In this document: positions 1 through 60,057 of the stretch, one piece after another
Numbering within the stretch: position 1 is the stretch's first letter
Layout: each line of letters begins with the position of its first letter
NCBI GenBank assembly: GCA_903834975.1
Contig: CAILKX010000160.1
Coordinates: 1-60,057 of the forward strand
Origin: an uncultured Curvibacter sp.
GTDB lineage: Bacteria > Pseudomonadota > Gammaproteobacteria > Burkholderiales > Burkholderiaceae_C
Direction of reading: 5' to 3'
Length of the DNA stretch: 60,057 nt
Notes under the pieces: generated by a model
Databases searched by the model: none
What the model saw: only the letters and a program-made list of their open reading frames with translations
What the model was told of the DNA's origin: nothing
Position numbers and translations under genes: made by a program

Positions 1-1062
1 GACCCCAGCAGCCAAATCGCTTGCACGATTGGCGGCAATGTGGCCGAAAACTCGGGCGGCGTGCATTGCTTGAAATACGGCTTGACGGTGCACAACGTCC
101 TGCGCGTGCGCGGCTTCACGATGGCGGGCGAGCCCGTCACTTTCGGTAGCGAAGCGCTCGATGTGGCGGGGTTGGACTTGCTGACCATTCTGGTCGGCAG
201 CGAAGGCATGTTGGCCGTCACCCTAGAAGTGACGGTCAAGTTGGTGCCCAAGCCACAACTGGCGCGCTGCATCATGGCCAGCTTTGACGAGTTGCGCAAA
301 GCTGGGGACGCGGTTGCGCAGCTCATCGCCGCTGGCATCATCCCCGCTGGTTTGGAGATGATGGACAAGCGCATGACCGCCGCCGCCGAAGACTATGTGC
401 ACGCAGGCTACGACCTAGAGGCCGCCGCGATTTTGCTGTGCGAAAGCGATGGGACGCCCGAAGAGGTGGAAGAAGAAATTGGCCGCATGAGTGCGGTGTT
501 GTCCGAGTGTGGGGCCACGGCCATTGCGGTCAGCCAAAGCGAGGCCGAGCGTCTGCGGTTTTGGAGTGGCCGCAAAAACGCTTTTCCAGCCAGTGGCCGC
601 ATCAGCCCGGACTACATGTGCATGGACTCCACCATCCCGCGCAAACGGTTGGCCGACATTTTGGAAGCCATCGCCGAGATGGAGAAAAAATACCAGCTCG
701 GCTGTGTCAACGTCTTCCATGCCGGGGACGGCAACTTGCACCCCCTCATCATGTTTGACGCCAACGACCCCGATCAATTGCATCGCTGCGAATTGTTCGG
801 CGCCGACATTCTGGAAACCAGCGTCGCCATGGGCGGCACGGTGACCGGCGAGCACGGGGTTGGCGTTGAAAAACTCAACAGCATGTGCGTGCAATTCAGC
901 GAAGCCGAGCGCGATCAAATGTTGGGTGTCAAACGCGCCTTTGACCCGCAAATGCTGTTGAATCCCGGCAAGGTCATCCCGAGTAAAACCCGCTGCGCCG
1001 AATACGGCAAAGAACTGGTTCGGGGCGGTCTTTTAAAGCACCCCGAGTTGCCCCGCTTTTAA
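1..1062 (+). CDS. glcD: FAD-linked oxidase, glycolate oxidase GlcD-like (5' truncated by window edge)
   Basis: Frame open from base 1 (DPSSQIACTIGGNVAENSGGVHCLKYG); C-terminal HAGDGNLHP, GEHGVGVEK and LNPGKV motifs of the GlcD/FAD-oxidase family. Confidence 0.85.
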   Translation, partial: DPSSQIACTIGGNVAENSGGVHCLKYGLTVHNVLRVRGFTMAGEPVTFGSEALDVAGLDLLTILVGSEGMLAVTLEVTVKLVPKPQLARCIMASFDELRKAGDAVAQLIAAGIIPAGLEMMDKRMTAAAEDYVHAGYDLEAAAILLCESDGTPEEVEEEIGRMSAVLSECGATAIAVSQSEAERLRFWSGRKNAFPASGRISPDYMCMDSTIPRKRLADILEAIAEMEKKYQLGCVNVFHAGDGNLHPLIMFDANDPDQLHRCELFGADILETSVAMGGTVTGEHGVGVEKLNSMCVQFSEAERDQMLGVKRAFDPQMLLNPGKVIPSKTRCAEYGKELVRGGLLKHPELPRF

Positions 1063-1076
1063 GCCGGAGCGGCCAT

Positions 1077-3149
1077 TCAAGCGTTGGCTTTTTCAGCCGC
1101 CTTCGCCAAGGCGGCGCGTTCGGCAAACTCGGCGCGCAAAGCCCGCAGCTTTTCTCGGGGGTCTTCTTTGGCGGTGTGGGCCTCCAAGGCCATTTCTTCA
1201 ATAAAGCGACTGGCCACACCTGCCACGTAGTCACGGCCCTTTTTGCGGCGTCGCGTCCAACTCACGGCCAGGGTCTTTTGGGCGCGGGTAATGCCCACAT
1301 ACATCAAGCGCCGCTCTTCTTCAATGCGGGTGGCGTTCTTCGTCAAGGCGTCTTCGGTGGAGGCCAACTCGTCGTCTAATTTGAAGGGCAACAGGCCCTC
1401 GTTCACGCCAATCAATTGCACATGCGGCCACTCCAAGCCCTTGGCGGCGTGCAGGGTCGACAAGGTCACGACGTTTTGATCTTGTTCACGGTCGCTCAGC
1501 GTTGACAGCAGGGAAATGGTTTGCGCCACTTCCAACAAACTTTTGACTTCATTGCCCGTCACGACGCCCGCGGTGTCGTCAATTTGACCGCCGCAGCGAG
1601 CCGCCATCCAGTCGCAAAACTCCATCACGTGGGTCCAACGCGTGGCGGCGGCTTTTTCATTGTCTTCGCCATCATAAAGGTGGCGCTCGTAGTCCATCTC
1701 TTTCAGCCATTCGGTCAAGAAAGCCCTCGCCTCTTCGGCCCCTTTGGCAGCTTTGGCGCGGTATTCCAAGTCGTTCACATAACGGCCAAACTCTTCCAGG
1801 CTGCCCATGGCGCGGGCGCTGAGCATGCTGGGCAATGAGGCGCTGAAAATCGATTCAAACAAGCTCAGCTTGTACAGGCTCGCAAAGTGGCCAAGCTGCG
1901 CCAAGGTTTGGTGGCCAATGCCCCGTTTGGGCGTGGTGATGGCGCGCAAAAAGGCCGGGTCGTCGTCGCCGTTGACCCAAAGACGGAACCAGGCGCACAA
2001 ATCTTTGATTTCTGACCGGTCAAAAAAGCTTTGTCCGCCCGACACCTTGTAGGGAATTTGTGCTTTGCGAAGGGCCTGTTCGAGCTGGCGTGCTTGGTGA
2101 TTTGCGCGGTACAAAATGGCAAAGTCTCGAAATTCTTTGTGCTGCGATTGGGCCCGCAAACTTTGGATGCGCGCCACCGCCCGCTCCGCCTCGTGCTCTT
2201 CGTGATCGGCCAGAACCACCCGCACCGGTTCGCCTTCACCGAGTTCTGAAAAAAGCGTTTTCGGAAACAATTTGGGGTTGCTTTGAATGACCGCATTGGC
2301 CGCCCGCAAAATGGCTGAGGTGGAGCGGTAGTTTTGCTCCAGCTTGATGACCTTGAGCTCGGGGAAGTCGAGCGGTAGCTTTTTCAGATTGTCCAAGGTC
2401 GCGCCGCGCCATCCGTAAATCGATTGGTCGTCGTCACCCACCGCCGTGAAGCGGGCGCGCTCACCCACCAACAGTTTGAGCACCTCGTATTGGGTGGCGT
2501 TGGTGTCTTGGTATTCGTCCACCAAAACATGGCCCATAACGGCTTGCCATTTCGCGCGCACCTCGGGAAAGTCGCGCAAGAGCTTCAGCGGCAAGCCAAT
2601 CAAATCATCAAAGTCCACGCTTTGGTAGGCACTCAAACGCTCTTCGTACCGCGCCATGATCTCGGCGGTGGACCGTTCGATGTCGTTGCTGGCTTGGGCG
2701 GCGGCTTGGGCGGCGTTCAGACCTTGGTTTTTCAAGGCACTGATGGCCCATTGCCATTGCTTGGCCGTGGCGGTATCGACGCTTCCACCGCAGTCTTTCA
2801 AGATGCTGGTCACGTCATCGGTGTCCAAAATGCTGAATTGGGGTTTCAAGCCCAGCGCACCGCCGTCTTCGCGCATGAGGCGAACGCCGAGGGCGTGGAA
2901 GGTGCAAATCACCAAGTCCTTGGCGGCGCGCCCCATCAACCCTTTGGCCCGTTCGCGCATTTCGGCGGCGGCTTTGTTGGTGAAGGTGATCGCGGCGATG
3001 CGTTTGGCGGGCAAGCCGGCTTCCAGCAAGGCCGCCATTTTGTGCGTGATCACACGGGTTTTGCCCGAGCCGGCACCCGCCAAAACCAGGCAAGGTCCTG
3101 ACCAATGGTTGACCGCTTCAAGTTGTGCCAGGTTCAGGCCAGAGGACAT
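1077..3149 (-). CDS. rep: ATP-dependent DNA helicase, UvrD/Rep family
   Basis: Walker A GAGSGKT, DEYQDTN, GDDDQSIYGWRGA, LEQNYRS, TLHAAKGLEW, RLMYVGITRA motifs; ~690 aa. Confidence 0.92.
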   Translation of the reverse strand: MSSGLNLAQLEAVNHWSGPCLVLAGAGSGKTRVITHKMAALLEAGLPAKRIAAITFTNKAAAEMRERAKGLMGRAAKDLVICTFHALGVRLMREDGGALGLKPQFSILDTDDVTSILKDCGGSVDTATAKQWQWAISALKNQGLNAAQAAAQASNDIERSTAEIMARYEERLSAYQSVDFDDLIGLPLKLLRDFPEVRAKWQAVMGHVLVDEYQDTNATQYEVLKLLVGERARFTAVGDDDQSIYGWRGATLDNLKKLPLDFPELKVIKLEQNYRSTSAILRAANAVIQSNPKLFPKTLFSELGEGEPVRVVLADHEEHEAERAVARIQSLRAQSQHKEFRDFAILYRANHQARQLEQALRKAQIPYKVSGGQSFFDRSEIKDLCAWFRLWVNGDDDPAFLRAITTPKRGIGHQTLAQLGHFASLYKLSLFESIFSASLPSMLSARAMGSLEEFGRYVNDLEYRAKAAKGAEEARAFLTEWLKEMDYERHLYDGEDNEKAAATRWTHVMEFCDWMAARCGGQIDDTAGVVTGNEVKSLLEVAQTISLLSTLSDREQDQNVVTLSTLHAAKGLEWPHVQLIGVNEGLLPFKLDDELASTEDALTKNATRIEEERRLMYVGITRAQKTLAVSWTRRRKKGRDYVAGVASRFIEEMALEAHTAKEDPREKLRALRAEFAERAALAKAAEKANA

Positions 3150-3213
3150 TTAAATACTTTTAAAAAGACAATTTTAGAAGGCGTTTGCCGGGGGCTTGTC
3201 GCAAGCCGACCCC

Positions 3214-5406
3214 TCAAATCGCTTGCGGATCCACATCCACCGCCCAGCGAATCAAACCTTTGTGCTCAGGCAAAGCGCGGGTGCTGTGCAGGGTGGCTTG
3301 CCAGGCCGTTAAAAAGGCCTGCAACGCACTGCGCGAGGTGGATTCCAACAGCATTTGTGCCCGTTCCACGTTGGCCACACGTTGCAGGCTCATCGGCACG
3401 GCTGAAAACCGAAAAACCTGTTCGGCGCCCGCCAACTCAGCACCCGCGGCACTCGCGGCGTTCAAAAAAGACTGCGCCACAGCCTGGGTTCGGGCCTCGG
3501 CGCGCACCAAGGCTTGGAAAGTGAAGGGGGGCATACCGGCCTCTTGCCGTTCCTTCAATTGGGCCTCGGCAAAAGCGGGGTAATCATGGGTTTTTAACGC
3601 TTCGAACAAAGGGTGGGTGGGGTGGTCAGTCTGGACCCAGAGTTCGGCCTGACTGCCTTGTTTGGCTAAAAAGGCGGCATCTCGCCCCGCTCGCCCACCG
3701 GCTTGCATGAGCAGGGCAAACAAGCGCTCGGGGGCGCGAAAGTCGCTGGAGAACAAGGCGCTGTCGGCGTTGACCACGGCGACCAAGGTGACACGGCGGA
3801 AGTCATGGCCTTTGGCAATCATTTGTGTGCCCACCAAAACATCCACTTCGGCGTCGTGCACTTGTGCGAGTTGGGCTTCCAAACTGCCTTTGATCTTGGT
3901 GGTGTCCGCGTCGATGCGCACCATTTGAATCGGTTGGCCATTGGGCTTTCTTTGCGTTTGCAATAACGCTTGAAGATGTTCCTCGATTTTTTCGGTGCCC
4001 CGTCCGAGACTGGCGATGTCGAGGTTGCCACAGTCGGGACAAGCCTTGGGAACAGGTTGCGAAAAACCGCAGTGGTGGCAACGCAGGCTGCGGTCGATTT
4101 TGTGAAAAACCCGAAATGCGCTGCAGTGCGGGCATTCGCTTTTCCAACCGCAATCGGCGCAAAACAAAACGGGCGCATAGCCTCGGCGGTTCAAGAACAC
4201 CATCACCTGTTCGCCGCGCGCGATGCGTTCCTGAATGGCTTGCAACAAGGGCGGTGAAATCACCGCGCCTTTGGGTTGGCGACCCATGTCAACCCGGCGC
4301 ACCGTGGGCAACTGGGCCCCTGTGCCCACCCTGGAGGGCATGTGCAATCGCTGGTAGCGACCCCCTTCGTTGGCGGGCCGGCTGTGGTGCCAGCTTTCCA
4401 AGGAGGGGGTGGCCGAGCCCAAAATAACCTTGATGCCCTCGTTTTGAGCGCGGTAAACCGCCAAATCACGCGCCGAATAACGGGCGCCTTCTTGTTGTTT
4501 GTAACTCGGGTCGTGCTCTTCATCGACCACGATCAACTGGAGGTGCGGCATGGAGGCAAAAATGGCCATCCGCGTGCCGAGCACCATGCGCGCCGCGCCG
4601 GTATGGGCCGCGAGCCACGCTTTCAGGCGTTGCGCCGGCGTCATGCCGCTGTGCAAGGAGACGACGGACTGCTCACCCCAAGTCGGCTCGAAGCGTTGCC
4701 GAAAGCGCTGCTCCAATTGGGGCGTGAGGTTGATTTCGGGCACCATCACCAAGACTTGGGCCAAGGGGTCCAGCTCGAGTATGCGCTGCACCGCTTGTAA
4801 ATACACCTCGGTCTTGCCGCTGCCTGTGGCGCCGAACAACAAGAAGGGACCTGGGGACTCTTCAATGGTTTGCAGCACTTGCTGCTGTTCCGCCGACAAC
4901 AGCAGCGCGCCAGAAGTCGGGGCACTTTCTAAAACGGAAGCGTCCGACGGGGTTTCTGTGGATTTGGAAATGGCAATTGACCGTTTGGCCAGGCGCCGGG
5001 CCATTTGCGCGCCATCCAACGCCCGCAACTGCGGCGGCAAGGCGGCCAGGGCCACCTCACCCAGACCGCGCTGGTAATAACGGGCAGCAAAGCCGACCAA
5101 TTGTCGCCAAGCTGCCGATAAAACAGGCAGCTGTCCGGCCTCGCTGAGTGGTCCTGTGATGTGGCGGGCTGCGTAAAGGGACGCCGTGTCAGACGGGCGC
5201 TCCGGCTCGAGGGAGGGGGGGGTATCCCAAACCACGCCCAATGTTTCGCGGGTGCCCAACGGGACGCGAACCAAGGTGCCCGGCGGCAGCGCTTCATCGC
5301 TGAGGTAAGTCAGCGGGCCCGACAGTCCGCTGTGCGCGGGGGTTTGGACAAGGACTGACAGGCGACAACTCATGGGCAAATTGTCCCCCATTTCGACCGC
5401 TGTCAT
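3214..5406 (-). CDS. priA: Primosomal protein N' (PriA helicase); start may be 5373
   Basis: GATGSGKTEVY, DEEHD, zinc-finger CADCGWKSECPHC/CHHCG/CPDCG, GTQMIAKGHDF. Confidence 0.93.
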   Translation of the reverse strand: MTAVEMGDNLPMSCRLSVLVQTPAHSGLSGPLTYLSDEALPPGTLVRVPLGTRETLGVVWDTPPSLEPERPSDTASLYAARHITGPLSEAGQLPVLSAAWRQLVGFAARYYQRGLGEVALAALPPQLRALDGAQMARRLAKRSIAISKSTETPSDASVLESAPTSGALLLSAEQQQVLQTIEESPGPFLLFGATGSGKTEVYLQAVQRILELDPLAQVLVMVPEINLTPQLEQRFRQRFEPTWGEQSVVSLHSGMTPAQRLKAWLAAHTGAARMVLGTRMAIFASMPHLQLIVVDEEHDPSYKQQEGARYSARDLAVYRAQNEGIKVILGSATPSLESWHHSRPANEGGRYQRLHMPSRVGTGAQLPTVRRVDMGRQPKGAVISPPLLQAIQERIARGEQVMVFLNRRGYAPVLFCADCGWKSECPHCSAFRVFHKIDRSLRCHHCGFSQPVPKACPDCGNLDIASLGRGTEKIEEHLQALLQTQRKPNGQPIQMVRIDADTTKIKGSLEAQLAQVHDAEVDVLVGTQMIAKGHDFRRVTLVAVVNADSALFSSDFRAPERLFALLMQAGGRAGRDAAFLAKQGSQAELWVQTDHPTHPLFEALKTHDYPAFAEAQLKERQEAGMPPFTFQALVRAEARTQAVAQSFLNAASAAGAELAGAEQVFRFSAVPMSLQRVANVERAQMLLESTSRSALQAFLTAWQATLHSTRALPEHKGLIRWAVDVDPQAI

Positions 5407-6281
5407 TTGGCCGATTTCACTCCCAATTTACTGCTATTTTCGAAGCTAAGTGCTTGATTTTAGGGGGTCCTTTGACCCATCCAAAATTTATGTGGATAAC
5501 TTTGTTGATAACCTCAGATGACCCATCCAAAACGCTGTATTTTCAAGGCTTTCACCAGAGTGCACAGAAAACCAGCATTCCCAATGACCTATATAAATCA
5601 ACAAGTTAGCGAGGTACAACGCGGTCTAAATGCCGCACCAGAAGAGATCAAAAAGGATCAGGGTTTGCTCTAGAAATGTGCATAAGTAATCATTTTTGGC
5701 TTTCATATAACACCTTTTTTAACCTTTTTGAGCCGAATTTTTGGCTTTGGGTCGGGTGATCAATAAAGGCCGCCACCAAACCGTCGAATTGACCTTTGTT
5801 TGATGGCCTAAACCCTTGATTGATAGGCGCTTATTTTTTGACCGCCATCGCTGTGGATAACTTTGAGGGTAAGTGACCCCAATCAGCGTGAAAGCCAAGC
5901 CCATCAAGGCTTCCATCACGTTGCTGGGAAAATAGGCAAGTTAAAAAACACTGTGTAATCAACAACTTAAGAAAAACCAAAAGCAGCTACAAATTTTTTT
6001 AACAAGATCACAAGGCGGCCCTGGTGGGTGGATAAACCGCGTCCACACACACTTTGGGCGGCCAAAACATGGCGCCATGCGGCTTTCGCCGAGGTTGTGG
6101 ATAACTTTGTTGATATCACGCTTTTGAAAACCGACTTCGCGGCGGTGGCGGCGGCTTGGTTTGGCGATAAAGGATTTTCACCAAATGAAAAACGTTTTAA
6201 ATCAGTGACTTACAAAAAGCCATGCATTCAAAAAATGCAATCCCTTGGGTGGGCTTCCCTCCAAGCCTCTGTGCACAAGTG
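5407..6281. promoter_or_regulatory. AT-rich intergenic region with clustered DnaA boxes (oriC-like)
   Basis: Perfect TTATNCACA boxes (read as TGTGNATAA on + strand) at 5491-5499, 5677-5685, 5852-5860, 6096-6104; one-mismatch copies at 5503-5511, 6027-6035, 6270-6278. Confidence 0.6.
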
Positions 6282-8699
6282 TCAATTTGAATTGAAATTC
6301 AAGGCCTTTTTAACCTCATCCACCGACAAGAGCTCGGACAGCACCACGGGGGCTCGCCCAGGCACATAGGCCACATAGACCGGAACCCCGCTGCGGCCGA
6401 AGCGGTTGAGGGCTTGCGTGATCTCGGGGTCTTGGCGGGTCCAGTCGGCCCGCAGCAGGGCCACCTGGTGTTGGGCAAAATCGCGCAGCAAACCGGCATC
6501 GGCCAGCGTGGCGTGTTTGTTGAATTGGCAGGTCACACACCAGGCAGCGGTGAAGTCAACAAAAACGGGGCGCCCTTGGGCGGCTAACGACTCCGCCAAA
6601 CCGGGGTGCCAGACTTGCCAGCCTCCTGGAGATAAGGGGCTTGCTGCGGAGTTGCCAGGGCCTTGACCTTGATTCTGCTGAACACCGTCAGGCCTTGTCA
6701 CGGCGCTCTCAGAAGCCAAAGGCAAAGACATAGGTGAGGGGTGAATCACCCAGTCACCCCAAGCCCAAACCAGCCCTCCGCACAAGGCGATGAAAACGGC
6801 CATCAGGGTCTGCCGCAAACCCAACGGGCCTGACGTTGTTGAGGTAACGGGCAAGCCCCAAGCCCACAAAGCACCCGCCAAAGTCAACAAAATTCCCAGC
6901 ATCGCCATGACGCCCTCTAAGCCCACCTGTTGGCCCAGGACCCAAAGAAGCCAGAGGACGGTCGCCAGCAAGGGAAAGGCCATGATTTGTTTGAAGGTCT
7001 GCATCCAAACCCCAGGCTTTGGTAAATGGCGAACCCACCAAGGGGCCGCAGCGGGCAGCAACCCCAGCAAAAGATAGGGCAAGGACATGCCCAAACCCAA
7101 GGCAGCAAAAACCGCCAAGGCCGAAGCGGCGGGCAGGCTCAAGGTCAAGCCCAAGGAGGCCCCCATGAACGGGGCGGTGCAAGGAGAGGCAATCAAGACC
7201 GCCAGCACCCCAGAAAAGACCGCGTTCAATAAAGGGTGGCGCCAAGTGACTTGCGTCAGATTGCCGGCCCATTGGCCCTGCCATTCAAAAAGACCGGCCA
7301 AATTCAACGCCATGACGGTGAAGAACACGACCAAGAAGGCCACCACGGCGGGCGATTGCAATTGGAAGCCCCAGCCCAATTGCGCCCCACCGGCGCGCAA
7401 GACCAGCATCAAGCCGCCCAAGGCCAAGAAGGACGCGACCACGCCGAGGCTGTAAGCAAGGCATTGAGCACGAAGGCTTTGCCCCCATGTCGAAGGGCTG
7501 GACGGGGTTGTTTTGAGCAAGCTGAGCAATTTGATGGCCAGCACGGGGAAAACGCAGGGCATCAAATTCAGCACCAAACCGCCCAAAAAGGCACCCAATA
7601 AAGCGCCCAATAATTCCCCCCAAGACAAGCGACTGGCCGTGATCGGTTGGGCGCTGAGGGGGACTGGGTGTTGGTTGCCCACGTCGGCGGCGCGCCATTC
7701 ACCCTGAATGGGCGCTTCGACCCACAAGGCCCCCAAAGGGCTGCTTTGCAAACGCACCAGCCACCGCAGACGTTTTGGACTTTGCTCACGCAAACCAGAC
7801 AAAGGCCACAAGACTTGCCAAGTGGGGGTTGGGGTGTCCCCTTGGACCCACTTCGGTGCCGACTCGGGGTCAAGGGGCACGACAGCCGACAAAACGTCTT
7901 GCATTTCGGGCATCACCCAAAGCGGCTGACCTTGCCAGGCCTTGGGCAATCCACTGAACTGCAACAACAAGTGGTCGCCTTCTAGCGCCGCATGGGTCTG
8001 TACTTGGGGTGCAGAAGCAGGCAGCGCATTTTCTGCCGCTTTGAAAGCGTCGTCGTGCGCCGTGAAGCCGCCGGTGGCCGGCAGCGATAAGCGCAATTGA
8101 ACCGACTCAGGAATGCACTCTGTTTTACAAACAAGCCAAGAGGCGGTGACTTGAACCTCCGACAAGGGGCTTGGTGGTTTCTTTGAACTTTGGCTGGGTG
8201 AGGCGAACTGCAACGGGGCGGTCAACAGCACGGCGTGCCCATAACCATAATTCACGTTGTCGCCGAGTTGAAAAACGTCGGGTGTTGGCCATTGAACAGG
8301 CCCCGCTTGCCAACCAGGGGGCAATGTCCATTTCAGCTGTGTGGCGAGGCCTGAGTCGCCAGGGTTTTTCCAGTAAGTGTGCCAACCAACTTGGGGGGTC
8401 AATTGAACACCCAGCCAAGCGGATTCAGAAGTGCCTGGGGCCCCGTGGGTCAAGCCTGGCGGCACAGCGGCCATGAGCGCCGCACGAACGTGCGGAGTAG
8501 ACGCCACTGACGATACCGAGGCCGCCGAAGCCGCCGAGGCCACCGAGCGGTTGGCCGTCGACAAGTCTGCAGCCTGAACCGGCGTGAAGCAGGCACCCGC
8601 CAAGGTCAATGTCCAAGTCAACGAACAAAAAGTTGACAAATGGCTGGACAAACGGCTGGTTAACAAGGCCAACCCCCTTTTTAGGCGTGTGTAATTCAT
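6282..8699 (-). CDS. dsbD: Thiol:disulfide interchange protein DsbD (ORF to 8747; start likely 8699)
   Basis: N-terminal signal, central multi-TM with NLMPCVFPVLAIK and SPCTAPFMGASLG, C-terminal thioredoxin-like FVDFTAAWCVTCQFN. Confidence 0.9.
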   Translation of the reverse strand: MNYTRLKRGLALLTSRLSSHLSTFCSLTWTLTLAGACFTPVQAADLSTANRSVASAASAASVSSVASTPHVRAALMAAVPPGLTHGAPGTSESAWLGVQLTPQVGWHTYWKNPGDSGLATQLKWTLPPGWQAGPVQWPTPDVFQLGDNVNYGYGHAVLLTAPLQFASPSQSSKKPPSPLSEVQVTASWLVCKTECIPESVQLRLSLPATGGFTAHDDAFKAAENALPASAPQVQTHAALEGDHLLLQFSGLPKAWQGQPLWVMPEMQDVLSAVVPLDPESAPKWVQGDTPTPTWQVLWPLSGLREQSPKRLRWLVRLQSSPLGALWVEAPIQGEWRAADVGNQHPVPLSAQPITASRLSWGELLGALLGAFLGGLVLNLMPCVFPVLAIKLLSLLKTTPSSPSTWGQSLRAQCLAYSLGVVASFLALGGLMLVLRAGGAQLGWGFQLQSPAVVAFLVVFFTVMALNLAGLFEWQGQWAGNLTQVTWRHPLLNAVFSGVLAVLIASPCTAPFMGASLGLTLSLPAASALAVFAALGLGMSLPYLLLGLLPAAAPWWVRHLPKPGVWMQTFKQIMAFPLLATVLWLLWVLGQQVGLEGVMAMLGILLTLAGALWAWGLPVTSTTSGPLGLRQTLMAVFIALCGGLVWAWGDWVIHPSPMSLPLASESAVTRPDGVQQNQGQGPGNSAASPLSPGGWQVWHPGLAESLAAQGRPVFVDFTAAWCVTCQFNKHATLADAGLLRDFAQHQVALLRADWTRQDPEITQALNRFGRSGVPVYVAYVPGRAPVVLSELLSVDEVKKALNFNSN

Positions 8700-8755
8700 G
8701 CTGCTTTGTATTTCCGGGATTCTCCCATCATTTGCAAAACAGGGCATCCTTTAAG

Positions 8756-9598
8756 ATGGACCCCATGAGCCAGCATTTGCCCCTCCCCTCGCATCAATGG
8801 GCCGACCTGAGCACCTTTGATTTCTCGGCTTTGCAGGCCAGTGGTGAAATTCAGCGGGTGGTGGCGGTGTTGCCGGTGGCGGCCATTGAGCAGCATGGCC
8901 CGCATTTACCCCTGAGCGTTGACGCGACTTTGTTGGCTGGCTTGCTCCAGGCCACTGAGCGGCAATTGCCGGACGATTTGCCCGTGCTCTTTTTGCCTGC
9001 GCAAAACGTGGGGCTGAGTCCCGAACACCAAGCCTTCGCGGGCACCTTGACCTTGGCGCCCGAAACCCTGATCGCGCTTTGGCGCAACATCGGTGAAAGC
9101 GTGGCCCGTGCCGGGGTCAAAAAACTGTTGATTTTTAACACCCACGGGGGGCATGTGGGGGCGATGGACATCGTCGCGCGCGATTTGCGCGCACGTTGTG
9201 ACTTGCTCGTTTACAGCAGCAGTTGGTTCAACTTGGCTTTGCCGTCTGAACTCCAAGCCCAGTTCAGCGCCGAAGAACAGCGTTTCGGCATCCATGCTGG
9301 CGATGTAGAAACGTCGATGATGTTGGCCCTTCAACCCGAACGCGTCGACATGGTGCAGGCGGCGAACTTTCGCAGCAGTTCGCAAGACCGCGCGGAACGC
9401 TATGCGGTCTTGGGGGATGGCAGAAGCGCCAAGATGGGCTGGCAAATCCAAGACTACAACCCGAAGGGCGCGGTGGGCAACGCCGGGGCGGCCACGGCGG
9501 CCAAAGGCCAAGCCTTGATCGATGCCGCCAGCAAGCAATTGGTGCAGCTCTTAAAAGAGCTCGTGGACTTGCCGTTGAGCACATTAAGTTCACGTTGA
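8756..9598 (+). CDS. Creatininase family protein
   Basis: PVAAIEQHGPHLPLSVDA, NTHGGHVGAMD, HAGDVETSMML motifs. Confidence 0.85.
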   Translation: MDPMSQHLPLPSHQWADLSTFDFSALQASGEIQRVVAVLPVAAIEQHGPHLPLSVDATLLAGLLQATERQLPDDLPVLFLPAQNVGLSPEHQAFAGTLTLAPETLIALWRNIGESVARAGVKKLLIFNTHGGHVGAMDIVARDLRARCDLLVYSSSWFNLALPSELQAQFSAEEQRFGIHAGDVETSMMLALQPERVDMVQAANFRSSSQDRAERYAVLGDGRSAKMGWQIQDYNPKGAVGNAGAATAAKGQALIDAASKQLVQLLKELVDLPLSTLSSR

Positions 9599-9656
9599 GC
9601 CCCGCTGGACAGTCTTTGGCTTGACGTGGGTGTTCGGCCGTGGTCACAATGCCCAC

Positions 9657-9986
9657 ATGCTTTACCGATTTCAATCCAGGGCCACCAGCGACCTCATCAT
9701 GCTGGAACCTCAAGGGCGTTTGTTCCTTGAAATTTTGGACAAACCCTTGAAAGGCCCCGGCATCTTGGTGGTGGCCGATTTACCAGCGGCGATTCAAAAA
9801 ATCGAAGCGGCCATTCAGGCTGAAGACACGCAGAAAACAGAAGCCCAAGGCACCCCCCGCCTAGAAGAAGAGGAAGCAGAAGAGGCAGCGCCAGAAAAGG
9901 TTTGGTTGCGCCAACGCGCCAAGCCGCTTTTAGACCTGATGCGCCGCAGCCTGGCCGCTCAGCAAGACGTGGTTTGGGGGCTTTGA
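9657..9986 (+). CDS. DUF1840 domain-containing protein
   Basis: MLYRFQSRATSDLIMLEP...GILVVADLPAAIQKIEAAI matches the DUF1840 pattern. Confidence 0.7.
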   Translation: MLYRFQSRATSDLIMLEPQGRLFLEILDKPLKGPGILVVADLPAAIQKIEAAIQAEDTQKTEAQGTPRLEEEEAEEAAPEKVWLRQRAKPLLDLMRRSLAAQQDVVWGL

Positions 9987-10020
9987 GGGCTTTAAAAAAA
10001 GGAGGCGCAGCGCCACCGAC

Positions 10021-11307
10021 TCACTGATAAGTGCGCGCGTCCTCAATCACCTTGCCATCGTTGGGCAAGCTGCCCGAAGCCACAACGCTCACTTCGCCGC
10101 GCAATTTGGTGACGTCTCGAATGGCGTCCGACACCTGCTTTACCCACTCGTTGGATTCGCTAAAAGACACTTCAGGCGCCTCCACTTGCAAGGTCATGCG
10201 GTCGTTGGCCATTTCGCCGCTGACCACCAAGCGTGCCCGCTGCACTTGTGGGAACCGGCGTGCAATTTCGGCCACTTGGCTGGGGTGCACAAACATACCG
10301 CGCACCTTGGTGGTTTGGTCGGCCCGACCCAACCAGCCCTTGATGCGTGTTTGGGTGCGGCCGGTTGGACATGGCCCAGGTAAAACCGCCGACAGGTCGC
10401 CGGTGCCAAAACGGATCAAAGGGTAGGTGGGGTTCAGCGTCGTCACCACCACTTCGCCGACTTCACCTTCAGGCACGGGGTCACCGGTGCCCGGACGAAC
10501 AATCTCGACAATCACGCCTTCATCGAGCACCAAGCCTTCTCGAGCGGGTGTTTCGTAGGCAATCAAACCCAAATCGGCCGTGGCATAGCATTGGAAGCCC
10601 GCCACACCCTGCGCCAAAAACCAATCGCGCAGGCTCGGTGGAAAGGCCTCGCCGCCGAACATGGCTTTGGTCACCGAGGGCAATTGCACGCCCATTTCTG
10701 CGGCTTTTTCAAGAATGATTTTCAAAAAACTCGGGGTCCCGATGTAGCCAGCCGGTCGCAACTCGGCCATGGCCTGAACTTGTTGCTCGGTTTGCCCGGT
10801 GCCTCCTGGAAAGACACTGCAACCCAAAGCGTGTGCACCCGTTTCCATCATCGAGCCGGCCGGCACAAAGTGGTAACTGAACGAGTTGTGAATCAACTCG
10901 CCTGGTCGAAAGCCAGCCGCATGCATGGCCCTCGCCATGCGCCAGTAATCCTTGGCCGTGCCTTCGGGCTCGTAAATCGTGCCGGGGCTGGCAAAGACGC
11001 GCGGCATCGCCGCACCAAAACCAACGGCGCTGAAGCCACCGAATATGCGCGCGGCTTTTTGGCGCTCCAGCAACTCGTGCTTGCGCGTGACCGGCAAAGT
11101 CGCCAAGGCCGCGCGCGAGGTGATGCGGCTGGCGTCAATCCCTTTGAGCAGTTCAGCAAATGCCGGCGCCTGGGCTTGGGCGTGGGCGATTTGGACGGGC
11201 AAAGCGGCCATCAGGTCGGCTTCACGCTGTGCCGGGTCGCGGGTTTCCAAGCGGTCGTAAGGGGCGTCGTCAGCGCGGATGGGCGCGTTGTTTTGGGCAG
11301 TCATCAA
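10021..11307 (-). CDS. Phenylacetate-CoA ligase-like AMP-dependent synthetase
   Basis: PaaK-like: EPEGTAKDYWRMARAM, FGGEAFPPSLRDWF, IRFGTGDLSAVLPG, GRADQTTKVRGMFVHPSQV. Confidence 0.85.
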   Translation of the reverse strand: MMTAQNNAPIRADDAPYDRLETRDPAQREADLMAALPVQIAHAQAQAPAFAELLKGIDASRITSRAALATLPVTRKHELLERQKAARIFGGFSAVGFGAAMPRVFASPGTIYEPEGTAKDYWRMARAMHAAGFRPGELIHNSFSYHFVPAGSMMETGAHALGCSVFPGGTGQTEQQVQAMAELRPAGYIGTPSFLKIILEKAAEMGVQLPSVTKAMFGGEAFPPSLRDWFLAQGVAGFQCYATADLGLIAYETPAREGLVLDEGVIVEIVRPGTGDPVPEGEVGEVVVTTLNPTYPLIRFGTGDLSAVLPGPCPTGRTQTRIKGWLGRADQTTKVRGMFVHPSQVAEIARRFPQVQRARLVVSGEMANDRMTLQVEAPEVSFSESNEWVKQVSDAIRDVTKLRGEVSVVASGSLPNDGKVIEDARTYQ

Positions 11308-11334
11308 ATCAATCTTTCATCGGGCCTGGGCCGC

Positions 11335-12180
11335 TCAGGCCAACCAACGCTTGCGGCGCTTGTAGCTCTTCACGTCTTTGAAACTCTTGCGCTCGTCGCC
11401 GCCCACACCCAGGTAAAACTCTTTCACGTCGGCGTTGTTGGCCAGATCGCTCGCAGCCCCATCCATCACCAAGCGGCCGCTTTCCATGATGTAGCCGTAG
11501 TCGGCGTATTGAAGGGCCATGTGCGTGTTTTGCTCAGCCAACAAGAAGGTCACTTTTTCTTTTTGGTTCAGGTCTTTGACGATGTTAAAGACCTCTTCCA
11601 CAATTTGGGGCGCCAAGCCCATCGAGGGTTCGTCCAACAAAACCACGCTTGGATTGGCCATCAGGGCTCGACCAATGGCGCACATTTGTTGCTCGCCGCC
11701 CGAGGTGTAAGCCGCTTGCGAAGTGCGGCGGGTTTTGAGTCGGGGAAAGTAGTTGTAGACCTTCTCCAAATTGGCCGCCACCTCGGCTTTATTGTGCCGG
11801 GTGTAAGCCCCGGTCATCAGGTTTTCTTCAATGGTCAAGTGGGCAAAGCAATGCCGTCCCTCCATCACCTGTACCACGCCCCGTTGCACCAGCTCAGCGG
11901 GGGTGAGGTTCTCGATGCGCTCACCACGCAACTCAATCGAGCCCTTGGTCACTTCGCCGCGCTCGCTTTTTAGCAAGTTGGAAATGGCGCGCAGCGTGGT
12001 GGTTTTGCCGGCCCCATTCCCACCCAGCAAGGCCACGATGCGGCCTTCGGGCAGGCTGAGCGACACGCCTTTCAGCACCAAGATCACGTGGTTGTAAATG
12101 ACCTCGATGCCGTTCACCTGGATGACGGTCGCTGGAGGCGACTTGGCGGGGCTGCTGGTGGGGCTGGTTTGGAGGCTCAA
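11335..12180 (-). CDS. livF: Branched-chain amino acid-type ABC transporter ATP-binding protein (LivF-like); probable TTG start at 12180
   Basis: GGNGAGKTTTLRAISNL, SGGEQQMCAIGRALM, LLDEPSMGLAP; TTG overlaps the stop of the upstream substrate-binding protein gene. Confidence 0.85.
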   Translation of the reverse strand: MSLQTSPTSSPAKSPPATVIQVNGIEVIYNHVILVLKGVSLSLPEGRIVALLGGNGAGKTTTLRAISNLLKSERGEVTKGSIELRGERIENLTPAELVQRGVVQVMEGRHCFAHLTIEENLMTGAYTRHNKAEVAANLEKVYNYFPRLKTRRTSQAAYTSGGEQQMCAIGRALMANPSVVLLDEPSMGLAPQIVEEVFNIVKDLNQKEKVTFLLAEQNTHMALQYADYGYIMESGRLVMDGAASDLANNADVKEFYLGVGGDERKSFKDVKSYKRRKRWLA

Positions 12181-13523
12181 GATTGGCAGTCCTTGATGTC
12201 GCGGCGGGTCATCTTTTTGTCGCCCAGGTATTTTTCTGAGCCGGCCTTGACCATGGGTTTCAAGATTTGTTCGTCGGCCTCGTACCACTCTTCAGGAATG
12301 TTCCATTTTTTGCCATCCCAGACTTGCACACGGGCCCAGCTGGAGCCCATGTGGTCGACACAGCTGGTTGAGAGGGGGCGCATGATGCCGTTGAAGCCAA
12401 GGGCGTCCAAGCGCTTCTGATCCAAAGCCAAGTTTTCCAAACCCCAGCGAACTTGTTCCGAGGTCATGACCTTGCCCTTGCCAAAACGCTCTTGAGCGCG
12501 GCGCACCGCTTCAACGGCCAGCATTTGGATGATCGTCCCGCGAACATACAAAACAGAGCCCACTTCGTCTTTTGGTCCGGTGCCTTGGCCTTTGTCGTGT
12601 ACGTGTTTCAAGATGTCTTGCATGACCTTGAATTGCGTGCCGGAGGCATTCAAGGTCAAAGCGTTGTAGCCCTTGGCGCCTTCGCCCACGTCACGCACAT
12701 CGGGTTCAGCACCGGCCCACCAAACGCCAAACATCTTGTCGCGGGGGTAGCCGGTGGCTTGGGCTTCTTTCAGAGCCGTTGAATTCATCACGCCCCAGCC
12801 CCACAACAAGACATAGTCGGGGTGGCTTTGACGCACTTGTAACCAAGCGGCTTTTTGCTCGACGCCAGGGGCTGTTACTGGGATCAGTTGCAACTCAAAG
12901 CCGTGCGTGCGGGCGCGCTCTTGCAGCACGGGAATGGGCTCTTTGCCGAACGGGCTGTCGTGGTAAACCAAGGCAATTTTCTTGCCTTTCAATTTGTCGA
13001 GACCGCCGTTCAATTTGCCAATGTGCTGAATCAAGATGTCGGCGCCCGTCCAGTAGCTGCCCATCAGCGGGAAGTTCCACTTAAAGGCCATGCCGTCTTG
13101 CGCCACCGACAAGCCGTAGCCCAGCGTCAACAAGGGGATCTTGTCGACCGGCGCTTTTTCAGTCAGCGCAAACGTGATGCCGGTGGCTTGGGGGTCAATC
13201 AAGGTCATACCGGGGTGGCTTTTTAAGCGCTCATAGCACTCGACGCCGCGGTCGGTGGCGTAACCGGTTTCGCATTCTTCAAAGGTCAGCTTGACGCCAT
13301 TGATGCCGCCGTCGCGGGCGTTGATCATCTTCAAATAATCTTGCTTGCCATTCGCCCAAGGCGTGCCATTGGGGGCGTAAGGCCCGGTGCGGTAAGAGAG
13401 CAGCGGGAAAAACTGCTCCTTGGTTTCGGCCGCGGCTTGGCTGGAAAAGCTGGTCAAGGCCAAGCCAGTCAAGGTCATGGCGGCCAAGCTCAGGCTGCCC
13501 ATCCATTGTTTAAATTTCATCAT
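12177..13523 (-). CDS. ABC transporter substrate-binding protein (LivK-like periplasmic binding protein)
   Basis: Signal peptide MMKFKQWMGSLSLAAMTLTGLALTSFSSQAAA; SBP type I fold sequence; within the liv cluster. Confidence 0.85.
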   Translation of the reverse strand: MMKFKQWMGSLSLAAMTLTGLALTSFSSQAAAETKEQFFPLLSYRTGPYAPNGTPWANGKQDYLKMINARDGGINGVKLTFEECETGYATDRGVECYERLKSHPGMTLIDPQATGITFALTEKAPVDKIPLLTLGYGLSVAQDGMAFKWNFPLMGSYWTGADILIQHIGKLNGGLDKLKGKKIALVYHDSPFGKEPIPVLQERARTHGFELQLIPVTAPGVEQKAAWLQVRQSHPDYVLLWGWGVMNSTALKEAQATGYPRDKMFGVWWAGAEPDVRDVGEGAKGYNALTLNASGTQFKVMQDILKHVHDKGQGTGPKDEVGSVLYVRGTIIQMLAVEAVRRAQERFGKGKVMTSEQVRWGLENLALDQKRLDALGFNGIMRPLSTSCVDHMGSSWARVQVWDGKKWNIPEEWYEADEQILKPMVKAGSEKYLGDKKMTRRDIKDCQS

Positions 13524-13580
13524 CTGTCTCCTGTCTTTATTTCAATCAACAACACAAAATCACCATCGCCTTGCGCATTT

Positions 13581-14657
13581 TTAATGCGGGAAAGGCCACA
13601 AACGCAACTTTTGTTTGGCGGTGCTCCACAACTTGGCCAAGCCGTGGGGCTCGACAATCAGGAACCAAACAATCAGGCCACCAAACACCATCAGCTCAGC
13701 GTGCGACACCGCGGCCGTTGAGGCTTGCATGCCGAACAAATCGCTGAACCAAGGCAAAAACCGATTCAACGCAATGGGCAGCAAGACGATGAAGGCGGCC
13801 CCCAAAATGCCGCCCATGATGGAACCCATGCCGCCAATGATCACCATGAACAACAATTTGAACGACAGGTCGACCGAAAACGCGGCCGGCTCCCAAGCAC
13901 CCAAATAAACAAAGGCCCACAAGCCCCCCGCCACGCCCACGATAAATGAGCTGACCGCAAAGGCGCTCAGCTTGGCGTACATGGGTCGAATGCCAATCAC
14001 GGCAGCCGCCACGTCCATGTCCCGAATCGCCATCCACTCGCGGCCGATGGCGCCACGCACCAAATTTTTGGCCATCAGGGCAATCGGGATCAGCAGGGCC
14101 ATGCAAAACCAATATTTGCTCAAAGCGCTTTCAATGGGTTGGCCGAAGGCTTCTAGGTGGTTCACCGAAACCGAGCCTGAGGCGGAGTCCAAGGTGAACC
14201 AACTCACGCGCAAAAACAGCCAATCGGCAAAAAACTGCGCGGCCAAGGTGGCCACCGCCAAATAAAGCCCTTTGACACGCAAACTGGGCAGTCCAAACAA
14301 CAAGCCAAACGCGGTGGCCGAGAAGCCGCCCAAAACCAAGGCCAGCACCAACGGCATGCCAGGAATGCGCTCAAAAAAGTTATAAGCCCCGTAGGCCCCC
14401 ACCGCCATGAAAGCGCCTGAGCCCAAGGAAATTTGGCCGCAATAGCCCACCAAAATATTCACGCCAATCGCGGCCAGCGCCATGATGGCAAATGGAATCA
14501 GAATCGCACGGAAAAAATAATCGCTGGCCAAAGCAGGCACCACGAACAGCGCCAGAACCAACAAAAACGCCATGGCCCAGCGGTCTTGCGCAATTGGAAA
14601 GATTTGTTGATCGGCCTGGTAGCTGGTTTTGAATTGACCGTTTTCACGATAAAACAT
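13581..14657 (-). CDS. livM: Branched-chain amino acid-type ABC transporter permease (LivM-like)
   Basis: ILVGYCGQISLGSGAFMAVGAY, GREWMAIRDMDVAAAVIGI. Confidence 0.88.
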   Translation of the reverse strand: MFYRENGQFKTSYQADQQIFPIAQDRWAMAFLLVLALFVVPALASDYFFRAILIPFAIMALAAIGVNILVGYCGQISLGSGAFMAVGAYGAYNFFERIPGMPLVLALVLGGFSATAFGLLFGLPSLRVKGLYLAVATLAAQFFADWLFLRVSWFTLDSASGSVSVNHLEAFGQPIESALSKYWFCMALLIPIALMAKNLVRGAIGREWMAIRDMDVAAAVIGIRPMYAKLSAFAVSSFIVGVAGGLWAFVYLGAWEPAAFSVDLSFKLLFMVIIGGMGSIMGGILGAAFIVLLPIALNRFLPWFSDLFGMQASTAAVSHAELMVFGGLIVWFLIVEPHGLAKLWSTAKQKLRLWPFPH

Positions 14658-14676
14658 GGGGCACTTTCCTTAAACC

Positions 14677-15606
14677 TTAAACGCGGTCGATGATTTTTTC
14701 GCCAAACAGCCCTTGCGGCCGGAACAGCAAAAACACCAAGGCCAGCACATAGGCAAACCAGATTTCGATGCCACCGCCGACAAACGGGCCGAGGTAGACC
14801 TCGGACAGTTTTTCACCCACCCCAATGATCAAGCCGCCAATGATGGCGCCGGGCACCGAAGTCAGGCCGCCCAAAATCACCACCGGCAGGGCGCGCATGG
14901 CAATCGTCGCAAGTGAGAATTGCACGCCCAATTTAGAACCCCAAATGACGCCAGCGACCAAGGCCACAAAGCCGGCAATGCACCAGACGATGACCCAAAT
15001 TCGGTTCAATGGAATGCCAATGGACTGCGCGGCTTGGTGGTCATCGGCCACGGCCCGCAGCGCCCGACCGGTCCCGGTTTTTTGGAAAAAGAGACTCAAG
15101 ATGACCACCAAGGCCGCCGCAATCAGGGCTGAAATCACGTCTTCTTTGTTGACCAGCAGGCCGCCTGGAAAAACCGAGTCCAGCACAAACACGGGGTCTT
15201 TGGGCATGCCCACGTCGATCTTGTAAACGTCATTGCCAAACAGGCTTTGACCCAAGCCTTCTAGAAAGTAGGCAATGCCCAACGTGGCCATCAACAAGGT
15301 GGCGCCTTCTTGATTCACCAAGTGGCGCAGGACCCACTGTTCAATGGCCCAGGCGACGACGCACATCAAGGCCGCGGCCAAAGCAAAGGCGATGAAGTTG
15401 TTTAACAAAAAGTGGTCCAAGCCCGTCAACTCGGGCACCCATGCTGAAAAACGGGCCATGGCCAAGGCGGCAAAAAGCACCATCGCGCCTTGGGCGAAGT
15501 TGAAAACGCCAGAGGCTTTGTAGATCAAGACAAAGCCCAAAGCGACCAACGCGTAAAGCATCCCGGCCATCAAGCCGCCAATCAGGGTTTCAAGAAAAAA
15601 AGCCAT
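14677..15606 (-). CDS. livH: Branched-chain amino acid-type ABC transporter permease (LivH-like)
   Basis: GLMAGMLYALVALGFVLIYKASGVFNFAQGAM. Confidence 0.9.
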   Translation of the reverse strand: MAFFLETLIGGLMAGMLYALVALGFVLIYKASGVFNFAQGAMVLFAALAMARFSAWVPELTGLDHFLLNNFIAFALAAALMCVVAWAIEQWVLRHLVNQEGATLLMATLGIAYFLEGLGQSLFGNDVYKIDVGMPKDPVFVLDSVFPGGLLVNKEDVISALIAAALVVILSLFFQKTGTGRALRAVADDHQAAQSIGIPLNRIWVIVWCIAGFVALVAGVIWGSKLGVQFSLATIAMRALPVVILGGLTSVPGAIIGGLIIGVGEKLSEVYLGPFVGGGIEIWFAYVLALVFLLFRPQGLFGEKIIDRV

Positions 15607-15636
15607 GTTGTGTTTTTCTTCGGTGAGGCGGCTGGG

Positions 15637-16437
15637 TTAATGCGAGGCGCCCAAATAGGCGCTGATCACCTCGGGGTTGTTGCGGACTTCATGGGGCGGA
15701 CCGTCGCCAATTTTTTTACCGTAATCCAACACCACGACCCGGTCTGAAATGTCCATCACCACGCCCATGTCGTGTTCGATCAAGACAATCGTGGTGCCAA
15801 ATTCGTCGTTCACATCCAAGATGAAACGACACATGTCTTGTTTTTCTTCGACGTTCATGCCTGCCATGGGCTCATCCAGCAGCAGCACTTGCGGCTCCAT
15901 GGCCAAGGCACGACCCAAGTCCACACGCTTTTGCAAGCCGTAGGGCAGTTGTCCGACTGGGGTTTTACGGTGCGCTTGAATTTCTAAAAAATCGATGATG
16001 CGCTCCACAAATTCACGCTGCTGAATTTCTTCCCGTTCAGCGGGCCCCCATCGCAAGGCTTGCAGTAACAAGTTGCTTTTGATCTTCAGGTTGCGCCCCG
16101 TCATCAGGTTGTCCAGCACGCTCATGCCTTTGAACAGGGCTAAGTTTTGAAAGGTGCGCGCCACGCCCATCTCAGCCACTTGACGTGAGTTCATGTGGTC
16201 AAATTGTTGGCCTCGGAAGGTGATGGAGCCCTCAGAAGGCGTGTAAACCCCGTTGATGCAATTCAACATCGAACTCTTGCCAGCGCCATTGGGGCCGATG
16301 ATGGCGCGCACTTCATGCTCGCGAACATCGAAGGAAATATCGGTCAGCGCCTTCACGCCGCCAAAACGCAGGCTGATGTTTTGGACATCCAAAATGACGT
16401 CGCCGATTTTCTTGCCCGAGGTACCCCTGTCGCTCAT
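15637..16437 (-). CDS. livG: Branched-chain amino acid-type ABC transporter ATP-binding protein (LivG-like)
   Basis: IGPNGAGKSSMLNCINGVY, GVARTFQN, LLDEPMAGMN, VLIEHDMGVVMDISDRVVVLDYG. Confidence 0.9.
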   Translation of the reverse strand: MSDRGTSGKKIGDVILDVQNISLRFGGVKALTDISFDVREHEVRAIIGPNGAGKSSMLNCINGVYTPSEGSITFRGQQFDHMNSRQVAEMGVARTFQNLALFKGMSVLDNLMTGRNLKIKSNLLLQALRWGPAEREEIQQREFVERIIDFLEIQAHRKTPVGQLPYGLQKRVDLGRALAMEPQVLLLDEPMAGMNVEEKQDMCRFILDVNDEFGTTIVLIEHDMGVVMDISDRVVVLDYGKKIGDGPPHEVRNNPEVISAYLGASH

Positions 16438-18437
16438 GCTGCTTCCCTGTGCGCTTCATGGCGCCCTTTTTTTACGACGGTGGCATTGGCCAGCTGGAGG
16501 GTGGCGCTCACGCTGCCGCTGCGACCGTCTTCAAACTTGACTTGGGTTTCAATGTATTGCTCGGCTCGACCTTCGTACAAAGCATCCACCAAGACCCTGT
16601 ATTTGTCGGCGATGAAGCCCCGTCGAACTTTGTTGGTGCGGGTGAGTTCGCCGTCGTCGGCGTCCAACTCTTTGTGCAAGACCAGGAAGCGGCTGACCTG
16701 AGAGCCAGCGAGCAAGTGGTCGGCCGACAGGTCTTGGTTGACTTGGTTCACGCAGTCGCGCATGAGCTCGTAAACCTCGGGTTTTTGCGCCAAGTCGGTG
16801 TAGCCGGTGTAAGACAAGTTGCGGCGTTCGGCCCAGTTGCCAACGGCATCAAAGTCGATGTTCAAAAAGCAGCAAACCTGTTCACGCTGGTCGCCGTAGG
16901 CCACCACTTCTTTGATGAAGGGGAAGAACTTGAGTTTGTTCTCCACGTATTTGGGGGCAAACATCGCGCCGTCATAAACCCCACCCTTGAGGCGACCCAC
17001 GTCTTTCACACGGTCGATGATTTTCAGCTGGCCTTGTTGGTCCAAGAAGCCTGCATCGCTGGTGTGGTACCAGCCGTCCGCGTCGAGCACTTCGGCCGTG
17101 GCCTCTGGGTTTTTGTAATAGCCTTGCAGCAAGCCGGGTGAGCGGACCAAAATTTCACCGTTGTCGGCAATTTTGATGTCCACACCGCGGCAGGGCACGC
17201 CCACGGTGTCCGCGCTGACTTGGTGGTCGGCCTGCAAACAGACAAACACCGCGGTTTCGGTGGAGCCATAGAGTTGCTTCAGGTTCACGCCGATGGCGCG
17301 GAAAAAGCGGAATAAATCCGGGCCAATGGCTTCACCGGCGGTGTAGGCCACACGAACCCGGGAGAAGCCCAAGTTGTTGCGCAGGGGCCCATAAACAAAG
17401 AGGTCGCCCAAGGCGTACAGAAGTCGATCGCTCAAAGACACGGTGCTGCCCTGCATGCGGGCTGGGCCGACCCGCTGGGCGACCGCCATGAAGCGCTTGA
17501 ACAGGGTGCGCTTGAGCCAGCCGGCGTCCTCCATGCGGATCATCACGCTTGTCAGCAGGGCCTCAAAAATTCGGGGCGGTGCAAAGTAATAGGTGGGCCC
17601 CACTTCACGCAGGTCAATGGCCACGGTGCTGGCAGACTCCGGGCAGTTCACCACGTAGCCACAGACCAACCATTGGGCGTAGCTGAAAATGTTTTGACCG
17701 ATCCAAGCCAAAGGCATGTAGGCCAAGACCTCTTCTTTTTCGGTCAAACGGTCAAATTCTTGTCCGGCCTGGGCCCGGTCGATCAGGCTGCGGTGGGTGT
17801 GCACCACCCCTTTTGGATTGCCAGTCGTGCCGGATGTAAAAAACAGCGCCGCCACGTCTTCACTTTGGGCTTGCTCAATTTGCTGATTGAACCAGACGGA
17901 GTAGCCGTTCCGAGCGTCTTTGGCTTGCGTGGCCAAGAAGGTTTGGCCCTCACTCAGCAAGGCGTTCAAGTCGAACAAGCCCGACGCGTTGTAATGACGC
18001 AAACCACGCGGATCGTCAAAATAAAGACGCCCCAATTCGGGGTAACTTTCGCGCACCTCGAGCATTTTGTCGACCTGCTCTTGGTCTTCCACCACCGCCA
18101 AGCGAACGCCCGCATTTTGAATGGGAAACACCATTTCCGCCGCCACCGCGTCTTGGTACAAAGCAATCGGCACGGCGCCCAAGGATTGACCGGCCAACAT
18201 GACGGCATAGAGCCGGGGGCGGTTCGCCCCAATCACCACAAAATGGTCGCCCCGCTGCAATCCCGCCAAGTGCAGGCCCGCCGCCAATTGCTCTGTCAAG
18301 GCGGTGAGACCGGCCCAAGTGTGGTTTTGCCAAATGCCATATTCTTTTTCGCGCAAGGCATCCGCCAGCGGACGGGTCGCAGCGTGTTGCAATAAGAGAC
18401 GAGGAAAAGTCAGGTTCATGGGCGGCATTGAAATCAA
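16434..18437 (-). CDS. Long-chain fatty acid-CoA ligase-like AMP-dependent synthetase
   Basis: FFTSGTTGNPKGVVHTHRS, YGSTETA, YHTSDAGFLDQQGQLKIIDRVKD; terminal member of the liv cluster. Confidence 0.88.
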   Translation of the reverse strand: MISMPPMNLTFPRLLLQHAATRPLADALREKEYGIWQNHTWAGLTALTEQLAAGLHLAGLQRGDHFVVIGANRPRLYAVMLAGQSLGAVPIALYQDAVAAEMVFPIQNAGVRLAVVEDQEQVDKMLEVRESYPELGRLYFDDPRGLRHYNASGLFDLNALLSEGQTFLATQAKDARNGYSVWFNQQIEQAQSEDVAALFFTSGTTGNPKGVVHTHRSLIDRAQAGQEFDRLTEKEEVLAYMPLAWIGQNIFSYAQWLVCGYVVNCPESASTVAIDLREVGPTYYFAPPRIFEALLTSVMIRMEDAGWLKRTLFKRFMAVAQRVGPARMQGSTVSLSDRLLYALGDLFVYGPLRNNLGFSRVRVAYTAGEAIGPDLFRFFRAIGVNLKQLYGSTETAVFVCLQADHQVSADTVGVPCRGVDIKIADNGEILVRSPGLLQGYYKNPEATAEVLDADGWYHTSDAGFLDQQGQLKIIDRVKDVGRLKGGVYDGAMFAPKYVENKLKFFPFIKEVVAYGDQREQVCCFLNIDFDAVGNWAERRNLSYTGYTDLAQKPEVYELMRDCVNQVNQDLSADHLLAGSQVSRFLVLHKELDADDGELTRTNKVRRGFIADKYRVLVDALYEGRAEQYIETQVKFEDGRSGSVSATLQLANATVVKKGRHEAHREAA

Positions 18438-18471
18438 TGAGCCCCATGCTAGAGAGGCATTTGACGTTCAG

Positions 18472-18489
18472 TTGTCGTTCGGACGACAA
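18472..18489. promoter_or_regulatory. Perfect 18-bp palindromic element TTGTCGT-TCGG-ACGACAA, candidate operator
   Basis: 7-bp arms with 4-nt centre, in the divergent promoter region between the acyl-CoA ligase gene (start 18437) and the crp/fnr gene. Confidence 0.5.
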
Positions 18490-18564
18490 TTTAAGGGTTC
18501 ATCCTTTCCGGACTTTCCCTGATGTCCGGCCTTTAAACGCCGACCCAAGGCCGTTCTATGACGC

Positions 18565-19392
18565 ATGGCACATGCCCTTTGCCCGATGACCTATGACCCC
18601 CCGCCCAAGCCTAAGACAGTGAGCCCTTCCAGCAGGTTGTCGCCCAAGCCACCGATCTCTCAAGCGGTCGTGGTGGAACCGGTGGTCCCTGCCGCCCTGG
18701 CAGCGCCGCTCCACCAGCGGCGCAGGGCCTTGAGGCAGGAGGAGGTGGCCAATATTCCTTGGCTGATTGGGCTGCCTGAGTCGGAACGGCTGTTCATCCT
18801 GCCCCAAGTCTTGATTGTTCAGGCCGAGGTCGGCGACACCATTTGCCGTGTCGGCAAACCCGTGACCTATTGGTTTGGGGTGGTGGAAGGCTTGCTCAAG
18901 ATGAACACCGTCAACGCCCATGGCCAAACCACCACCTATTTAGGCATTCCCCCCGGCGGCTGGTTTGGAGAAGGGACCGCGCTCAAGCGTGAACCTTATC
19001 GCTACAACGTTCAAGCCATCCGGACCAGTTGGGTGGCTGGCTTGCCGGTGGACAGTTTCCACTGGTTGCTGGACCATTCGCCGACCTTCAATCGGTTCGT
19101 CATGAACCAATTGAACGAGCGGGTGGGGCAATTCATCGCGGCGCTTGAAATGGACCGCATCCAAAACCCAGAGGCCCGAGTGGCGCGCAATTTAGCGGCC
19201 TTGTTCAACCCGGTTCTTTACCCCGGCGTGGGCGAGGTGTTGCGAATCACGCAACAAGAATTGGCTTATTTGGTGGGCCTGTCAAGACAGCGCGTGAACG
19301 AGGCCTTGCAGGCCTTGGCGCAAGCCGGCCACATTCAGGTTGAATATGGCGGCCTGCGGGTGCTGAACTTGCCCGCTTTAAGGGCGGTTTAG
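18565..19392 (+). CDS. Crp/Fnr family transcriptional regulator
   Basis: Cyclic-nucleotide-binding-like domain plus C-terminal HTH (ITQQELAYLVGLSRQRVNEALQALAQAG). Confidence 0.88.
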   Translation: MAHALCPMTYDPPPKPKTVSPSSRLSPKPPISQAVVVEPVVPAALAAPLHQRRRALRQEEVANIPWLIGLPESERLFILPQVLIVQAEVGDTICRVGKPVTYWFGVVEGLLKMNTVNAHGQTTTYLGIPPGGWFGEGTALKREPYRYNVQAIRTSWVAGLPVDSFHWLLDHSPTFNRFVMNQLNERVGQFIAALEMDRIQNPEARVARNLAALFNPVLYPGVGEVLRITQQELAYLVGLSRQRVNEALQALAQAGHIQVEYGGLRVLNLPALRAV

Positions 19393-19433
19393 AAGGCCAA
19401 AGAGGCCTCTTTAAGGCGCCTTCATTTCACCCT

Positions 19434-22400
19434 TCAAGGCGCTGTGGTCTCCGCCGAGCCCACTTTCGCGACCTCCGGTGGGGCCTTGTGGTCGCTGGCG
19501 ATCCACAAGTAAACCGCCGGCACCACGAACAGCGTGAACAAGGTGCCAATCGACAAGCCTGAGAAGATCACAATGCCCATGGCTTGTCGGCCTGCTGCGC
19601 CCGCGCCCGAGGCAATCACCAGAGGGACCACCCCAAAGACCATGGCGGCGGTGGTCATCAAAATGGGGCGCAACCGAATGCTGGCGGCTTGTTGAATGGC
19701 TTCCCGTTTGGTGCTGCCTTCAGCGCGCAAATGGTTGGCCACTTCGACAATCAAGATGCCGTGTTTGCTGATCAAGCCCATCAAGGTGACCAAGCCCACC
19801 TCGGTGTAAATGTTCACCGAGCTGGCGCCCAGGAAAATGAACACCATCGCGCCAAACAAGGCCATGGGCACCGACACCAAGATCACCACCGGGTCGCGGA
19901 AGCTTTCAAATTGTGCGGCCAAGGCCAGGAACACAATGATCACCGCAAACATCAGCGTCACCATGAAACCACCCGACTCGCGCATGAACTGACGCGATTG
20001 ACCCGAGTAATCGACGGAGTAACCCGTGGGGGCCACCTCTTTAAGGGTGTCACGAAGGTATTGCAAAACCTCGCCTTGCGAGGCGCCTGAAACCCCCGAA
20101 ATGGTGACCGAGTTTTGCTGCTGGAATCGGTTGATGGACTCCGGCACCACCTTGTATTGAATCGACGCCACGGTGCTGGCCAGCACCTGCGAGCCGTTTG
20201 GCAAGCGCAGGTAAAAGTCCAACACATTGCTGGGGTTCAAGCGGTCCACTTGCTGCACTTGCGGAATCACTTTGTAGGAGCGACCGGCAATGGAGAAGTA
20301 GTTGACATACCCCCCGCCCAAGGCCGCGCCCAAGGCTTGGCCGACGTCTTGTTCGGACAAGCCCAACGCCGCCACTTTGCTGCGGTCAATCACCAAGTTG
20401 GCTTCCGGGGCGTCGACCTTCAGGTCCAAGTCGCTGAAGTAGAACTTGCCGGAGGCACGCACCTTGTCCATCATCTGTTGCGCCACCGCATTCAGATTCT
20501 CAAAAGGCTCGGTGGTGGTGATCACAAATTGCACCGGCAAACCGGAAGACCCAGGCAAGGCAGGGAACTGGAAGGCGGCGACGCGGACGCCGGCGATCTT
20601 GTTCCACATTTTCTGCAGCTCGATTTGAATTTGATGGGCGCTGCGGGTGCGGTCTTCCCAGTTCTTGAAAATCACCCCGCCAATGCCCGCGTTGATGGTG
20701 GGCGTACCGGTGATTTGGAACATTTGCTTGTATTCCGGCAGCGATTTGGCGGCTTGGAAAACCTGGTCTGAGTAGGTCAGCATTTGGTCGGCGGTCGCGG
20801 TGGGCGAGCCCTGCACAAACGACAACACAATGCCTTGGTCTTCCTCGGGGGCGAGTTCGCTTTGCGACATCTTGAACATCAAGCCCAAGAGCACAAACAA
20901 AATCGCACCGAGCACAATCAACACCGGCCACGTGTCCAGCAGGCTGCTCAAGGTGCGCTCGTAGCCGTTGCGGACTTTGTTGAAGACGCGGTCGATGGCC
21001 TGAACAAACTTGCCTTCGTCTTGATCGGGTCTGAAAAAGCGCGAGCACATCATCGGCGACAAGGTCAAGGCCACGATGCCCGACACCGTCACGGCGCCGG
21101 CCAACGTGAAGGCAAACTCGGTGAACAAGGCGCCCGTCAAACCGCCTTGGAAACCAATCGGCAAATACACCGCCACCAAGACCACGGTCATGGCCAAAAT
21201 CGGGCTGGCCAATTCGCGCGCCGCCATCAGGGCGGCTTGCATCGGCGAGGCATGGTCTTCGCGCATGTGCCGGTCGACGTTTTCCACCACGATGATGGCG
21301 TCGTCCACCACCAAGCCGATCGCCAGCACCAGCGCCAGCAAGGTCAGCAAGTTGATCGAATACCCCAGCACCAACATGATGAAGAAGGTGCCGATCAGCG
21401 ACAAGGGCATTGCCACCAAGGGCACGATCACGGCGCGGAAACTGCCCAAGAACAAATAAATCACCACCGTCACAATCAGCAAGGCCTCGACCAAGGTCTT
21501 GACCACTTCGTAAATGGAGGTGTTGATGAAGTCGGTGGAGTCATAAACCACCTGACCGGTCACGCCGGCGGGCAACTGGCGCTTGATCTCTGGCACGGCT
21601 TCTCGGACCAGCTTGGCGACGTCCAGAATATTGGCATCCGGGGCCACCTTGATCCCGATGAAAACCGATCGGGTCCCGCTGAACGCGACGTTGAAATCGT
21701 AGTTCTCAGAACCCAAGGTGACATTCGCAACGTCTTTCAAACGAACCGAGGTGTCACCACTTTGTTTGATGATCAGGTTTTTGAAGTCTTCCACGGAGTG
21801 GAGATCGGTGCCGCCGGTCAACGGCACCCGCACCATTTGGCCCTTGGTCGAGCCAACCGCTGCCAAGTAGTTGTTGGCGGCCATGGCGGCGCTCACATCG
21901 GCGGCGGTGACGTTGTAAGAGGCCATGCGTTGGGTGTCGAGCCAAGCGCGCAACGCAAAGAGGCGGGCACCCAAGAGCTCGGCGGTTTGCACGCCAGGGA
22001 TCGAGTCCAGTTTGGGTTTGACGGAACGGATCAAGAAATCGGTGACGTCGTTGGTGGGCAACTCGTCGCTGTAAAACCCCAGGTACATGGCGTCGGTGGT
22101 CTGACCCATTTGCACCGTCAGCACGGGTTGTTGGGCTTGCGGGGGCAACTGGTTGCGCACCGAAGCCACTTGGGTGTTGATTTCAGTCAGCGCCCGGTTC
22201 GCGTCGTAGTTCAAGCGCAGGGTGGCGGTGATGGTCGAGACCCCGGTGATGCTGCTCGACGACAAATAGTCAATGCCCTGCGCTTGGGCAATGGCCGACT
22301 CCAAGGGCTGGGTAATGAAGCCGGCCACGGTTTGTGCATCGGCGCCAAAGTAAGCCGTCGAAATGGTCACCACGCCGTTTTGGGTGCGCGGGTATTGGTT

Positions 22401-22502
22401 GATCGGCAGGCTGAACAACGAACGCAGGCCCAGCACGACGATCAGCAAGCTGACCACCGTCGCCAAGACAGGTCGACGAATAAAAATGTCAGTGAATTTC
22501 AT
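19434..22502 (-). CDS. RND efflux pump permease, HAE1 family (AcrB/MexB-like)
   Basis: MKFTDIFIRRPVLATVVSLLIVVLGLRSLFSLPINQYPR; DDAIIVVENVDRHM; GLISKHGILIVEVAN. Confidence 0.93.
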   Translation of the reverse strand: MKFTDIFIRRPVLATVVSLLIVVLGLRSLFSLPINQYPRTQNGVVTISTAYFGADAQTVAGFITQPLESAIAQAQGIDYLSSSSITGVSTITATLRLNYDANRALTEINTQVASVRNQLPPQAQQPVLTVQMGQTTDAMYLGFYSDELPTNDVTDFLIRSVKPKLDSIPGVQTAELLGARLFALRAWLDTQRMASYNVTAADVSAAMAANNYLAAVGSTKGQMVRVPLTGGTDLHSVEDFKNLIIKQSGDTSVRLKDVANVTLGSENYDFNVAFSGTRSVFIGIKVAPDANILDVAKLVREAVPEIKRQLPAGVTGQVVYDSTDFINTSIYEVVKTLVEALLIVTVVIYLFLGSFRAVIVPLVAMPLSLIGTFFIMLVLGYSINLLTLLALVLAIGLVVDDAIIVVENVDRHMREDHASPMQAALMAARELASPILAMTVVLVAVYLPIGFQGGLTGALFTEFAFTLAGAVTVSGIVALTLSPMMCSRFFRPDQDEGKFVQAIDRVFNKVRNGYERTLSSLLDTWPVLIVLGAILFVLLGLMFKMSQSELAPEEDQGIVLSFVQGSPTATADQMLTYSDQVFQAAKSLPEYKQMFQITGTPTINAGIGGVIFKNWEDRTRSAHQIQIELQKMWNKIAGVRVAAFQFPALPGSSGLPVQFVITTTEPFENLNAVAQQMMDKVRASGKFYFSDLDLKVDAPEANLVIDRSKVAALGLSEQDVGQALGAALGGGYVNYFSIAGRSYKVIPQVQQVDRLNPSNVLDFYLRLPNGSQVLASTVASIQYKVVPESINRFQQQNSVTISGVSGASQGEVLQYLRDTLKEVAPTGYSVDYSGQSRQFMRESGGFMVTLMFAVIIVFLALAAQFESFRDPVVILVSVPMALFGAMVFIFLGASSVNIYTEVGLVTLMGLISKHGILIVEVANHLRAEGSTKREAIQQAASIRLRPILMTTAAMVFGVVPLVIASGAGAAGRQAMGIVIFSGLSIGTLFTLFVVPAVYLWIASDHKAPPEVAKVGSAETTAP

Positions 22503-22511
22503 GGGCCCGCC

Positions 22512-23639
22512 TCAATGTTCTTGGGGGGTGGGGTTGGGGCTGTTGGCGGGCAACACGCTGTTGTCGATGACCACGGGCGTGCCGTTCTTCAACTTGATTT
22601 GGCCAGTCGAAACCACTTCGTCACCGGCTTTCAGGCCTTTCAAAATCGCCACTTGGTCACCGCGGGTGGCGCCCGTGGTGACGAAAACCTGTTGCGCCAC
22701 CAAGGGCGTTTTGCCATCGGCGTCGGGCTTTTCGCCGGGCTTCAAAATGAACACCGTGGAGCCATAGGGATTGAAGGTAATGGCGGTTTGCGGCAAGGTC
22801 ACAAATTGGCCCTTGGTGCCCACTTCCAGGCCCGCCCGCACAAACATGCCAGGCAGCAAGCGCATTTGTGGGTTGTCCACGGTGGCTTGCAGCAAGACGT
22901 TGCGGGTGCCGGTGTCAACCACGGGGTTCAGCGCCGTCACGCGGCCGACCAGTTTTTGATCGGGGAATGCATCCAGGCTCAAGTTGACTTTTTGTCCCAA
23001 AGCCACTTTGGGCAACTCTTGTTGGGGCAGGTTGAAATTGGCGTAGATGGGTTGCAGCTGTTGCAGCGTGACCACTTTTTCACCGGGGTTCATGTATTGA
23101 CCGGGTTGCACCGAGGTAATGCCGGCGCGGCCGGAGAAAGGCGCGCGAATGGCCTTTTTGTCGACCAAGGATTGTTGGGCTTCAACTTGCGCGCGCTTGG
23201 CCTTCAAGTCGGCGGTATCGGCGTCCACCACGGCCTGGGCAATGGCTTTCACGGCCAATTGAGCGGTGTCACGCTTGAGGACCACTTCGGCCAGTTCTGC
23301 AGCGGCTTGCAACACATGCAATTGCGCCACCTCGGTGTCGGCGTTCAGTTGCACCAACAAGTCGCCGGCCTTGACGTTTTGGCCCGACTTGAAATTCACG
23401 CTGCGGACCAAACCGGCGATTTCGGTGGTCACGTCGACACCGCGAACGGGCACCAGACTGCCCACCGAGTTCAGCTGGGGTTGCCAGTCTTGTAATTCGG
23501 CTTTGATGGTGCTGACGGTTTGTGCCCCGGGTTTGGGGGCACTGGCGATCAGTTTCTGAATGTGCAGATAAAAGCCAAAGGCCAGGCCAGCCACCAACAC
23601 AATCACAAAGGCCAGCATGATGAGCATGCGTTTGGTCAT
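22512..23639 (-). CDS. RND efflux periplasmic adaptor subunit
   Basis: VRGVDVTTEIAGLVRSVNFKSGQNVKAGDLLVQL; IRAPFSGRAGITSVQPGQY. Confidence 0.9.
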   Translation of the reverse strand: MTKRMLIMLAFVIVLVAGLAFGFYLHIQKLIASAPKPGAQTVSTIKAELQDWQPQLNSVGSLVPVRGVDVTTEIAGLVRSVNFKSGQNVKAGDLLVQLNADTEVAQLHVLQAAAELAEVVLKRDTAQLAVKAIAQAVVDADTADLKAKRAQVEAQQSLVDKKAIRAPFSGRAGITSVQPGQYMNPGEKVVTLQQLQPIYANFNLPQQELPKVALGQKVNLSLDAFPDQKLVGRVTALNPVVDTGTRNVLLQATVDNPQMRLLPGMFVRAGLEVGTKGQFVTLPQTAITFNPYGSTVFILKPGEKPDADGKTPLVAQQVFVTTGATRGDQVAILKGLKAGDEVVSTGQIKLKNGTPVVIDNSVLPANSPNPTPQEH

Positions 23640-23663
23640 GAAAATTCTCCGATCCATTCAAAA

Positions 23664-25133
23664 TTAAGGTTGCCACCAGCCGCCACCGAGCGACTGGAAC
23701 AAGGCGGCCGTGTCGGCCAATCGGGCGGCGCGGGCGCCCACCACGGCGATGCGTGCTTGTTGGTAATTGCGTTGCGCATCCAGCAAATTAAGGTAGCTGA
23801 CGCCGCCCACTTGGTACTGCGTTTGGCTCAAGTCCAACAGTTGTTTGGCGGCATTTTCGGCCTCCACTTGGGCGTGCAACGCCTGTGCGTCTTGAGACAA
23901 AGCGGTCAGGCTGTCGGCCACGTTTTGGAAAGCTTGCAGCACGGTGGCACGGTATTGTTCGCCCGCCGCTTCATAAGCCGCTTGGGCAGCGCGCTCTTTG
24001 GCTTTCAAAGCGCCGCCGTTAAAAATCGGTTGGGTCAGGCCGCCGATCAGGTTCCAAAAGCCCCATTTGCCAATCAACAAATCGCCAGCGGTCGGGGCAG
24101 TCGCCCCCAGGCTGGCGGTCAAGTTGATTTGGGGATACAAGTTGGCCGTGGCCACCCCTGCCTGTGCGGCGGCTTGGTGCCAGAGCGCTTCGCTGGCGCG
24201 GATGTCGGGGCGTTGTCGCACCAAGTCGGCGGCCAAGGACACCGGAATGTCCACGGGCAACTTCAATTGGGCCAAGTCAAGCGGGGGCAAGCCGGCTTCG
24301 CTCGGCAGCTTGCCCACATAAACCGCCAGTTGATGACGGGCCTGAGCCAGCGCTTTTTCAAGGGGTGGCAGTTGAACTTGGGTGTTGTTGACCAAGGCGC
24401 GTTGAGACAACACCGGGTTCAGGCTCACGCCACCCAATTGGTGTTGTTGCTCTAAAACCTGCAACTGCTCGTTTTGAAGGCGCAACAACGCGCGGGTGGT
24501 TTGGAGTTGCTCGCGCAGCGAGGCTTCGCGGATGGCCGTGGTCACCACATTCGCGGTCAAAGCCAGTTTGGCGCCTTCTAATTGGAACCGTTGGAAATCC
24601 ACCAACGATTGCTGGGCTTCCAATGCCCTTTTGTTGGCGCCAAACAGGTCCAGGTTGTAAGACACATTGACGCTGGCATTGAACAGATTGGTGTCAAAAC
24701 TGCTGAGTCCGGTCTGCGCCAAGGCGGTTCGCTCGCGCCCCCCTTGCAAGGCCAAGGCGGCGTTGGGCAGCGCCAGTGAGCCGTAGGCGGCGGTGTAGCT
24801 TTCTTCGGCTTGCTTGAGGTTGGCTTTGGCCGCCTCTAAAGTCGGGTTGTGGGCCAAGGCCTGCTTCAGTAAATCGTCGAGGGCAGGCGAATTGAAAACC
24901 GTCCACCATTGGGCTTGGAGGCCTTTAAAGGCTTTCGCACTTTCAGGGCCGCCCAAACGTTGGGCTTCACCCAGCAAACCGGCGCTGCCAGCGGTGGTTT
25001 CCGCCAAGGCTTGTTCGGTATAGCGGGCCCCCGTGATCGGCGCCGCTGGTGTTTGAAAGTCAGGGCCTTGCGCACAGCCAGCCAAAAAGGCCAACGTGGC
25101 CGTGGCCAGCAAGGTCGGCAAACAAGGGTTCAT
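23664..25133 (-). CDS. Efflux transporter outer membrane factor (NodT/OprM family lipoprotein)
   Basis: Lipobox LAGCAQGPDF; RPDIRASEALWHQAAAQAGVATANLYPQINLTASLG. Confidence 0.92.
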   Translation of the reverse strand: MNPCLPTLLATATLAFLAGCAQGPDFQTPAAPITGARYTEQALAETTAGSAGLLGEAQRLGGPESAKAFKGLQAQWWTVFNSPALDDLLKQALAHNPTLEAAKANLKQAEESYTAAYGSLALPNAALALQGGRERTALAQTGLSSFDTNLFNASVNVSYNLDLFGANKRALEAQQSLVDFQRFQLEGAKLALTANVVTTAIREASLREQLQTTRALLRLQNEQLQVLEQQHQLGGVSLNPVLSQRALVNNTQVQLPPLEKALAQARHQLAVYVGKLPSEAGLPPLDLAQLKLPVDIPVSLAADLVRQRPDIRASEALWHQAAAQAGVATANLYPQINLTASLGATAPTAGDLLIGKWGFWNLIGGLTQPIFNGGALKAKERAAQAAYEAAGEQYRATVLQAFQNVADSLTALSQDAQALHAQVEAENAAKQLLDLSQTQYQVGGVSYLNLLDAQRNYQQARIAVVGARAARLADTAALFQSLGGGWWQP

Positions 25134-25203
25134 CCTTCAGATCCTTTGTGATGGAGTGGGCGCTGCTTGAAAAGAGCAGGAGGGATGATAGCGATATTTA
25201 TTG

Positions 25204-25223
25204 AACCTTGACTAAGCAAGGTT
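25204..25223. promoter_or_regulatory. Inverted repeat AACCTTG-N6-CAAGGTT upstream of the RND operon
   Basis: Perfect 7-bp arms in the divergent intergenic region between the OMF gene and the pseudouridine synthase gene. Confidence 0.45.
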
Positions 25224-25253
25224 TTTAAAGTTTGGGCCCAAGGTCGATAATCG

Positions 25254-26189
25254 GTGCCAGTGAGGGTGTGCCCGTCGCGCCCTTTTTTTCCCTTTTATTT
25301 TCTTTTTCTTTTTCTTTTCGACCGACCGTTTGTGAATCGCCCTCTTTTTCAACGCGCCCCAAAACCCATCGCCCGTCCCGATGCAAAATCGCCCCCCCTT
25401 TCGGCGTCCACCCCCGAGGCGGCGGGTGATGGCAGCGTGCGCTTGAACAAACGCATGGCCGACTTGGGCCTTTGCTCGCGGCGCGAGGCCGATGCCTGGA
25501 TTGAGCAGGGCTGGGTCAAAGTCAACGGGCAGGTCGCGCCGATGGGGTTGCGGGTGGTCCTTCAAGACCGCATCGAGGTCGACCCCCGTGCTCGCGGACA
25601 CCAAGAGCAACAGGTGACGGTGTTGTTGCACAAGCCCATGGGCTACGTGAGCGGCCAAGCGGAAGACGGCCATGAACCCGCCGTGGTGCTGGTGCAAGCC
25701 CGCAATCGCTGGGCGCAAGACACCTCGCCTCACCGTTTTCAGCCCAGCCAATTGCGCGGACTTGCCCCCGCGGGTCGATTGGACATTGACTCGGTCGGCC
25801 TCTTGGTGCTGACCCAGGACGGTCGGGTGGCGCGGCAGCTGATTGGCGAAGATTCGGGGACTGAAAAAGAGTACTTGGTGCGCGTGGTTTATCTGCCTTC
25901 GGCCACGACGACGAATGTCCAGGCGGTCTTTCCGGCTGACCAATTGGCGCGCTTGCGCCACGGCCTGAGCCTAGATGGGCAAGCTTTGAAGCCGGCGCAA
26001 GTGGATTGGCAGAACCCAGAACAGCTGCGTTTTGTCTTAAAAGAAGGCAAAAAGCGCCAAATTCGCCGAATGTGCGAACAAGTGGGCCTCAAAGTGGTGG
26101 GTTTGAAGCGCATCCGGATTGGCAAAGTGACGTTGGGCAACTTGCCCGTGGGCCAGTGGCGTTACCTGGGTCCGCACGAAAAATTCTGA
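25254..26189 (+). CDS. Pseudouridine synthase (S4 domain, RsuA/RluB/RluF-like); true start uncertain
   Basis: RLNKRMADLGLCSRREADAWIEQGWVKVNG; GLAPAGRLDIDSVGLLVLTQDG; EGKKRQIRRMCEQVGLKV. Confidence 0.88.
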   Translation: MPVRVCPSRPFFPFYFLFLFLFDRPFVNRPLFQRAPKPIARPDAKSPPLSASTPEAAGDGSVRLNKRMADLGLCSRREADAWIEQGWVKVNGQVAPMGLRVVLQDRIEVDPRARGHQEQQVTVLLHKPMGYVSGQAEDGHEPAVVLVQARNRWAQDTSPHRFQPSQLRGLAPAGRLDIDSVGLLVLTQDGRVARQLIGEDSGTEKEYLVRVVYLPSATTTNVQAVFPADQLARLRHGLSLDGQALKPAQVDWQNPEQLRFVLKEGKKRQIRRMCEQVGLKVVGLKRIRIGKVTLGNLPVGQWRYLGPHEKF

Positions 26190-26240
26190 CCCCCCTTTCT
26201 TCCCCTTTTTTTGACCCGGGAATTTGTTGCGCGCGGGGCG

Positions 26241-26268
26241 CTTGAAATTTTTCAGGCCGCCCTCAAGT
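26241..26268 (+). promoter_or_regulatory. Putative RpoH (sigma-32)-type promoter upstream of htpG
   Basis: CTTGAAA (26241-26247), then a CCTCAAGT element at 26261-26268 after a 13-nt spacer; the downstream gene is the heat-shock gene htpG. Confidence 0.45.
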
Positions 26269-26362
26269 CCTTAAGCATCTCTTTTTCTTTCCCTGTTTTT
26301 ACTTTCTCAGTCCATTTTTCGTCTTTTCCAGTTATTTCTCGTTATTCCTCTCGTGACGCCCT

Positions 26363-28246
26363 ATGACCAAACAAACCCATTCCTTCCAAGCCGAAGTGGC
26401 CCAACTCCTGCATTTGGTGACGCATTCGCTGTATTCGAACCCCGAAATTTTTGTCCGCGAGCTGGTTTCCAACGCCTCCGATGCCGCCGACAAGCTTCGT
26501 TTTGAAGGCTTGAACAACGCCGCCCTGTATGAAGACAACCCCAATTTGGAAGTGCGCATCGCCTTTGACAAAGACGCCCGCACGCTGAGCATCACCGACA
26601 CCGGCATCGGCCTGACCGAGCAGGAGGCCATCGACAATTTGGGCACCATCGCCAAGAGCGGCACCAAGGACTTCATGGGCAAGTTGAGTGGAGACCAAAA
26701 GGCCGACGCGCAGTTGATCGGCCAGTTTGGTGTGGGCTTTTATTCGGGTTTCATCGTGGCCGACAAAATCACCGTCGAGTCACGCCGAGCTGGCGTTCCG
26801 GCAGACCAAGGTGTGCGCTGGGTCAGCGGGGGCACCGGCGACTTTGAGGTCGAAACCATCCACCGGCCCGAGCGCGGCACCACCATCACCCTGCATTTGC
26901 GTGACGACGCCGAAGAATATTTGAACGCTTGGAAACTCAAGAGCCTGATTAACAAATACTCCGACCACATCAGCTTGCCCATCTTGATGGAAAAGGAAGC
27001 GTGGAAAGAGGGCGAAAACGACCAGCCTGGCAGCATGGTCAAAACCGGCGAGTGGGAAACCGTCAACCAGGCGAATGCGCTCTGGACCCGCCCCAAAAAA
27101 GACATCAGCGAAGAACAGTACACCGAGTTCTACAAGGCCATCAGCCACGACCACGAGGCCCCACTCACTTGGGCGCACAACCGCGTTGAGGGCAATACCG
27201 AATACACGCAGTTGCTCTATATCCCGAGCAAAGCCCCGTTTGACCTTTGGAACCGCGACAAAAAAGCCGGCATTAAGCTCTACGTGAAGCGCGTTTTCAT
27301 CATGGACGACGCTGAAGCCCTGATGCCCACCTACTTGCGGTTTGTCAAAGGCGTGATCGACTCGGCCGACTTGCCTTTGAACGTGAGCCGCGAACTCTTG
27401 CAAGAAAGCCGTGACGTGCGCGCCATCCGCGACGGCTCCACCAAACGCGTGTTGTCGATGTTGGAAGACTTGGCCAAGCAAGAAGACAAGACCCCATACA
27501 ACCAGTTTTATGCCGAATTCGGCGCCGTGCTCAAAGAAGGTTTGGGCGAAGACTTTGCCAACAAAGACCGCCTCGCCAAGTTGCTGCGTTACGCCAGCAC
27601 CCAAAGCGACACGCCCAGCGTCAGCTTGGCCGACTACAAAGCCCGCATGAAAGAGGGCCAAGACGCCATTTACTACATCACCGCCGACACCTTGGCCGCG
27701 GCCAAGAACAGCCCTCAACTTGAAGTCTTCAAGAAAAAGGGCATCGAGGTTTTGCTGATGAGCGACCGTGTGGACGAGTGGTCGCTCAATTACTTGCAAG
27801 AGTTTGACGGCACGCCGCTGCAAAGCGTCGCCAAGGGTGCCGTGGACTTGGGCAAGCTGCAAGATGAAACTGAAAAGAAAGCCGCCGAAGAGGCCGCAGA
27901 AGCCTTCAAGCCTTTACTCGCCAAGCTCAAGGAAGCGTTAAAGGAAAAGGCCGAAGACGTTCGCGTGACCACCCGCTTGGTCGACTCGCCCGCCTGCTTG
28001 GTGGTCCAAGACGACGGCATGAGCACCCAACTCGCTCGCCTGCTGAAGCAAGCCGGTCAGCAAGCGCCTGAGAGCAAGCCCGTGTTGGAAATCAATGCCG
28101 AACACGCTTTGGTTAAAAAGCTCGACGGCAGCGTGCACTTCCATGATTTGGCGCACATCTTGTTTGACCAAGCGCTGCTTGCCGAAGGCGGATTGCCAGA
28201 AGACCCCGCGGCCTATGTGCGCCGTGTGAACGCGTTGCTGGTTTAA
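26363..28246 (+). CDS. htpG: Molecular chaperone HtpG (Hsp90)
   Basis: [58 protein letters not shown]. Confidence 0.96.
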
Positions 28247-28249
28247 AAC

Positions 28250-28808
28250 TTAGAGCGGGCGCCCCAAGCGCTTTTCGACTTCGCGCTTTTCCCATTCCGG
28301 TCCCAGAGGGCCTAAATGGGTGAACACCCCGAAGGCTGTGCATCAACAGACCCAAGCCCCAGCCGAGGGCAGGCCAGTAAAACCACAAATGCTGGGGAGA
28401 GGTCATCAGGTTGATCAAGGCGAGGAAGGGGATTACCAGCACAAAAGCGCCCAAATGCCCGTAAAAACCGCGCAATCGACGCACTTGCTGGAAGGCCAGC
28501 ATTTCTTCTAATTCGCGTGCCCGATCGTGAAGGGCTTGGGGAGGGGGCTGAATGGCTGGCGTGGTCGGCACCGTTGGTGACAGGTTGGTGCTGTTTTCGT
28601 TCACGCTGTGGGTCAGGCTGTCGGTCATGTCGGGCTCCTTGAGGGCTGAAAAGTCGATTTGAAACACAGACGCCAAAGACTTCAACGACTCCACACTGCC
28701 TGGCTGACCTTGCTCCATGCGCTGAATGGTGCGCACACTCAGGCCGCTTAAATCGGCCAGTTGTTGCTGTGACCAGCCCTTTTGCAATCGCAGTTTTTGA
28801 ATCAGCAT
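28250..28808 (-). pseudogene. XRE family regulator with 2TM domain; apparent 1-nt frameshift near 28331 (ORF track reads through to 28113)
   Basis: N-terminal HTH (LRLQKGWSQQQLADLSGLSVRTIQRMEQG), then a two-TM segment; omitting one base near 28331 restores GVFTHLGPLGPEWEKREVEKRLGRPL* ending at 28250, 3 bp from the htpG stop. Confidence 0.65.
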
Positions 28809-28873
28809 GGGTTCTCCTTTGTCTGTGCCGCCATCCTAGGCACCGCGTTGGGTTTTGAACACGTCAGCCACCT

Positions 28874-28934
28874 GACACAGGCCGGACAAAGCCCCGACAA
28901 AGGGGCGACAAAGGGGCGACAGCGGGGCGACAAG
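28874..28934. repeat. Helically phased 11-bp direct repeats (GACA core x6; best units GGGGCGACAAA)
   Basis: GACA at 28874, 28885, 28896, 28907, 28918, 28929 (exactly 11 bp apart), upstream of the XRE-2TM gene start at 28808. Confidence 0.8.
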
Positions 28935-28970
28935 ACCTTCACCCATCGCGTCCACCGGCTAAAAAAGCGA

Positions 28971-29987
28971 TTAAACCCATAACGGCGGCGCCTGCATGGC
29001 CTCGATTTGTTCGATCAGTTGGTGGGTCTGACCGCTCCAGTAATCGCTGCTGCCAAACCAAGGAAAGTGTTGAGGGAAGGTGGGGTCGCTCCACCGGCTG
29101 GCGAGCCAAGCGCTGTAATGGACCATGCGCAAGGTGCGCAAGGGTTCGATCAAGGCCAACTCACGGCGGTCGAAGGGGCGCATTTGCTCGTAGCCGTCCA
29201 GCAGCGCGCTGAGTTGATGGGTGCGTTGCGCGCGCTCACCCGACAAGAGCATCCAGAGGTCTTGTACAGCGGGGCCGCTGCGGGCATCGTCGAGGTCGAC
29301 GAAGTGGGGGCCCCCACCGGGCACGTCGGTGGGGGTCCACAAGATGTTGCCGGGGTGGCAGTCACCGTGCAGGCGAAGGCAATTAAAAGGAGATGACTCG
29401 CCGGCGCCTGCTTTGAAGTGGCCGTTTTGGCTGAAAAAAGGCTCGATCAAGGCCAGGGCTTCATGACAAGCGGCCCGCCAGGGGCCGAGCACATCGGCTG
29501 GCAAGGCGTTGCTTTGCAATAAATAGTCTCGGGCGGCCCAGCCGAAGGTGGCCAGGTTCAGCTCGGGTCGAACCGCAAACGCACGGCGCTCGCCGACTTG
29601 GTGGAGACGGCCCAAGAAGCGGCCAATCCATTCCAGCACCTCAAAGTCATCCAACTCAGGCATGCGCCCGCTACGCCGTGGGCTGACTGAAAAAGCAAAG
29701 CCAGCAAAGTGGTGCAAGCTGCTGCCGTTCAGTAGCAAGGGACCCACCACCGGCACTTCAGCCGCCATGAGTTCGGCCGCAAAGGCGTGTTCTTCCAGAA
29801 TTTGCGCTTCGCTCCAGCGCTCGGGTCGGTAAAACTTGACAACGACCTGCGGATGGGCGGCGACCGACCCCTCCGTTTCAACCGGTGTTTCCAACTGAAC
29901 TTGATAGACCCGGTTTTCGTAAGAGGACAGCGCCATCAGGGTGCCGTCGCCCCACAGGCCGATGCTGCTCAGGGCGTCGAGCACCAC
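28971..29987 (-). CDS. srkA: Stress response kinase A-like serine/threonine kinase (SrkA/YihE/RdoA family)
   Basis: SSYENRVYQVQLE, RLHGDCHPGNILWT, HFVDLDDARSGPAVQDLWMLLSG. Confidence 0.88.
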   Translation of the reverse strand: MVLDALSSIGLWGDGTLMALSSYENRVYQVQLETPVETEGSVAAHPQVVVKFYRPERWSEAQILEEHAFAAELMAAEVPVVGPLLLNGSSLHHFAGFAFSVSPRRSGRMPELDDFEVLEWIGRFLGRLHQVGERRAFAVRPELNLATFGWAARDYLLQSNALPADVLGPWRAACHEALALIEPFFSQNGHFKAGAGESSPFNCLRLHGDCHPGNILWTPTDVPGGGPHFVDLDDARSGPAVQDLWMLLSGERAQRTHQLSALLDGYEQMRPFDRRELALIEPLRTLRMVHYSAWLASRWSDPTFPQHFPWFGSSDYWSGQTHQLIEQIEAMQAPPLWV

Positions 29988-30085
29988 CTCGGGTGTGAGG
30001 TGGGCAAAACTCAGGCCGGCACCTGGTTGCTCGTCAGCGGAGAGGGTTTGAGTGATTTCGAGGGCCTCGCTGTGACTTCAGCCGT

Positions 30086-30934
30086 TCAATATTGGTAAAC
30101 GCCTTGGCCGGTTTTGCGACCCAAACGGCCGGCGGCAACCAATTCTTTGAGCAAGGGCGCAGCACGGTATTTGCTGTCGCCGAACTCTTTCAAATACACC
30201 TCCATCACGGCCAGCAAGGTGTCCAGCCCGATCATGTCGGCCAAGGCCAAGGGACCGATCGGTTGGTTGCAACCCAAACGCATGCCGGTGTCGATGTCGT
30301 CGGGTGTGGCCAGGCCTTCGCCCAAGACAAAGAAGGCCTCGTTGATCATGGGCACCAAGATGCGGTTGACCACAAAACCTGGCGCGTTTTTGACGGTGAT
30401 GGGGCTCTTGCCCAGGGCCTTGGACAAGGCCTCCACCGCAGCGTGTGTGTCGTCGCTGGTTTGCAGGCCACGGATGATTTCCACCAGCGCCATCATCGGC
30501 ACCGGGTTGAAGAAGTGCATGCCAATGAAGCGGTCGGCGCGTGAGGTGGCCGCGGCCAATTGCGTGATCGAAATGGACGAGGTGTTCGACGCCAAAATGA
30601 CCTCAGGGGCCAACAAGGCATCGACTTGCTGCAATATTTTGAGTTTGAGTGCGTGGTTTTCGGTGGCGGCTTCGATGACGAAGTCGGCCTTGTTCAAATC
30701 TTCATAGGCCGTACTGCCATGGATGCGGGCCAGTGCAGCGGCTTTATCGGCTTCGGTGATTTTTTCTTTTTTGATCAAGCGATCCAAGCTGCTGGCGACG
30801 GTGGCCAAGCCGCGCTGCACAGCGGCGTCTGAAATGTCGACCATCACCACTGAAAAACCGGCGACAGCGCAGGTTTGTGCAATCCCATTGCCCATGGTGC
30901 CCGCACCGATGATGCCCACTGTTTGAATGACCAT
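30086..30934 (-). CDS. 3-hydroxybutyryl-CoA dehydrogenase
   Basis: VGIIGAGTMGNGIAQTCAVAGFSVVMVDIS; GMHFFNPVPMMALVEII; DTGMRLGCNQPIGPLALADMIGLD. Confidence 0.92.
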   Translation of the reverse strand: MVIQTVGIIGAGTMGNGIAQTCAVAGFSVVMVDISDAAVQRGLATVASSLDRLIKKEKITEADKAAALARIHGSTAYEDLNKADFVIEAATENHALKLKILQQVDALLAPEVILASNTSSISITQLAAATSRADRFIGMHFFNPVPMMALVEIIRGLQTSDDTHAAVEALSKALGKSPITVKNAPGFVVNRILVPMINEAFFVLGEGLATPDDIDTGMRLGCNQPIGPLALADMIGLDTLLAVMEVYLKEFGDSKYRAAPLLKELVAAGRLGRKTGQGVYQY

Positions 30935-31010
30935 GATGTACCTCTTGTTAAAAAATCGGGGGCTTTGCAGCCATTCGCCCATTTTAGGGAGTCAAGCGAT
31001 GGGCTAAAAC

Positions 31011-31044
31011 GAGAGACAAATCGAGAGACAAAAAGAGAGTCAGA
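31011..31044. repeat. Three 12-bp-period direct repeats (GAGAGACAAA, GAGAGACAAA, GAGAGTCAGA)
   Basis: Copies start at 31011, 31023, 31035 in the gap between the hbd-like and ABC permease genes. Confidence 0.6.
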
Positions 31045-31064
31045 GCGTCCGTTGATTCAATGAT

Positions 31065-31919
31065 TCACTTACTGAAGCGCTTGCGGGTGAGCCCCAGTGC
31101 GAGCCAAAAAGCCACAACGGTGTAGCCCAACAAAGACAGCCCGTGCCCCCACGGGTCGCTGGGCCATTGGTCCATGAACAAAGGTCGAACCAAGGCCACG
31201 GCATGGGCCAAAGGCAAACAGGTGGCTATTTTCTGAACCACGCTGGGCAGTTGTTGCAGCGGGAAGAAAACACCCGACAAGAACATCATGGGCGTGAGGA
31301 CCAGGGTGAAGTAGTAGGTGAAAAAATCATAGCCTTGCGCCAAAGCGTTGAAGATCAAGGCCAAGCTCGCGAACATGGCCCCGACGCCGAGCAGCACAAA
31401 CCAAGCGACGATCAACTTGGGCGAGTGGCTGATGCCCAAAGCCAGCATCACGCACAAAATGGCGCTGACCGTGAAAACGGCCTTGAATGCCGCCCAGAGC
31501 ATTTCAGCCAGAACGATGTCGTCCAAACTCACCGGGGCATTCAAAATGCCGTCCCAAGTCCGCTGCACATGCATGCGGGAAAAAGCCGAATAAAGCGCTT
31601 CAAACGAGGCGGCGTTCATGGCGCTCATGCAGATGGACCCGCTCGCCAAAAACAAAATATAAGGCACTTGAAGGGTTTCGCCGCTCGGGCTCAGTACGTT
31701 GATGTGCCCGATCAAGGCGCCCATGCCGTAACCAAAGGCCACCAACCACATCAGCGGTTCAGCGATGTTGCCGATCAAACTCGGGATGGCGAGTTTTCGC
31801 CAGACCAAGAAGTTGCGCAAGAAAACCGGCCACCAACGGGCCGTGATTTCGGGCGGACGCCACGGGTTCAAGGGGGAATGCGCTGTTCGGTGCAGAGGGG
31901 TTGCGGTGGTGGTGGACAT
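31065..31919 (-). CDS. ABC-2 type transporter permease (NodJ-like)
   Basis: EPLMWLVAFGYGMGALIG; multi-TM ABC-2 pattern; paired with a NodI-like ATPase. Confidence 0.85.
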   Translation of the reverse strand: MSTTTATPLHRTAHSPLNPWRPPEITARWWPVFLRNFLVWRKLAIPSLIGNIAEPLMWLVAFGYGMGALIGHINVLSPSGETLQVPYILFLASGSICMSAMNAASFEALYSAFSRMHVQRTWDGILNAPVSLDDIVLAEMLWAAFKAVFTVSAILCVMLALGISHSPKLIVAWFVLLGVGAMFASLALIFNALAQGYDFFTYYFTLVLTPMMFLSGVFFPLQQLPSVVQKIATCLPLAHAVALVRPLFMDQWPSDPWGHGLSLLGYTVVAFWLALGLTRKRFSK

Positions 31920-31930
31920 GGTGGAACCTC

Positions 31931-32914
31931 TTAGGCGTCTTCGCGGATTTGGCGTCCGGTGAGTTTTAAAAATAAGTCTTCTAAATTCGCCGGCCGATGC
32001 AAGGTGCGAAAGCTCCCCAAATTGGCCAACGCCGCGAGCAGCGGTTGGGCGGCTCGGGTGTAGAAGAAAACCGTTTCGCCGCTCACTTCGATGCGCTTGG
32101 CCAAGGCGGCCAAGCCCGATGGCGCCGCGTTTTCGGCCAAGGCCAACGCGCCTTGGCCATAGACCTCAATCACTTCGGGTTCCAAGTGTTCGGCGATCAA
32201 ATCGCGCGGCGTTCCTTCGGCTATTTTTTGGCCTTGGTCGATTACCAGCAGGCGGTTGCACAGGCGCTCGGCTTCGTCCATGAAATGGGTCGTTAGCAAG
32301 ATGGATTTGCCTTGTTGCAGCAGGCGTTGCAGCCGCTCCCACATCAAGTGACGGGCTTGGGGGTCAAGACCGGTGGTGGGTTCGTCCAGCATCAGCAGGC
32401 GCGGTTGGTTAACGAGTGCGCGCGCCAAGCTGAGGCGTCGTTTCATGCCGCCGGACAATTCGCCGGGTTTGGCGTTGGCCTTCGCGGTGAGGGCGGCAAA
32501 TTCCAACAGCTCGTCGGCGCGGGCCAGCATCGCGCGGCGGCTCAGTCCAAAGTAGCGGCCATAAACCACGAGGTTTTCCACGCAACTGAAGTCGGGGTCG
32601 AGGGTGTCAAATTGGCTCACCACCCCGAGCTGGCTTTTGATGGCCAAAGCCTGTTCGGGCATCTCCAGACCAAAGGCGGTGATGCGGCCAGAGTCGGGCG
32701 TGGTCAGGCCCAAGCACATGCGCAAGGTGGTGGTTTTGCCCGCGCCATTGGGCCCAATCACGCCCAAGCATTCACCGGGGGCAATCTGAAAAGACAAGTC
32801 TTTCACGGCGTGGTGAGTGCCGAAATGCTTGTTCAAAAGGGAGGCTTCAAACAGAGGCGCCTGGGATAAAGGCGTTGAAGCGGCAAGAGGGGCTTGGGCG
32901 GCGGTGTTGGACAT
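31931..32914 (-). CDS. ABC transporter ATP-binding protein (NodI-like)
   Basis: IGPNGAGKTTTLRMCLGLTTPDSG, LSGGMKRRLSLARALVNQPRLLMLDEPTTGLDPQARH; start at MSNTAAQ. Confidence 0.88.
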   Translation of the reverse strand: MSNTAAQAPLAASTPLSQAPLFEASLLNKHFGTHHAVKDLSFQIAPGECLGVIGPNGAGKTTTLRMCLGLTTPDSGRITAFGLEMPEQALAIKSQLGVVSQFDTLDPDFSCVENLVVYGRYFGLSRRAMLARADELLEFAALTAKANAKPGELSGGMKRRLSLARALVNQPRLLMLDEPTTGLDPQARHLMWERLQRLLQQGKSILLTTHFMDEAERLCNRLLVIDQGQKIAEGTPRDLIAEHLEPEVIEVYGQGALALAENAAPSGLAALAKRIEVSGETVFFYTRAAQPLLAALANLGSFRTLHRPANLEDLFLKLTGRQIREDA

Positions 32915-32954
32915 GGGGGCGTGCAAAGTGAGGCGCCCATTGTCGCGGAATAAA

Positions 32955-33857
32955 ATGGCTGTTTTGAGGGTGATTGACTTGCTAAATCGACTCGCGGTGC
33001 TGCCGCAATACCTGCTGCCCCAATTGGCTTTGACGCGCTTTGCGGGCTGGGTGGCGACGCGCCGCTGGGGCGGGGTGACGCATTGGATCATCCGTGACTT
33101 CATCAGCCGCTACGGCGTCAACATGCAAGAAGCGGAGCGCCCCCAGCCCAGCGATTACGCCACCTTCAACGAATTCTTTACCCGTGCTTTGAAGCCCGGT
33201 TCGCGGCCGCTGGCTGACAGCGCTTTTGTGTGCCCGGTGGACGGTGCGATCAGCCAGATCGGGCCCATTGAAGGCGATCAAATTTTTCAAGCCAAGGGCC
33301 ACCGTTACAGCACCCAGGCGTTGTTGGGTGGGGATGCCGATTTGGCGAAAACCTTTGAAAACGGCGAGTTCGCGACAATTTACCTGAGCCCACGTGACTA
33401 CCACCGCATTCACATGCCCTGCGCCGGCCGTTTGCGGCGCATGGTGCACGTGCCAGGCGATTTGTTTTCCGTCAACCCAACGACCGCACGGGGCGTGCCC
33501 GGCCTGTTTGCGCGCAATGAGCGCGTGGTGTGTGCGTTTGAATCGTTGGTGGATCCCCACTTGACGTTTGTGTTGGTGCTGGTGGGCGCGACGATTGTCG
33601 GCAGCATGGCGACGGTTTGGCATGGCGTGGTGAACCCGCCGCGCCCCGGACAAATTCGTGTTTGGGATTATTCGGGTCCACAAGCGGGCGCGCCCATCGT
33701 CCTCCAAAAAGGCGAGGAAATGGGTCGCTTCTTGTTGGGCTCCACGGTGGTGATGCTGTTCCCCGCCAACACCCTGTTGTTCAACCCCGAGTGGTGCGCC
33801 GCGCTGCCCGTCAGAATGGGCGAATCGATGGGACAAAACGGGGCCCATGCCCGCTGA
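32955..33857 (+). CDS. psd: Phosphatidylserine decarboxylase
   Basis: [41 protein letters not shown], autocatalytic-site region [11 protein letters not shown]. Confidence 0.94.
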
Positions 33858-33886
33858 TTTTTAATTTATTTTTTTTCAAAGACCAC

Positions 33887-35176
33887 ATGACCACGCTTGG
33901 AACCCCCCTCTCGTCATCTGCCACCAAAGTCATGTTGCTCGGTTCGGGCGAATTGGGCAAAGAGGTGTTGATCGCTTTGCAACGCCTCGGCGTTGAAACC
34001 ATCGCGGTAGACCGTTACGACAACGCGCCCGGCCAGCAAGTGGCTCACCATGCCCGCACCATCACCATGAGCGACCCCGCTCAATTGAAGGCCCTGATTG
34101 AAGCCGAGCAGCCTGACTGGGTGGTGCCCGAAATCGAGGCCATTGCCACGCCCACGCTGGAGGCTTTGGAGGCCGCTGGCACGGTTCGCGTGGTGCCGAC
34201 GGCGCGTGCCGCACGCTTGACAATGGACCGGGAAGGCATCCGCCGGCTTGCCGCCGAAACCTTAAAATTGCCCACCAGCCCTTATCGTTTTTGCGACTCT
34301 CTGGCCGAGTTGCAAGCAGCCATTGACGGTCACGGCAACGGTGAAGGCCTTGAAGGCGGCGAGGGCGGTGTGGGCGGCGTGGGTTATCCCTGCATCGTCA
34401 AACCCGTGATGAGCAGCTCGGGCAAAGGGCAAAGCAAAATTGACGGCCCCGCAGCGGTGGCGAAGGCTTGGGACTACGCCATGGCCGGGGGTCGCGTGCA
34501 GGGTGGCCGCGTGATTGTGGAAGGCTTTATTGATTTCGACTATGAAATTACCTTGCTGACCGTGCGTGCCCAAAGCCCAGAAAAGGGCATGGGCATTCAA
34601 ACTTATTTTTGTGAGCCCATCGGCCACGTGCAAGTCAACGGCGATTACGTCGAAAGTTGGCAGCCCCAGCGCATGACCCCCAAGGCCTTGGCCGCGGCCC
34701 AACACGTCGCTAAAACCGTCACCGACAATTTGGGCCAAGGCGTGGATGGGCAACCCGGTGGCATGGGTTTGTATGGGGTTGAGTTGTTCGTCAAGGGCGA
34801 CAACGTTTGGTTCAGCGAAGTCAGCCCGCGTCCGCACGACACGGGCTTGGTGACTTTGTGCACACAAAACCAAAGCGAGTTTGAACTGCATGCCCGCGCC
34901 ATTTTGGGCTTGCCGGTCGATACCCGCTTGCGCAACCCCGGCGCCAGCGCGGTCATTTACGGCGGCGTGGACGCCGCAGGCATTTCCTTTGACGGCATCG
35001 ACGAAGCGCTGGCTCTGCCCGACACCGACATCCGCTTGTTCGGCAAACCCGAAAGCTTTGTCAAACGCCGCATGGGCGTGGCCTTGGCCCGAGGTTCGGC
35101 CGGCAGCACCGAGACCGACTCGGCGCGCGCCACCGCCAAATTGGCCGCCTCCAAAGTCAAGCCACGCGCTGCATAA
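33887..35176 (+). CDS. purT: Formate-dependent phosphoribosylglycinamide formyltransferase
   Basis: [86 protein letters not shown]. Confidence 0.95.
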
Positions 35177-35255
35177 AGCCGCCGCCCTTGTCCGTTCTGG
35201 CAGGCAGGGACAGCCCTAATGGGCAACGGGGCCGCCAAACCGTAAAGTGGGGCTG

Positions 35256-36443
35256 ATGAACCGCCCTGTCTCACCCGCCCCCAACCCCTTCTTCTTGCCC
35301 GAACATGAAATGCTGCGCAGTACGTTGCGCCGCTTCATCAACGAGCGGGTTTTGCCATTCGCCAACTCCTGGGAAGAATCGGGTTTTGTGCCCCGCGAGG
35401 TGCTGCGTGAAATGGGCGACCTCGGCCTGTTTGGATTGCGCTACCCGACTGAATACGGCGGTAGCGAACTCGACACCTTGGCCACGGTGGTCTTGGCCGA
35501 AGAACTCGGGCGCTCGACCTTTGGGGGCTTTGCGGTGACGGTCTTGGTGCACACCGACATGGCCAGTCCGCATTTGTTTCATGCGGGAACCCCTGAACAA
35601 AAAGCCCGCTATTTGCCCGACCTCATTGCGGGCCGCAAAATCGCCGCCGTTGCGATGACCGAAGCCGATGCGGGCTCTGACTTGGCGGGCATGCGCAGCA
35701 CGGCACACCGCGACGGCGATGAGTGGGTGCTGAATGGCAGCAAGATGTACATCACCAATGGCGTGCAGGGCGACGTCTTCTTCGTCGCTGCCAAGACGCC
35801 CGACCCTTCGAATGGAACGGGCCAAGACGCCAAGCGCAGCCGCAACTTGTCCATGTTCATTGTGGAGAAAGGCACCCCTGGATTTTCCGTGGCGCGGCCT
35901 TTGAAAAAACACGGCTGGCTTTGCAGCGACACGGCCGAGTTGCACTTTGACAACTGCCGCCTGCCCGCTGAGAACTTGCTGGGCGAGCGGGGTCAGGGGT
36001 TTTATGCCTTGATGAAAAACCTACAAAACGAGCGAATTGTGTTGGGCGCGCAGGCCATGGGTGAAGCCAGCAAGGCCATTGAACTCACGCTCGATTGGGT
36101 GACCCAGCGACAGGCTTTTGGCGCCGCCTTGTGGGACAAGCAGGTGATTCGCCAAACCTTGGCCAAACGGTTGGCACAAGTCGAAGCGGCCAAGGCCTTG
36201 GTCTATCAAACGGCATGGCGCGATGCGCAAGGACAAAGCGTGGTCCAAGAAGTCTCGATGATCAAGGCGCTGTGTGGCACCTTGGTGAACGAGGTGCTGT
36301 ACGATTGTTTGCAGTTCCACGGGGGCATGGGCTATTTGCGCGAAACCCCGATCGAGCGCATGGCCCGCGATGCCCGCATCCAAGCCATTGGCGGGGGTGC
36401 CACCGAAGTCATGCTGGAAGAAGTGGCCAAACGGATGGTCTAA
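35256..36443 (+). CDS. Acyl-CoA dehydrogenase
   Basis: MTEADAGSDLAGMRSTAHRDGDEWVLNGSKMYITNG; RQAFGAALWDKQVIRQ; FHGGMGYLRETPIERMARDARIQAIGGGATEVM. Confidence 0.93.
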   Translation: MNRPVSPAPNPFFLPEHEMLRSTLRRFINERVLPFANSWEESGFVPREVLREMGDLGLFGLRYPTEYGGSELDTLATVVLAEELGRSTFGGFAVTVLVHTDMASPHLFHAGTPEQKARYLPDLIAGRKIAAVAMTEADAGSDLAGMRSTAHRDGDEWVLNGSKMYITNGVQGDVFFVAAKTPDPSNGTGQDAKRSRNLSMFIVEKGTPGFSVARPLKKHGWLCSDTAELHFDNCRLPAENLLGERGQGFYALMKNLQNERIVLGAQAMGEASKAIELTLDWVTQRQAFGAALWDKQVIRQTLAKRLAQVEAAKALVYQTAWRDAQGQSVVQEVSMIKALCGTLVNEVLYDCLQFHGGMGYLRETPIERMARDARIQAIGGGATEVMLEEVAKRMV

Positions 36444-36474
36444 AAGAACCCATTAGATGAAATGAACACGGCAT

Positions 36475-36942
36475 ATGAAATCAATCTCGAAACCCATTTT
36501 GAAACCCATTTTCAAATCCACGCTGGCCATGGCGGCTGTCTTGGTCTGGATGCCTTTTTCGGCTTCGGCGCAAACCCCTGCAGGGGCCGCCCAAGCCAAG
36601 GCGCCCGTCACCACAGCGTCGGGTTTGGTATTTGAATCGGTCAAAGAAGGCACCGGCGCCTCTCCGCTGGCCACTGACAGCGTGAAGGTGCACTACCGCG
36701 GCACTTTTTTGGATGGAAAAGAGTTCGACAGTTCCTACAAACATGGTCAAGCAGCCGAGTTTCCTTTGAACCGTGTCATTCCTTGTTGGACCGAAGGCGT
36801 TCAGCTCATGAAGGTGGGCGGCAAAGCGAGACTGACCTGCCCGGCCAACATCGCGTATGGCACGCGCGGCGCGGGGGGGGTCATTCCGCCGAATGCGACT
36901 TTGCACTTCGACATTGAATTGCTCGGCATTGCCGGACGCTAA
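36475..36942 (+). CDS. FKBP-type peptidyl-prolyl cis-trans isomerase, secreted
   Basis: Signal peptide; VKVHYRGTFLDGKEFDSSYKHGQAAEFPLNRVIPCWTEGVQLMKVGGKARLTCPANIAYG. Confidence 0.93.
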   Translation: MKSISKPILKPIFKSTLAMAAVLVWMPFSASAQTPAGAAQAKAPVTTASGLVFESVKEGTGASPLATDSVKVHYRGTFLDGKEFDSSYKHGQAAEFPLNRVIPCWTEGVQLMKVGGKARLTCPANIAYGTRGAGGVIPPNATLHFDIELLGIAGR

Positions 36943-38627
36943 GCTTCTGGCGTTTTGGTCGCATCGGCCGCATTGACCGTTGTACCTGCAGATGCAGCTG
37001 TAGCTGTAACTGTAGCGGTTGTTGCAGCCGCAACGGCGTCTGAGACACTCCAGTAGCAAGCGGGGGCGGTGCCCAAATGGGCTGCCTGGGTTTGGTAGAA
37101 CAAGGCCTCGCGCGGGGCGTCTTTGATGCGTGCCAGCAGCAAGGTGATTTGGTTCTTGTCCAAAAACTGTTTGAACTCGGCCAGTAAGTTGACCGAGGTG
37201 ACATCCAAATTATTGGATTCTTCCAGGCTCATCACCACCGTGGCCACCTTTAGCCTCAAGGCGCGATCGCCGACCCACTTCAAGACCTGTTCAACGTTGG
37301 CAAAAAACAGCGGTTGTTCGGGCCGAACAATGAGCAAATTCTTCGGCACAAGCACTTCGGGGTGGCTGGCGCTGTCGAGGTAGTCGTGCGTGCCGAGCAA
37401 GTGACCCAAGACGGCCACATCGGGTTTGGAGAATTGCTTGAGGGCAACCAGCAAGGACATCAGCACCGCGAGCAGCATGCCAAATTGAACCCCAAAAGCC
37501 AACACGCCGACGGCCGCCACCACCGCGATCCAGGCGTCACGGCCCCAACGCAGGCTGCGAATCAGCGGCATGGGGTTGAGGTGGTCGGACAAAATGCCCA
37601 CCACCACCGCCGCCAAGGCGGCCTTGGGCAGCAGGGCCAGAAAATGACTGGCTTCTAAGAGCAAAACGGCCAAAGCCAAGGCCGTTGCCAAGCCCGTCCA
37701 GCGGCCGGCGACGCCCGTTGATTGGTTGGCCATGCTGGCCGACATGCTGGCACCCACCGGCAATCCTTGTACAAGCCCCGAGACCAAATTGCCGACACCC
37801 AGCGCCAACAATTCCCGGTTGGCGTTCAAGGTGTCGCCTGAACGCGCCGCCAAGGTGCGCACCGCCCCCCAAGATTCGGCGAACACCAGCATCAACAAGG
37901 CAGGCGCCAATTCGGCGGCACGCAGCCATTCATTGCGGCTGAGGTCGGGCAGGCTGAAAGACAAACCACTGAGCTCGATGCGACCGACCAAGGCCACGCC
38001 CTGCCCGCCCCAATCCCAATGCGAAGAGCCTGCCCAAGCCAAAGCCAGCACGACAAATGAAACCGGGATGACTTTCCAGCGCTTGAGCCCATGGAACAGC
38101 AACAGCCACAGCAGCAGCGACACCGCGCTGATGCCCATGCTCAAGTTTTGCCATTCAGGGTGCTGAGCCCACAATTGCGCCAATATCGGCCCGACCGTGG
38201 TGCCGCTGACCGGAACGCCCAGCAGGTGGGGCAGTTGTTTGATCACAATGGTGATCGACAGCCCCAAGGTAAAGCCCCGCATGACCGGTTGGGAGACGAA
38301 CGATCCCAAGAAGCCGGCACGCAGCACCGCCGCCGCTAAAAAAGCCAAACCCGTGAAACCCGCCAAGGCGTAGCCCATGCCCGGACCCCCTTGGGCGGCG
38401 ATGGACGCAAAAATCGCCGCTGCTGAAGAGGTCGGGGCCATGACCGCAAAACGGCTGCTGCCGACCCAGGGGTAAAGACACAACCCGACCAAGGTGGCGA
38501 CCAAGGCGTGAATCGGCGGAACACCTGCAATGGCCGAGTAAGCCACACTTTCAGGCAGCAGCAAGCTGGCGACCGACAGCCCCGCCGCCATGTTCATCAG
38601 GAGGGTGCGGGGGGATATTTTTTCCAT
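36939..38627 (-). CDS. SulP family inorganic anion transporter with C-terminal STAS domain
   Basis: MNMAAGLSVASLLLPESVAYSAIAGVPPIHALVATLVG; C-terminal STAS region VATVVMSLEESNNLDVTSVNLLAEF. Confidence 0.9.
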   Translation of the reverse strand: MEKISPRTLLMNMAAGLSVASLLLPESVAYSAIAGVPPIHALVATLVGLCLYPWVGSSRFAVMAPTSSAAAIFASIAAQGGPGMGYALAGFTGLAFLAAAVLRAGFLGSFVSQPVMRGFTLGLSITIVIKQLPHLLGVPVSGTTVGPILAQLWAQHPEWQNLSMGISAVSLLLWLLLFHGLKRWKVIPVSFVVLALAWAGSSHWDWGGQGVALVGRIELSGLSFSLPDLSRNEWLRAAELAPALLMLVFAESWGAVRTLAARSGDTLNANRELLALGVGNLVSGLVQGLPVGASMSASMANQSTGVAGRWTGLATALALAVLLLEASHFLALLPKAALAAVVVGILSDHLNPMPLIRSLRWGRDAWIAVVAAVGVLAFGVQFGMLLAVLMSLLVALKQFSKPDVAVLGHLLGTHDYLDSASHPEVLVPKNLLIVRPEQPLFFANVEQVLKWVGDRALRLKVATVVMSLEESNNLDVTSVNLLAEFKQFLDKNQITLLLARIKDAPREALFYQTQAAHLGTAPACYWSVSDAVAAATTATVTATAASAGTTVNAADATKTPEA

Positions 38628-38662
38628 GAAACGAGCGGTCAAACTGTCAGGTGGTCAACTGG

Positions 38663-39127
38663 TCAATAAGGGTTTTTAAAACCCAGCGCACCCAGCAGAA
38701 AAATTTCCAGGGCTTCCATTTCAAAGGCATCCCGCTCGTTGGTTTCGTGGTCGTAGCCGGCGGCGTGCAGGGTGCCATGAACCAACAAATGCGCGTAATG
38801 CGCCGCCAGTGTTTTGCCTTGTTCTTTGGCCTCTCTCGCCACCACCGGGGCGCAGAGCACCAAATCGGCCATCAGCAGGGGGGCTGTTGGGGGCCGCGCA
38901 TAGTCAAAGGTCAAGACATTGGTGGCGTGGTCTTTTTGACGGTAACTGAGGTTCAAGGCGCGCCCTTCTGCTTCATCGACGATGCGAACGGTCATTTCAG
39001 CATCGAACGGCAAAGCGTGGCGCAAGTAGCGGATCACACGGCGTCGAGGAAGCGCCAAACGGTGACGCTTGGCATCGCTTAGTTTGGCAAATTGGAGCGA
39101 CAAGCTCAACTCAGGAAGGCGCTTCAT
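38663..39127 (-). CDS. ybeY: rRNA maturation endoribonuclease YbeY
   Basis: [48 protein letters not shown]. Confidence 0.93.
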
Positions 39128-39164
39128 AAAGGGGTAAAGGGGAAGGGGCAAGTCAAAGAGCAAA

Positions 39165-40133
39165 TTAAGCAGGGCTGGCGCCGGCAGCGGAACGCCGCGG
39201 TGCACTGCTGGCGGCGTCGTAGGCGTCCACAATGCGCGCCACCAAGGGATGGCGCACCACGTCGGCGCTGGTGAAGCGGGTGACTGCGATGCCTTTCACA
39301 CGCTTCAAAATGCGCTCGGCTTCGATCAAGCCACTCGGTGCGCCTTTGGGCAGGTCGATCTGACTCACGTCGCCCGTCACCACCGCTTTGGCGCCAAAGC
39401 CAATGCGCGTCAAAAACATCTTCATTTGCTCGGGGGTGGTGTTTTGCGCCTCGTCCAAAATCACAAAAGCGTTGTTCAACGTGCGCCCGCGCATGAAGGC
39501 CAGCGGGGCAATTTCCAAGGCATTGCGCTCAAAGGCCTTCATCACTTTGTCGTAACCCATGAGCTCATAAAGTGCGTCGTACAAGGGGCGCAAATAAGGG
39601 TCGACCTTTTGCGTTAAATCGCCCGGTAAAAAGCCCAAGCGCTCACCGGCTTCAACGGCGGGGCGCGTCAAGACGATGCGCTGCACGGCGCTGCGCTCCA
39701 GCGCATCCACCGCGCAGGCGACGGCCAAATAGGTTTTGCCGGTCCCGGCGGGGCCGATGCCAAAGGTGATGTCGTGGGTGGCGATGTTGTCCAGGTAAAC
39801 GCTTTGGTTGGGCGTTCGGGCGCGCAAATCGGTGCGCCGGGTGCTCAAGGGGGAGGCCGCAGCCGAAGCTTCGTTCAGTGCCTTGTCACCGGCCAGCATG
39901 AGCTGCACGGTGTCGGCTTCGATCGGGCGCTCGGCCATTTCGTAAAGGGCTTGCAGCACCTCCATCGCTTGCGTGGCTTTGGCCTTGGGGCCATCGACCT
40001 TGAACTGTTCGTGCCGGTGGGCAATGTTGACTTGTAAGCCGACTTCGATGGTGCGCAAATGGGCATCCATGGGGCCGCACAAATGGCCCAAACGAAGGTT
40101 GTTGTGCGGAGTGAAGGTGTGTCTAACAATCAA
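39165..40133 (-). CDS. phoH: PhoH family ATPase
   Basis: [65 protein letters not shown]. Confidence 0.93.
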
Positions 40134-40198
40134 GCTGATAATTCCAGTTGTGCGTATTCATAAACCCCCAATGATAGGCAAACCAAGATCGGCAAAAC

Positions 40199-40777
40199 AT
40201 GATTGGCAAAATAGTGGGCACTTTGGTGCACAAGCATCCTCCGCAAATTTTGGTGGACTGCCACGGGGTCGGCTACGAGATCGACGTGCCCATGAGCACC
40301 TTCTACAACTTGCCTGCTTTGGGCGAGTCGGTCGCCTTGCTGACCCATTTTGTGGTGCGCGAGGACGCTCAGCTTCTGTATGGTTTTGCGACGCCCGCTG
40401 AGCGGGAGGCCTTCCGACAATTGATCAAAATTTCAGGCGTAGGACCGCGCATGGCCCTGAGTGTGTTGTCGGGTTTGAGCCTGACGGAACTGGCCCAAGC
40501 CGTGAGCAGCCAAGACGCCGCCCGCCTCACCAAGGTGCCCGGCGTCGGTAAAAAAACCGCCGAGCGTTTGTTGTTGGAGCTCAAAGGCAAATTGGGCCCC
40601 GACCTGAACCTGCCGAACCAAGCAGGACAAGGCAGCGACAACCAAGGCGACATTCAACAAGCCTTGCTGGCGCTGGGGTACAACGACCGAGAGGCCGCTG
40701 CTGCCCTGAAGGCATTGCCGGCGGAGGTGGGGGTGTCTGAGGGCATCAAATTGGCCTTGAGGGCGTTGGCAAAATGA
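40199..40777 (+). CDS. ruvA: Holliday junction branch migration protein RuvA
   Basis: [39 protein letters not shown]; HhH motifs [29 protein letters not shown]. Confidence 0.96.
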
Positions 40778-41856
40778 GCATACAAACCGATGATTTTTTG
40801 ATGCCCGAAAACGGCGGCGGTCTTGGTGCCAGCGCAGCCCGGGTGATTGCCTCGGCCCCGGAATCGGTCCGCGAAGAAGCCATTGAACGCGCGCTGCGAC
40901 CCAAGTTGCTCGATGACTATGTGGGTCAAACCAAGGTGCGTGAACAGCTCGACATCTTCATTGGCGCGGCGCGCAAGCGCTCCGAGGCGCTGGACCATGT
41001 GCTGTTGTTTGGTCCGCCGGGTTTGGGCAAAACCACCCTCAGCCACATCATTGCGGCGGAGTTGGGCGTGAACCTTCGGCAAACCAGCGGCCCGGTGTTG
41101 GAGAAGCCCAAAGACCTGGCCGCGTTGTTGACGAATCTCGAAAAGAATGATGTGCTGTTCATCGACGAAATTCACCGCCTCTCCCCCGTGGTTGAAGAAA
41201 TTTTGTACCCCGCATTGGAGGACTACCAGATCGACATCATGATTGGCGAAGGACCCGCAGCGCGCAGCATCAAGCTCGACCTGCAGCCCTTCACCTTGGT
41301 GGGCGCGACCACCCGCGCCGGCATGTTGACCAACCCGCTGCGCGACCGCTTTGGCATCGTCGCGCGGCTGGAGTTTTACACCACAGAAGAATTGCAACGC
41401 ATCGTGCACCGCAGCGCGGGCTTGCTCAACACCCCGATTGATGAAGAAGGGGCGTTTGAGATGGCGCGTCGTTCTCGGGGCACCCCACGCATTGCCAATC
41501 GCTTGTTGCGCCGTGTGCGTGACTATGCGGAGGTCAAGGGCGATGGCCGCATTACCCGCGCCATCGCCGAGGCGGCGTTGACCATGCTCGACGTCGATCC
41601 GCAGGGCTTTGACGTGATGGACCGCAAGTTATTGGAAGCCGTGATTCACCGCTTTGACGGCGGCCCGGTGGGGCTCGACAACATCGCGGCCAGCATTGGT
41701 GAAGAGCCCGGCACCATCGAAGATGTGATTGAGCCCTACCTGATTCAACAAGGCTATTTGCAGCGCACCCCACGCGGCCGCATGGCCACCTTGGCGGCAT
41801 TTCGCCATTTGGGGGTCACGCCTTCTAAGCAGGCGACGGATTTATTTGGGGGCTGA
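40774..41856 (+). CDS. ruvB: Holliday junction branch migration DNA helicase RuvB
   Basis: [61 protein letters not shown]. Confidence 0.97.
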
Positions 41857-41917
41857 GTTCAAGGGACTCAGGCGCCCTGAAACTGAACTTCATTTCAGCC
41901 GCGTGGTCGTTCGAAAC

Positions 41918-42556
41918 TTAGCTTGAAATCTCGTCCAGCCCGGCCGTTTGCAAATGCCCGACATCGCCCCAGCCCACCAGGCTCAAGCCTTCGGGATGCC
42001 AGAGCAAGCGGTTCAACGCGGCGTTGCCCAAGTGCCAGGTGCGCGGGGCCTGCAGGTCTTGCCCCGTGGCGGCGCGGTACAGCACATCCATCACGCCGCC
42101 GTGGGCCACCAGCACCACGTGTTCACCGGCGTGGCGTTCAGCCAAAGCCAAGGTGGTGCTGATGATGCGTTCGCGGAATGTCAGCAAAGACTCGCCACCA
42201 GGCGGTGCGAAATGCGGATCACGCTGGCGCCACCGCAAGGCTTGCTCGGGCCGTTGGGTTTCGATTTCATCGAAGGTCAGGCCTTCGAACTCGCCAAAGC
42301 CCCGTTCGCGCAGCCCCTTTTCAGCCTGCACCGAGCGCCCTGTTTTTTCCGCAATGGCTTGAGCCGTTTGCCAAGCGCGGGTGAGGTCGCTGGCGTAAAG
42401 GTGATCAATGCCTTGATCGGCCAGCGCCAAGGCCGCGCGCTCTGCTTGCCAGCGGCCGACCTTGTTCAAAGGAATGTCCAATTGGCCTTGGATGCGGGTG
42501 TCCACATTCCAAGCGGTTTCACCGTGCCGGATGGCAATGATGCGGGTGGATTTCAT
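41918..42556 (-). CDS. Histidine phosphatase family protein (GpmB/phosphoglycerate mutase-like)
   Basis: IIAIRHGETAWNVDTRIQGQLDIPLNKVGRWQAE; VVLVAHGGVMDVLYR. Confidence 0.9.
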   Translation of the reverse strand: MKSTRIIAIRHGETAWNVDTRIQGQLDIPLNKVGRWQAERAALALADQGIDHLYASDLTRAWQTAQAIAEKTGRSVQAEKGLRERGFGEFEGLTFDEIETQRPEQALRWRQRDPHFAPPGGESLLTFRERIISTTLALAERHAGEHVVLVAHGGVMDVLYRAATGQDLQAPRTWHLGNAALNRLLWHPEGLSLVGWGDVGHLQTAGLDEISS

Positions 42557-42573
42557 GGCTTCAAGCCTTGACC

Positions 42574-43563
42574 TTAAAGCTGCACCACCTGAATGGTGCC
42601 CAAGCCCTCGCCTGCACTGGGAAAGGCGGCGGATTCAAAGCTTTCTTCGTCAAAGGCGGTGTCGCCATTGGCGTCGGGAATGCCGGTGGTTTTCAGGTTT
42701 TTGAAGTCGTGCCAGCGGTTGTCCATCAGGTGCGACGGGACCACATTGTGCAAGGCGGCAAATAGGTTTTCGATGCGACCGGGGAACTTCTTTTCCCATT
42801 CGCGCAGCATATTGCCAATTTGCTTGCGTTGCAGGTTTTCTTGGCTGCCGCACAGGGTGCAAGGAATGATGGGGAACTGGCGGTGTTCGGCCCAACGAAT
42901 CAGGTCTTTTTCCACCACATTCGCGAGGGGTCGAATCACCATGAACTCGCCGTTGTCGCTGACCAATTTGGGCGGCATGCCCTTGACCTTGCCGCCAAAG
43001 AACAGGTTCAAGAAGAAGGTTTGCAACATGTCATCGCGGTGGTGTCCTAAGGCGAGTTTGTTGCACTTCAGCTCGCGTGCCACCTTGTACAAAATGCCGC
43101 GTCGCAAGCGGCTGCACAGGCTGCACATGGTTTTGCCTTCGGGCACCTTGTCTTTGACGATGGAGTAGGTGTCTTGTGTCTCGATGTGAAAAGGCACGCC
43201 GAGTTGCTCTAAATAACGCGGCAAGACCTCGGCGGGAAAGCCGGGTTGCTTTTGGTCCAGGTTGACGGCGATCAACTCAAAGTCAACCGGGGCGCGGGCC
43301 TTGAGCTTGAGCAAAATGTCCAGCATGCCGTAGCTGTCTTTGCCCCCCGACATGCAGACCATGATGCGGTCGCCAGCCTCGATCAGGTTGTAGTCCACGA
43401 TCGCTTGGCCGACTTGGCGGCACAGGCGTTTTTCGAGCTTGTGCGTTTCGCGCTCGATTTTCAGGGCCTTTTGCACCGGCGTGGCCGAGCCGTTGTCGGG
43501 GCTGCCAGCGGCCTGCAGCGCGGCTTGTTCGTCGTCAATCCAAGGGGCATTCATGGGACTCAT
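42574..43563 (-). CDS. ttcA: tRNA 2-thiocytidine biosynthesis protein TtcA (start 43563 or 43554)
   Basis: [44 protein letters not shown]. Confidence 0.95.
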
Positions 43564-43600
43564 TGTCGCATTTGTGTGGTTGGGTGCCTTGGCGATCACC

Positions 43601-43972
43601 TCACCAATCGCCGGTTTCCATGCGAATGGCGACTTCGCAGTCTTCAAAAATTTCCAGCTTGGCAATTTTGACGCGCACGCCCTTGACGCCAGGCAATTGC
43701 ATCAAGCGGTTGGCGAGTTTGCCAATCAGGGTTTCGAGCAAATTAATGTGCTCGGCCGTGCACTCGGCGATGATGATTTGCCTCACCTTGCGGTAATCCA
43801 AAACCCGCAAGATGTCGTCATCCACTGGGAGCAGGGGTTGGGCACCCAAACTCAGTTCGGCGTCCACCTGAATCGGTTGGGGGCTGGTTTTTTCATGGTC
43901 CAAGATGCCCAAGTTGGCATCGAAGCGCAGACCGCTCAGTGTTAAGGTTTGCAGGCCTTGGGTGGCGTTCAT
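43601..43972 (-). CDS. folB: Dihydroneopterin aldolase family protein (FolB-like, copy 1)
   Basis: [67 protein letters not shown]. Confidence 0.82.
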
Positions 43973-43989
43973 AGGGGGCTCTTGTTGTT

Positions 43990-44409
43990 TTAAGGGTGCT
44001 TGATTTTGAAGACTTCAACGCCAACCGCCTCGCAGTCGGGGTAGACGTCGGGCTTGGCGGTCGACAGCCGCACCGCGTGCACGCCGGGGTGGGCCAGCAG
44101 GCGGGCAGCCAGCTCATCGCAAAGCGTTTCTTGCAAGGTAATGTGCCCCTGCGCCACGCGCTCGCCAATCACTTGACGCACATAGTCGTAATCCACCACC
44201 TCGCTCAGCGCGTCTTGGCTGGGCGTTGAAACGGCATAAGGCACCCACAATTCGACATTGAAAAGCAAGCGTTGACTGACTCCTTTTTCAAAGTCGTGCG
44301 CGCCAATGTGAACCGGCAATACATGGTTTTTTAAAAAAAGTTTGCGGCATTGCAAGGCCAGGTTGGTGGCCAGAGGTGGGTCTGAGGGGCTGCTGTTTGG
44401 GGCGTTCAT
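43990..44409 (-). CDS. Dihydroneopterin aldolase family protein (FolB-like, copy 2)
   Basis: LFLKNHVLPVHIGAHDFEKGVSQRLLFNVELWVPY; VDYDYVRQVIGERVAQGHITLQETLCDELAARLL. Confidence 0.8.
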   Translation of the reverse strand: MNAPNSSPSDPPLATNLALQCRKLFLKNHVLPVHIGAHDFEKGVSQRLLFNVELWVPYAVSTPSQDALSEVVDYDYVRQVIGERVAQGHITLQETLCDELAARLLAHPGVHAVRLSTAKPDVYPDCEAVGVEVFKIKHP

Positions 44410-44436
44410 CTGGGGCCTGATTCGGGGGTGTTTTCT

Positions 44437-45267
44437 TTATTGGCTGTTGACTTTGTCATGCAGCCAATCGTCCACCACGTGCATGACATCACGTGGCAAA
44501 GGCAGTAAGTGCTGCCCGTTGTCCACCGCCAGCGTGATGCCGGTGATGGCGGGGTTTTGTGCCAAAAAAACGCAGGTGGCCGCGACTTGTTGGGGGTCCA
44601 GCGCTTGGCGCATCATGTTCATTTGGCTGGCGTGCGCAAAGTTCTCAGGGGTTTGAGGCCCGCTCAAAAACATCAGCCCGGGGGCCACGCCGCAAACGCG
44701 AATTTGGGGCGCCAGCGCCTGGGCTTGCAACACCACGGCGCGTTCCAACGCGGCTTTGCTGATGCTGTAAGAAAAATAATCGGGGTTGGGGTTGAACACT
44801 TTTTGGTCCAACACATGGATGACGCTGGCGCCCCCGTTTTTGTTCGGGGGGGTGTCGGCCAGGCCAACCGCCATCCAGCGCGCGAGGTCCAGGGGGCCTA
44901 AAAGATTGACCTCGAGTTGGCGGCGGGTCGCGTTCAAATCCAAGGTGCTGGCGCTGTCGGGCTCGAAGCTCGAGGCGTTGTTGACCAAGCAGGTCAGGGG
45001 CCAATCGCTCGCCGCAATGTGTTGCATCATGCGCTGGCGATCGGTCTCGTTGCCCAAGTCGGCACCGATGGTTTGGGCCTGTGCGCCGCCCTCTTTTAAC
45101 CGGGCGCACAAGGCGTCGGCCGCTTCGGCCGATCGTTGGTAATGGCACCAAACCCGCCAGCCGGCCTGCGCAAATTGCTCGCACAACAAGGCGCCCAAGC
45201 GGTGCGCACCGCCCGTCACCAGCACGCTGGGCACGTTGGCGTTGGGCAAAGGGATTGGGTCGGTCAT
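44437..45267 (-). CDS. SDR family oxidoreductase (pteridine reductase/FolM-like by context)
   Basis: VLVTGGAHRLGALLCEQFAQAG; LVNNASSFEPDS; SYSISKAALERAVVLQAQAL; adjacent to two folB-like genes. Confidence 0.8.
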   Translation of the reverse strand: MTDPIPLPNANVPSVLVTGGAHRLGALLCEQFAQAGWRVWCHYQRSAEAADALCARLKEGGAQAQTIGADLGNETDRQRMMQHIAASDWPLTCLVNNASSFEPDSASTLDLNATRRQLEVNLLGPLDLARWMAVGLADTPPNKNGGASVIHVLDQKVFNPNPDYFSYSISKAALERAVVLQAQALAPQIRVCGVAPGLMFLSGPQTPENFAHASQMNMMRQALDPQQVAATCVFLAQNPAITGITLAVDNGQHLLPLPRDVMHVVDDWLHDKVNSQ

Positions 45268-45297
45268 GCGAGAGGTTCCACCTAAAATCTGAGGGAC

Positions 45298-46413
45298 ATG
45301 CTGACACAAATTATCGCGGATGCCATTCAAGCCCAAGGCGGGTGGCTGGGTTTTGACGGGTTCATGCGTTTGGCCTTGTATGCGCCAGGCCTGGGATATT
45401 ACGACCATGGCTCTCCCAAATTTGGGCATCTCCCCGAGTCGGGCAGCGACTTTGTGACCGCCCCCGAACTGACCCCCTTATTTGGCCAATCGCTGGCCGT
45501 TGCAGTGAGCGAGGCGATGGGCGCCAGCCAAACCGATGAAGTTTGGGAGTTCGGTGCGGGCAGCGGGGCTTTGGCCGAACAACTGCTGGGTGCTTTGGGC
45601 GCGCGTCTGCGCCGATACACCATTGTGGATCTGTCGGGCAGCTTGCGCGAACGCCAACAGGCCCGTTTGGCGCCTTTCGCCGACAAGGTGCGTTGGCTCA
45701 CTGCGTTGCCCGAACACTTCAACGGCGTGGTGGTCGGCAACGAGGTCTTGGACGCCATGCCGGTGCAATTGCTGGTCCGCCGTCATGGCGAATGGTTTGA
45801 GCGCGGCGTGGCGTTGGCTGCGGGTGTGAAGGGTCCGGCTGTTTTTAACGCCCCGCCTGCCCCTTGGGTTTGGGCGGACCGGCCCACCAGGTTGCGCCCG
45901 TCTTTCGAAGTCGAGGGTGAGCACGACTACCTCACCGAAACCCATGCACAAGGCGAGGCTTTTGTGCGCACTTTGGCCGACCGTCTTGAGCGCGGCGTGG
46001 TTTTTCTGTTGGACTACGGTTTTCCCGAGGCCGAGTACTACCACCCCCAGCGCATCAGCGGCACGGTGATGTGTCACCAAGGCCACCGCGCGGACACCGA
46101 TCCCTTGGTGGCGGTGGGCGACAAAGACATCACGGCCCATGTCAACTTCACCGGCGTGGCCTTGGCCGCGCAAGAGGCGGGGTTGAATGTCGTTGGGTAC
46201 ACCTCCCAGGCGCATTTTTTGTTCAATTGCGGCCTGATGGACTTACTCCAAACCCAGCATCCTGGCGATGTGGTTCAACACAGCCGCGTTTTAAAGCTCG
46301 TCAACGAACACGAGATGGGCGAGATTTTCAAAGTGCTTTGTCTCAGTCGCGGCACCCCAGCGGGGTGGGATTCGGTCGGCTTCAAGCACGGCGATCGCAC
46401 GCACCGCCTTTGA
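45298..46413 (+). CDS. SAM-dependent methyltransferase, MidA/NDUFAF7 family
   Basis: ALYAPGLGYYDHGSPKFGHLPESGSDFVTAPELTPLFGQSLA; EFGAGSGALAEQLL; GNEVLDAMPVQLL. Confidence 0.9.
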   Translation: MLTQIIADAIQAQGGWLGFDGFMRLALYAPGLGYYDHGSPKFGHLPESGSDFVTAPELTPLFGQSLAVAVSEAMGASQTDEVWEFGAGSGALAEQLLGALGARLRRYTIVDLSGSLRERQQARLAPFADKVRWLTALPEHFNGVVVGNEVLDAMPVQLLVRRHGEWFERGVALAAGVKGPAVFNAPPAPWVWADRPTRLRPSFEVEGEHDYLTETHAQGEAFVRTLADRLERGVVFLLDYGFPEAEYYHPQRISGTVMCHQGHRADTDPLVAVGDKDITAHVNFTGVALAAQEAGLNVVGYTSQAHFLFNCGLMDLLQTQHPGDVVQHSRVLKLVNEHEMGEIFKVLCLSRGTPAGWDSVGFKHGDRTHRL

Positions 46414-46478
46414 CGCGACACGGTCAAAAGCCAGGGTTTCTAGAATTACACAACCTCATCCCCCTAAAAGAGACCCCC

Positions 46479-47180
46479 ATGATCGATTTGTATTACTGGA
46501 CGACGCCGAATGGCCACAAAATCACGATGTTTTTGGAGGAGGCGCAATTGCCTTACCGCATCGTCCCCATTCACATTGGCCGAGGCGAGCAATTTGAGCC
46601 CGAGTTCTTAAAAATCGCCCCCAACAACCGCATTCCGGCCATCGTGGACAACGCCCCGGCGGAGGGTGGCGCGCCTTTGTCTTTGTTTGAGTCGGGCGCC
46701 ATTTTGTTGTATCTGGCAGAAAAAACCAAATCGTTCATTCCGTCCGATTTGCGGGGTCGCCAAGAGGTGCTGCAATGGTTGTTTTGGCAGATGGGTGGGT
46801 TGGGGCCCATGGCCGGTCAGAACCACCACTTTGTTCAATACGCGCCTGAAAAGTTGCCTTACGCGATGGCGCGTTACATCAAAGAAACCGGTCGACTCTA
46901 CGGCGTGCTGAACAAGCACCTGAGCGATGGCCGTCCGTTTATTGCAGGTGAGGCTTATTCAATTGCCGACATGGCCAGCTACCCTTGGATCGTGCCGCAC
47001 GAGCGCCAGCAACAAAATTTGAACGACTTCCCGCATTTGAAATCTTGGTTTGAGCGCATTGCCGAGCGTCCCGCCACGCAAAAGGCTTATGAATTGGCCA
47101 AGGGCATCAACACCGTCGCGACGGTGGATGAGGCGGCCAAAAAAGTGTTGTTTGGCCAAGACGCCAAAACCGTGAAGTGA
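46479..47180 (+). CDS. Glutathione S-transferase family protein (YfcG/Ure2-like); ORF track start is upstream
   Basis: MIDLYYWTTPNGHKITMFLEEAQLPYRIVPIHIGRGEQFEPEFLKIAPNNRIPAIVD; FESGAILLYLAEKT. Confidence 0.92.
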   Translation: MIDLYYWTTPNGHKITMFLEEAQLPYRIVPIHIGRGEQFEPEFLKIAPNNRIPAIVDNAPAEGGAPLSLFESGAILLYLAEKTKSFIPSDLRGRQEVLQWLFWQMGGLGPMAGQNHHFVQYAPEKLPYAMARYIKETGRLYGVLNKHLSDGRPFIAGEAYSIADMASYPWIVPHERQQQNLNDFPHLKSWFERIAERPATQKAYELAKGINTVATVDEAAKKVLFGQDAKTVK

Positions 47181-47210
47181 AGCAAACGCCAGAAACCGCC
47201 ACCCTGCTTC

Positions 47211-47232
47211 AACGACCTTGCGGTCGTTAAAA
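47211..47232. terminator. Hairpin between convergent GST and DUF2252 genes (AACGACC-TTGC-GGTCGTT)
   Basis: Perfect 7-bp stem with 4-nt loop followed by TAAAAGG; no clear T-tract on the + strand. Confidence 0.4.
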
Positions 47233-47257
47233 GGCGTTTTGGCCGCTTCGTTTCGGC

Positions 47258-48508
47258 TTATTTGACCCGAGGGGGCGCTTCCAAAAAAGCCGCCCATTGC
47301 AACTGCGTCACGTTGGCCATGTAAGCGGCGGCTTGCGCCAACGCCTGAGGCCACTCGGGGTTTTCGGCAAAGGCCATCAAGTCGTCGGCGATGGCCGATC
47401 CTTGTCGGCCACTGGCCCTGAGTTGGTCCCAGGCGGAGAGTTGTCCCATCGTCCGAGCGACGCCCAGCAAGTGGTCCAAGTGGCTGCCCCAGCGCGCAAT
47501 CGCGACCCGATCTTCTGAAGGGTGCAAGCGCCTTAAAACGCATGAATGGCCTTGAAACTCAACGGCTGTGATGAACCGGTTGTCAGAAGCCTGCATGCGG
47601 TTTTGCACCGCCACCACCCGACTGGCTTCGTTGGCCCAATGGGGTTGAGAGACGGGCACTTGGGTCAAACGCGCATTCAGCGCCGAGCTTTGCGCGGCCT
47701 TTAAATCGAGCAAATAATTGCCATTCGGCGAGCCTTTGCCACGCACCAAAATCACGTAGCGCATCAAGCCCAAGCTGCCCGTGCCCGCGATGCGGCGCGC
47801 CACATCGATGACCTCAAAAAAATGCGGGTCTTTTTGAGTCTGGGCAAAGACGGCCATAAAGGCCTCCACCTCAGCACGCTCTTCGGGTGAGACAGGCAAT
47901 GCCTTCAAGCCGTCCAATTTAATTTGTCGATGGTCTTTGATCAGCTTGGTGCGGCGGTCTAAAAAATCGGCCCGGTTGCGTTCGGCCACTTCTTCCAACA
48001 GCGATTTGATCATGCCTTTGGCGTTGCCTTTGTCCACCGCCAAGGGTTTGCCCTTTAGCAGTGCATCGCGGTAGCCAAGCAAGCACTCTTGCACCACTTG
48101 GTCGATTTCTTCGGGTTTGGCCTTCAGGGCGTCGGCCCCACAGATCAAGCTGCTGAGCAATCGAATGAGGTCCCAGGTGCAGGGCGCCAGGACGGCTTCG
48201 TCAAAGTCGTTCAGGTCAAAGTAGGCTTGACCATCCCAACCTGGGTAGCTGCCTAGGTTTTCAAAATGTAAATCTCCGCAACACCAGGCCAAAGGCGCTT
48301 TCGACAAACAGGGGAGGTCGGGCAAGGCGTCGTAATACAGCGAACAAGCGCCGCGCAAAAAAACAAATGGGCTGCTGCGCATCTTGGCGTATTTGATGGC
48401 CAGGCGTTCTGGGTCGCGCCCTGCATTGCGATCTTCCAGGTGTTTTTTTTGTGCCTCGGGGTTGAGGGTGGGCAGGTCGATGAAGGGAGAGGTGGACTTT
48501 GGATTCAT
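47258..48508 (-). CDS. DUF2252 domain-containing protein (kinase-like fold suspected)
   Basis: FVFLRGACSLYYDALP, WCCGDLHFENLGSY, FDLNDFDEAVLAPCTWDLIRLLSS. Confidence 0.85.
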   Translation of the reverse strand: MNPKSTSPFIDLPTLNPEAQKKHLEDRNAGRDPERLAIKYAKMRSSPFVFLRGACSLYYDALPDLPCLSKAPLAWCCGDLHFENLGSYPGWDGQAYFDLNDFDEAVLAPCTWDLIRLLSSLICGADALKAKPEEIDQVVQECLLGYRDALLKGKPLAVDKGNAKGMIKSLLEEVAERNRADFLDRRTKLIKDHRQIKLDGLKALPVSPEERAEVEAFMAVFAQTQKDPHFFEVIDVARRIAGTGSLGLMRYVILVRGKGSPNGNYLLDLKAAQSSALNARLTQVPVSQPHWANEASRVVAVQNRMQASDNRFITAVEFQGHSCVLRRLHPSEDRVAIARWGSHLDHLLGVARTMGQLSAWDQLRASGRQGSAIADDLMAFAENPEWPQALAQAAAYMANVTQLQWAAFLEAPPRVK

Positions 48509-48551
48509 CGCGTCACCTTAGCGTCAATTTGTGGGGTGGCTTTAGGGAATG

Positions 48552-48590
48552 GCCCGAGTAAACATTGCTAAATGTAATAAATACTCGGGC
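48552..48590. promoter_or_regulatory. Nested inverted repeat (GCCCGAGTA...TACTCGGGC enclosing ACATT-GCTA-AATGT), candidate operator
   Basis: Perfect 9-bp outer arms and 5-bp inner arms in the divergent intergenic region upstream of a TetR gene. Confidence 0.6.
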
Positions 48591-48621
48591 ACCGCAAAAT
48601 AATTTCCTGCAAAATTGAAAT

Positions 48622-49284
48622 ATGCATACCGATTTCAAATCCGCATCGGCCGAATCGCTGGAGAGTGAACCGCCCGTTGCCGCCCGCAGCCGCAATCTGC
48701 AGAAGGGTCAGCAAACCAAGGCCGCCATTTTGGAGGCGGCTCTCACGATGGCCAGCCACTTTGGGGTGGAAGGTTTGAGCATTGGGGCTTTGGCCGAGGT
48801 CATTCAAATGAGCAAGTCGGGCGTGTTTGCCCATTTTGGCTCTCGCGAGGAACTTCAAATTTCGGTCATCCGTGAATACCACCAACGCTTTGAGCAAGAG
48901 GTGTTCTATCCCGCTTTGAACGCCCCCAAAGGCTTGCCCCGTTTGCGCGCCCTGTTTGAAAACTGGACCAAGCGCACCTCGATCGAAATTGACTCGGGCT
49001 GCATCTACATCAGCGGCGCCGTGGAGTTCGACGACCGCCCTGGTCCAGTCCGCGATGCCTTGGTCAACATCGTGCAAGTTTGGCATCAAGCTTTGAGAAG
49101 GGCCATTCGACTGGCCGTGACCGAAGGCCATTTGAGCTCAGAGGTCGATGAAGCCCAGTTGTTGTTTGAAATCCACGGCCTGATTTTGGCCTTGCACTAT
49201 GAAGCCCGCTTCATGCAGGCCCCTGACGCGACCCAAAGGGTGCAGCGTGGCTTTGAAAATATTTTGCGACCCTACTTGATTTGA
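48622..49284 (+). CDS. TetR/AcrR family transcriptional regulator
   Basis: KAAILEAALTMASHFGVEGLSIGALAEVIQMSKSGVFAHFGSREELQISVI. Confidence 0.93.
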   Translation: MHTDFKSASAESLESEPPVAARSRNLQKGQQTKAAILEAALTMASHFGVEGLSIGALAEVIQMSKSGVFAHFGSREELQISVIREYHQRFEQEVFYPALNAPKGLPRLRALFENWTKRTSIEIDSGCIYISGAVEFDDRPGPVRDALVNIVQVWHQALRRAIRLAVTEGHLSSEVDEAQLLFEIHGLILALHYEARFMQAPDATQRVQRGFENILRPYLI

Positions 49285-49294
49285 TGGATTCAAG

Positions 49295-49771
49295 ATGAAA
49301 CGATTTTTTGCTGTCTTCACGCTTTGCTCTCTTGGGTTGCTTGTGAACCCCCTGTTGGTTTGGGCAGAGCCCGCCCCGACCACCCCAACCGCCACGGTTG
49401 CCTCGCCGGTGGGGCTGTGGCGCAACATCGACGACGAAACAGGACAAGCCAAGGCCGAGGTGCGGATTCAATTGGACGCCGCTGGGCAACTCATTGGGCG
49501 CATTGAGAAAATCTTGGTGGCCGAGGACGATGTGACTTGCGAAGCGTGCAAAGACGATCGCCGCGGTCAGCGCATCAGCGGCATGGAAATCATTCGTGGG
49601 GTGCGCCGCGCTGAGCACGGTCAATGGTGGGAAGGGGGGCAAATATTGGACCCCAACAATGGCAAAGTTTACAAAGTGCGACTAACCCCTGTGGAGGGCG
49701 GGCGTAAGCTGGAAGTTCGAGGCTCTTTAGGGCCATTTTGGCGAACTCAAACCTGGCTTCGAATACCTTGA
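49295..49771 (+). CDS. DUF2147 domain-containing secreted protein
   Basis: Signal peptide; SPVGLWRNIDDETGQAKAEVRIQLDAAGQLIGRIEKIL; CKDDRRGQRISGMEIIRG; ILDPNNGKVYKVRL. Confidence 0.88.
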   Translation: MKRFFAVFTLCSLGLLVNPLLVWAEPAPTTPTATVASPVGLWRNIDDETGQAKAEVRIQLDAAGQLIGRIEKILVAEDDVTCEACKDDRRGQRISGMEIIRGVRRAEHGQWWEGGQILDPNNGKVYKVRLTPVEGGRKLEVRGSLGPFWRTQTWLRIP

Positions 49772-51321
49772 CCCTCATTGACACTGTCACGCAACACCTT
49801 CCTGATCGGATCACCCTTCACGCCGCCGTCACGGCCATTTCTCTTCTGATTTACGTGGCGACGGCCCACGTTCAAAAGCGCAAGCGCCCGCCAGGCATCG
49901 CCATCGCCTGGATTTTGTTCATGTTGTTGGCGCCTTATGTCGCCTTGCCGGCTTTTCTGATCTTTGGCGCTCGCAAACGACGGCGTCCTGAAAACAACCA
50001 AACCACGGTCGCCTCTGGGCTGCTAACCCCTTTGTCGGAGATTGATCAGCAACTTGAAGCGCCCTTTTGGTTGCTGCAAACGACCGACGCTTTGGGTCAA
50101 GTCAGGCCCCAAGCCTATGCAGACTTCCATTTGCAACCCGATGGCCGCACGGCTTGGCAGGCCCTCAAAGCCATTTTGGAAGGCGCTCAGCACCGCATCG
50201 ACCTGTGCACGTTCATTCTTAAAAACGACGAGGTGGGTCTGGCGGCCTTGCGCATCTTGAGTCAGAAGGCCCGGGCAGGGGTTCAAGTTCGGCTGATGGT
50301 GGACGGCATGGGCTGCGTGATGGGGCAACCACCCGATTTAAAGCCCTTACAAGCCGCCGGCGGAAAAACCTTGATTTTTGCGCCGCCCTTGGGCTCCCTG
50401 AAAAGTTGGGCGTTACGCGGGCGCATTAATTTGCGCGATCACCGAAAGATGTTGATTGTGGACAGCGGCACGCTGCAAGCCCGGGTTTGGTGTGGCGGCC
50501 GAAATTTGGCGGTCGAGTATTTTGAGGGAGATGCCAGCACACCCGCTTGGCACGATTTGAGTTTTGATTTCTCGGGTGCCGCGGTGGCGCAGGCGCAAAG
50601 TCAATTCGACCGTGATTGGGCCTTCGCCGAGTCCAGGGGACGCACCGACCCGGTGTTGTCGCCACTGGCCGACCAGGTCTCGAAAAAATCGGTTCAGCCC
50701 AGTGGGGCGGTGGCGGTGGCTGTAGAGGTAGAGGGAGAGGGAGAGGGGAATTCCTTGCCTTTGCCCATGCCATTGACTGGGCCCACTCAACAAGCCCAGC
50801 TGATTGTGTCGGGCCCCGACCAAACGGACGACACGATCCACACCTTGCTCACGATGGCGATTTATCAGGCCCGCGACCACATTTCGATTTTGACGCCCTA
50901 TTTCGTGCCCAGCGTCCCGCTGAGTGATGCCTTGTGTTTGGCCGCCAGACGGGGGGTGCGGGTGTCGTTGTTGGTGCCCGCCAAGTCAAACCATGCACTC
51001 TCGGATGTCGCCCGGGCCCGCCCTCTGCGCGCGTTGGCAGCCGCTGGCGGGCAAATTTTCTTGGCGCCCACCATGCACCATGCCAAATTGGTGATCGTCG
51101 ATGGTCAATTGGCCTTGGCGGGGTCGGCCAACTTTGACAGCCGCAGCCTGTTCTTGAACTACGAATTGATGTTTGCCTTTCACCACCCCTCCGAGGTTCA
51201 ACAGTTCACCGCTTGGTTTGAATCGGAGCGTGCAAGCGCCACCCCTTTTGTACCAGTCGCCCCTGGCTTTGCACAAGATTTGGTCGAAGGGCTGCTCTTG
51301 AGTGTGGGTTTCCAAGTTTGA
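49738..51321 (+). CDS. Cardiolipin synthase-like phospholipase D family protein
   Basis: N-terminal TM segments; two HKD-type motifs, degenerate RDHRKMLIVD and HHAKLVIVDGQLALAGSANFDSRS. Confidence 0.88.
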   Translation: MANSNLASNTLTLIDTVTQHLPDRITLHAAVTAISLLIYVATAHVQKRKRPPGIAIAWILFMLLAPYVALPAFLIFGARKRRRPENNQTTVASGLLTPLSEIDQQLEAPFWLLQTTDALGQVRPQAYADFHLQPDGRTAWQALKAILEGAQHRIDLCTFILKNDEVGLAALRILSQKARAGVQVRLMVDGMGCVMGQPPDLKPLQAAGGKTLIFAPPLGSLKSWALRGRINLRDHRKMLIVDSGTLQARVWCGGRNLAVEYFEGDASTPAWHDLSFDFSGAAVAQAQSQFDRDWAFAESRGRTDPVLSPLADQVSKKSVQPSGAVAVAVEVEGEGEGNSLPLPMPLTGPTQQAQLIVSGPDQTDDTIHTLLTMAIYQARDHISILTPYFVPSVPLSDALCLAARRGVRVSLLVPAKSNHALSDVARARPLRALAAAGGQIFLAPTMHHAKLVIVDGQLALAGSANFDSRSLFLNYELMFAFHHPSEVQQFTAWFESERASATPFVPVAPGFAQDLVEGLLLSVGFQV

Positions 51322-51448
51322 GAGTTGAATGCCGGTGAAAACGCTTTGGCTAAGAACTTACTTTTTTGCGGTCTTCAGGTCTTGTAAGCGGACATCCAAA
51401 CCCAATATCATGGCGGCAGGCCTCAAAAATGGGCCAAAGGAGTGTTTT

Positions 51449-52378
51449 ATGCTGATCTTCAAAACCCGTTTATCGGTGTCGTCTTGGCTGGCGAGTGCCG
51501 TGCTGTGCCTGGCCAGCGCGGTCGCTTGGGCCTCGCCGACGCCCAAAGACATCGCCGCAGCGGTCAATGCGGGTAATTTGCCCCAAGCCGAGATGATGCT
51601 GCGCGAGGTGCTCAAAGAGCACCCCAACAGTGCCAAGGCTTTTTATGAATTGGGCGAGGTGCTGGCGCGTGAGGGCCACAACGCCGAAGCCCGTCAAGCG
51701 TTGCTGCGCGCCGAGCAAATTGACCCCTCTTTGGGTTTTGCCAGCAGCCCGGCTAAATTCCGTGAGCAAATGGACAAGTTGCCTGCGCAAGAAACCCGGC
51801 CTGCTCGCCCTGCATCGGGGGCAGTCGTGGCACCCGCGGCCAGCCCCGCGGCGGTCTATGAAGCAGCCCCTGCTCACCGCAGCGGCATGCCCACTTGGGT
51901 CTATATTTTGTTGGCCTTTGGCGGCGTTTGGCTGGTTTGGCGAATCGCCCAGCGCTTGTTGTCTCCCCCGGTGATGGTGTTGCCGGCGGCTGGCGGCGCC
52001 GGTGTGATGGGCGGCGGCATGGGTCCTGGTGGCCCTGGCGGTCCTGGGGGCTCTGGTTTTGGCCCTGGCCCCGGTTATGGTCCTGGTTATGGCCCCGGCG
52101 GTATGGGCGGCGGCATGGGCTTGGGCGGCGCGGCGCTGACGGGCGTGGTGGGCGCGGTGGCGGGCTATGAACTCGCCAAGGCCATGGAACACGGGGACCG
52201 TTCGGGCGGCAATTACATCGACAACGGCGGTTACACCGGTGCAGCCGGCGGCGCTATTCCGAACAACGCCACCCCCGATTACGGCAGCTTCGACGCTGGC
52301 AGTGGCAGCAACGACTCATGGGACTCGGGCGGCGGCAGCGATTTCGGCGGCGGTGGTGGTGGCGACGACAGCTGGTAA
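51449..52378 (+). CDS. TPR-containing secreted/membrane protein with Gly-rich C-terminus
   Basis: Signal-like MLIFKTRLSVSSWLASAVLCLASAVAWA; TPR-like AKAFYELGEVLAREGHNAEARQALLRAEQIDP; GPGGPGGPGGSGFGPGPGYGPGYGPGG. Confidence 0.75.
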   Translation: MLIFKTRLSVSSWLASAVLCLASAVAWASPTPKDIAAAVNAGNLPQAEMMLREVLKEHPNSAKAFYELGEVLAREGHNAEARQALLRAEQIDPSLGFASSPAKFREQMDKLPAQETRPARPASGAVVAPAASPAAVYEAAPAHRSGMPTWVYILLAFGGVWLVWRIAQRLLSPPVMVLPAAGGAGVMGGGMGPGGPGGPGGSGFGPGPGYGPGYGPGGMGGGMGLGGAALTGVVGAVAGYELAKAMEHGDRSGGNYIDNGGYTGAAGGAIPNNATPDYGSFDAGSGSNDSWDSGGGSDFGGGGGGDDSW

Positions 52379-52411
52379 GGTGTAGGGCCCAGCAGGCCCT
52401 TTCTCCTTACG

Positions 52412-54271
52412 ATGCGTCACCGTTCTTCGATTTCTTCTCCCTCTTCTCAAGCTTCGCCCCCTCCCTCCTCTTCGCCCGCCAACGGGGGCGACTGGGCTAC
52501 TTTGCGCCGACTGCTGCCCTACCTTTGGCAATACAAGGTCAGGGTCGTGGCGGCGTTGCTTTTTGTGCTGTGCGCCAAAGCGGCCAACGTGGCCGTCCCC
52601 GTCCTCCTCAAAAATTTAATTGACGCGCTGAACATCCAACCCGGCCAGCCAGAAGCGCTGTTGGTCGTTCCCGTGGGTTTGCTGCTGGCTTACGGTGGCT
52701 TGCGCCTCAGCGTTTCGTTGTTCACCGAGTTGCGCGAATTGGTCTTCGCCAAAGCCACCCAAGGGGCTTCTCGCAGCATTGCTTTGCAGGCGTTCGAGCA
52801 TTTGCATGCCTTGAGTTTGCGCTTCCATTTGGAACGACAAACCGGCGGCATGACCCGCGACATTGAACGCGGCGTTCGGGGCATCGAGTCCTTGATCTCT
52901 TATTCGCTTTACAGCATTTTGCCGACGCTGGTCGAAGTGGTGCTGGTGTTGTCGATCTTGGGCGTCAAGTTTGATGCTTGGTTCGCCATCATCACCGGTG
53001 TTGCTTTGGTGCTCTACATGGTGTTCACCATTCAAGTGACCCGTTGGCGCACCCAATACCGGGTGCAGGCGAATGAATTTGATTCGGCGGCCCACAACCG
53101 CGCCATTGATTCTTTGCTCAATTACGAGACCGTCAAGTACTTCAACAACGAGGCGTTTGAGGCCAGTCGTTACGACCAAAGTTTGGAACGCCTGCGCGGC
53201 GCCCGTTTGAAGTCTCAAACCACCTTGTCGATGCTGAACACGGGGCAACAGCTGATCATCGCCACGGCCTTGATCATCATGTTGTGGCGTGCCACGCAGG
53301 GCGTGGTGGCGGGGCGGATGAGCCTGGGTGACTTGGTGATGGTCAACGCCTTCATGATTCAGCTCTACGTGCCTTTGAATTTTTTGGGGGCCATTTACCG
53401 AGAAATCAAACAAAGTCTGACCGACCTCGACAAGCTGTTTGGCCTGATGCAACGCGAGCGTGAGATTGCCGACGCGCCTGACGCAAAGCCCTTGCTGTGG
53501 AGCCAACCCCCTGAGGTGCGTTTTGAGGGGGTTCACTTTGCCTACGACCCCGCGCGTCCGATTCTTCAAGGACTTTCTTTTGTGGTGCCCGCCGGAAAAA
53601 CCGTTGCCGTGGTCGGCCCCTCTGGTGCCGGCAAATCGACCTTGGCGAGGTTGCTTTATCGTTTTTACGACATTCAGCAAGGCGCTATTCGGGTCGACGG
53701 GACGGACCTGCGTCAGCTGACCCAGTCGTCTTTGCGCCAGGCCATTGGCATCGTTCCGCAAGACACCGTGTTGTTCAACGACACCATCGCTTACAACATT
53801 GGCTATGGCCGTCCTGGCAGCAGCCAAGCGGAGATTGAGGAGGCGGCGAAGGCGGCCAATATCCATGGCTTCATCGCGGCTTCGCCGAAGGGCTACGACA
53901 CCTTGGTGGGCGAGCGGGGTTTGAAGTTGTCAGGCGGTGAAAAGCAACGTGTGGCGATTGCCCGCACGCTCTTGAAAAATCCCCCGATTTTGATTTTTGA
54001 TGAAGCCACCTCAGCGCTCGATTCGACCAATGAACGCGCCATCCAAGCGGAGTTGCAAAGCGTGGCTCAGAACAAAACCACTTTGGTCATCGCACACCGC
54101 CTGTCGACCGTGGTCAATGCCCACGAGATTTTGGTGATGGAAAGCGGTCGCATCGTTGAGCGCGGACGACACGCCGACTTATTGGCCATGAACGGCGGCC
54201 GCGGTGTCTATGCTCGGATGTGGTCGTTGCAGCAGAGCGCTCATACGGCGTCGCCGCCGGCCCTGGTTTGA
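52412..54271 (+). CDS. ABC transporter ATP-binding/permease, Atm1/HMT1-like
   Basis: NYETVKYFNNEAFEASRYDQSL; VVGPSGAGKSTLARLLYRFYD; LSGGEKQRVAIARTLLKNPPILIFDEATSALD. Confidence 0.9.
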   Translation: MRHRSSISSPSSQASPPPSSSPANGGDWATLRRLLPYLWQYKVRVVAALLFVLCAKAANVAVPVLLKNLIDALNIQPGQPEALLVVPVGLLLAYGGLRLSVSLFTELRELVFAKATQGASRSIALQAFEHLHALSLRFHLERQTGGMTRDIERGVRGIESLISYSLYSILPTLVEVVLVLSILGVKFDAWFAIITGVALVLYMVFTIQVTRWRTQYRVQANEFDSAAHNRAIDSLLNYETVKYFNNEAFEASRYDQSLERLRGARLKSQTTLSMLNTGQQLIIATALIIMLWRATQGVVAGRMSLGDLVMVNAFMIQLYVPLNFLGAIYREIKQSLTDLDKLFGLMQREREIADAPDAKPLLWSQPPEVRFEGVHFAYDPARPILQGLSFVVPAGKTVAVVGPSGAGKSTLARLLYRFYDIQQGAIRVDGTDLRQLTQSSLRQAIGIVPQDTVLFNDTIAYNIGYGRPGSSQAEIEEAAKAANIHGFIAASPKGYDTLVGERGLKLSGGEKQRVAIARTLLKNPPILIFDEATSALDSTNERAIQAELQSVAQNKTTLVIAHRLSTVVNAHEILVMESGRIVERGRHADLLAMNGGRGVYARMWSLQQSAHTASPPALV

Positions 54272-55743
54272 ACGCTGGCCGCGATGACCTGGGCCACCGC
54301 AGCGGTGAGTTTCTTGGCGTAATCAAGGTGCAAAAACTCATTGGGGCCGTGGGCATTGCTCTTCGGGCCCAAGACCCCGCAGACCATCATTTGCGCGGTG
54401 GGGAAACCCTTGGACAACAGGTTCATCAAGGGGATGGTGCCCCCTTGCCCGATGTGGCCGCAAGGCGCGCCAAAGTGCGCGTGCGAGGCGGCATTCAAGA
54501 CCTGCTCGAACCAAGGTTGCGTGGGAGGCGCATTCCAACCCGTGGCACCTCCAGCGCCTTCAAAGGTGACCTTGGCTTGGTAAGGGGCATTGTCTTCCAG
54601 CAAGCGTTTCAACTCCGCCACCGCTTGGTCGGCGGGAACCAAAGGCGGTAACCTCAGGCTGAGTTTAAAAGCCGTGTAAGGGCGCAGTACATTGCCTGCG
54701 TCTTTCAAGGCGGGCAGTCCTTCTGCGCCCGTCACGCTCAGTGTGGGCGCCCAGGTGCGGTTCAACAGGCCTTGCAGAGGATCGGTCGTGGTGGGCAAGG
54801 TCATCAGCGTGGAACCACCGCAGTCGTGGTGGGCCCAGGGAAAGCGCCGGTGAATCTCATCGCCCAAAATGGCCGCTGTGGCCTTGGCTTGCGCCAAGCG
54901 TTCAGGCGGCACTTCGCAATGAAAAGAGGCGGGCAGCAAGCGGCCGGTGGCGCTGTCTTCCAAACGGTCAAGGACCTGTCGCATGATGCGAAAGCTGGAA
55001 GGGACCAAGCCCGACGCATCGCCAGAGTGGACCCCTTCGCTCAAGACCTCGACCTTGAGCGTGCCGCTGGCCATGCCCCGCAAACTGGTGGTCAGCCACA
55101 GCTGGTCGTAATTGCCCGCCCCCGAGTCGAGGCAGATGACCAAGGCCACCTCCCCGAGCCGTTGGCGCAAGGCTTCCACATAGGGCAATAAATCGTAGGA
55201 ACCGCTTTCTTCGCAGGTTTCAATCAAGCCAACAACCCGGGGGTGGGGCGTGCCTTGGGCCTTCAGCGCTTGCAAGGCCGCCACACTGGCATAGACCGCA
55301 TAGCCGTCATCGGCGCCGCCTCGGCCATACAACTTGCCGCCTTCCAGTTTGGGTGTCCACGGACCCAAGTCACTGCGCCAGCCAGAGAACTCGGGCTGTT
55401 TGTCCAAATGGCCATACATCAGCACCGTGTGGGGGGTGGTCGTGGTGTCGGCGGTGGCCTCGACCTCAAAGAACAACACAGGCGTGCGGCCGGGCAAGCG
55501 GATGATTTCTAAACGAAGCCCCGCCACTTTTTGCGCTTCAATCCAGGCGGCCGCGTTGCGCACCACCGTTTCCAGCAGGCCTTGCTCAGCCCAGTCGCTG
55601 GCGAAGGCGGGCGATTTGGCTGGGATGGCAATGTAGTCTTTGATTTGACCCACCAAGTCGCGGTCCCACTGTGCGCTGGCGTGCGTCAAAGCCGCCTGGG
55701 CGTCAAAAGGGCTGAATGCGGGGTCGGGTAATCGTGCGTTCAT
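54241..55743 (-). CDS. M20 family metallopeptidase (dipeptidase)
   Basis: VLMYGHLDKQPEFSGW; GRGGADDGYAVYASVAAL; ETCEESGSYDL; GVHSGDASGLVPSSFRI. Confidence 0.92.
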   Translation of the reverse strand: MNARLPDPAFSPFDAQAALTHASAQWDRDLVGQIKDYIAIPAKSPAFASDWAEQGLLETVVRNAAAWIEAQKVAGLRLEIIRLPGRTPVLFFEVEATADTTTTPHTVLMYGHLDKQPEFSGWRSDLGPWTPKLEGGKLYGRGGADDGYAVYASVAALQALKAQGTPHPRVVGLIETCEESGSYDLLPYVEALRQRLGEVALVICLDSGAGNYDQLWLTTSLRGMASGTLKVEVLSEGVHSGDASGLVPSSFRIMRQVLDRLEDSATGRLLPASFHCEVPPERLAQAKATAAILGDEIHRRFPWAHHDCGGSTLMTLPTTTDPLQGLLNRTWAPTLSVTGAEGLPALKDAGNVLRPYTAFKLSLRLPPLVPADQAVAELKRLLEDNAPYQAKVTFEGAGGATGWNAPPTQPWFEQVLNAASHAHFGAPCGHIGQGGTIPLMNLLSKGFPTAQMMVCGVLGPKSNAHGPNEFLHLDYAKKLTAAVAQVIAASVQTRAGGDAV

Positions 55744-56327
55744 GGGGCCACCAATTTAAAAACAGCGGTGCTGGCGCGCCAGTTGGTCCCCCAGCGAATC
55801 AAGGCGTCGCCTTCTAGGCCAAAGGCATCTTCGATTTGCAGTTGGTTTTTTTGCGCCAAGGTCACGAAATCTGCGAAGGTGCCGACCCGAATATTCGGGG
55901 TGTTGTACCACTCGTAGGGCAAGCGCTTGGTCACCGGCATGCGGCCCAGTAAGACGCTCAATCGATTGGGCCAATGGGCAAAATTCGGAAAGGCCACGAT
56001 GCCGGTTTTGCCGACGCGAACGGTTTCGCGCAACATGGTCTCGGCGTTGCGTAAATGCTGCAAGGTGTCGATTTGCAAGACCACGTCAAACGATTGGTCT
56101 TCAAAGATCGACAGGCCTTCATCCAAGTTCAGCTGCAGCACTTGCACGCCCCTTGCCACACAAGCCAGCACATTGGCGTCTGACAACTCCACGCCGTAGC
56201 CGGTGCAGCCGCGCTCTTTTTGTAAGAAGGCCAGCAAGGCGCCGTCGCCACAACCCAGATCGAGCACGCGCGCACCTTGCGGCACGAGCCGCGCAATTTG
56301 GCGAAAGCGGGTCCACTCTTGGCTCAT
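55740..56327 (-). CDS. metW: Methionine biosynthesis protein MetW
   Basis: [88 protein letters not shown]. Confidence 0.95.
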
Positions 56328-57460
56328 GCCGTCACCTGCTTTTCAAAATAGCTGCGCATCACGTCGAGGTAACGCGGATCGTCAAGCAAAAAGGCGTCGT
56401 GGCCATGAGGCGCGTCAATTTCGGCGTAACTCACGGTGCGGCGGTTGCTGAGCAGGGCTTGCACAATTTCGCGGCTGCGCTTGGGTGAAAAACGCCAGTC
56501 GGTGCTGAAACTCACCAGCATGAATTGGCATTGGGCCCGGGCAAAGGCCGTGCTCAAGTGACCGCCATAGCTGCGCGCAGGGTCAAAATAATCCAGCGCA
56601 CGGGTGATCAGCAGGTAAGTGTTGGCGTCAAAGTAGTCGCTGAATTTGTCGCCCTGGTAGCGCAGGTAACTCTCGATTTCAAACTCAATGTCTTGGGTGG
56701 TGTATTGATAGCCCGTGGCATTGCCTTCGGCCGCTTGGCGCAGATGACGGCCAAATTTGGTGTTCATTACATCGTCGCTGAGGTAGGTGATGTGACCAAT
56801 CATGCGGGCGATCCGCAGGCCGCGTTTGGGCACCACGTTGTGCTCATAAAAATGCCCGCCGTGGAAGTCAGGGTCGGTGACGATGGCGCGGCGTGCGACC
56901 TCATTGAAGGCAATGTTTTCAGCGTTCAGGTTTGGCGCGCTGGCCACCACCACGGCGTGGCGCACACGGTCGGGGTATTGCAAGGTCCAGCTCAAGGCCT
57001 GCATGCCGCCCAGCGAGCCGCCCAAGACGGCGGCCAATTGCTGAATGCCCAAGGCATCGAGCAAACGCGCTTGGGCGTTCACCCAGTCTTCCACTGTCAA
57101 GACGGGGAAATCGGCGCCGTAAATGCGGCCGGTTTCAGGATGCGCGTGCATGGGGCCGGTGCTGCCAAAGCAGGAGCCGAGGTTGTTCACGCCGATGACA
57201 AAGAAGCGGTTGGTGTCGACCGACTTGCCGGGGCCAATCATGTTGTCCCACCAACCCGCCGAGTTGGGCTGGCCTTCGTAGCAGCCTGCCACGTGGTGGG
57301 AGGCGTTCAAAGCATGGCAAACCAGCACGGCGTTGGAGCGCTCTGCGTTCAGCGTGCCGTAGGTTTCATAGGTCAAAGAATACGGGGGCATGACCGCGCC
57401 GCTTTGGAGCACCAAAGGGCTGTCAAAGGACAGGGTTTGCGGTTTGACAAAGAAAGTCAT
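56324..57460 (-). CDS. metX: Homoserine O-acyltransferase MetX (ORF to 57475; start likely 57460)
   Basis: [65 protein letters not shown]. Confidence 0.96.
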
Positions 57461-57581
57461 AAAAAAGTATAGCAAGCGCCCGTGTTGGGTTTGAAAAGAC
57501 AGAAATGGGGTTGAAAAACCACTTTTATGACCTTGCGACCCGATTTTTTTAATTTATTTTCAAATAGTTCTAAAAAAAGCT

Positions 57582-57727
57582 TGCGTTTTTTGGTATTTCA
57601 TAGTTCTAATGAGCGAGTATGCGTTTAAGCATGCGTGTTTGCGGTGATCGGTGGTCAGGTTTGCGTCTGAAAGTGTGCGTTTTCGGGACTCCATCGCTTT
57701 TTATTTGTGTTTTTGAGGAGTCCCTTA
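57582..57727 (+). promoter_or_regulatory. 5' leader of RRM gene with five TGCGT motifs and an SD-sequestering hairpin
   Basis: TGCGT at 57582, 57620, 57632, 57662, 57676; perfect IR GGGACTCC (57685-57692) / GGAGTCCC (57717-57724), the latter containing GGAG just upstream of ATG 57728. Confidence 0.6.
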
Positions 57728-58210
57728 ATGGGCAATAAGTTGTATGTCGGCAATCTGCCGTACTCAGTGCGCGACAGTGATCTGGAACAAGCCTTTGGTG
57801 AATTTGGTGCTGTGACCAGCGCCAAGGTCATGATGGAGCGCGATACCGGTCGCTCCAAAGGTTTCGGCTTTGTCGAAATGGCCAGCGATGCCGAAGCGCA
57901 ATCTGCCATCAATGGCATGAACGGTCAATCGTTGGGTGGCCGCAGCGTCGTCGTGAACGAAGCCCGTCCCATGGAAGCCCGTCCTCCCCGCAGCGGCGGC
58001 TTCGGTGGCGGTGGTGGTTTTGGTGGTGGTGGTGGCGGCGGTTACGGCGGTGGCCGTAGCGGTGGCGGCGGCTTCGGCGGTGGCCGCAGCGGTGGTGGCG
58101 GTGGTGGCGAAGGCGGTTTCCGCAGCCCCTACGGCGCTGGCCCACGCGGTGGTAACGGCGGTGGCGGTGGTCGCGGCGGTTACGGCGGCGGCGATAACGG
58201 CGGTTATTGA
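57728..58210 (+). CDS. RNA recognition motif (RRM) protein with Gly-rich C-terminal tail
   Basis: KLYVGNLPYSVRDSDLEQAFGEFGAV...DTGRSKGFGFVEM (RNP2/RNP1); GGFGGGGGFGGGGGGGYGGGRSGGGG. Confidence 0.95.
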   Translation: MGNKLYVGNLPYSVRDSDLEQAFGEFGAVTSAKVMMERDTGRSKGFGFVEMASDAEAQSAINGMNGQSLGGRSVVVNEARPMEARPPRSGGFGGGGGFGGGGGGGYGGGRSGGGGFGGGRSGGGGGGEGGFRSPYGAGPRGGNGGGGGRGGYGGGDNGGY

Positions 58211-58213
58211 TCT

Positions 58214-58237
58214 AAAAGGCCCTAAGGGGCCTTTTTT
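58214..58237. terminator. Rho-independent terminator, probably bidirectional (AAAAGGCCC-TAAG-GGGCCTTTTTT)
   Basis: GC-rich stem AAAGGCCC/GGGGCCTTT with T6 tract on the + strand and a complementary A-rich/T-rich flank for the - strand; overlaps the lptC stop. Confidence 0.85.
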
Positions 58238-58854
58238 GTTGCCCCCGGCTGCAAGACACCTCGCACCCGGCCATGCATCTCAACCACGCTGTTCAGGTGG
58301 TCGTAATCGAGGCGGTCTCCTGTGAATTGGTTTTTCCCTTGTTGCAAAACAACAGGTGACTCACTTAGCAAACGCTGAGGGCGACTCAACATTTCCAACT
58401 GCTCCCCTCGCAGCCTCAAGGGGGGGATGGGCTTTGACAAGTCTTCATTTTCGATGAGCGCGTTGCCCATCAGCCGCACATCAGTGCCGTCCCCGTTGGC
58501 CAAGGCTTTTTGAGCGGAGGCTCGGGTTTCGCGGCTGGCCGCTGGATAGGATTTGATCTTGACGACTTCAATTTCGAGCGTGTTGCTGTCCGGAAAGTGT
58601 CGCGCGCTTTCGCCTGAGAGCTGGTTGAGCAAGCGCCCTTCTGGCGCGAAGGTGGCGATGGTGAAATCACGCAAACTGTAGTCGGCAATGTGGCGCACCG
58701 GCCGCGTCGATGAACTGGGCGTGAGGGTTGGGGTGCTGTGTACAAGCCAATAAGTCAGCAAGGCCAACAGCGCCATCAAGGCCACTGGCAAATAAACCGT
58801 GGCGCGTCCCCAGGCATGGCTGGCAGCCTGTTGCCACAGCGCTTTGAATGGCAT
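58222..58854 (-). CDS. lptC: LPS export ABC transporter periplasmic protein LptC
   Basis: Single N-terminal TM, DYSLRDFTIATFAPEGRLLNQLSGESARHFPDSNTLEIEVVKI; follows kdsC. Confidence 0.85.
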   Translation of the reverse strand: MPFKALWQQAASHAWGRATVYLPVALMALLALLTYWLVHSTPTLTPSSSTRPVRHIADYSLRDFTIATFAPEGRLLNQLSGESARHFPDSNTLEIEVVKIKSYPAASRETRASAQKALANGDGTDVRLMGNALIENEDLSKPIPPLRLRGEQLEMLSRPQRLLSESPVVLQQGKNQFTGDRLDYDHLNSVVEMHGRVRGVLQPGATKKAP

Positions 58855-59438
58855 CAGCCGACCTCTTGTGCCAGCAAACGACCGTAATCGCCACGGGCCA
58901 TCAAGACGCCATCGCACAATTCACGCACCGCCCCATGGCCACCGGCTTGTGTCGTGATGGCGTGCACCCGGCTCAAAACTTCAGGATGGGCGTTGGGGGG
59001 GGCCACGGCCAGGGCCGCACGCTGCAACATGGGCAAGTCCGGCCAGTCATCGCCCATGGCGGCAGCTTGAGACCAGTCAAGTTGTAGTTCTTTCAAAATG
59101 GACTCAGCAGCGGGCACTTTTTGGGTCGTGCCGTAACGCGCATGGACAATGCCCAAAGCGATCAGGCGGTGACGCAAAGCGGGTGAATCGCGGCCCGTGA
59201 TGACGGCGGGCACCACGCCCGCTTCTTGCAGCAATTTGAGGCCATGGCCGTCCAAGGTGTTGAAGCGTTTGAGGGTTTCTCCGGCTTCAGAAATATAGAG
59301 GCCGCCGTCGGTCAGCACGCCGTCGACATCCAGAAAAACCACTTTAACGGGGCGTGCGAGGGCCAACACTTCGGCGCGCCATGGACTGGCCATGGCGGGC
59401 GCTCGGGTTGCAGGGAGGGTTTGATTCACAGGGCTCAT
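58854..59438 (-). CDS. kdsC: 3-deoxy-D-manno-octulosonate 8-phosphate phosphatase (KdsC)
   Basis: KVVFLDVDGVLTDGGLYISEAGETLKRFNTLDGHGLKLLQEAGV; AAMGDDWPDLPML. Confidence 0.95.
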   Translation of the reverse strand: MSPVNQTLPATRAPAMASPWRAEVLALARPVKVVFLDVDGVLTDGGLYISEAGETLKRFNTLDGHGLKLLQEAGVVPAVITGRDSPALRHRLIALGIVHARYGTTQKVPAAESILKELQLDWSQAAAMGDDWPDLPMLQRAALAVAPPNAHPEVLSRVHAITTQAGGHGAVRELCDGVLMARGDYGRLLAQEVG

Positions 59439-60057
59439 TTAAATGACCTTCGCGCGCATCAGGTCGCCGATGTGCAGCGTGCCGACCAATTTCAAAACGG
59501 GACCTTGCTCTGCACTTTCCCCTGCGCCTTCGCTTTGGCTAACTTCGGATTCGCAAACCAACAAACTGGTAATGCGGTGCTGTTCCATTTTGTCGGCGGC
59601 ATCGGCGGCCAAGGCTTGAGGCGCAATGAAACGGGGTTGCGTGCGCATGACTTGGGCGGCTGTGGCGCTGCGCAGCTCGACGCCTTGTTCCAGCAATCGA
59701 CGCAAATCGCCATCGGTAAACACACCTTGCACTTGGTCTTGGTCGTTGACCACGACGGCCATGCCCAACCCTTTTTTACTCATCTCGCGCATGAGTTCAA
59801 AAAAAGGGGTCTCGGGCGACACTTTGGGCACCGCATCGCCTTGTCGCATCACGTCACTCACCAAGGTCAAGAGTTTGCGCCCCAGAGAACCGCCAGGATG
59901 CGAGCGGGCAAAGTCATCGGCGCCAAAACCCCGTGCCTCCAGAAGCGCCACGGCGAGGGCATCGCCCATGGCCATTTGCACGGTGGTGCTGGAGGTTGGC
60001 GCCAGGTTCAAGGGGCAGGCTTCTTTGTCCACACGGGTGTCCAACACCCAATCAGAA
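59439..60057 (-). CDS. kdsD: Arabinose-5-phosphate isomerase KdsD (5' end beyond window)
   Basis: SDWVLDTRVDKEACPLNLAPTSSTTVQMAMGDALAVALLEARGFGADDFARSHPGGSLGRKLL; CBS domains; open to the window end. Confidence 0.93.
   Translation of the reverse strand, partial: SDWVLDTRVDKEACPLNLAPTSSTTVQMAMGDALAVALLEARGFGADDFARSHPGGSLGRKLLTLVSDVMRQGDAVPKVSPETPFFELMREMSKKGLGMAVVVNDQDQVQGVFTDGDLRRLLEQGVELRSATAAQVMRTQPRFIAPQALAADAADKMEQHRITSLLVCESEVSQSEGAGESAEQGPVLKLVGTLHIGDLMRAKVI

Follow-up and report, generated by a model that had tools for sequence, protein, structure and literature searches.

A predicted DnaA-IHF-DnaA element conserved upstream of priA in beta- and gamma-proteobacteria, and its putative DARS-type tandem array in an uncultured Curvibacter sp.

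A dense cluster of DnaA boxes lies between dsbD and priA in an uncultured Curvibacter sp., and it raises the question of what such a cluster does at this place: start replication, control DnaA away from the origin, or regulate a gene. The window analysed here is the whole stretch of 60,057 nucleotides that carries the cluster, and it belongs to a 2.51-Mb draft genome of 173 contigs. A sequence-only reading of the window had named priA and dsbD as the flanking genes, and Pfam confirmed both:

3214 to 5406, minus strand: priA, replication-restart helicase, conserved as the gene downstream of the element
6282 to 8747, minus strand: dsbD, the upstream neighbour in this genome

The four reported perfect DnaA boxes TTATNCACA (at 5491, 5677, 5852 and 6096) were all found, on the minus strand, and they are the only perfect copies in the 60-kb window (shuffles contained 0.5 on average and never four). 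The one-mismatch boxes at 5503, 6027 and 6270 are present as well, all seven boxes are co-oriented, and the 20-mer TGTGGATAACTTTGTTGATA occurs at both 5491 and 6096 as described. The GC content of the gap is 44%. The genome-wide search for box clusters, suggested at that time as a check, placed 4 of the 25 perfect boxes within this 614-bp stretch, while the next densest places hold 2. The gap also holds four perfect IHF sites and a fifth with one mismatch, which the sequence-only reading overlooked, as it did the constant distances by which boxes and IHF sites form three repeated units.

All seven boxes resolve into these tandem units, A, B and C, which fill the dsbD-priA gap. In the sense of priA, the layout of a unit is a distal box, 66 or 77 bp, an IHF site, 108 or 109 bp, and a strong box II, with box III 12 bp before box II:

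5677 to 5685, minus strand: unit A distal DnaA box TTATGCACA, 0 mismatches, 77 bp before the IHF site
5596 to 5608, minus strand: unit A predicted IHF site TAACTTGTTGATT, perfect YAAN4TTGATW, 109 bp before box II
5503 to 5511, minus strand: unit A box III TTATCAACA, 1 mismatch, 12 bp before box II
5491 to 5499, minus strand: unit A box II TTATCCACA, 0 mismatches, nearest to priA
5477 to 5485, plus strand: unit A inverted box I position (+14) CCATCCAAA, degenerate, 3 mismatches
5447 to 5459, plus strand: unit A second, inverted IHF site, approximately 31 bp after box II
6027 to 6035, minus strand: unit B distal DnaA box TTATCCACC, 1 mismatch, 66 bp before the IHF site
5957 to 5969, minus strand: unit B predicted IHF site TAAGTTGTTGATT, perfect, 109 bp before box II
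5864 to 5872, minus strand: unit B box III position TTACCCTCA, 2 mismatches
5852 to 5860, minus strand: unit B box II TTATCCACA, 0 mismatches
5809 to 5821, plus strand: unit B second, inverted IHF site TAAACCCTTGATT (on the plus strand), 30 bp after box II
6270 to 6278, minus strand: unit C distal DnaA box TTGTGCACA, 1 mismatch, 66 bp before the IHF site
6200 to 6212, minus strand: unit C predicted IHF site TAAGTCACTGATT, 1 mismatch, 108 bp before box II
6108 to 6116, minus strand: unit C box III ATATCAACA, 2 mismatches
6096 to 6104, minus strand: unit C box II TTATCCACA, 0 mismatches

The core of unit A reads TTATCAACA-AAG-TTATCCACA, the tandem III-II pair, 12 bp apart, that is characteristic of DARS. 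The IHF-to-II arm is 108-109 bp in all three units, a fixed phase between IHF and core as in DARS2, and the boxes on either side of the IHF site are co-oriented, as in datA. The box I position carries 3, 4 and 5 mismatches in the three units of the window. Markov shuffles of the gap contained at least one unit in 1 of 3000 cases. In this genome the core pattern occurs here only, and no unit was found in the other box clusters (contigs C80, C1 and C114, the dnaA locus and the mnmG locus). The second small cluster, on contig C80 (2158-2332), is made up of two perfect boxes and two with one mismatch, and shows no IHF-phased unit. An IhfA homologue of the genome scored 119.7 bits against a cut-off of 120.25. 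A search for an RNA element gave no Rfam match up to E = 1.

Spectral periodicity of the total box-to-box spacing was weak and uninformative because this distance mixes two arms, and the arms were therefore measured separately. In an open scan from 40 to 140 bp, the distal arm was 65-69, 76-81 or 88-90 bp long in 139 of 146 rows, which are related by descent and do not count as independent events, and none fell at 70-75 bp. The named beta-proteobacterial loci among them were unselected for arm length, and the loci from the order and the class were chosen with a 62-82 bp window. The class means of the beta-proteobacterial elements (67.2, 77.7 and 88.4 bp) are about one helical turn apart, and the distance from IHF to box II is nearly fixed (107-112 bp in the same elements). 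Such steps would be expected of DNA bent by IHF on which two DnaA assemblies have to come face to face.

A PriA protein search provided 80 named loci, nearly all of which have boxes directly upstream of priA and co-oriented with it. Counting the window, 56 of 81 loci contain an exact box pair at a spacing of 172-191 bp, and the IHF consensus YAAN4TTGATW lies between the paired boxes, mostly 107-112 bp before the priA-proximal one. A scan for the core (box II preceded at 12 bp by box III, with IHF at 96-113 bp) was positive at 72 of the 79 beta-proteobacterial priA-upstream loci and found nothing in 1.41 Mb of downstream background; more than one core was present at 15 of the 79. The strict pattern (two perfect boxes and a perfect IHF site) matched 96 of the 399 genomes from the order and 64 of the 369 from the class, whereas its reversed control matched none; in the phylum sample the strict pattern was found in only one genome outside the gamma- and beta-proteobacteria. 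Approximately half of the gamma-proteobacterial elements fetched precede priA, and others adjoin aroE, hemW, rsgA or maeB (neighbours identified by eye from translations). As judged from these scans for predicted sites, a DnaA-IHF-DnaA element is conserved upstream of priA in most of the beta-proteobacteria tested and in many gamma-proteobacteria.

A second, inverted IHF site approximately 31 bp after box II was found in 39 of 61 beta-proteobacterial elements (1 in the reversed-sequence control); it is rare in the gamma-proteobacterial elements and has no counterpart in E. coli datA. Tandem amplification was seen in congener G195 (contig C29 3291-4541, L155), with seven perfect boxes in three copies, and Acidovorax sp. 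A1169 (L011 6746-7795) shows an apparent recent 706-bp duplication of the unit. In one family of the order (L192-L196), several members have the element with no priA within 1.5 kb.

The core geometry was compared with the E. coli sites. Box III is present at -12 with at most 2 mismatches in all 61 beta- and all 26 gamma-proteobacterial elements. In 22 of the 26 gamma-proteobacterial elements it is accompanied by an inverted box I at +14 that has no more than 1 mismatch; with at most 3 mismatches such a box I is found in 33 of the 61 beta-proteobacterial ones (1.6 on average at other offsets), and 14 of the 61 have a strong inverted box I. This distribution suggests that the inverted box I is probably ancestral but degenerate in the lineage of the window. 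E. coli DARS1 and DARS2 share the III-12-II-14-I core geometry, and in DARS2 the best IHF match precedes box II by 99 bp and has the orientation seen in the element.

The explanation towards which we lean, with somewhat better than even confidence, is that three DARS-type (DnaA-reactivating sequence) units stand in tandem in the dsbD-priA gap, and that in these units a distal DnaA box beyond IHF would replace the Fis sites of DARS2. IHF would bend the DNA between the distal DnaA box and the tandem III-II core of each unit, so that DnaA on the distal box would meet the DnaA oligomer of the core in fixed helical phase. With E. coli DARS2 taken as the analogue, such a complex would favour the release of ADP from ADP-DnaA and regenerate ATP-DnaA, which in turn would stimulate or time initiation at a distant oriC. 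We infer binding of DnaA and IHF at the units, and nucleotide exchange. On the same analogy, the element probably reactivates DnaA in a DARS-like manner, although this is not secure. Least certain of all is the direction in which it would act on DnaA, as E. coli DARS needs box I for its activity and this lineage has a degenerate one. At E. coli DARS2, ADP release depends crucially on boxes I and II (PMC4585315). A wider proposal, which we put forward as tentative, is that the common ancestor of beta- and gamma-proteobacteria had a class of DnaA-IHF control loci anchored at priA and distinct from DARS2 and datA. In such a class the distal DnaA box would replace Fis, a phased IHF bend would set the nucleotide state of DnaA, the location at priA would couple the initiator cycle to replication restart, and tandem duplication would tune dosage.

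A unit that acts in the sense of E. coli datA is unlikely. The frame of co-oriented boxes with a same-orientation IHF site between them is common to both (the datA arms are 65 and 97 bp), and it was from this box-IHF-box frame that the element was first identified as a datA homologue. The strict pattern also matches sites with a span of 170-172 bp in one gamma-proteobacterial family (which we take to be Enterobacteriaceae), as expected of datA, and the degeneration of the DARS-specific inverted box I in the lineage of the window points the same way. However, E. coli datA lacks a box III at -12 from its box 3 (6 mismatches at that position), and the offset of its inverted box is +12, whereas every element copy compared has the -12 box and the inverted box is at +14, strong in most of the gamma-proteobacterial elements. 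The datA identification was dropped once the core proved to be III-12-II-14-I. The datA-like, non-origin DnaA locus that the sequence-only reading offered beside its headline of an origin was close: by sequence the element is a member of the datA/DARS group of DnaA-IHF control sites, and within this group the core fits DARS rather than datA.

It is doubtful that the boxes are the operator of a priA promoter through which DnaA and IHF control priA transcription. The nearest unit ends approximately 40 bp before the priA start, and the frequent position upstream of priA in both classes speaks for an operator. Units B and C, by contrast, lie 350-870 bp from priA and keep the phasing nonetheless, and the gamma-proteobacterial elements beside other genes and those of the family with no priA nearby also speak against an operator. 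A weak scan of the gap found no sigma-70-like promoter.

Passive titration of DnaA, with its nucleotide state unchanged, is improbable. Several strong boxes and the tandem amplification in some relatives would suit it, and for E. coli and B. subtilis there are reports of DnaA titration outside oriC (PMC12371093, PMC13220808), which we counted in its favour. Titration requires neither IHF sites nor helical phasing, yet both are conserved.

A relocated chromosomal origin is very improbable, and we rejected it on the GC skew of three complete relatives, in which the switch is at or near dnaA and the element 240-830 kb away. Dense boxes, an AT-rich gap and IHF sites speak for an origin, as does the near lack of boxes at the genome's own dnaA-rpmH gap. 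The single dnaA gene is on another contig, and its gap to rpmH is only about 170 bp long with one perfect box, so the earlier remark that the usual origin was out of view was fair. GC skew in the window does not switch at the dsbD-priA gap. As the genome itself is fragmented, complete relatives of the same family were used for sampled skew. In relative G081 the switch is at dnaA and the element 240 kb away. In relative G129 the skew changes sign approximately 14-18 kb from dnaA, and the priA element, at 336 kb, is within the positive arm. The G129 switch coincides with a dense AT-rich box cluster between dnaA and mnmG (contig C1, L132, 14353-14718 and 17571-18444), so that dnaA does not directly adjoin the origin throughout the family. 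Relative G122 showed a local sign change at the element, and its whole chromosome was consequently sampled: positive skew prevails between dnaA and 2.3 Mb, the stretch between 2.6 and 4.92 Mb is negative, the switch is near dnaA, and the element is at 4.10 Mb. Moreover, the unit is kept at priA across groups with different origin positions. A plausible and better oriC candidate for this genome would be an AT-rich intergenic stretch near mnmG-parAB (contig C127 7560-7770, L152), which carries the boxes TTTTCCACA, TTGTTCACA and TTATCCACA, lies 2.7 kb from mnmG and near parA-parB, and is also present in congener G093.

If the putative DARS-type array is what it appears to be, its interest lies in its distribution. 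What is understood of how chromosomal sites recycle DnaA nucleotides comes almost wholly from E. coli and its close gamma-proteobacterial relatives. Reviews assign DARS2 to gamma-proteobacteria near E. coli and mention briefly that many proteobacteria, or beta- or gamma-proteobacteria proximal to E. coli, have similar sequences (PMC5742627, PMC10380432, PMC8682772); in these reviews the priA location, the distal box, the tandem arrays and the quantised arms are undescribed. Our literature search found no such beta-proteobacterial element; it did not cover the original 2009 description of DARS, so part of this may be known. A conserved counterpart upstream of priA in beta- and many gamma-proteobacteria would make this layer of control older and wider than the literature consulted documents, and the element would be a marker for locating DnaA control in any such genome, testable in Burkholderiales. 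Arm lengths stepped by about one helical turn would be a natural record of IHF bending that phases two DnaA assemblies. Methods based on box density may mistake the clusters at priA for origins.

Among known systems, the DnaA-box clusters of Bacillus subtilis and Streptomyces resemble the element in being chromosomal and outside the origin, where they limit initiation (PMC5742627). They differ in that the literature found describes no IHF-phased architecture for them, and B. subtilis has no IHF (PMC13220808). The element shares DnaA boxes, an IHF site and AT-rich surroundings with oriC, and differs in lying off the skew switch of the complete relatives and in having strong boxes that are all co-oriented, in a repeated unit. 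The likeness to datA is the frame of two co-oriented boxes flanking a same-orientation IHF site with similar arms, and the difference is the lack of a III-II core at datA box 3 and the +12 offset of its inverted box. datA sits downstream of glyVXY.

The core is shared with both DARS1 and DARS2, complete (III-12-II-14-I) in the gamma-proteobacterial elements and as III-II only in the window, where box I is degenerate. As in DARS2, an IHF site in the same orientation lies upstream of the core, at 99 bp in DARS2 vs. 107-112 bp in the element, and both are intergenic. Fis sites (FBS2-3) are essential for the activation of DARS2. DARS2 is also sensitive to IHF-core spacing: in E. coli, shifting its IHF sites by 5 bp towards the Fis sites impaired activity more than a 10-bp shift (PMC4245941). 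The element differs from DARS2 in its co-oriented distal DnaA box, 66, 77 or 88 bp beyond IHF, which stands where DARS2 has its Fis sites; no Fis sites were recognised in the element, the Fis consensus being too loose to score. Box V of DARS2, a full-consensus box, reads as inverted relative to the core and is thus not equal to the distal box of the element. Finally, the DARS sites lie near mutH or uvrB, whereas the element precedes priA, with tandem copies and, in many beta-proteobacteria, an extra inverted IHF site after the core.

Follow-up and report, generated by a model that had tools for sequence, protein, structure and literature searches.

XRE regulators, which rank with the most common transcription factors of bacteria, are regarded as dimers that bind palindromes; the restriction-modification C-proteins, SinR, and 434 Cro bind as symmetric dimers. 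We know of no Cro/C1-type helix-turn-helix (HTH) that works as a head-to-tail filament on tandem direct repeats; the protein considered here, if it does so, would be the first. LytTR sites are direct repeats, each roughly 9 bp long and separated by a 12-bp spacer, and PhoB, acting as an activator, touches or replaces the -35 contact. A survey of XRE operators covered palindromic motifs only (PMC12565409), and LytTR regulatory systems and other membrane-bound one-component regulators have also been surveyed (PMC6193735, PMC10269533). The Pho box is a pair of direct repeats, each 11 nt long with the core CTGTCAT, and is bound head to tail (PMC4415409). BldC of Streptomyces occupies direct repeats in variable number, with one protomer on each, as a head-to-tail chain (PMC5859096).

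The locus described here combines an XRE gene with an array of 11-bp direct repeats. The initial annotation had not recognised the array as a described operator; we likewise found no description of such an 11-bp array in the open literature, although a prior description is possible because the subscription literature lay mostly outside the search.

The array and the adjoining XRE-2TM gene

The window, that is, the whole stretch of 60,057 nucleotides from an uncultured Curvibacter sp. that was analysed, contains GACA at 28874, 28885, 28896, 28907, 28918, and 28929, giving six cores with a constant step of 11 bp, as originally reported. The copies read TGTCGCCCC, TGTCGGGGC, TGTCCGGCC, and TGTCAGGTG, and the four flanking 11-mers in the initial annotation were also quoted correctly. 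Read on the gene strand, the cores are TGTC direct repeats on the minus strand, all pointing toward the XRE-2TM gene. The proposed operator (28874..28932, minus strand), defined by the sequence, the shuffles, and the phase in homologs, thus comprises six TGTC(G/A/C) cores, each exactly 11 bp from the next. A degenerate seventh copy, TGAC, follows in 11-bp phase on the promoter-proximal side (28863..28866, minus strand); the Limnohabitans array (L055/L086) likewise terminates in TGAC, as do several arrays of TGGC type. The start of the nearest GACA copy and the A of the start codon ATG at 28808 are 66 bp apart, close to the 65 bp or so first estimated. Among all 4-mers at periods of 5-30 bp, the six-copy GACA run was the longest in the window, the runner-up having four copies, and GACA in 11-bp phase reached at most two copies when the whole window was dinucleotide-shuffled 300 times, indicating that the six-copy phase is far beyond chance.

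The XRE-2TM gene (28113..28808, minus strand) was read as a 231-aa ORF. Pfam placed a Cro/C1-type HTH at residues 3-54 (HTH_3, 1e-11, above the cut-off) and a 2TM domain, hence a transmembrane pair, at residues 107-160 (PF13239, 8.7e-20). The recognition-helix segment SVRTIQR, an instance of the SxRTxQR motif, corresponds to residues 24-30 (28719..28739, minus strand) and was assigned from the alignment, the model helix at 25-32, and the co-variation described below. The AlphaFold model, with a modest mean pLDDT of 66, showed an unordered linker (59-89) that separates a five-helix HTH from two long helices. Structure comparison gave the C-proteins C.AhdI and C.BclI, SinR, and 434 Cro as its closest folds, and this predicted likeness to proteins that bind as symmetric dimers is a point against the array being the regulator's own operator. 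A sequence search of solved structures with the XRE-2TM protein returned no useful match, and the literature retrieved under the 2TM domain concerns glycine-zipper proteins.

Sequence comparison with L006/L054 revealed a single additional G within a GGGG run (28320-28335, minus strand), L006 being on the same contig as L054 in a Curvibacter MAG of the same genus as the source. Because the extra G falls after about residue 160, the conserved tail GxxWEKRxVEKRLGR is lost and the ORF continues antisense into htpG; this frameshift may be real or may be an assembly error. Gene order around the XRE homologs differed, and no conserved neighbours were found. On contig C80 of the source genome, L144:2198-2488 encodes a stand-alone 2TM protein with no HTH. 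Its 2TM domain and the one in the window regulator share 54% identity, and a single mixed TGGC/TGTC pair lies upstream of its gene. This protein could be a membrane partner or a competitor of the regulator.

A possible -10 element, TAGGAT (28833..28838, minus strand), identified by its match to the consensus only, lies 28 bp after the start of TGAC and 30 bp before the ATG. When 88 loci were aligned on the proximal copy, the largest TANNNT cluster lay 27-28 bp downstream, a weak signal (6 + 3 loci, 9/88). A distance of 27-28 bp would place the proximal copy in the -35 zone and the remaining copies further upstream. Such a geometry suits an activator at -35, and also a repressor, with activation slightly favoured.

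Conservation upstream of homologs

Homologs were drawn from relatives, the class, and the phylum, and 300 bp upstream of each of 41 loci were examined. The TGTC-TGTC distances were concentrated at 11 bp (52), 22 bp (34), 33 bp (13), and 44 bp (9); distances of 12-15 bp were all absent, and each remaining distance within 4-45 bp occurred 0-7 times. An exact 11-bp TGTC pair was present in 25 of the 41 upstream regions, whereas shuffling gave an expectation of 0.26 and never more than 2 in 200 rounds. The initial annotation had named absence of the array from orthologous promoters as evidence against its reading, and the array was instead present. In homologs it lay roughly 60-130 bp 5' of the start codon. 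TGTC occurred 132 times and GACA 33 times in the 41 upstream regions, with no favoured TGTC-GACA distance; this strand bias, together with the lack of a preferred inverted spacing, indicates that the operator type is a direct rather than an inverted repeat, and a palindromic operator thus found no support in these regions.

The array was also recognised far from Curvibacter. In Photobacterium sp. GJ3 and in Pantoea sp. At-9b the homolog is preceded by three exact copies, in Aeromonas caviae by two, and in Klebsiella pneumoniae, where it lies beside urtE, by four; the Bradyrhizobium diazoefficiens homolog has a TGTC-TGGC-TGTC array. At the DNA level, no E. coli chromosome yielded a relative of the Klebsiella gene. 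A plasmid gene copy in Klebsiella quasipneumoniae (L339) has an IS110-family transposase gene upstream and the array is gone, whereas the K. pneumoniae copy (L343) has it; this pair is a natural operator loss.

The array followed the HTH and not the membrane domain. The 2TM domain was ruled out as its linked partner, since 2TM-only proteins were essentially without it: a single pair, with the mixed core TGGC/TGTC, was found among 27 loci. In a survey of 12 of the genomes, control HTH_3 genes lacking RTxQR had three in-phase copies in 0/71 cases and a pair in 2/71, whereas RTxQR genes with other C-termini had a pair in three of five. On this comparative evidence the array goes with the XRE HTH lineage that carries the RTxQR helix rather than with the 2TM domain. 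The original link to an XRE regulator therefore stands, whereas the emphasis on 2TM does not.

A relaxed three-copy search of four genomes, which is blind to weaker two-copy targets, recovered the promoter of the regulator itself; the remaining matches were roughly as numerous as those of the reversed-pattern control. Since matches elsewhere were near the control level, the regulator seems mainly to address itself. No second array of four exact copies was found in a scan of the 2.5-Mb source genome; relaxed scans of it gave few matches outside the locus, among them a four-unit AAATGTC-type array, TGTTGCCCAAATGTCGACGAAATGTCGCCCAAATGTC (L142:1490-1526; C162:10750-10786), upstream of a beta-lactamase-family (PF00144) gene, possibly a second target, a Pho box, or a chance match.

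The core base, the recognition helix, and competing explanations

A large group of homologs in another order carries a GxRTxQR helix and has the core TGGC, with at least three copies in phase in 26 of 30 when scored by TG[TG]C. Residue and core were tallied for loci with at least three copies. With S-type helices (SxRTxQR), the third core base was T in the majority of copies at 37 loci, G at 4, and tied at 4; with G-type helices (GxRTxQR), G was in the majority, giving TGGC, at 39/39 loci. About a quarter of S-type genes had fewer than three in-phase copies. The tallies are consistent with a specificity code in which S24 would read TGTC and G24 would read TGGC, residue 24 co-varying with core base 3. 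Four S-type helices were exceptions with mainly TGGC (L301, L337, L263, and L298). L301 has a G-group framework, implying that neighbouring residues must matter too.

Paralogs within one genome were compared because genome composition could cause the pairing of S with T and of G with G. In genome G1125, the S gene is preceded by five TGTC copies and the G gene by TGGC (four of five), and paralog pairs in G1212, G1111, G1200, and G1185 agree with this pattern. Gene and promoter are inherited together, and a tree from which the helix residues had been left out showed about four residue changes and about five core changes, with two well-supported independent pairs and none in the opposite direction. 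The co-variation is thus consistent, although it does not reach significance by event count because the independent switches on the tree are too few.

These data bear on who binds the array. The Pho box has 11-nt direct repeats with a CTGTCAT core (PMC4415409), and among the pattern-scan matches were genuine Pho boxes, one of them consisting of four TGTC copies in phase upstream of the gene for a PhoX phosphatase. The array might be bound by PhoB, or by a different regulator of the OmpR family, and the XRE-2TM gene would then respond to phosphate or a similar signal. However, while the arrays share the 11-nt direct repeats, they lack the CTGTCAT core and the A/T-rich 4-nt spacer: the base after TGTC is G in 50/76 copies, and the spacer is 47% A+T. 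The array is also linked to one HTH lineage, and the split between TGTC and TGGC among same-genome paralogs, each according to its own recognition helix, argues against any one shared outside factor and cannot be explained by one PhoB. We therefore regard a Pho-type site as quite unlikely here; joint use by PhoB at some S-type promoters is possible.

Another transcription factor, encoded elsewhere and specific for these promoters, might bind the array in place of the XRE protein. This idea gains from gene and promoter travelling together with few independent switches, and from XRE binding being itself only probable. Such a factor would nevertheless need a specificity that changed whenever the XRE recognition helix did, even among paralogs of the same genome, and we consider it very unlikely.

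The adjoining window units hardly differ from one another (CGACAAAGGGG), a sign of local duplication that speaks for a neutral tandem repeat generated by replication slippage. Loss of phase and core in close relatives would favour slippage, whereas the opposite was seen in G001, where four of five spacings are exactly 11 bp and one is 21 bp. Across classes the spacers diverge but the core and the 11-bp phase are kept, and the place and orientation of the array are fixed relative to the gene. Slippage may have added copies to the window array, yet it does not explain the conservation, and a purely neutral origin is highly improbable. The near-identical units are probably local duplicates of a repeat whose 11-bp phase is itself conserved far beyond the source genome.

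Integrase arm-type sites or transposon ends, suggested by 11-bp GGACA arrays that the family pattern scan found adjoining tyrosine integrases with an arm DNA-binding domain, were rejected as hardly credible: the GGACA arrays that were checked are unrelated to the XRE array, their flanking bases differ, the genes tested around the window locus include no integrase or transposase, and the XRE array is kept before one regulator lineage. The GGACA arrays (TGTCCCCGCTT repeated) lie near tyrosine integrase genes at L036, L042, L051, and L052, and also at L035 and L037. In the two tested, L042 and L051, the gene encodes an Arm-DNA-bind_3 domain and the array lies about 170-195 bp past the stop codon. 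Arrays of the L036/L042/L051/L052 type are probably arm-type integrase sites.

Proposed mechanism and comparison with known systems

The array is most probably the operator of the adjacent XRE regulator, which would control its own gene through head-to-tail cooperative binding, with the proximal copy over the -35 zone. The SxRTxQR recognition helix would read one TGTC(G/A) core per helical turn, and several protomers would line up head to tail along a single face of the DNA; because they would adjoin on that face, binding would be cooperative. At the regulator's own promoter, the proximal copy would occupy the -35 zone. The 2TM two-helix hairpin would anchor the protein in the inner membrane, so that occupancy of the array might report the membrane state or the amount of regulator. 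The parts of this proposal differ in strength. Co-variation and conservation together make it very likely in our judgement that the regulator binds its own array. Head-to-tail oligomerisation, deduced from the direct repeats only, is likely. Positive feedback is marginally preferred to negative, and the chances of membrane sensing are about even. The initial annotation had proposed same-face cooperative binding of multimers and plausible autoregulation by the XRE-2TM protein; the array in 25/41 orthologous promoters and the core/helix co-variation lend support to this reading.

The array lies before related genes across many Proteobacteria, with a core that changes with the recognition helix, and is very probably the regulator's own switch. 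That a widespread, mostly membrane-anchored Pseudomonadota family of small XRE proteins with an RTxQR helix forms head-to-tail filaments on 11-bp repeats along one DNA face, follows an S24/G24 code, and has its own promoter as its main or only target may or may not hold, with equal chances either way. If true, the system would be a self-contained, membrane-linked feedback switch. A conserved XRE lineage acting on tandem direct repeats with a one-turn period would give the XRE fold a further mode of binding, provide a simple protein-DNA recognition code that a single substitution (S24G) could probe, and assign an operator to many genes labelled only "helix-turn-helix domain-containing protein". 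It would also serve as a warning that 11-bp TGTC repeats are not always Pho boxes.

Among known systems, the Pho box with PhoB shares 11-bp direct repeats, a TGTC core, several units, and tandem head-to-tail binding, the last presumed here. PhoB, however, is an OmpR-family response regulator with a winged helix and a receiver domain, unlike the XRE protein, and the Pho box has a CTGTCAT core and an A/T-rich 4-nt spacer, with neither a tie to an XRE gene nor a TGGC form that follows the helix. BldC resembles the present system in its variable number of direct repeats and in the head-to-tail chain proposed here. It differs in its 9-bp repeats (AATTNNNNC), its MerR-like winged helix, and its size as a soluble 68-residue protein (PMC5859096); with an HTH_3 domain and an 11-bp period, the window regulator falls outside the BldC family, which is defined by a MerR-like winged helix and 9-bp repeats. 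LytTR systems are likewise membrane-anchored regulatory systems, but they use a different DNA-binding domain and, with repeats of roughly 9 bp set apart by a 12-bp spacer, do not form an 11-bp array. Finally, 434 Cro, the restriction-modification C proteins, and SinR share the Cro/C1 HTH fold, the usual autoregulation, and an operator adjoining the regulator's own gene; known XRE operators, however, are mostly palindromes bound by symmetric dimers, whereas the array described here consists of direct repeats with a period of one helical turn.
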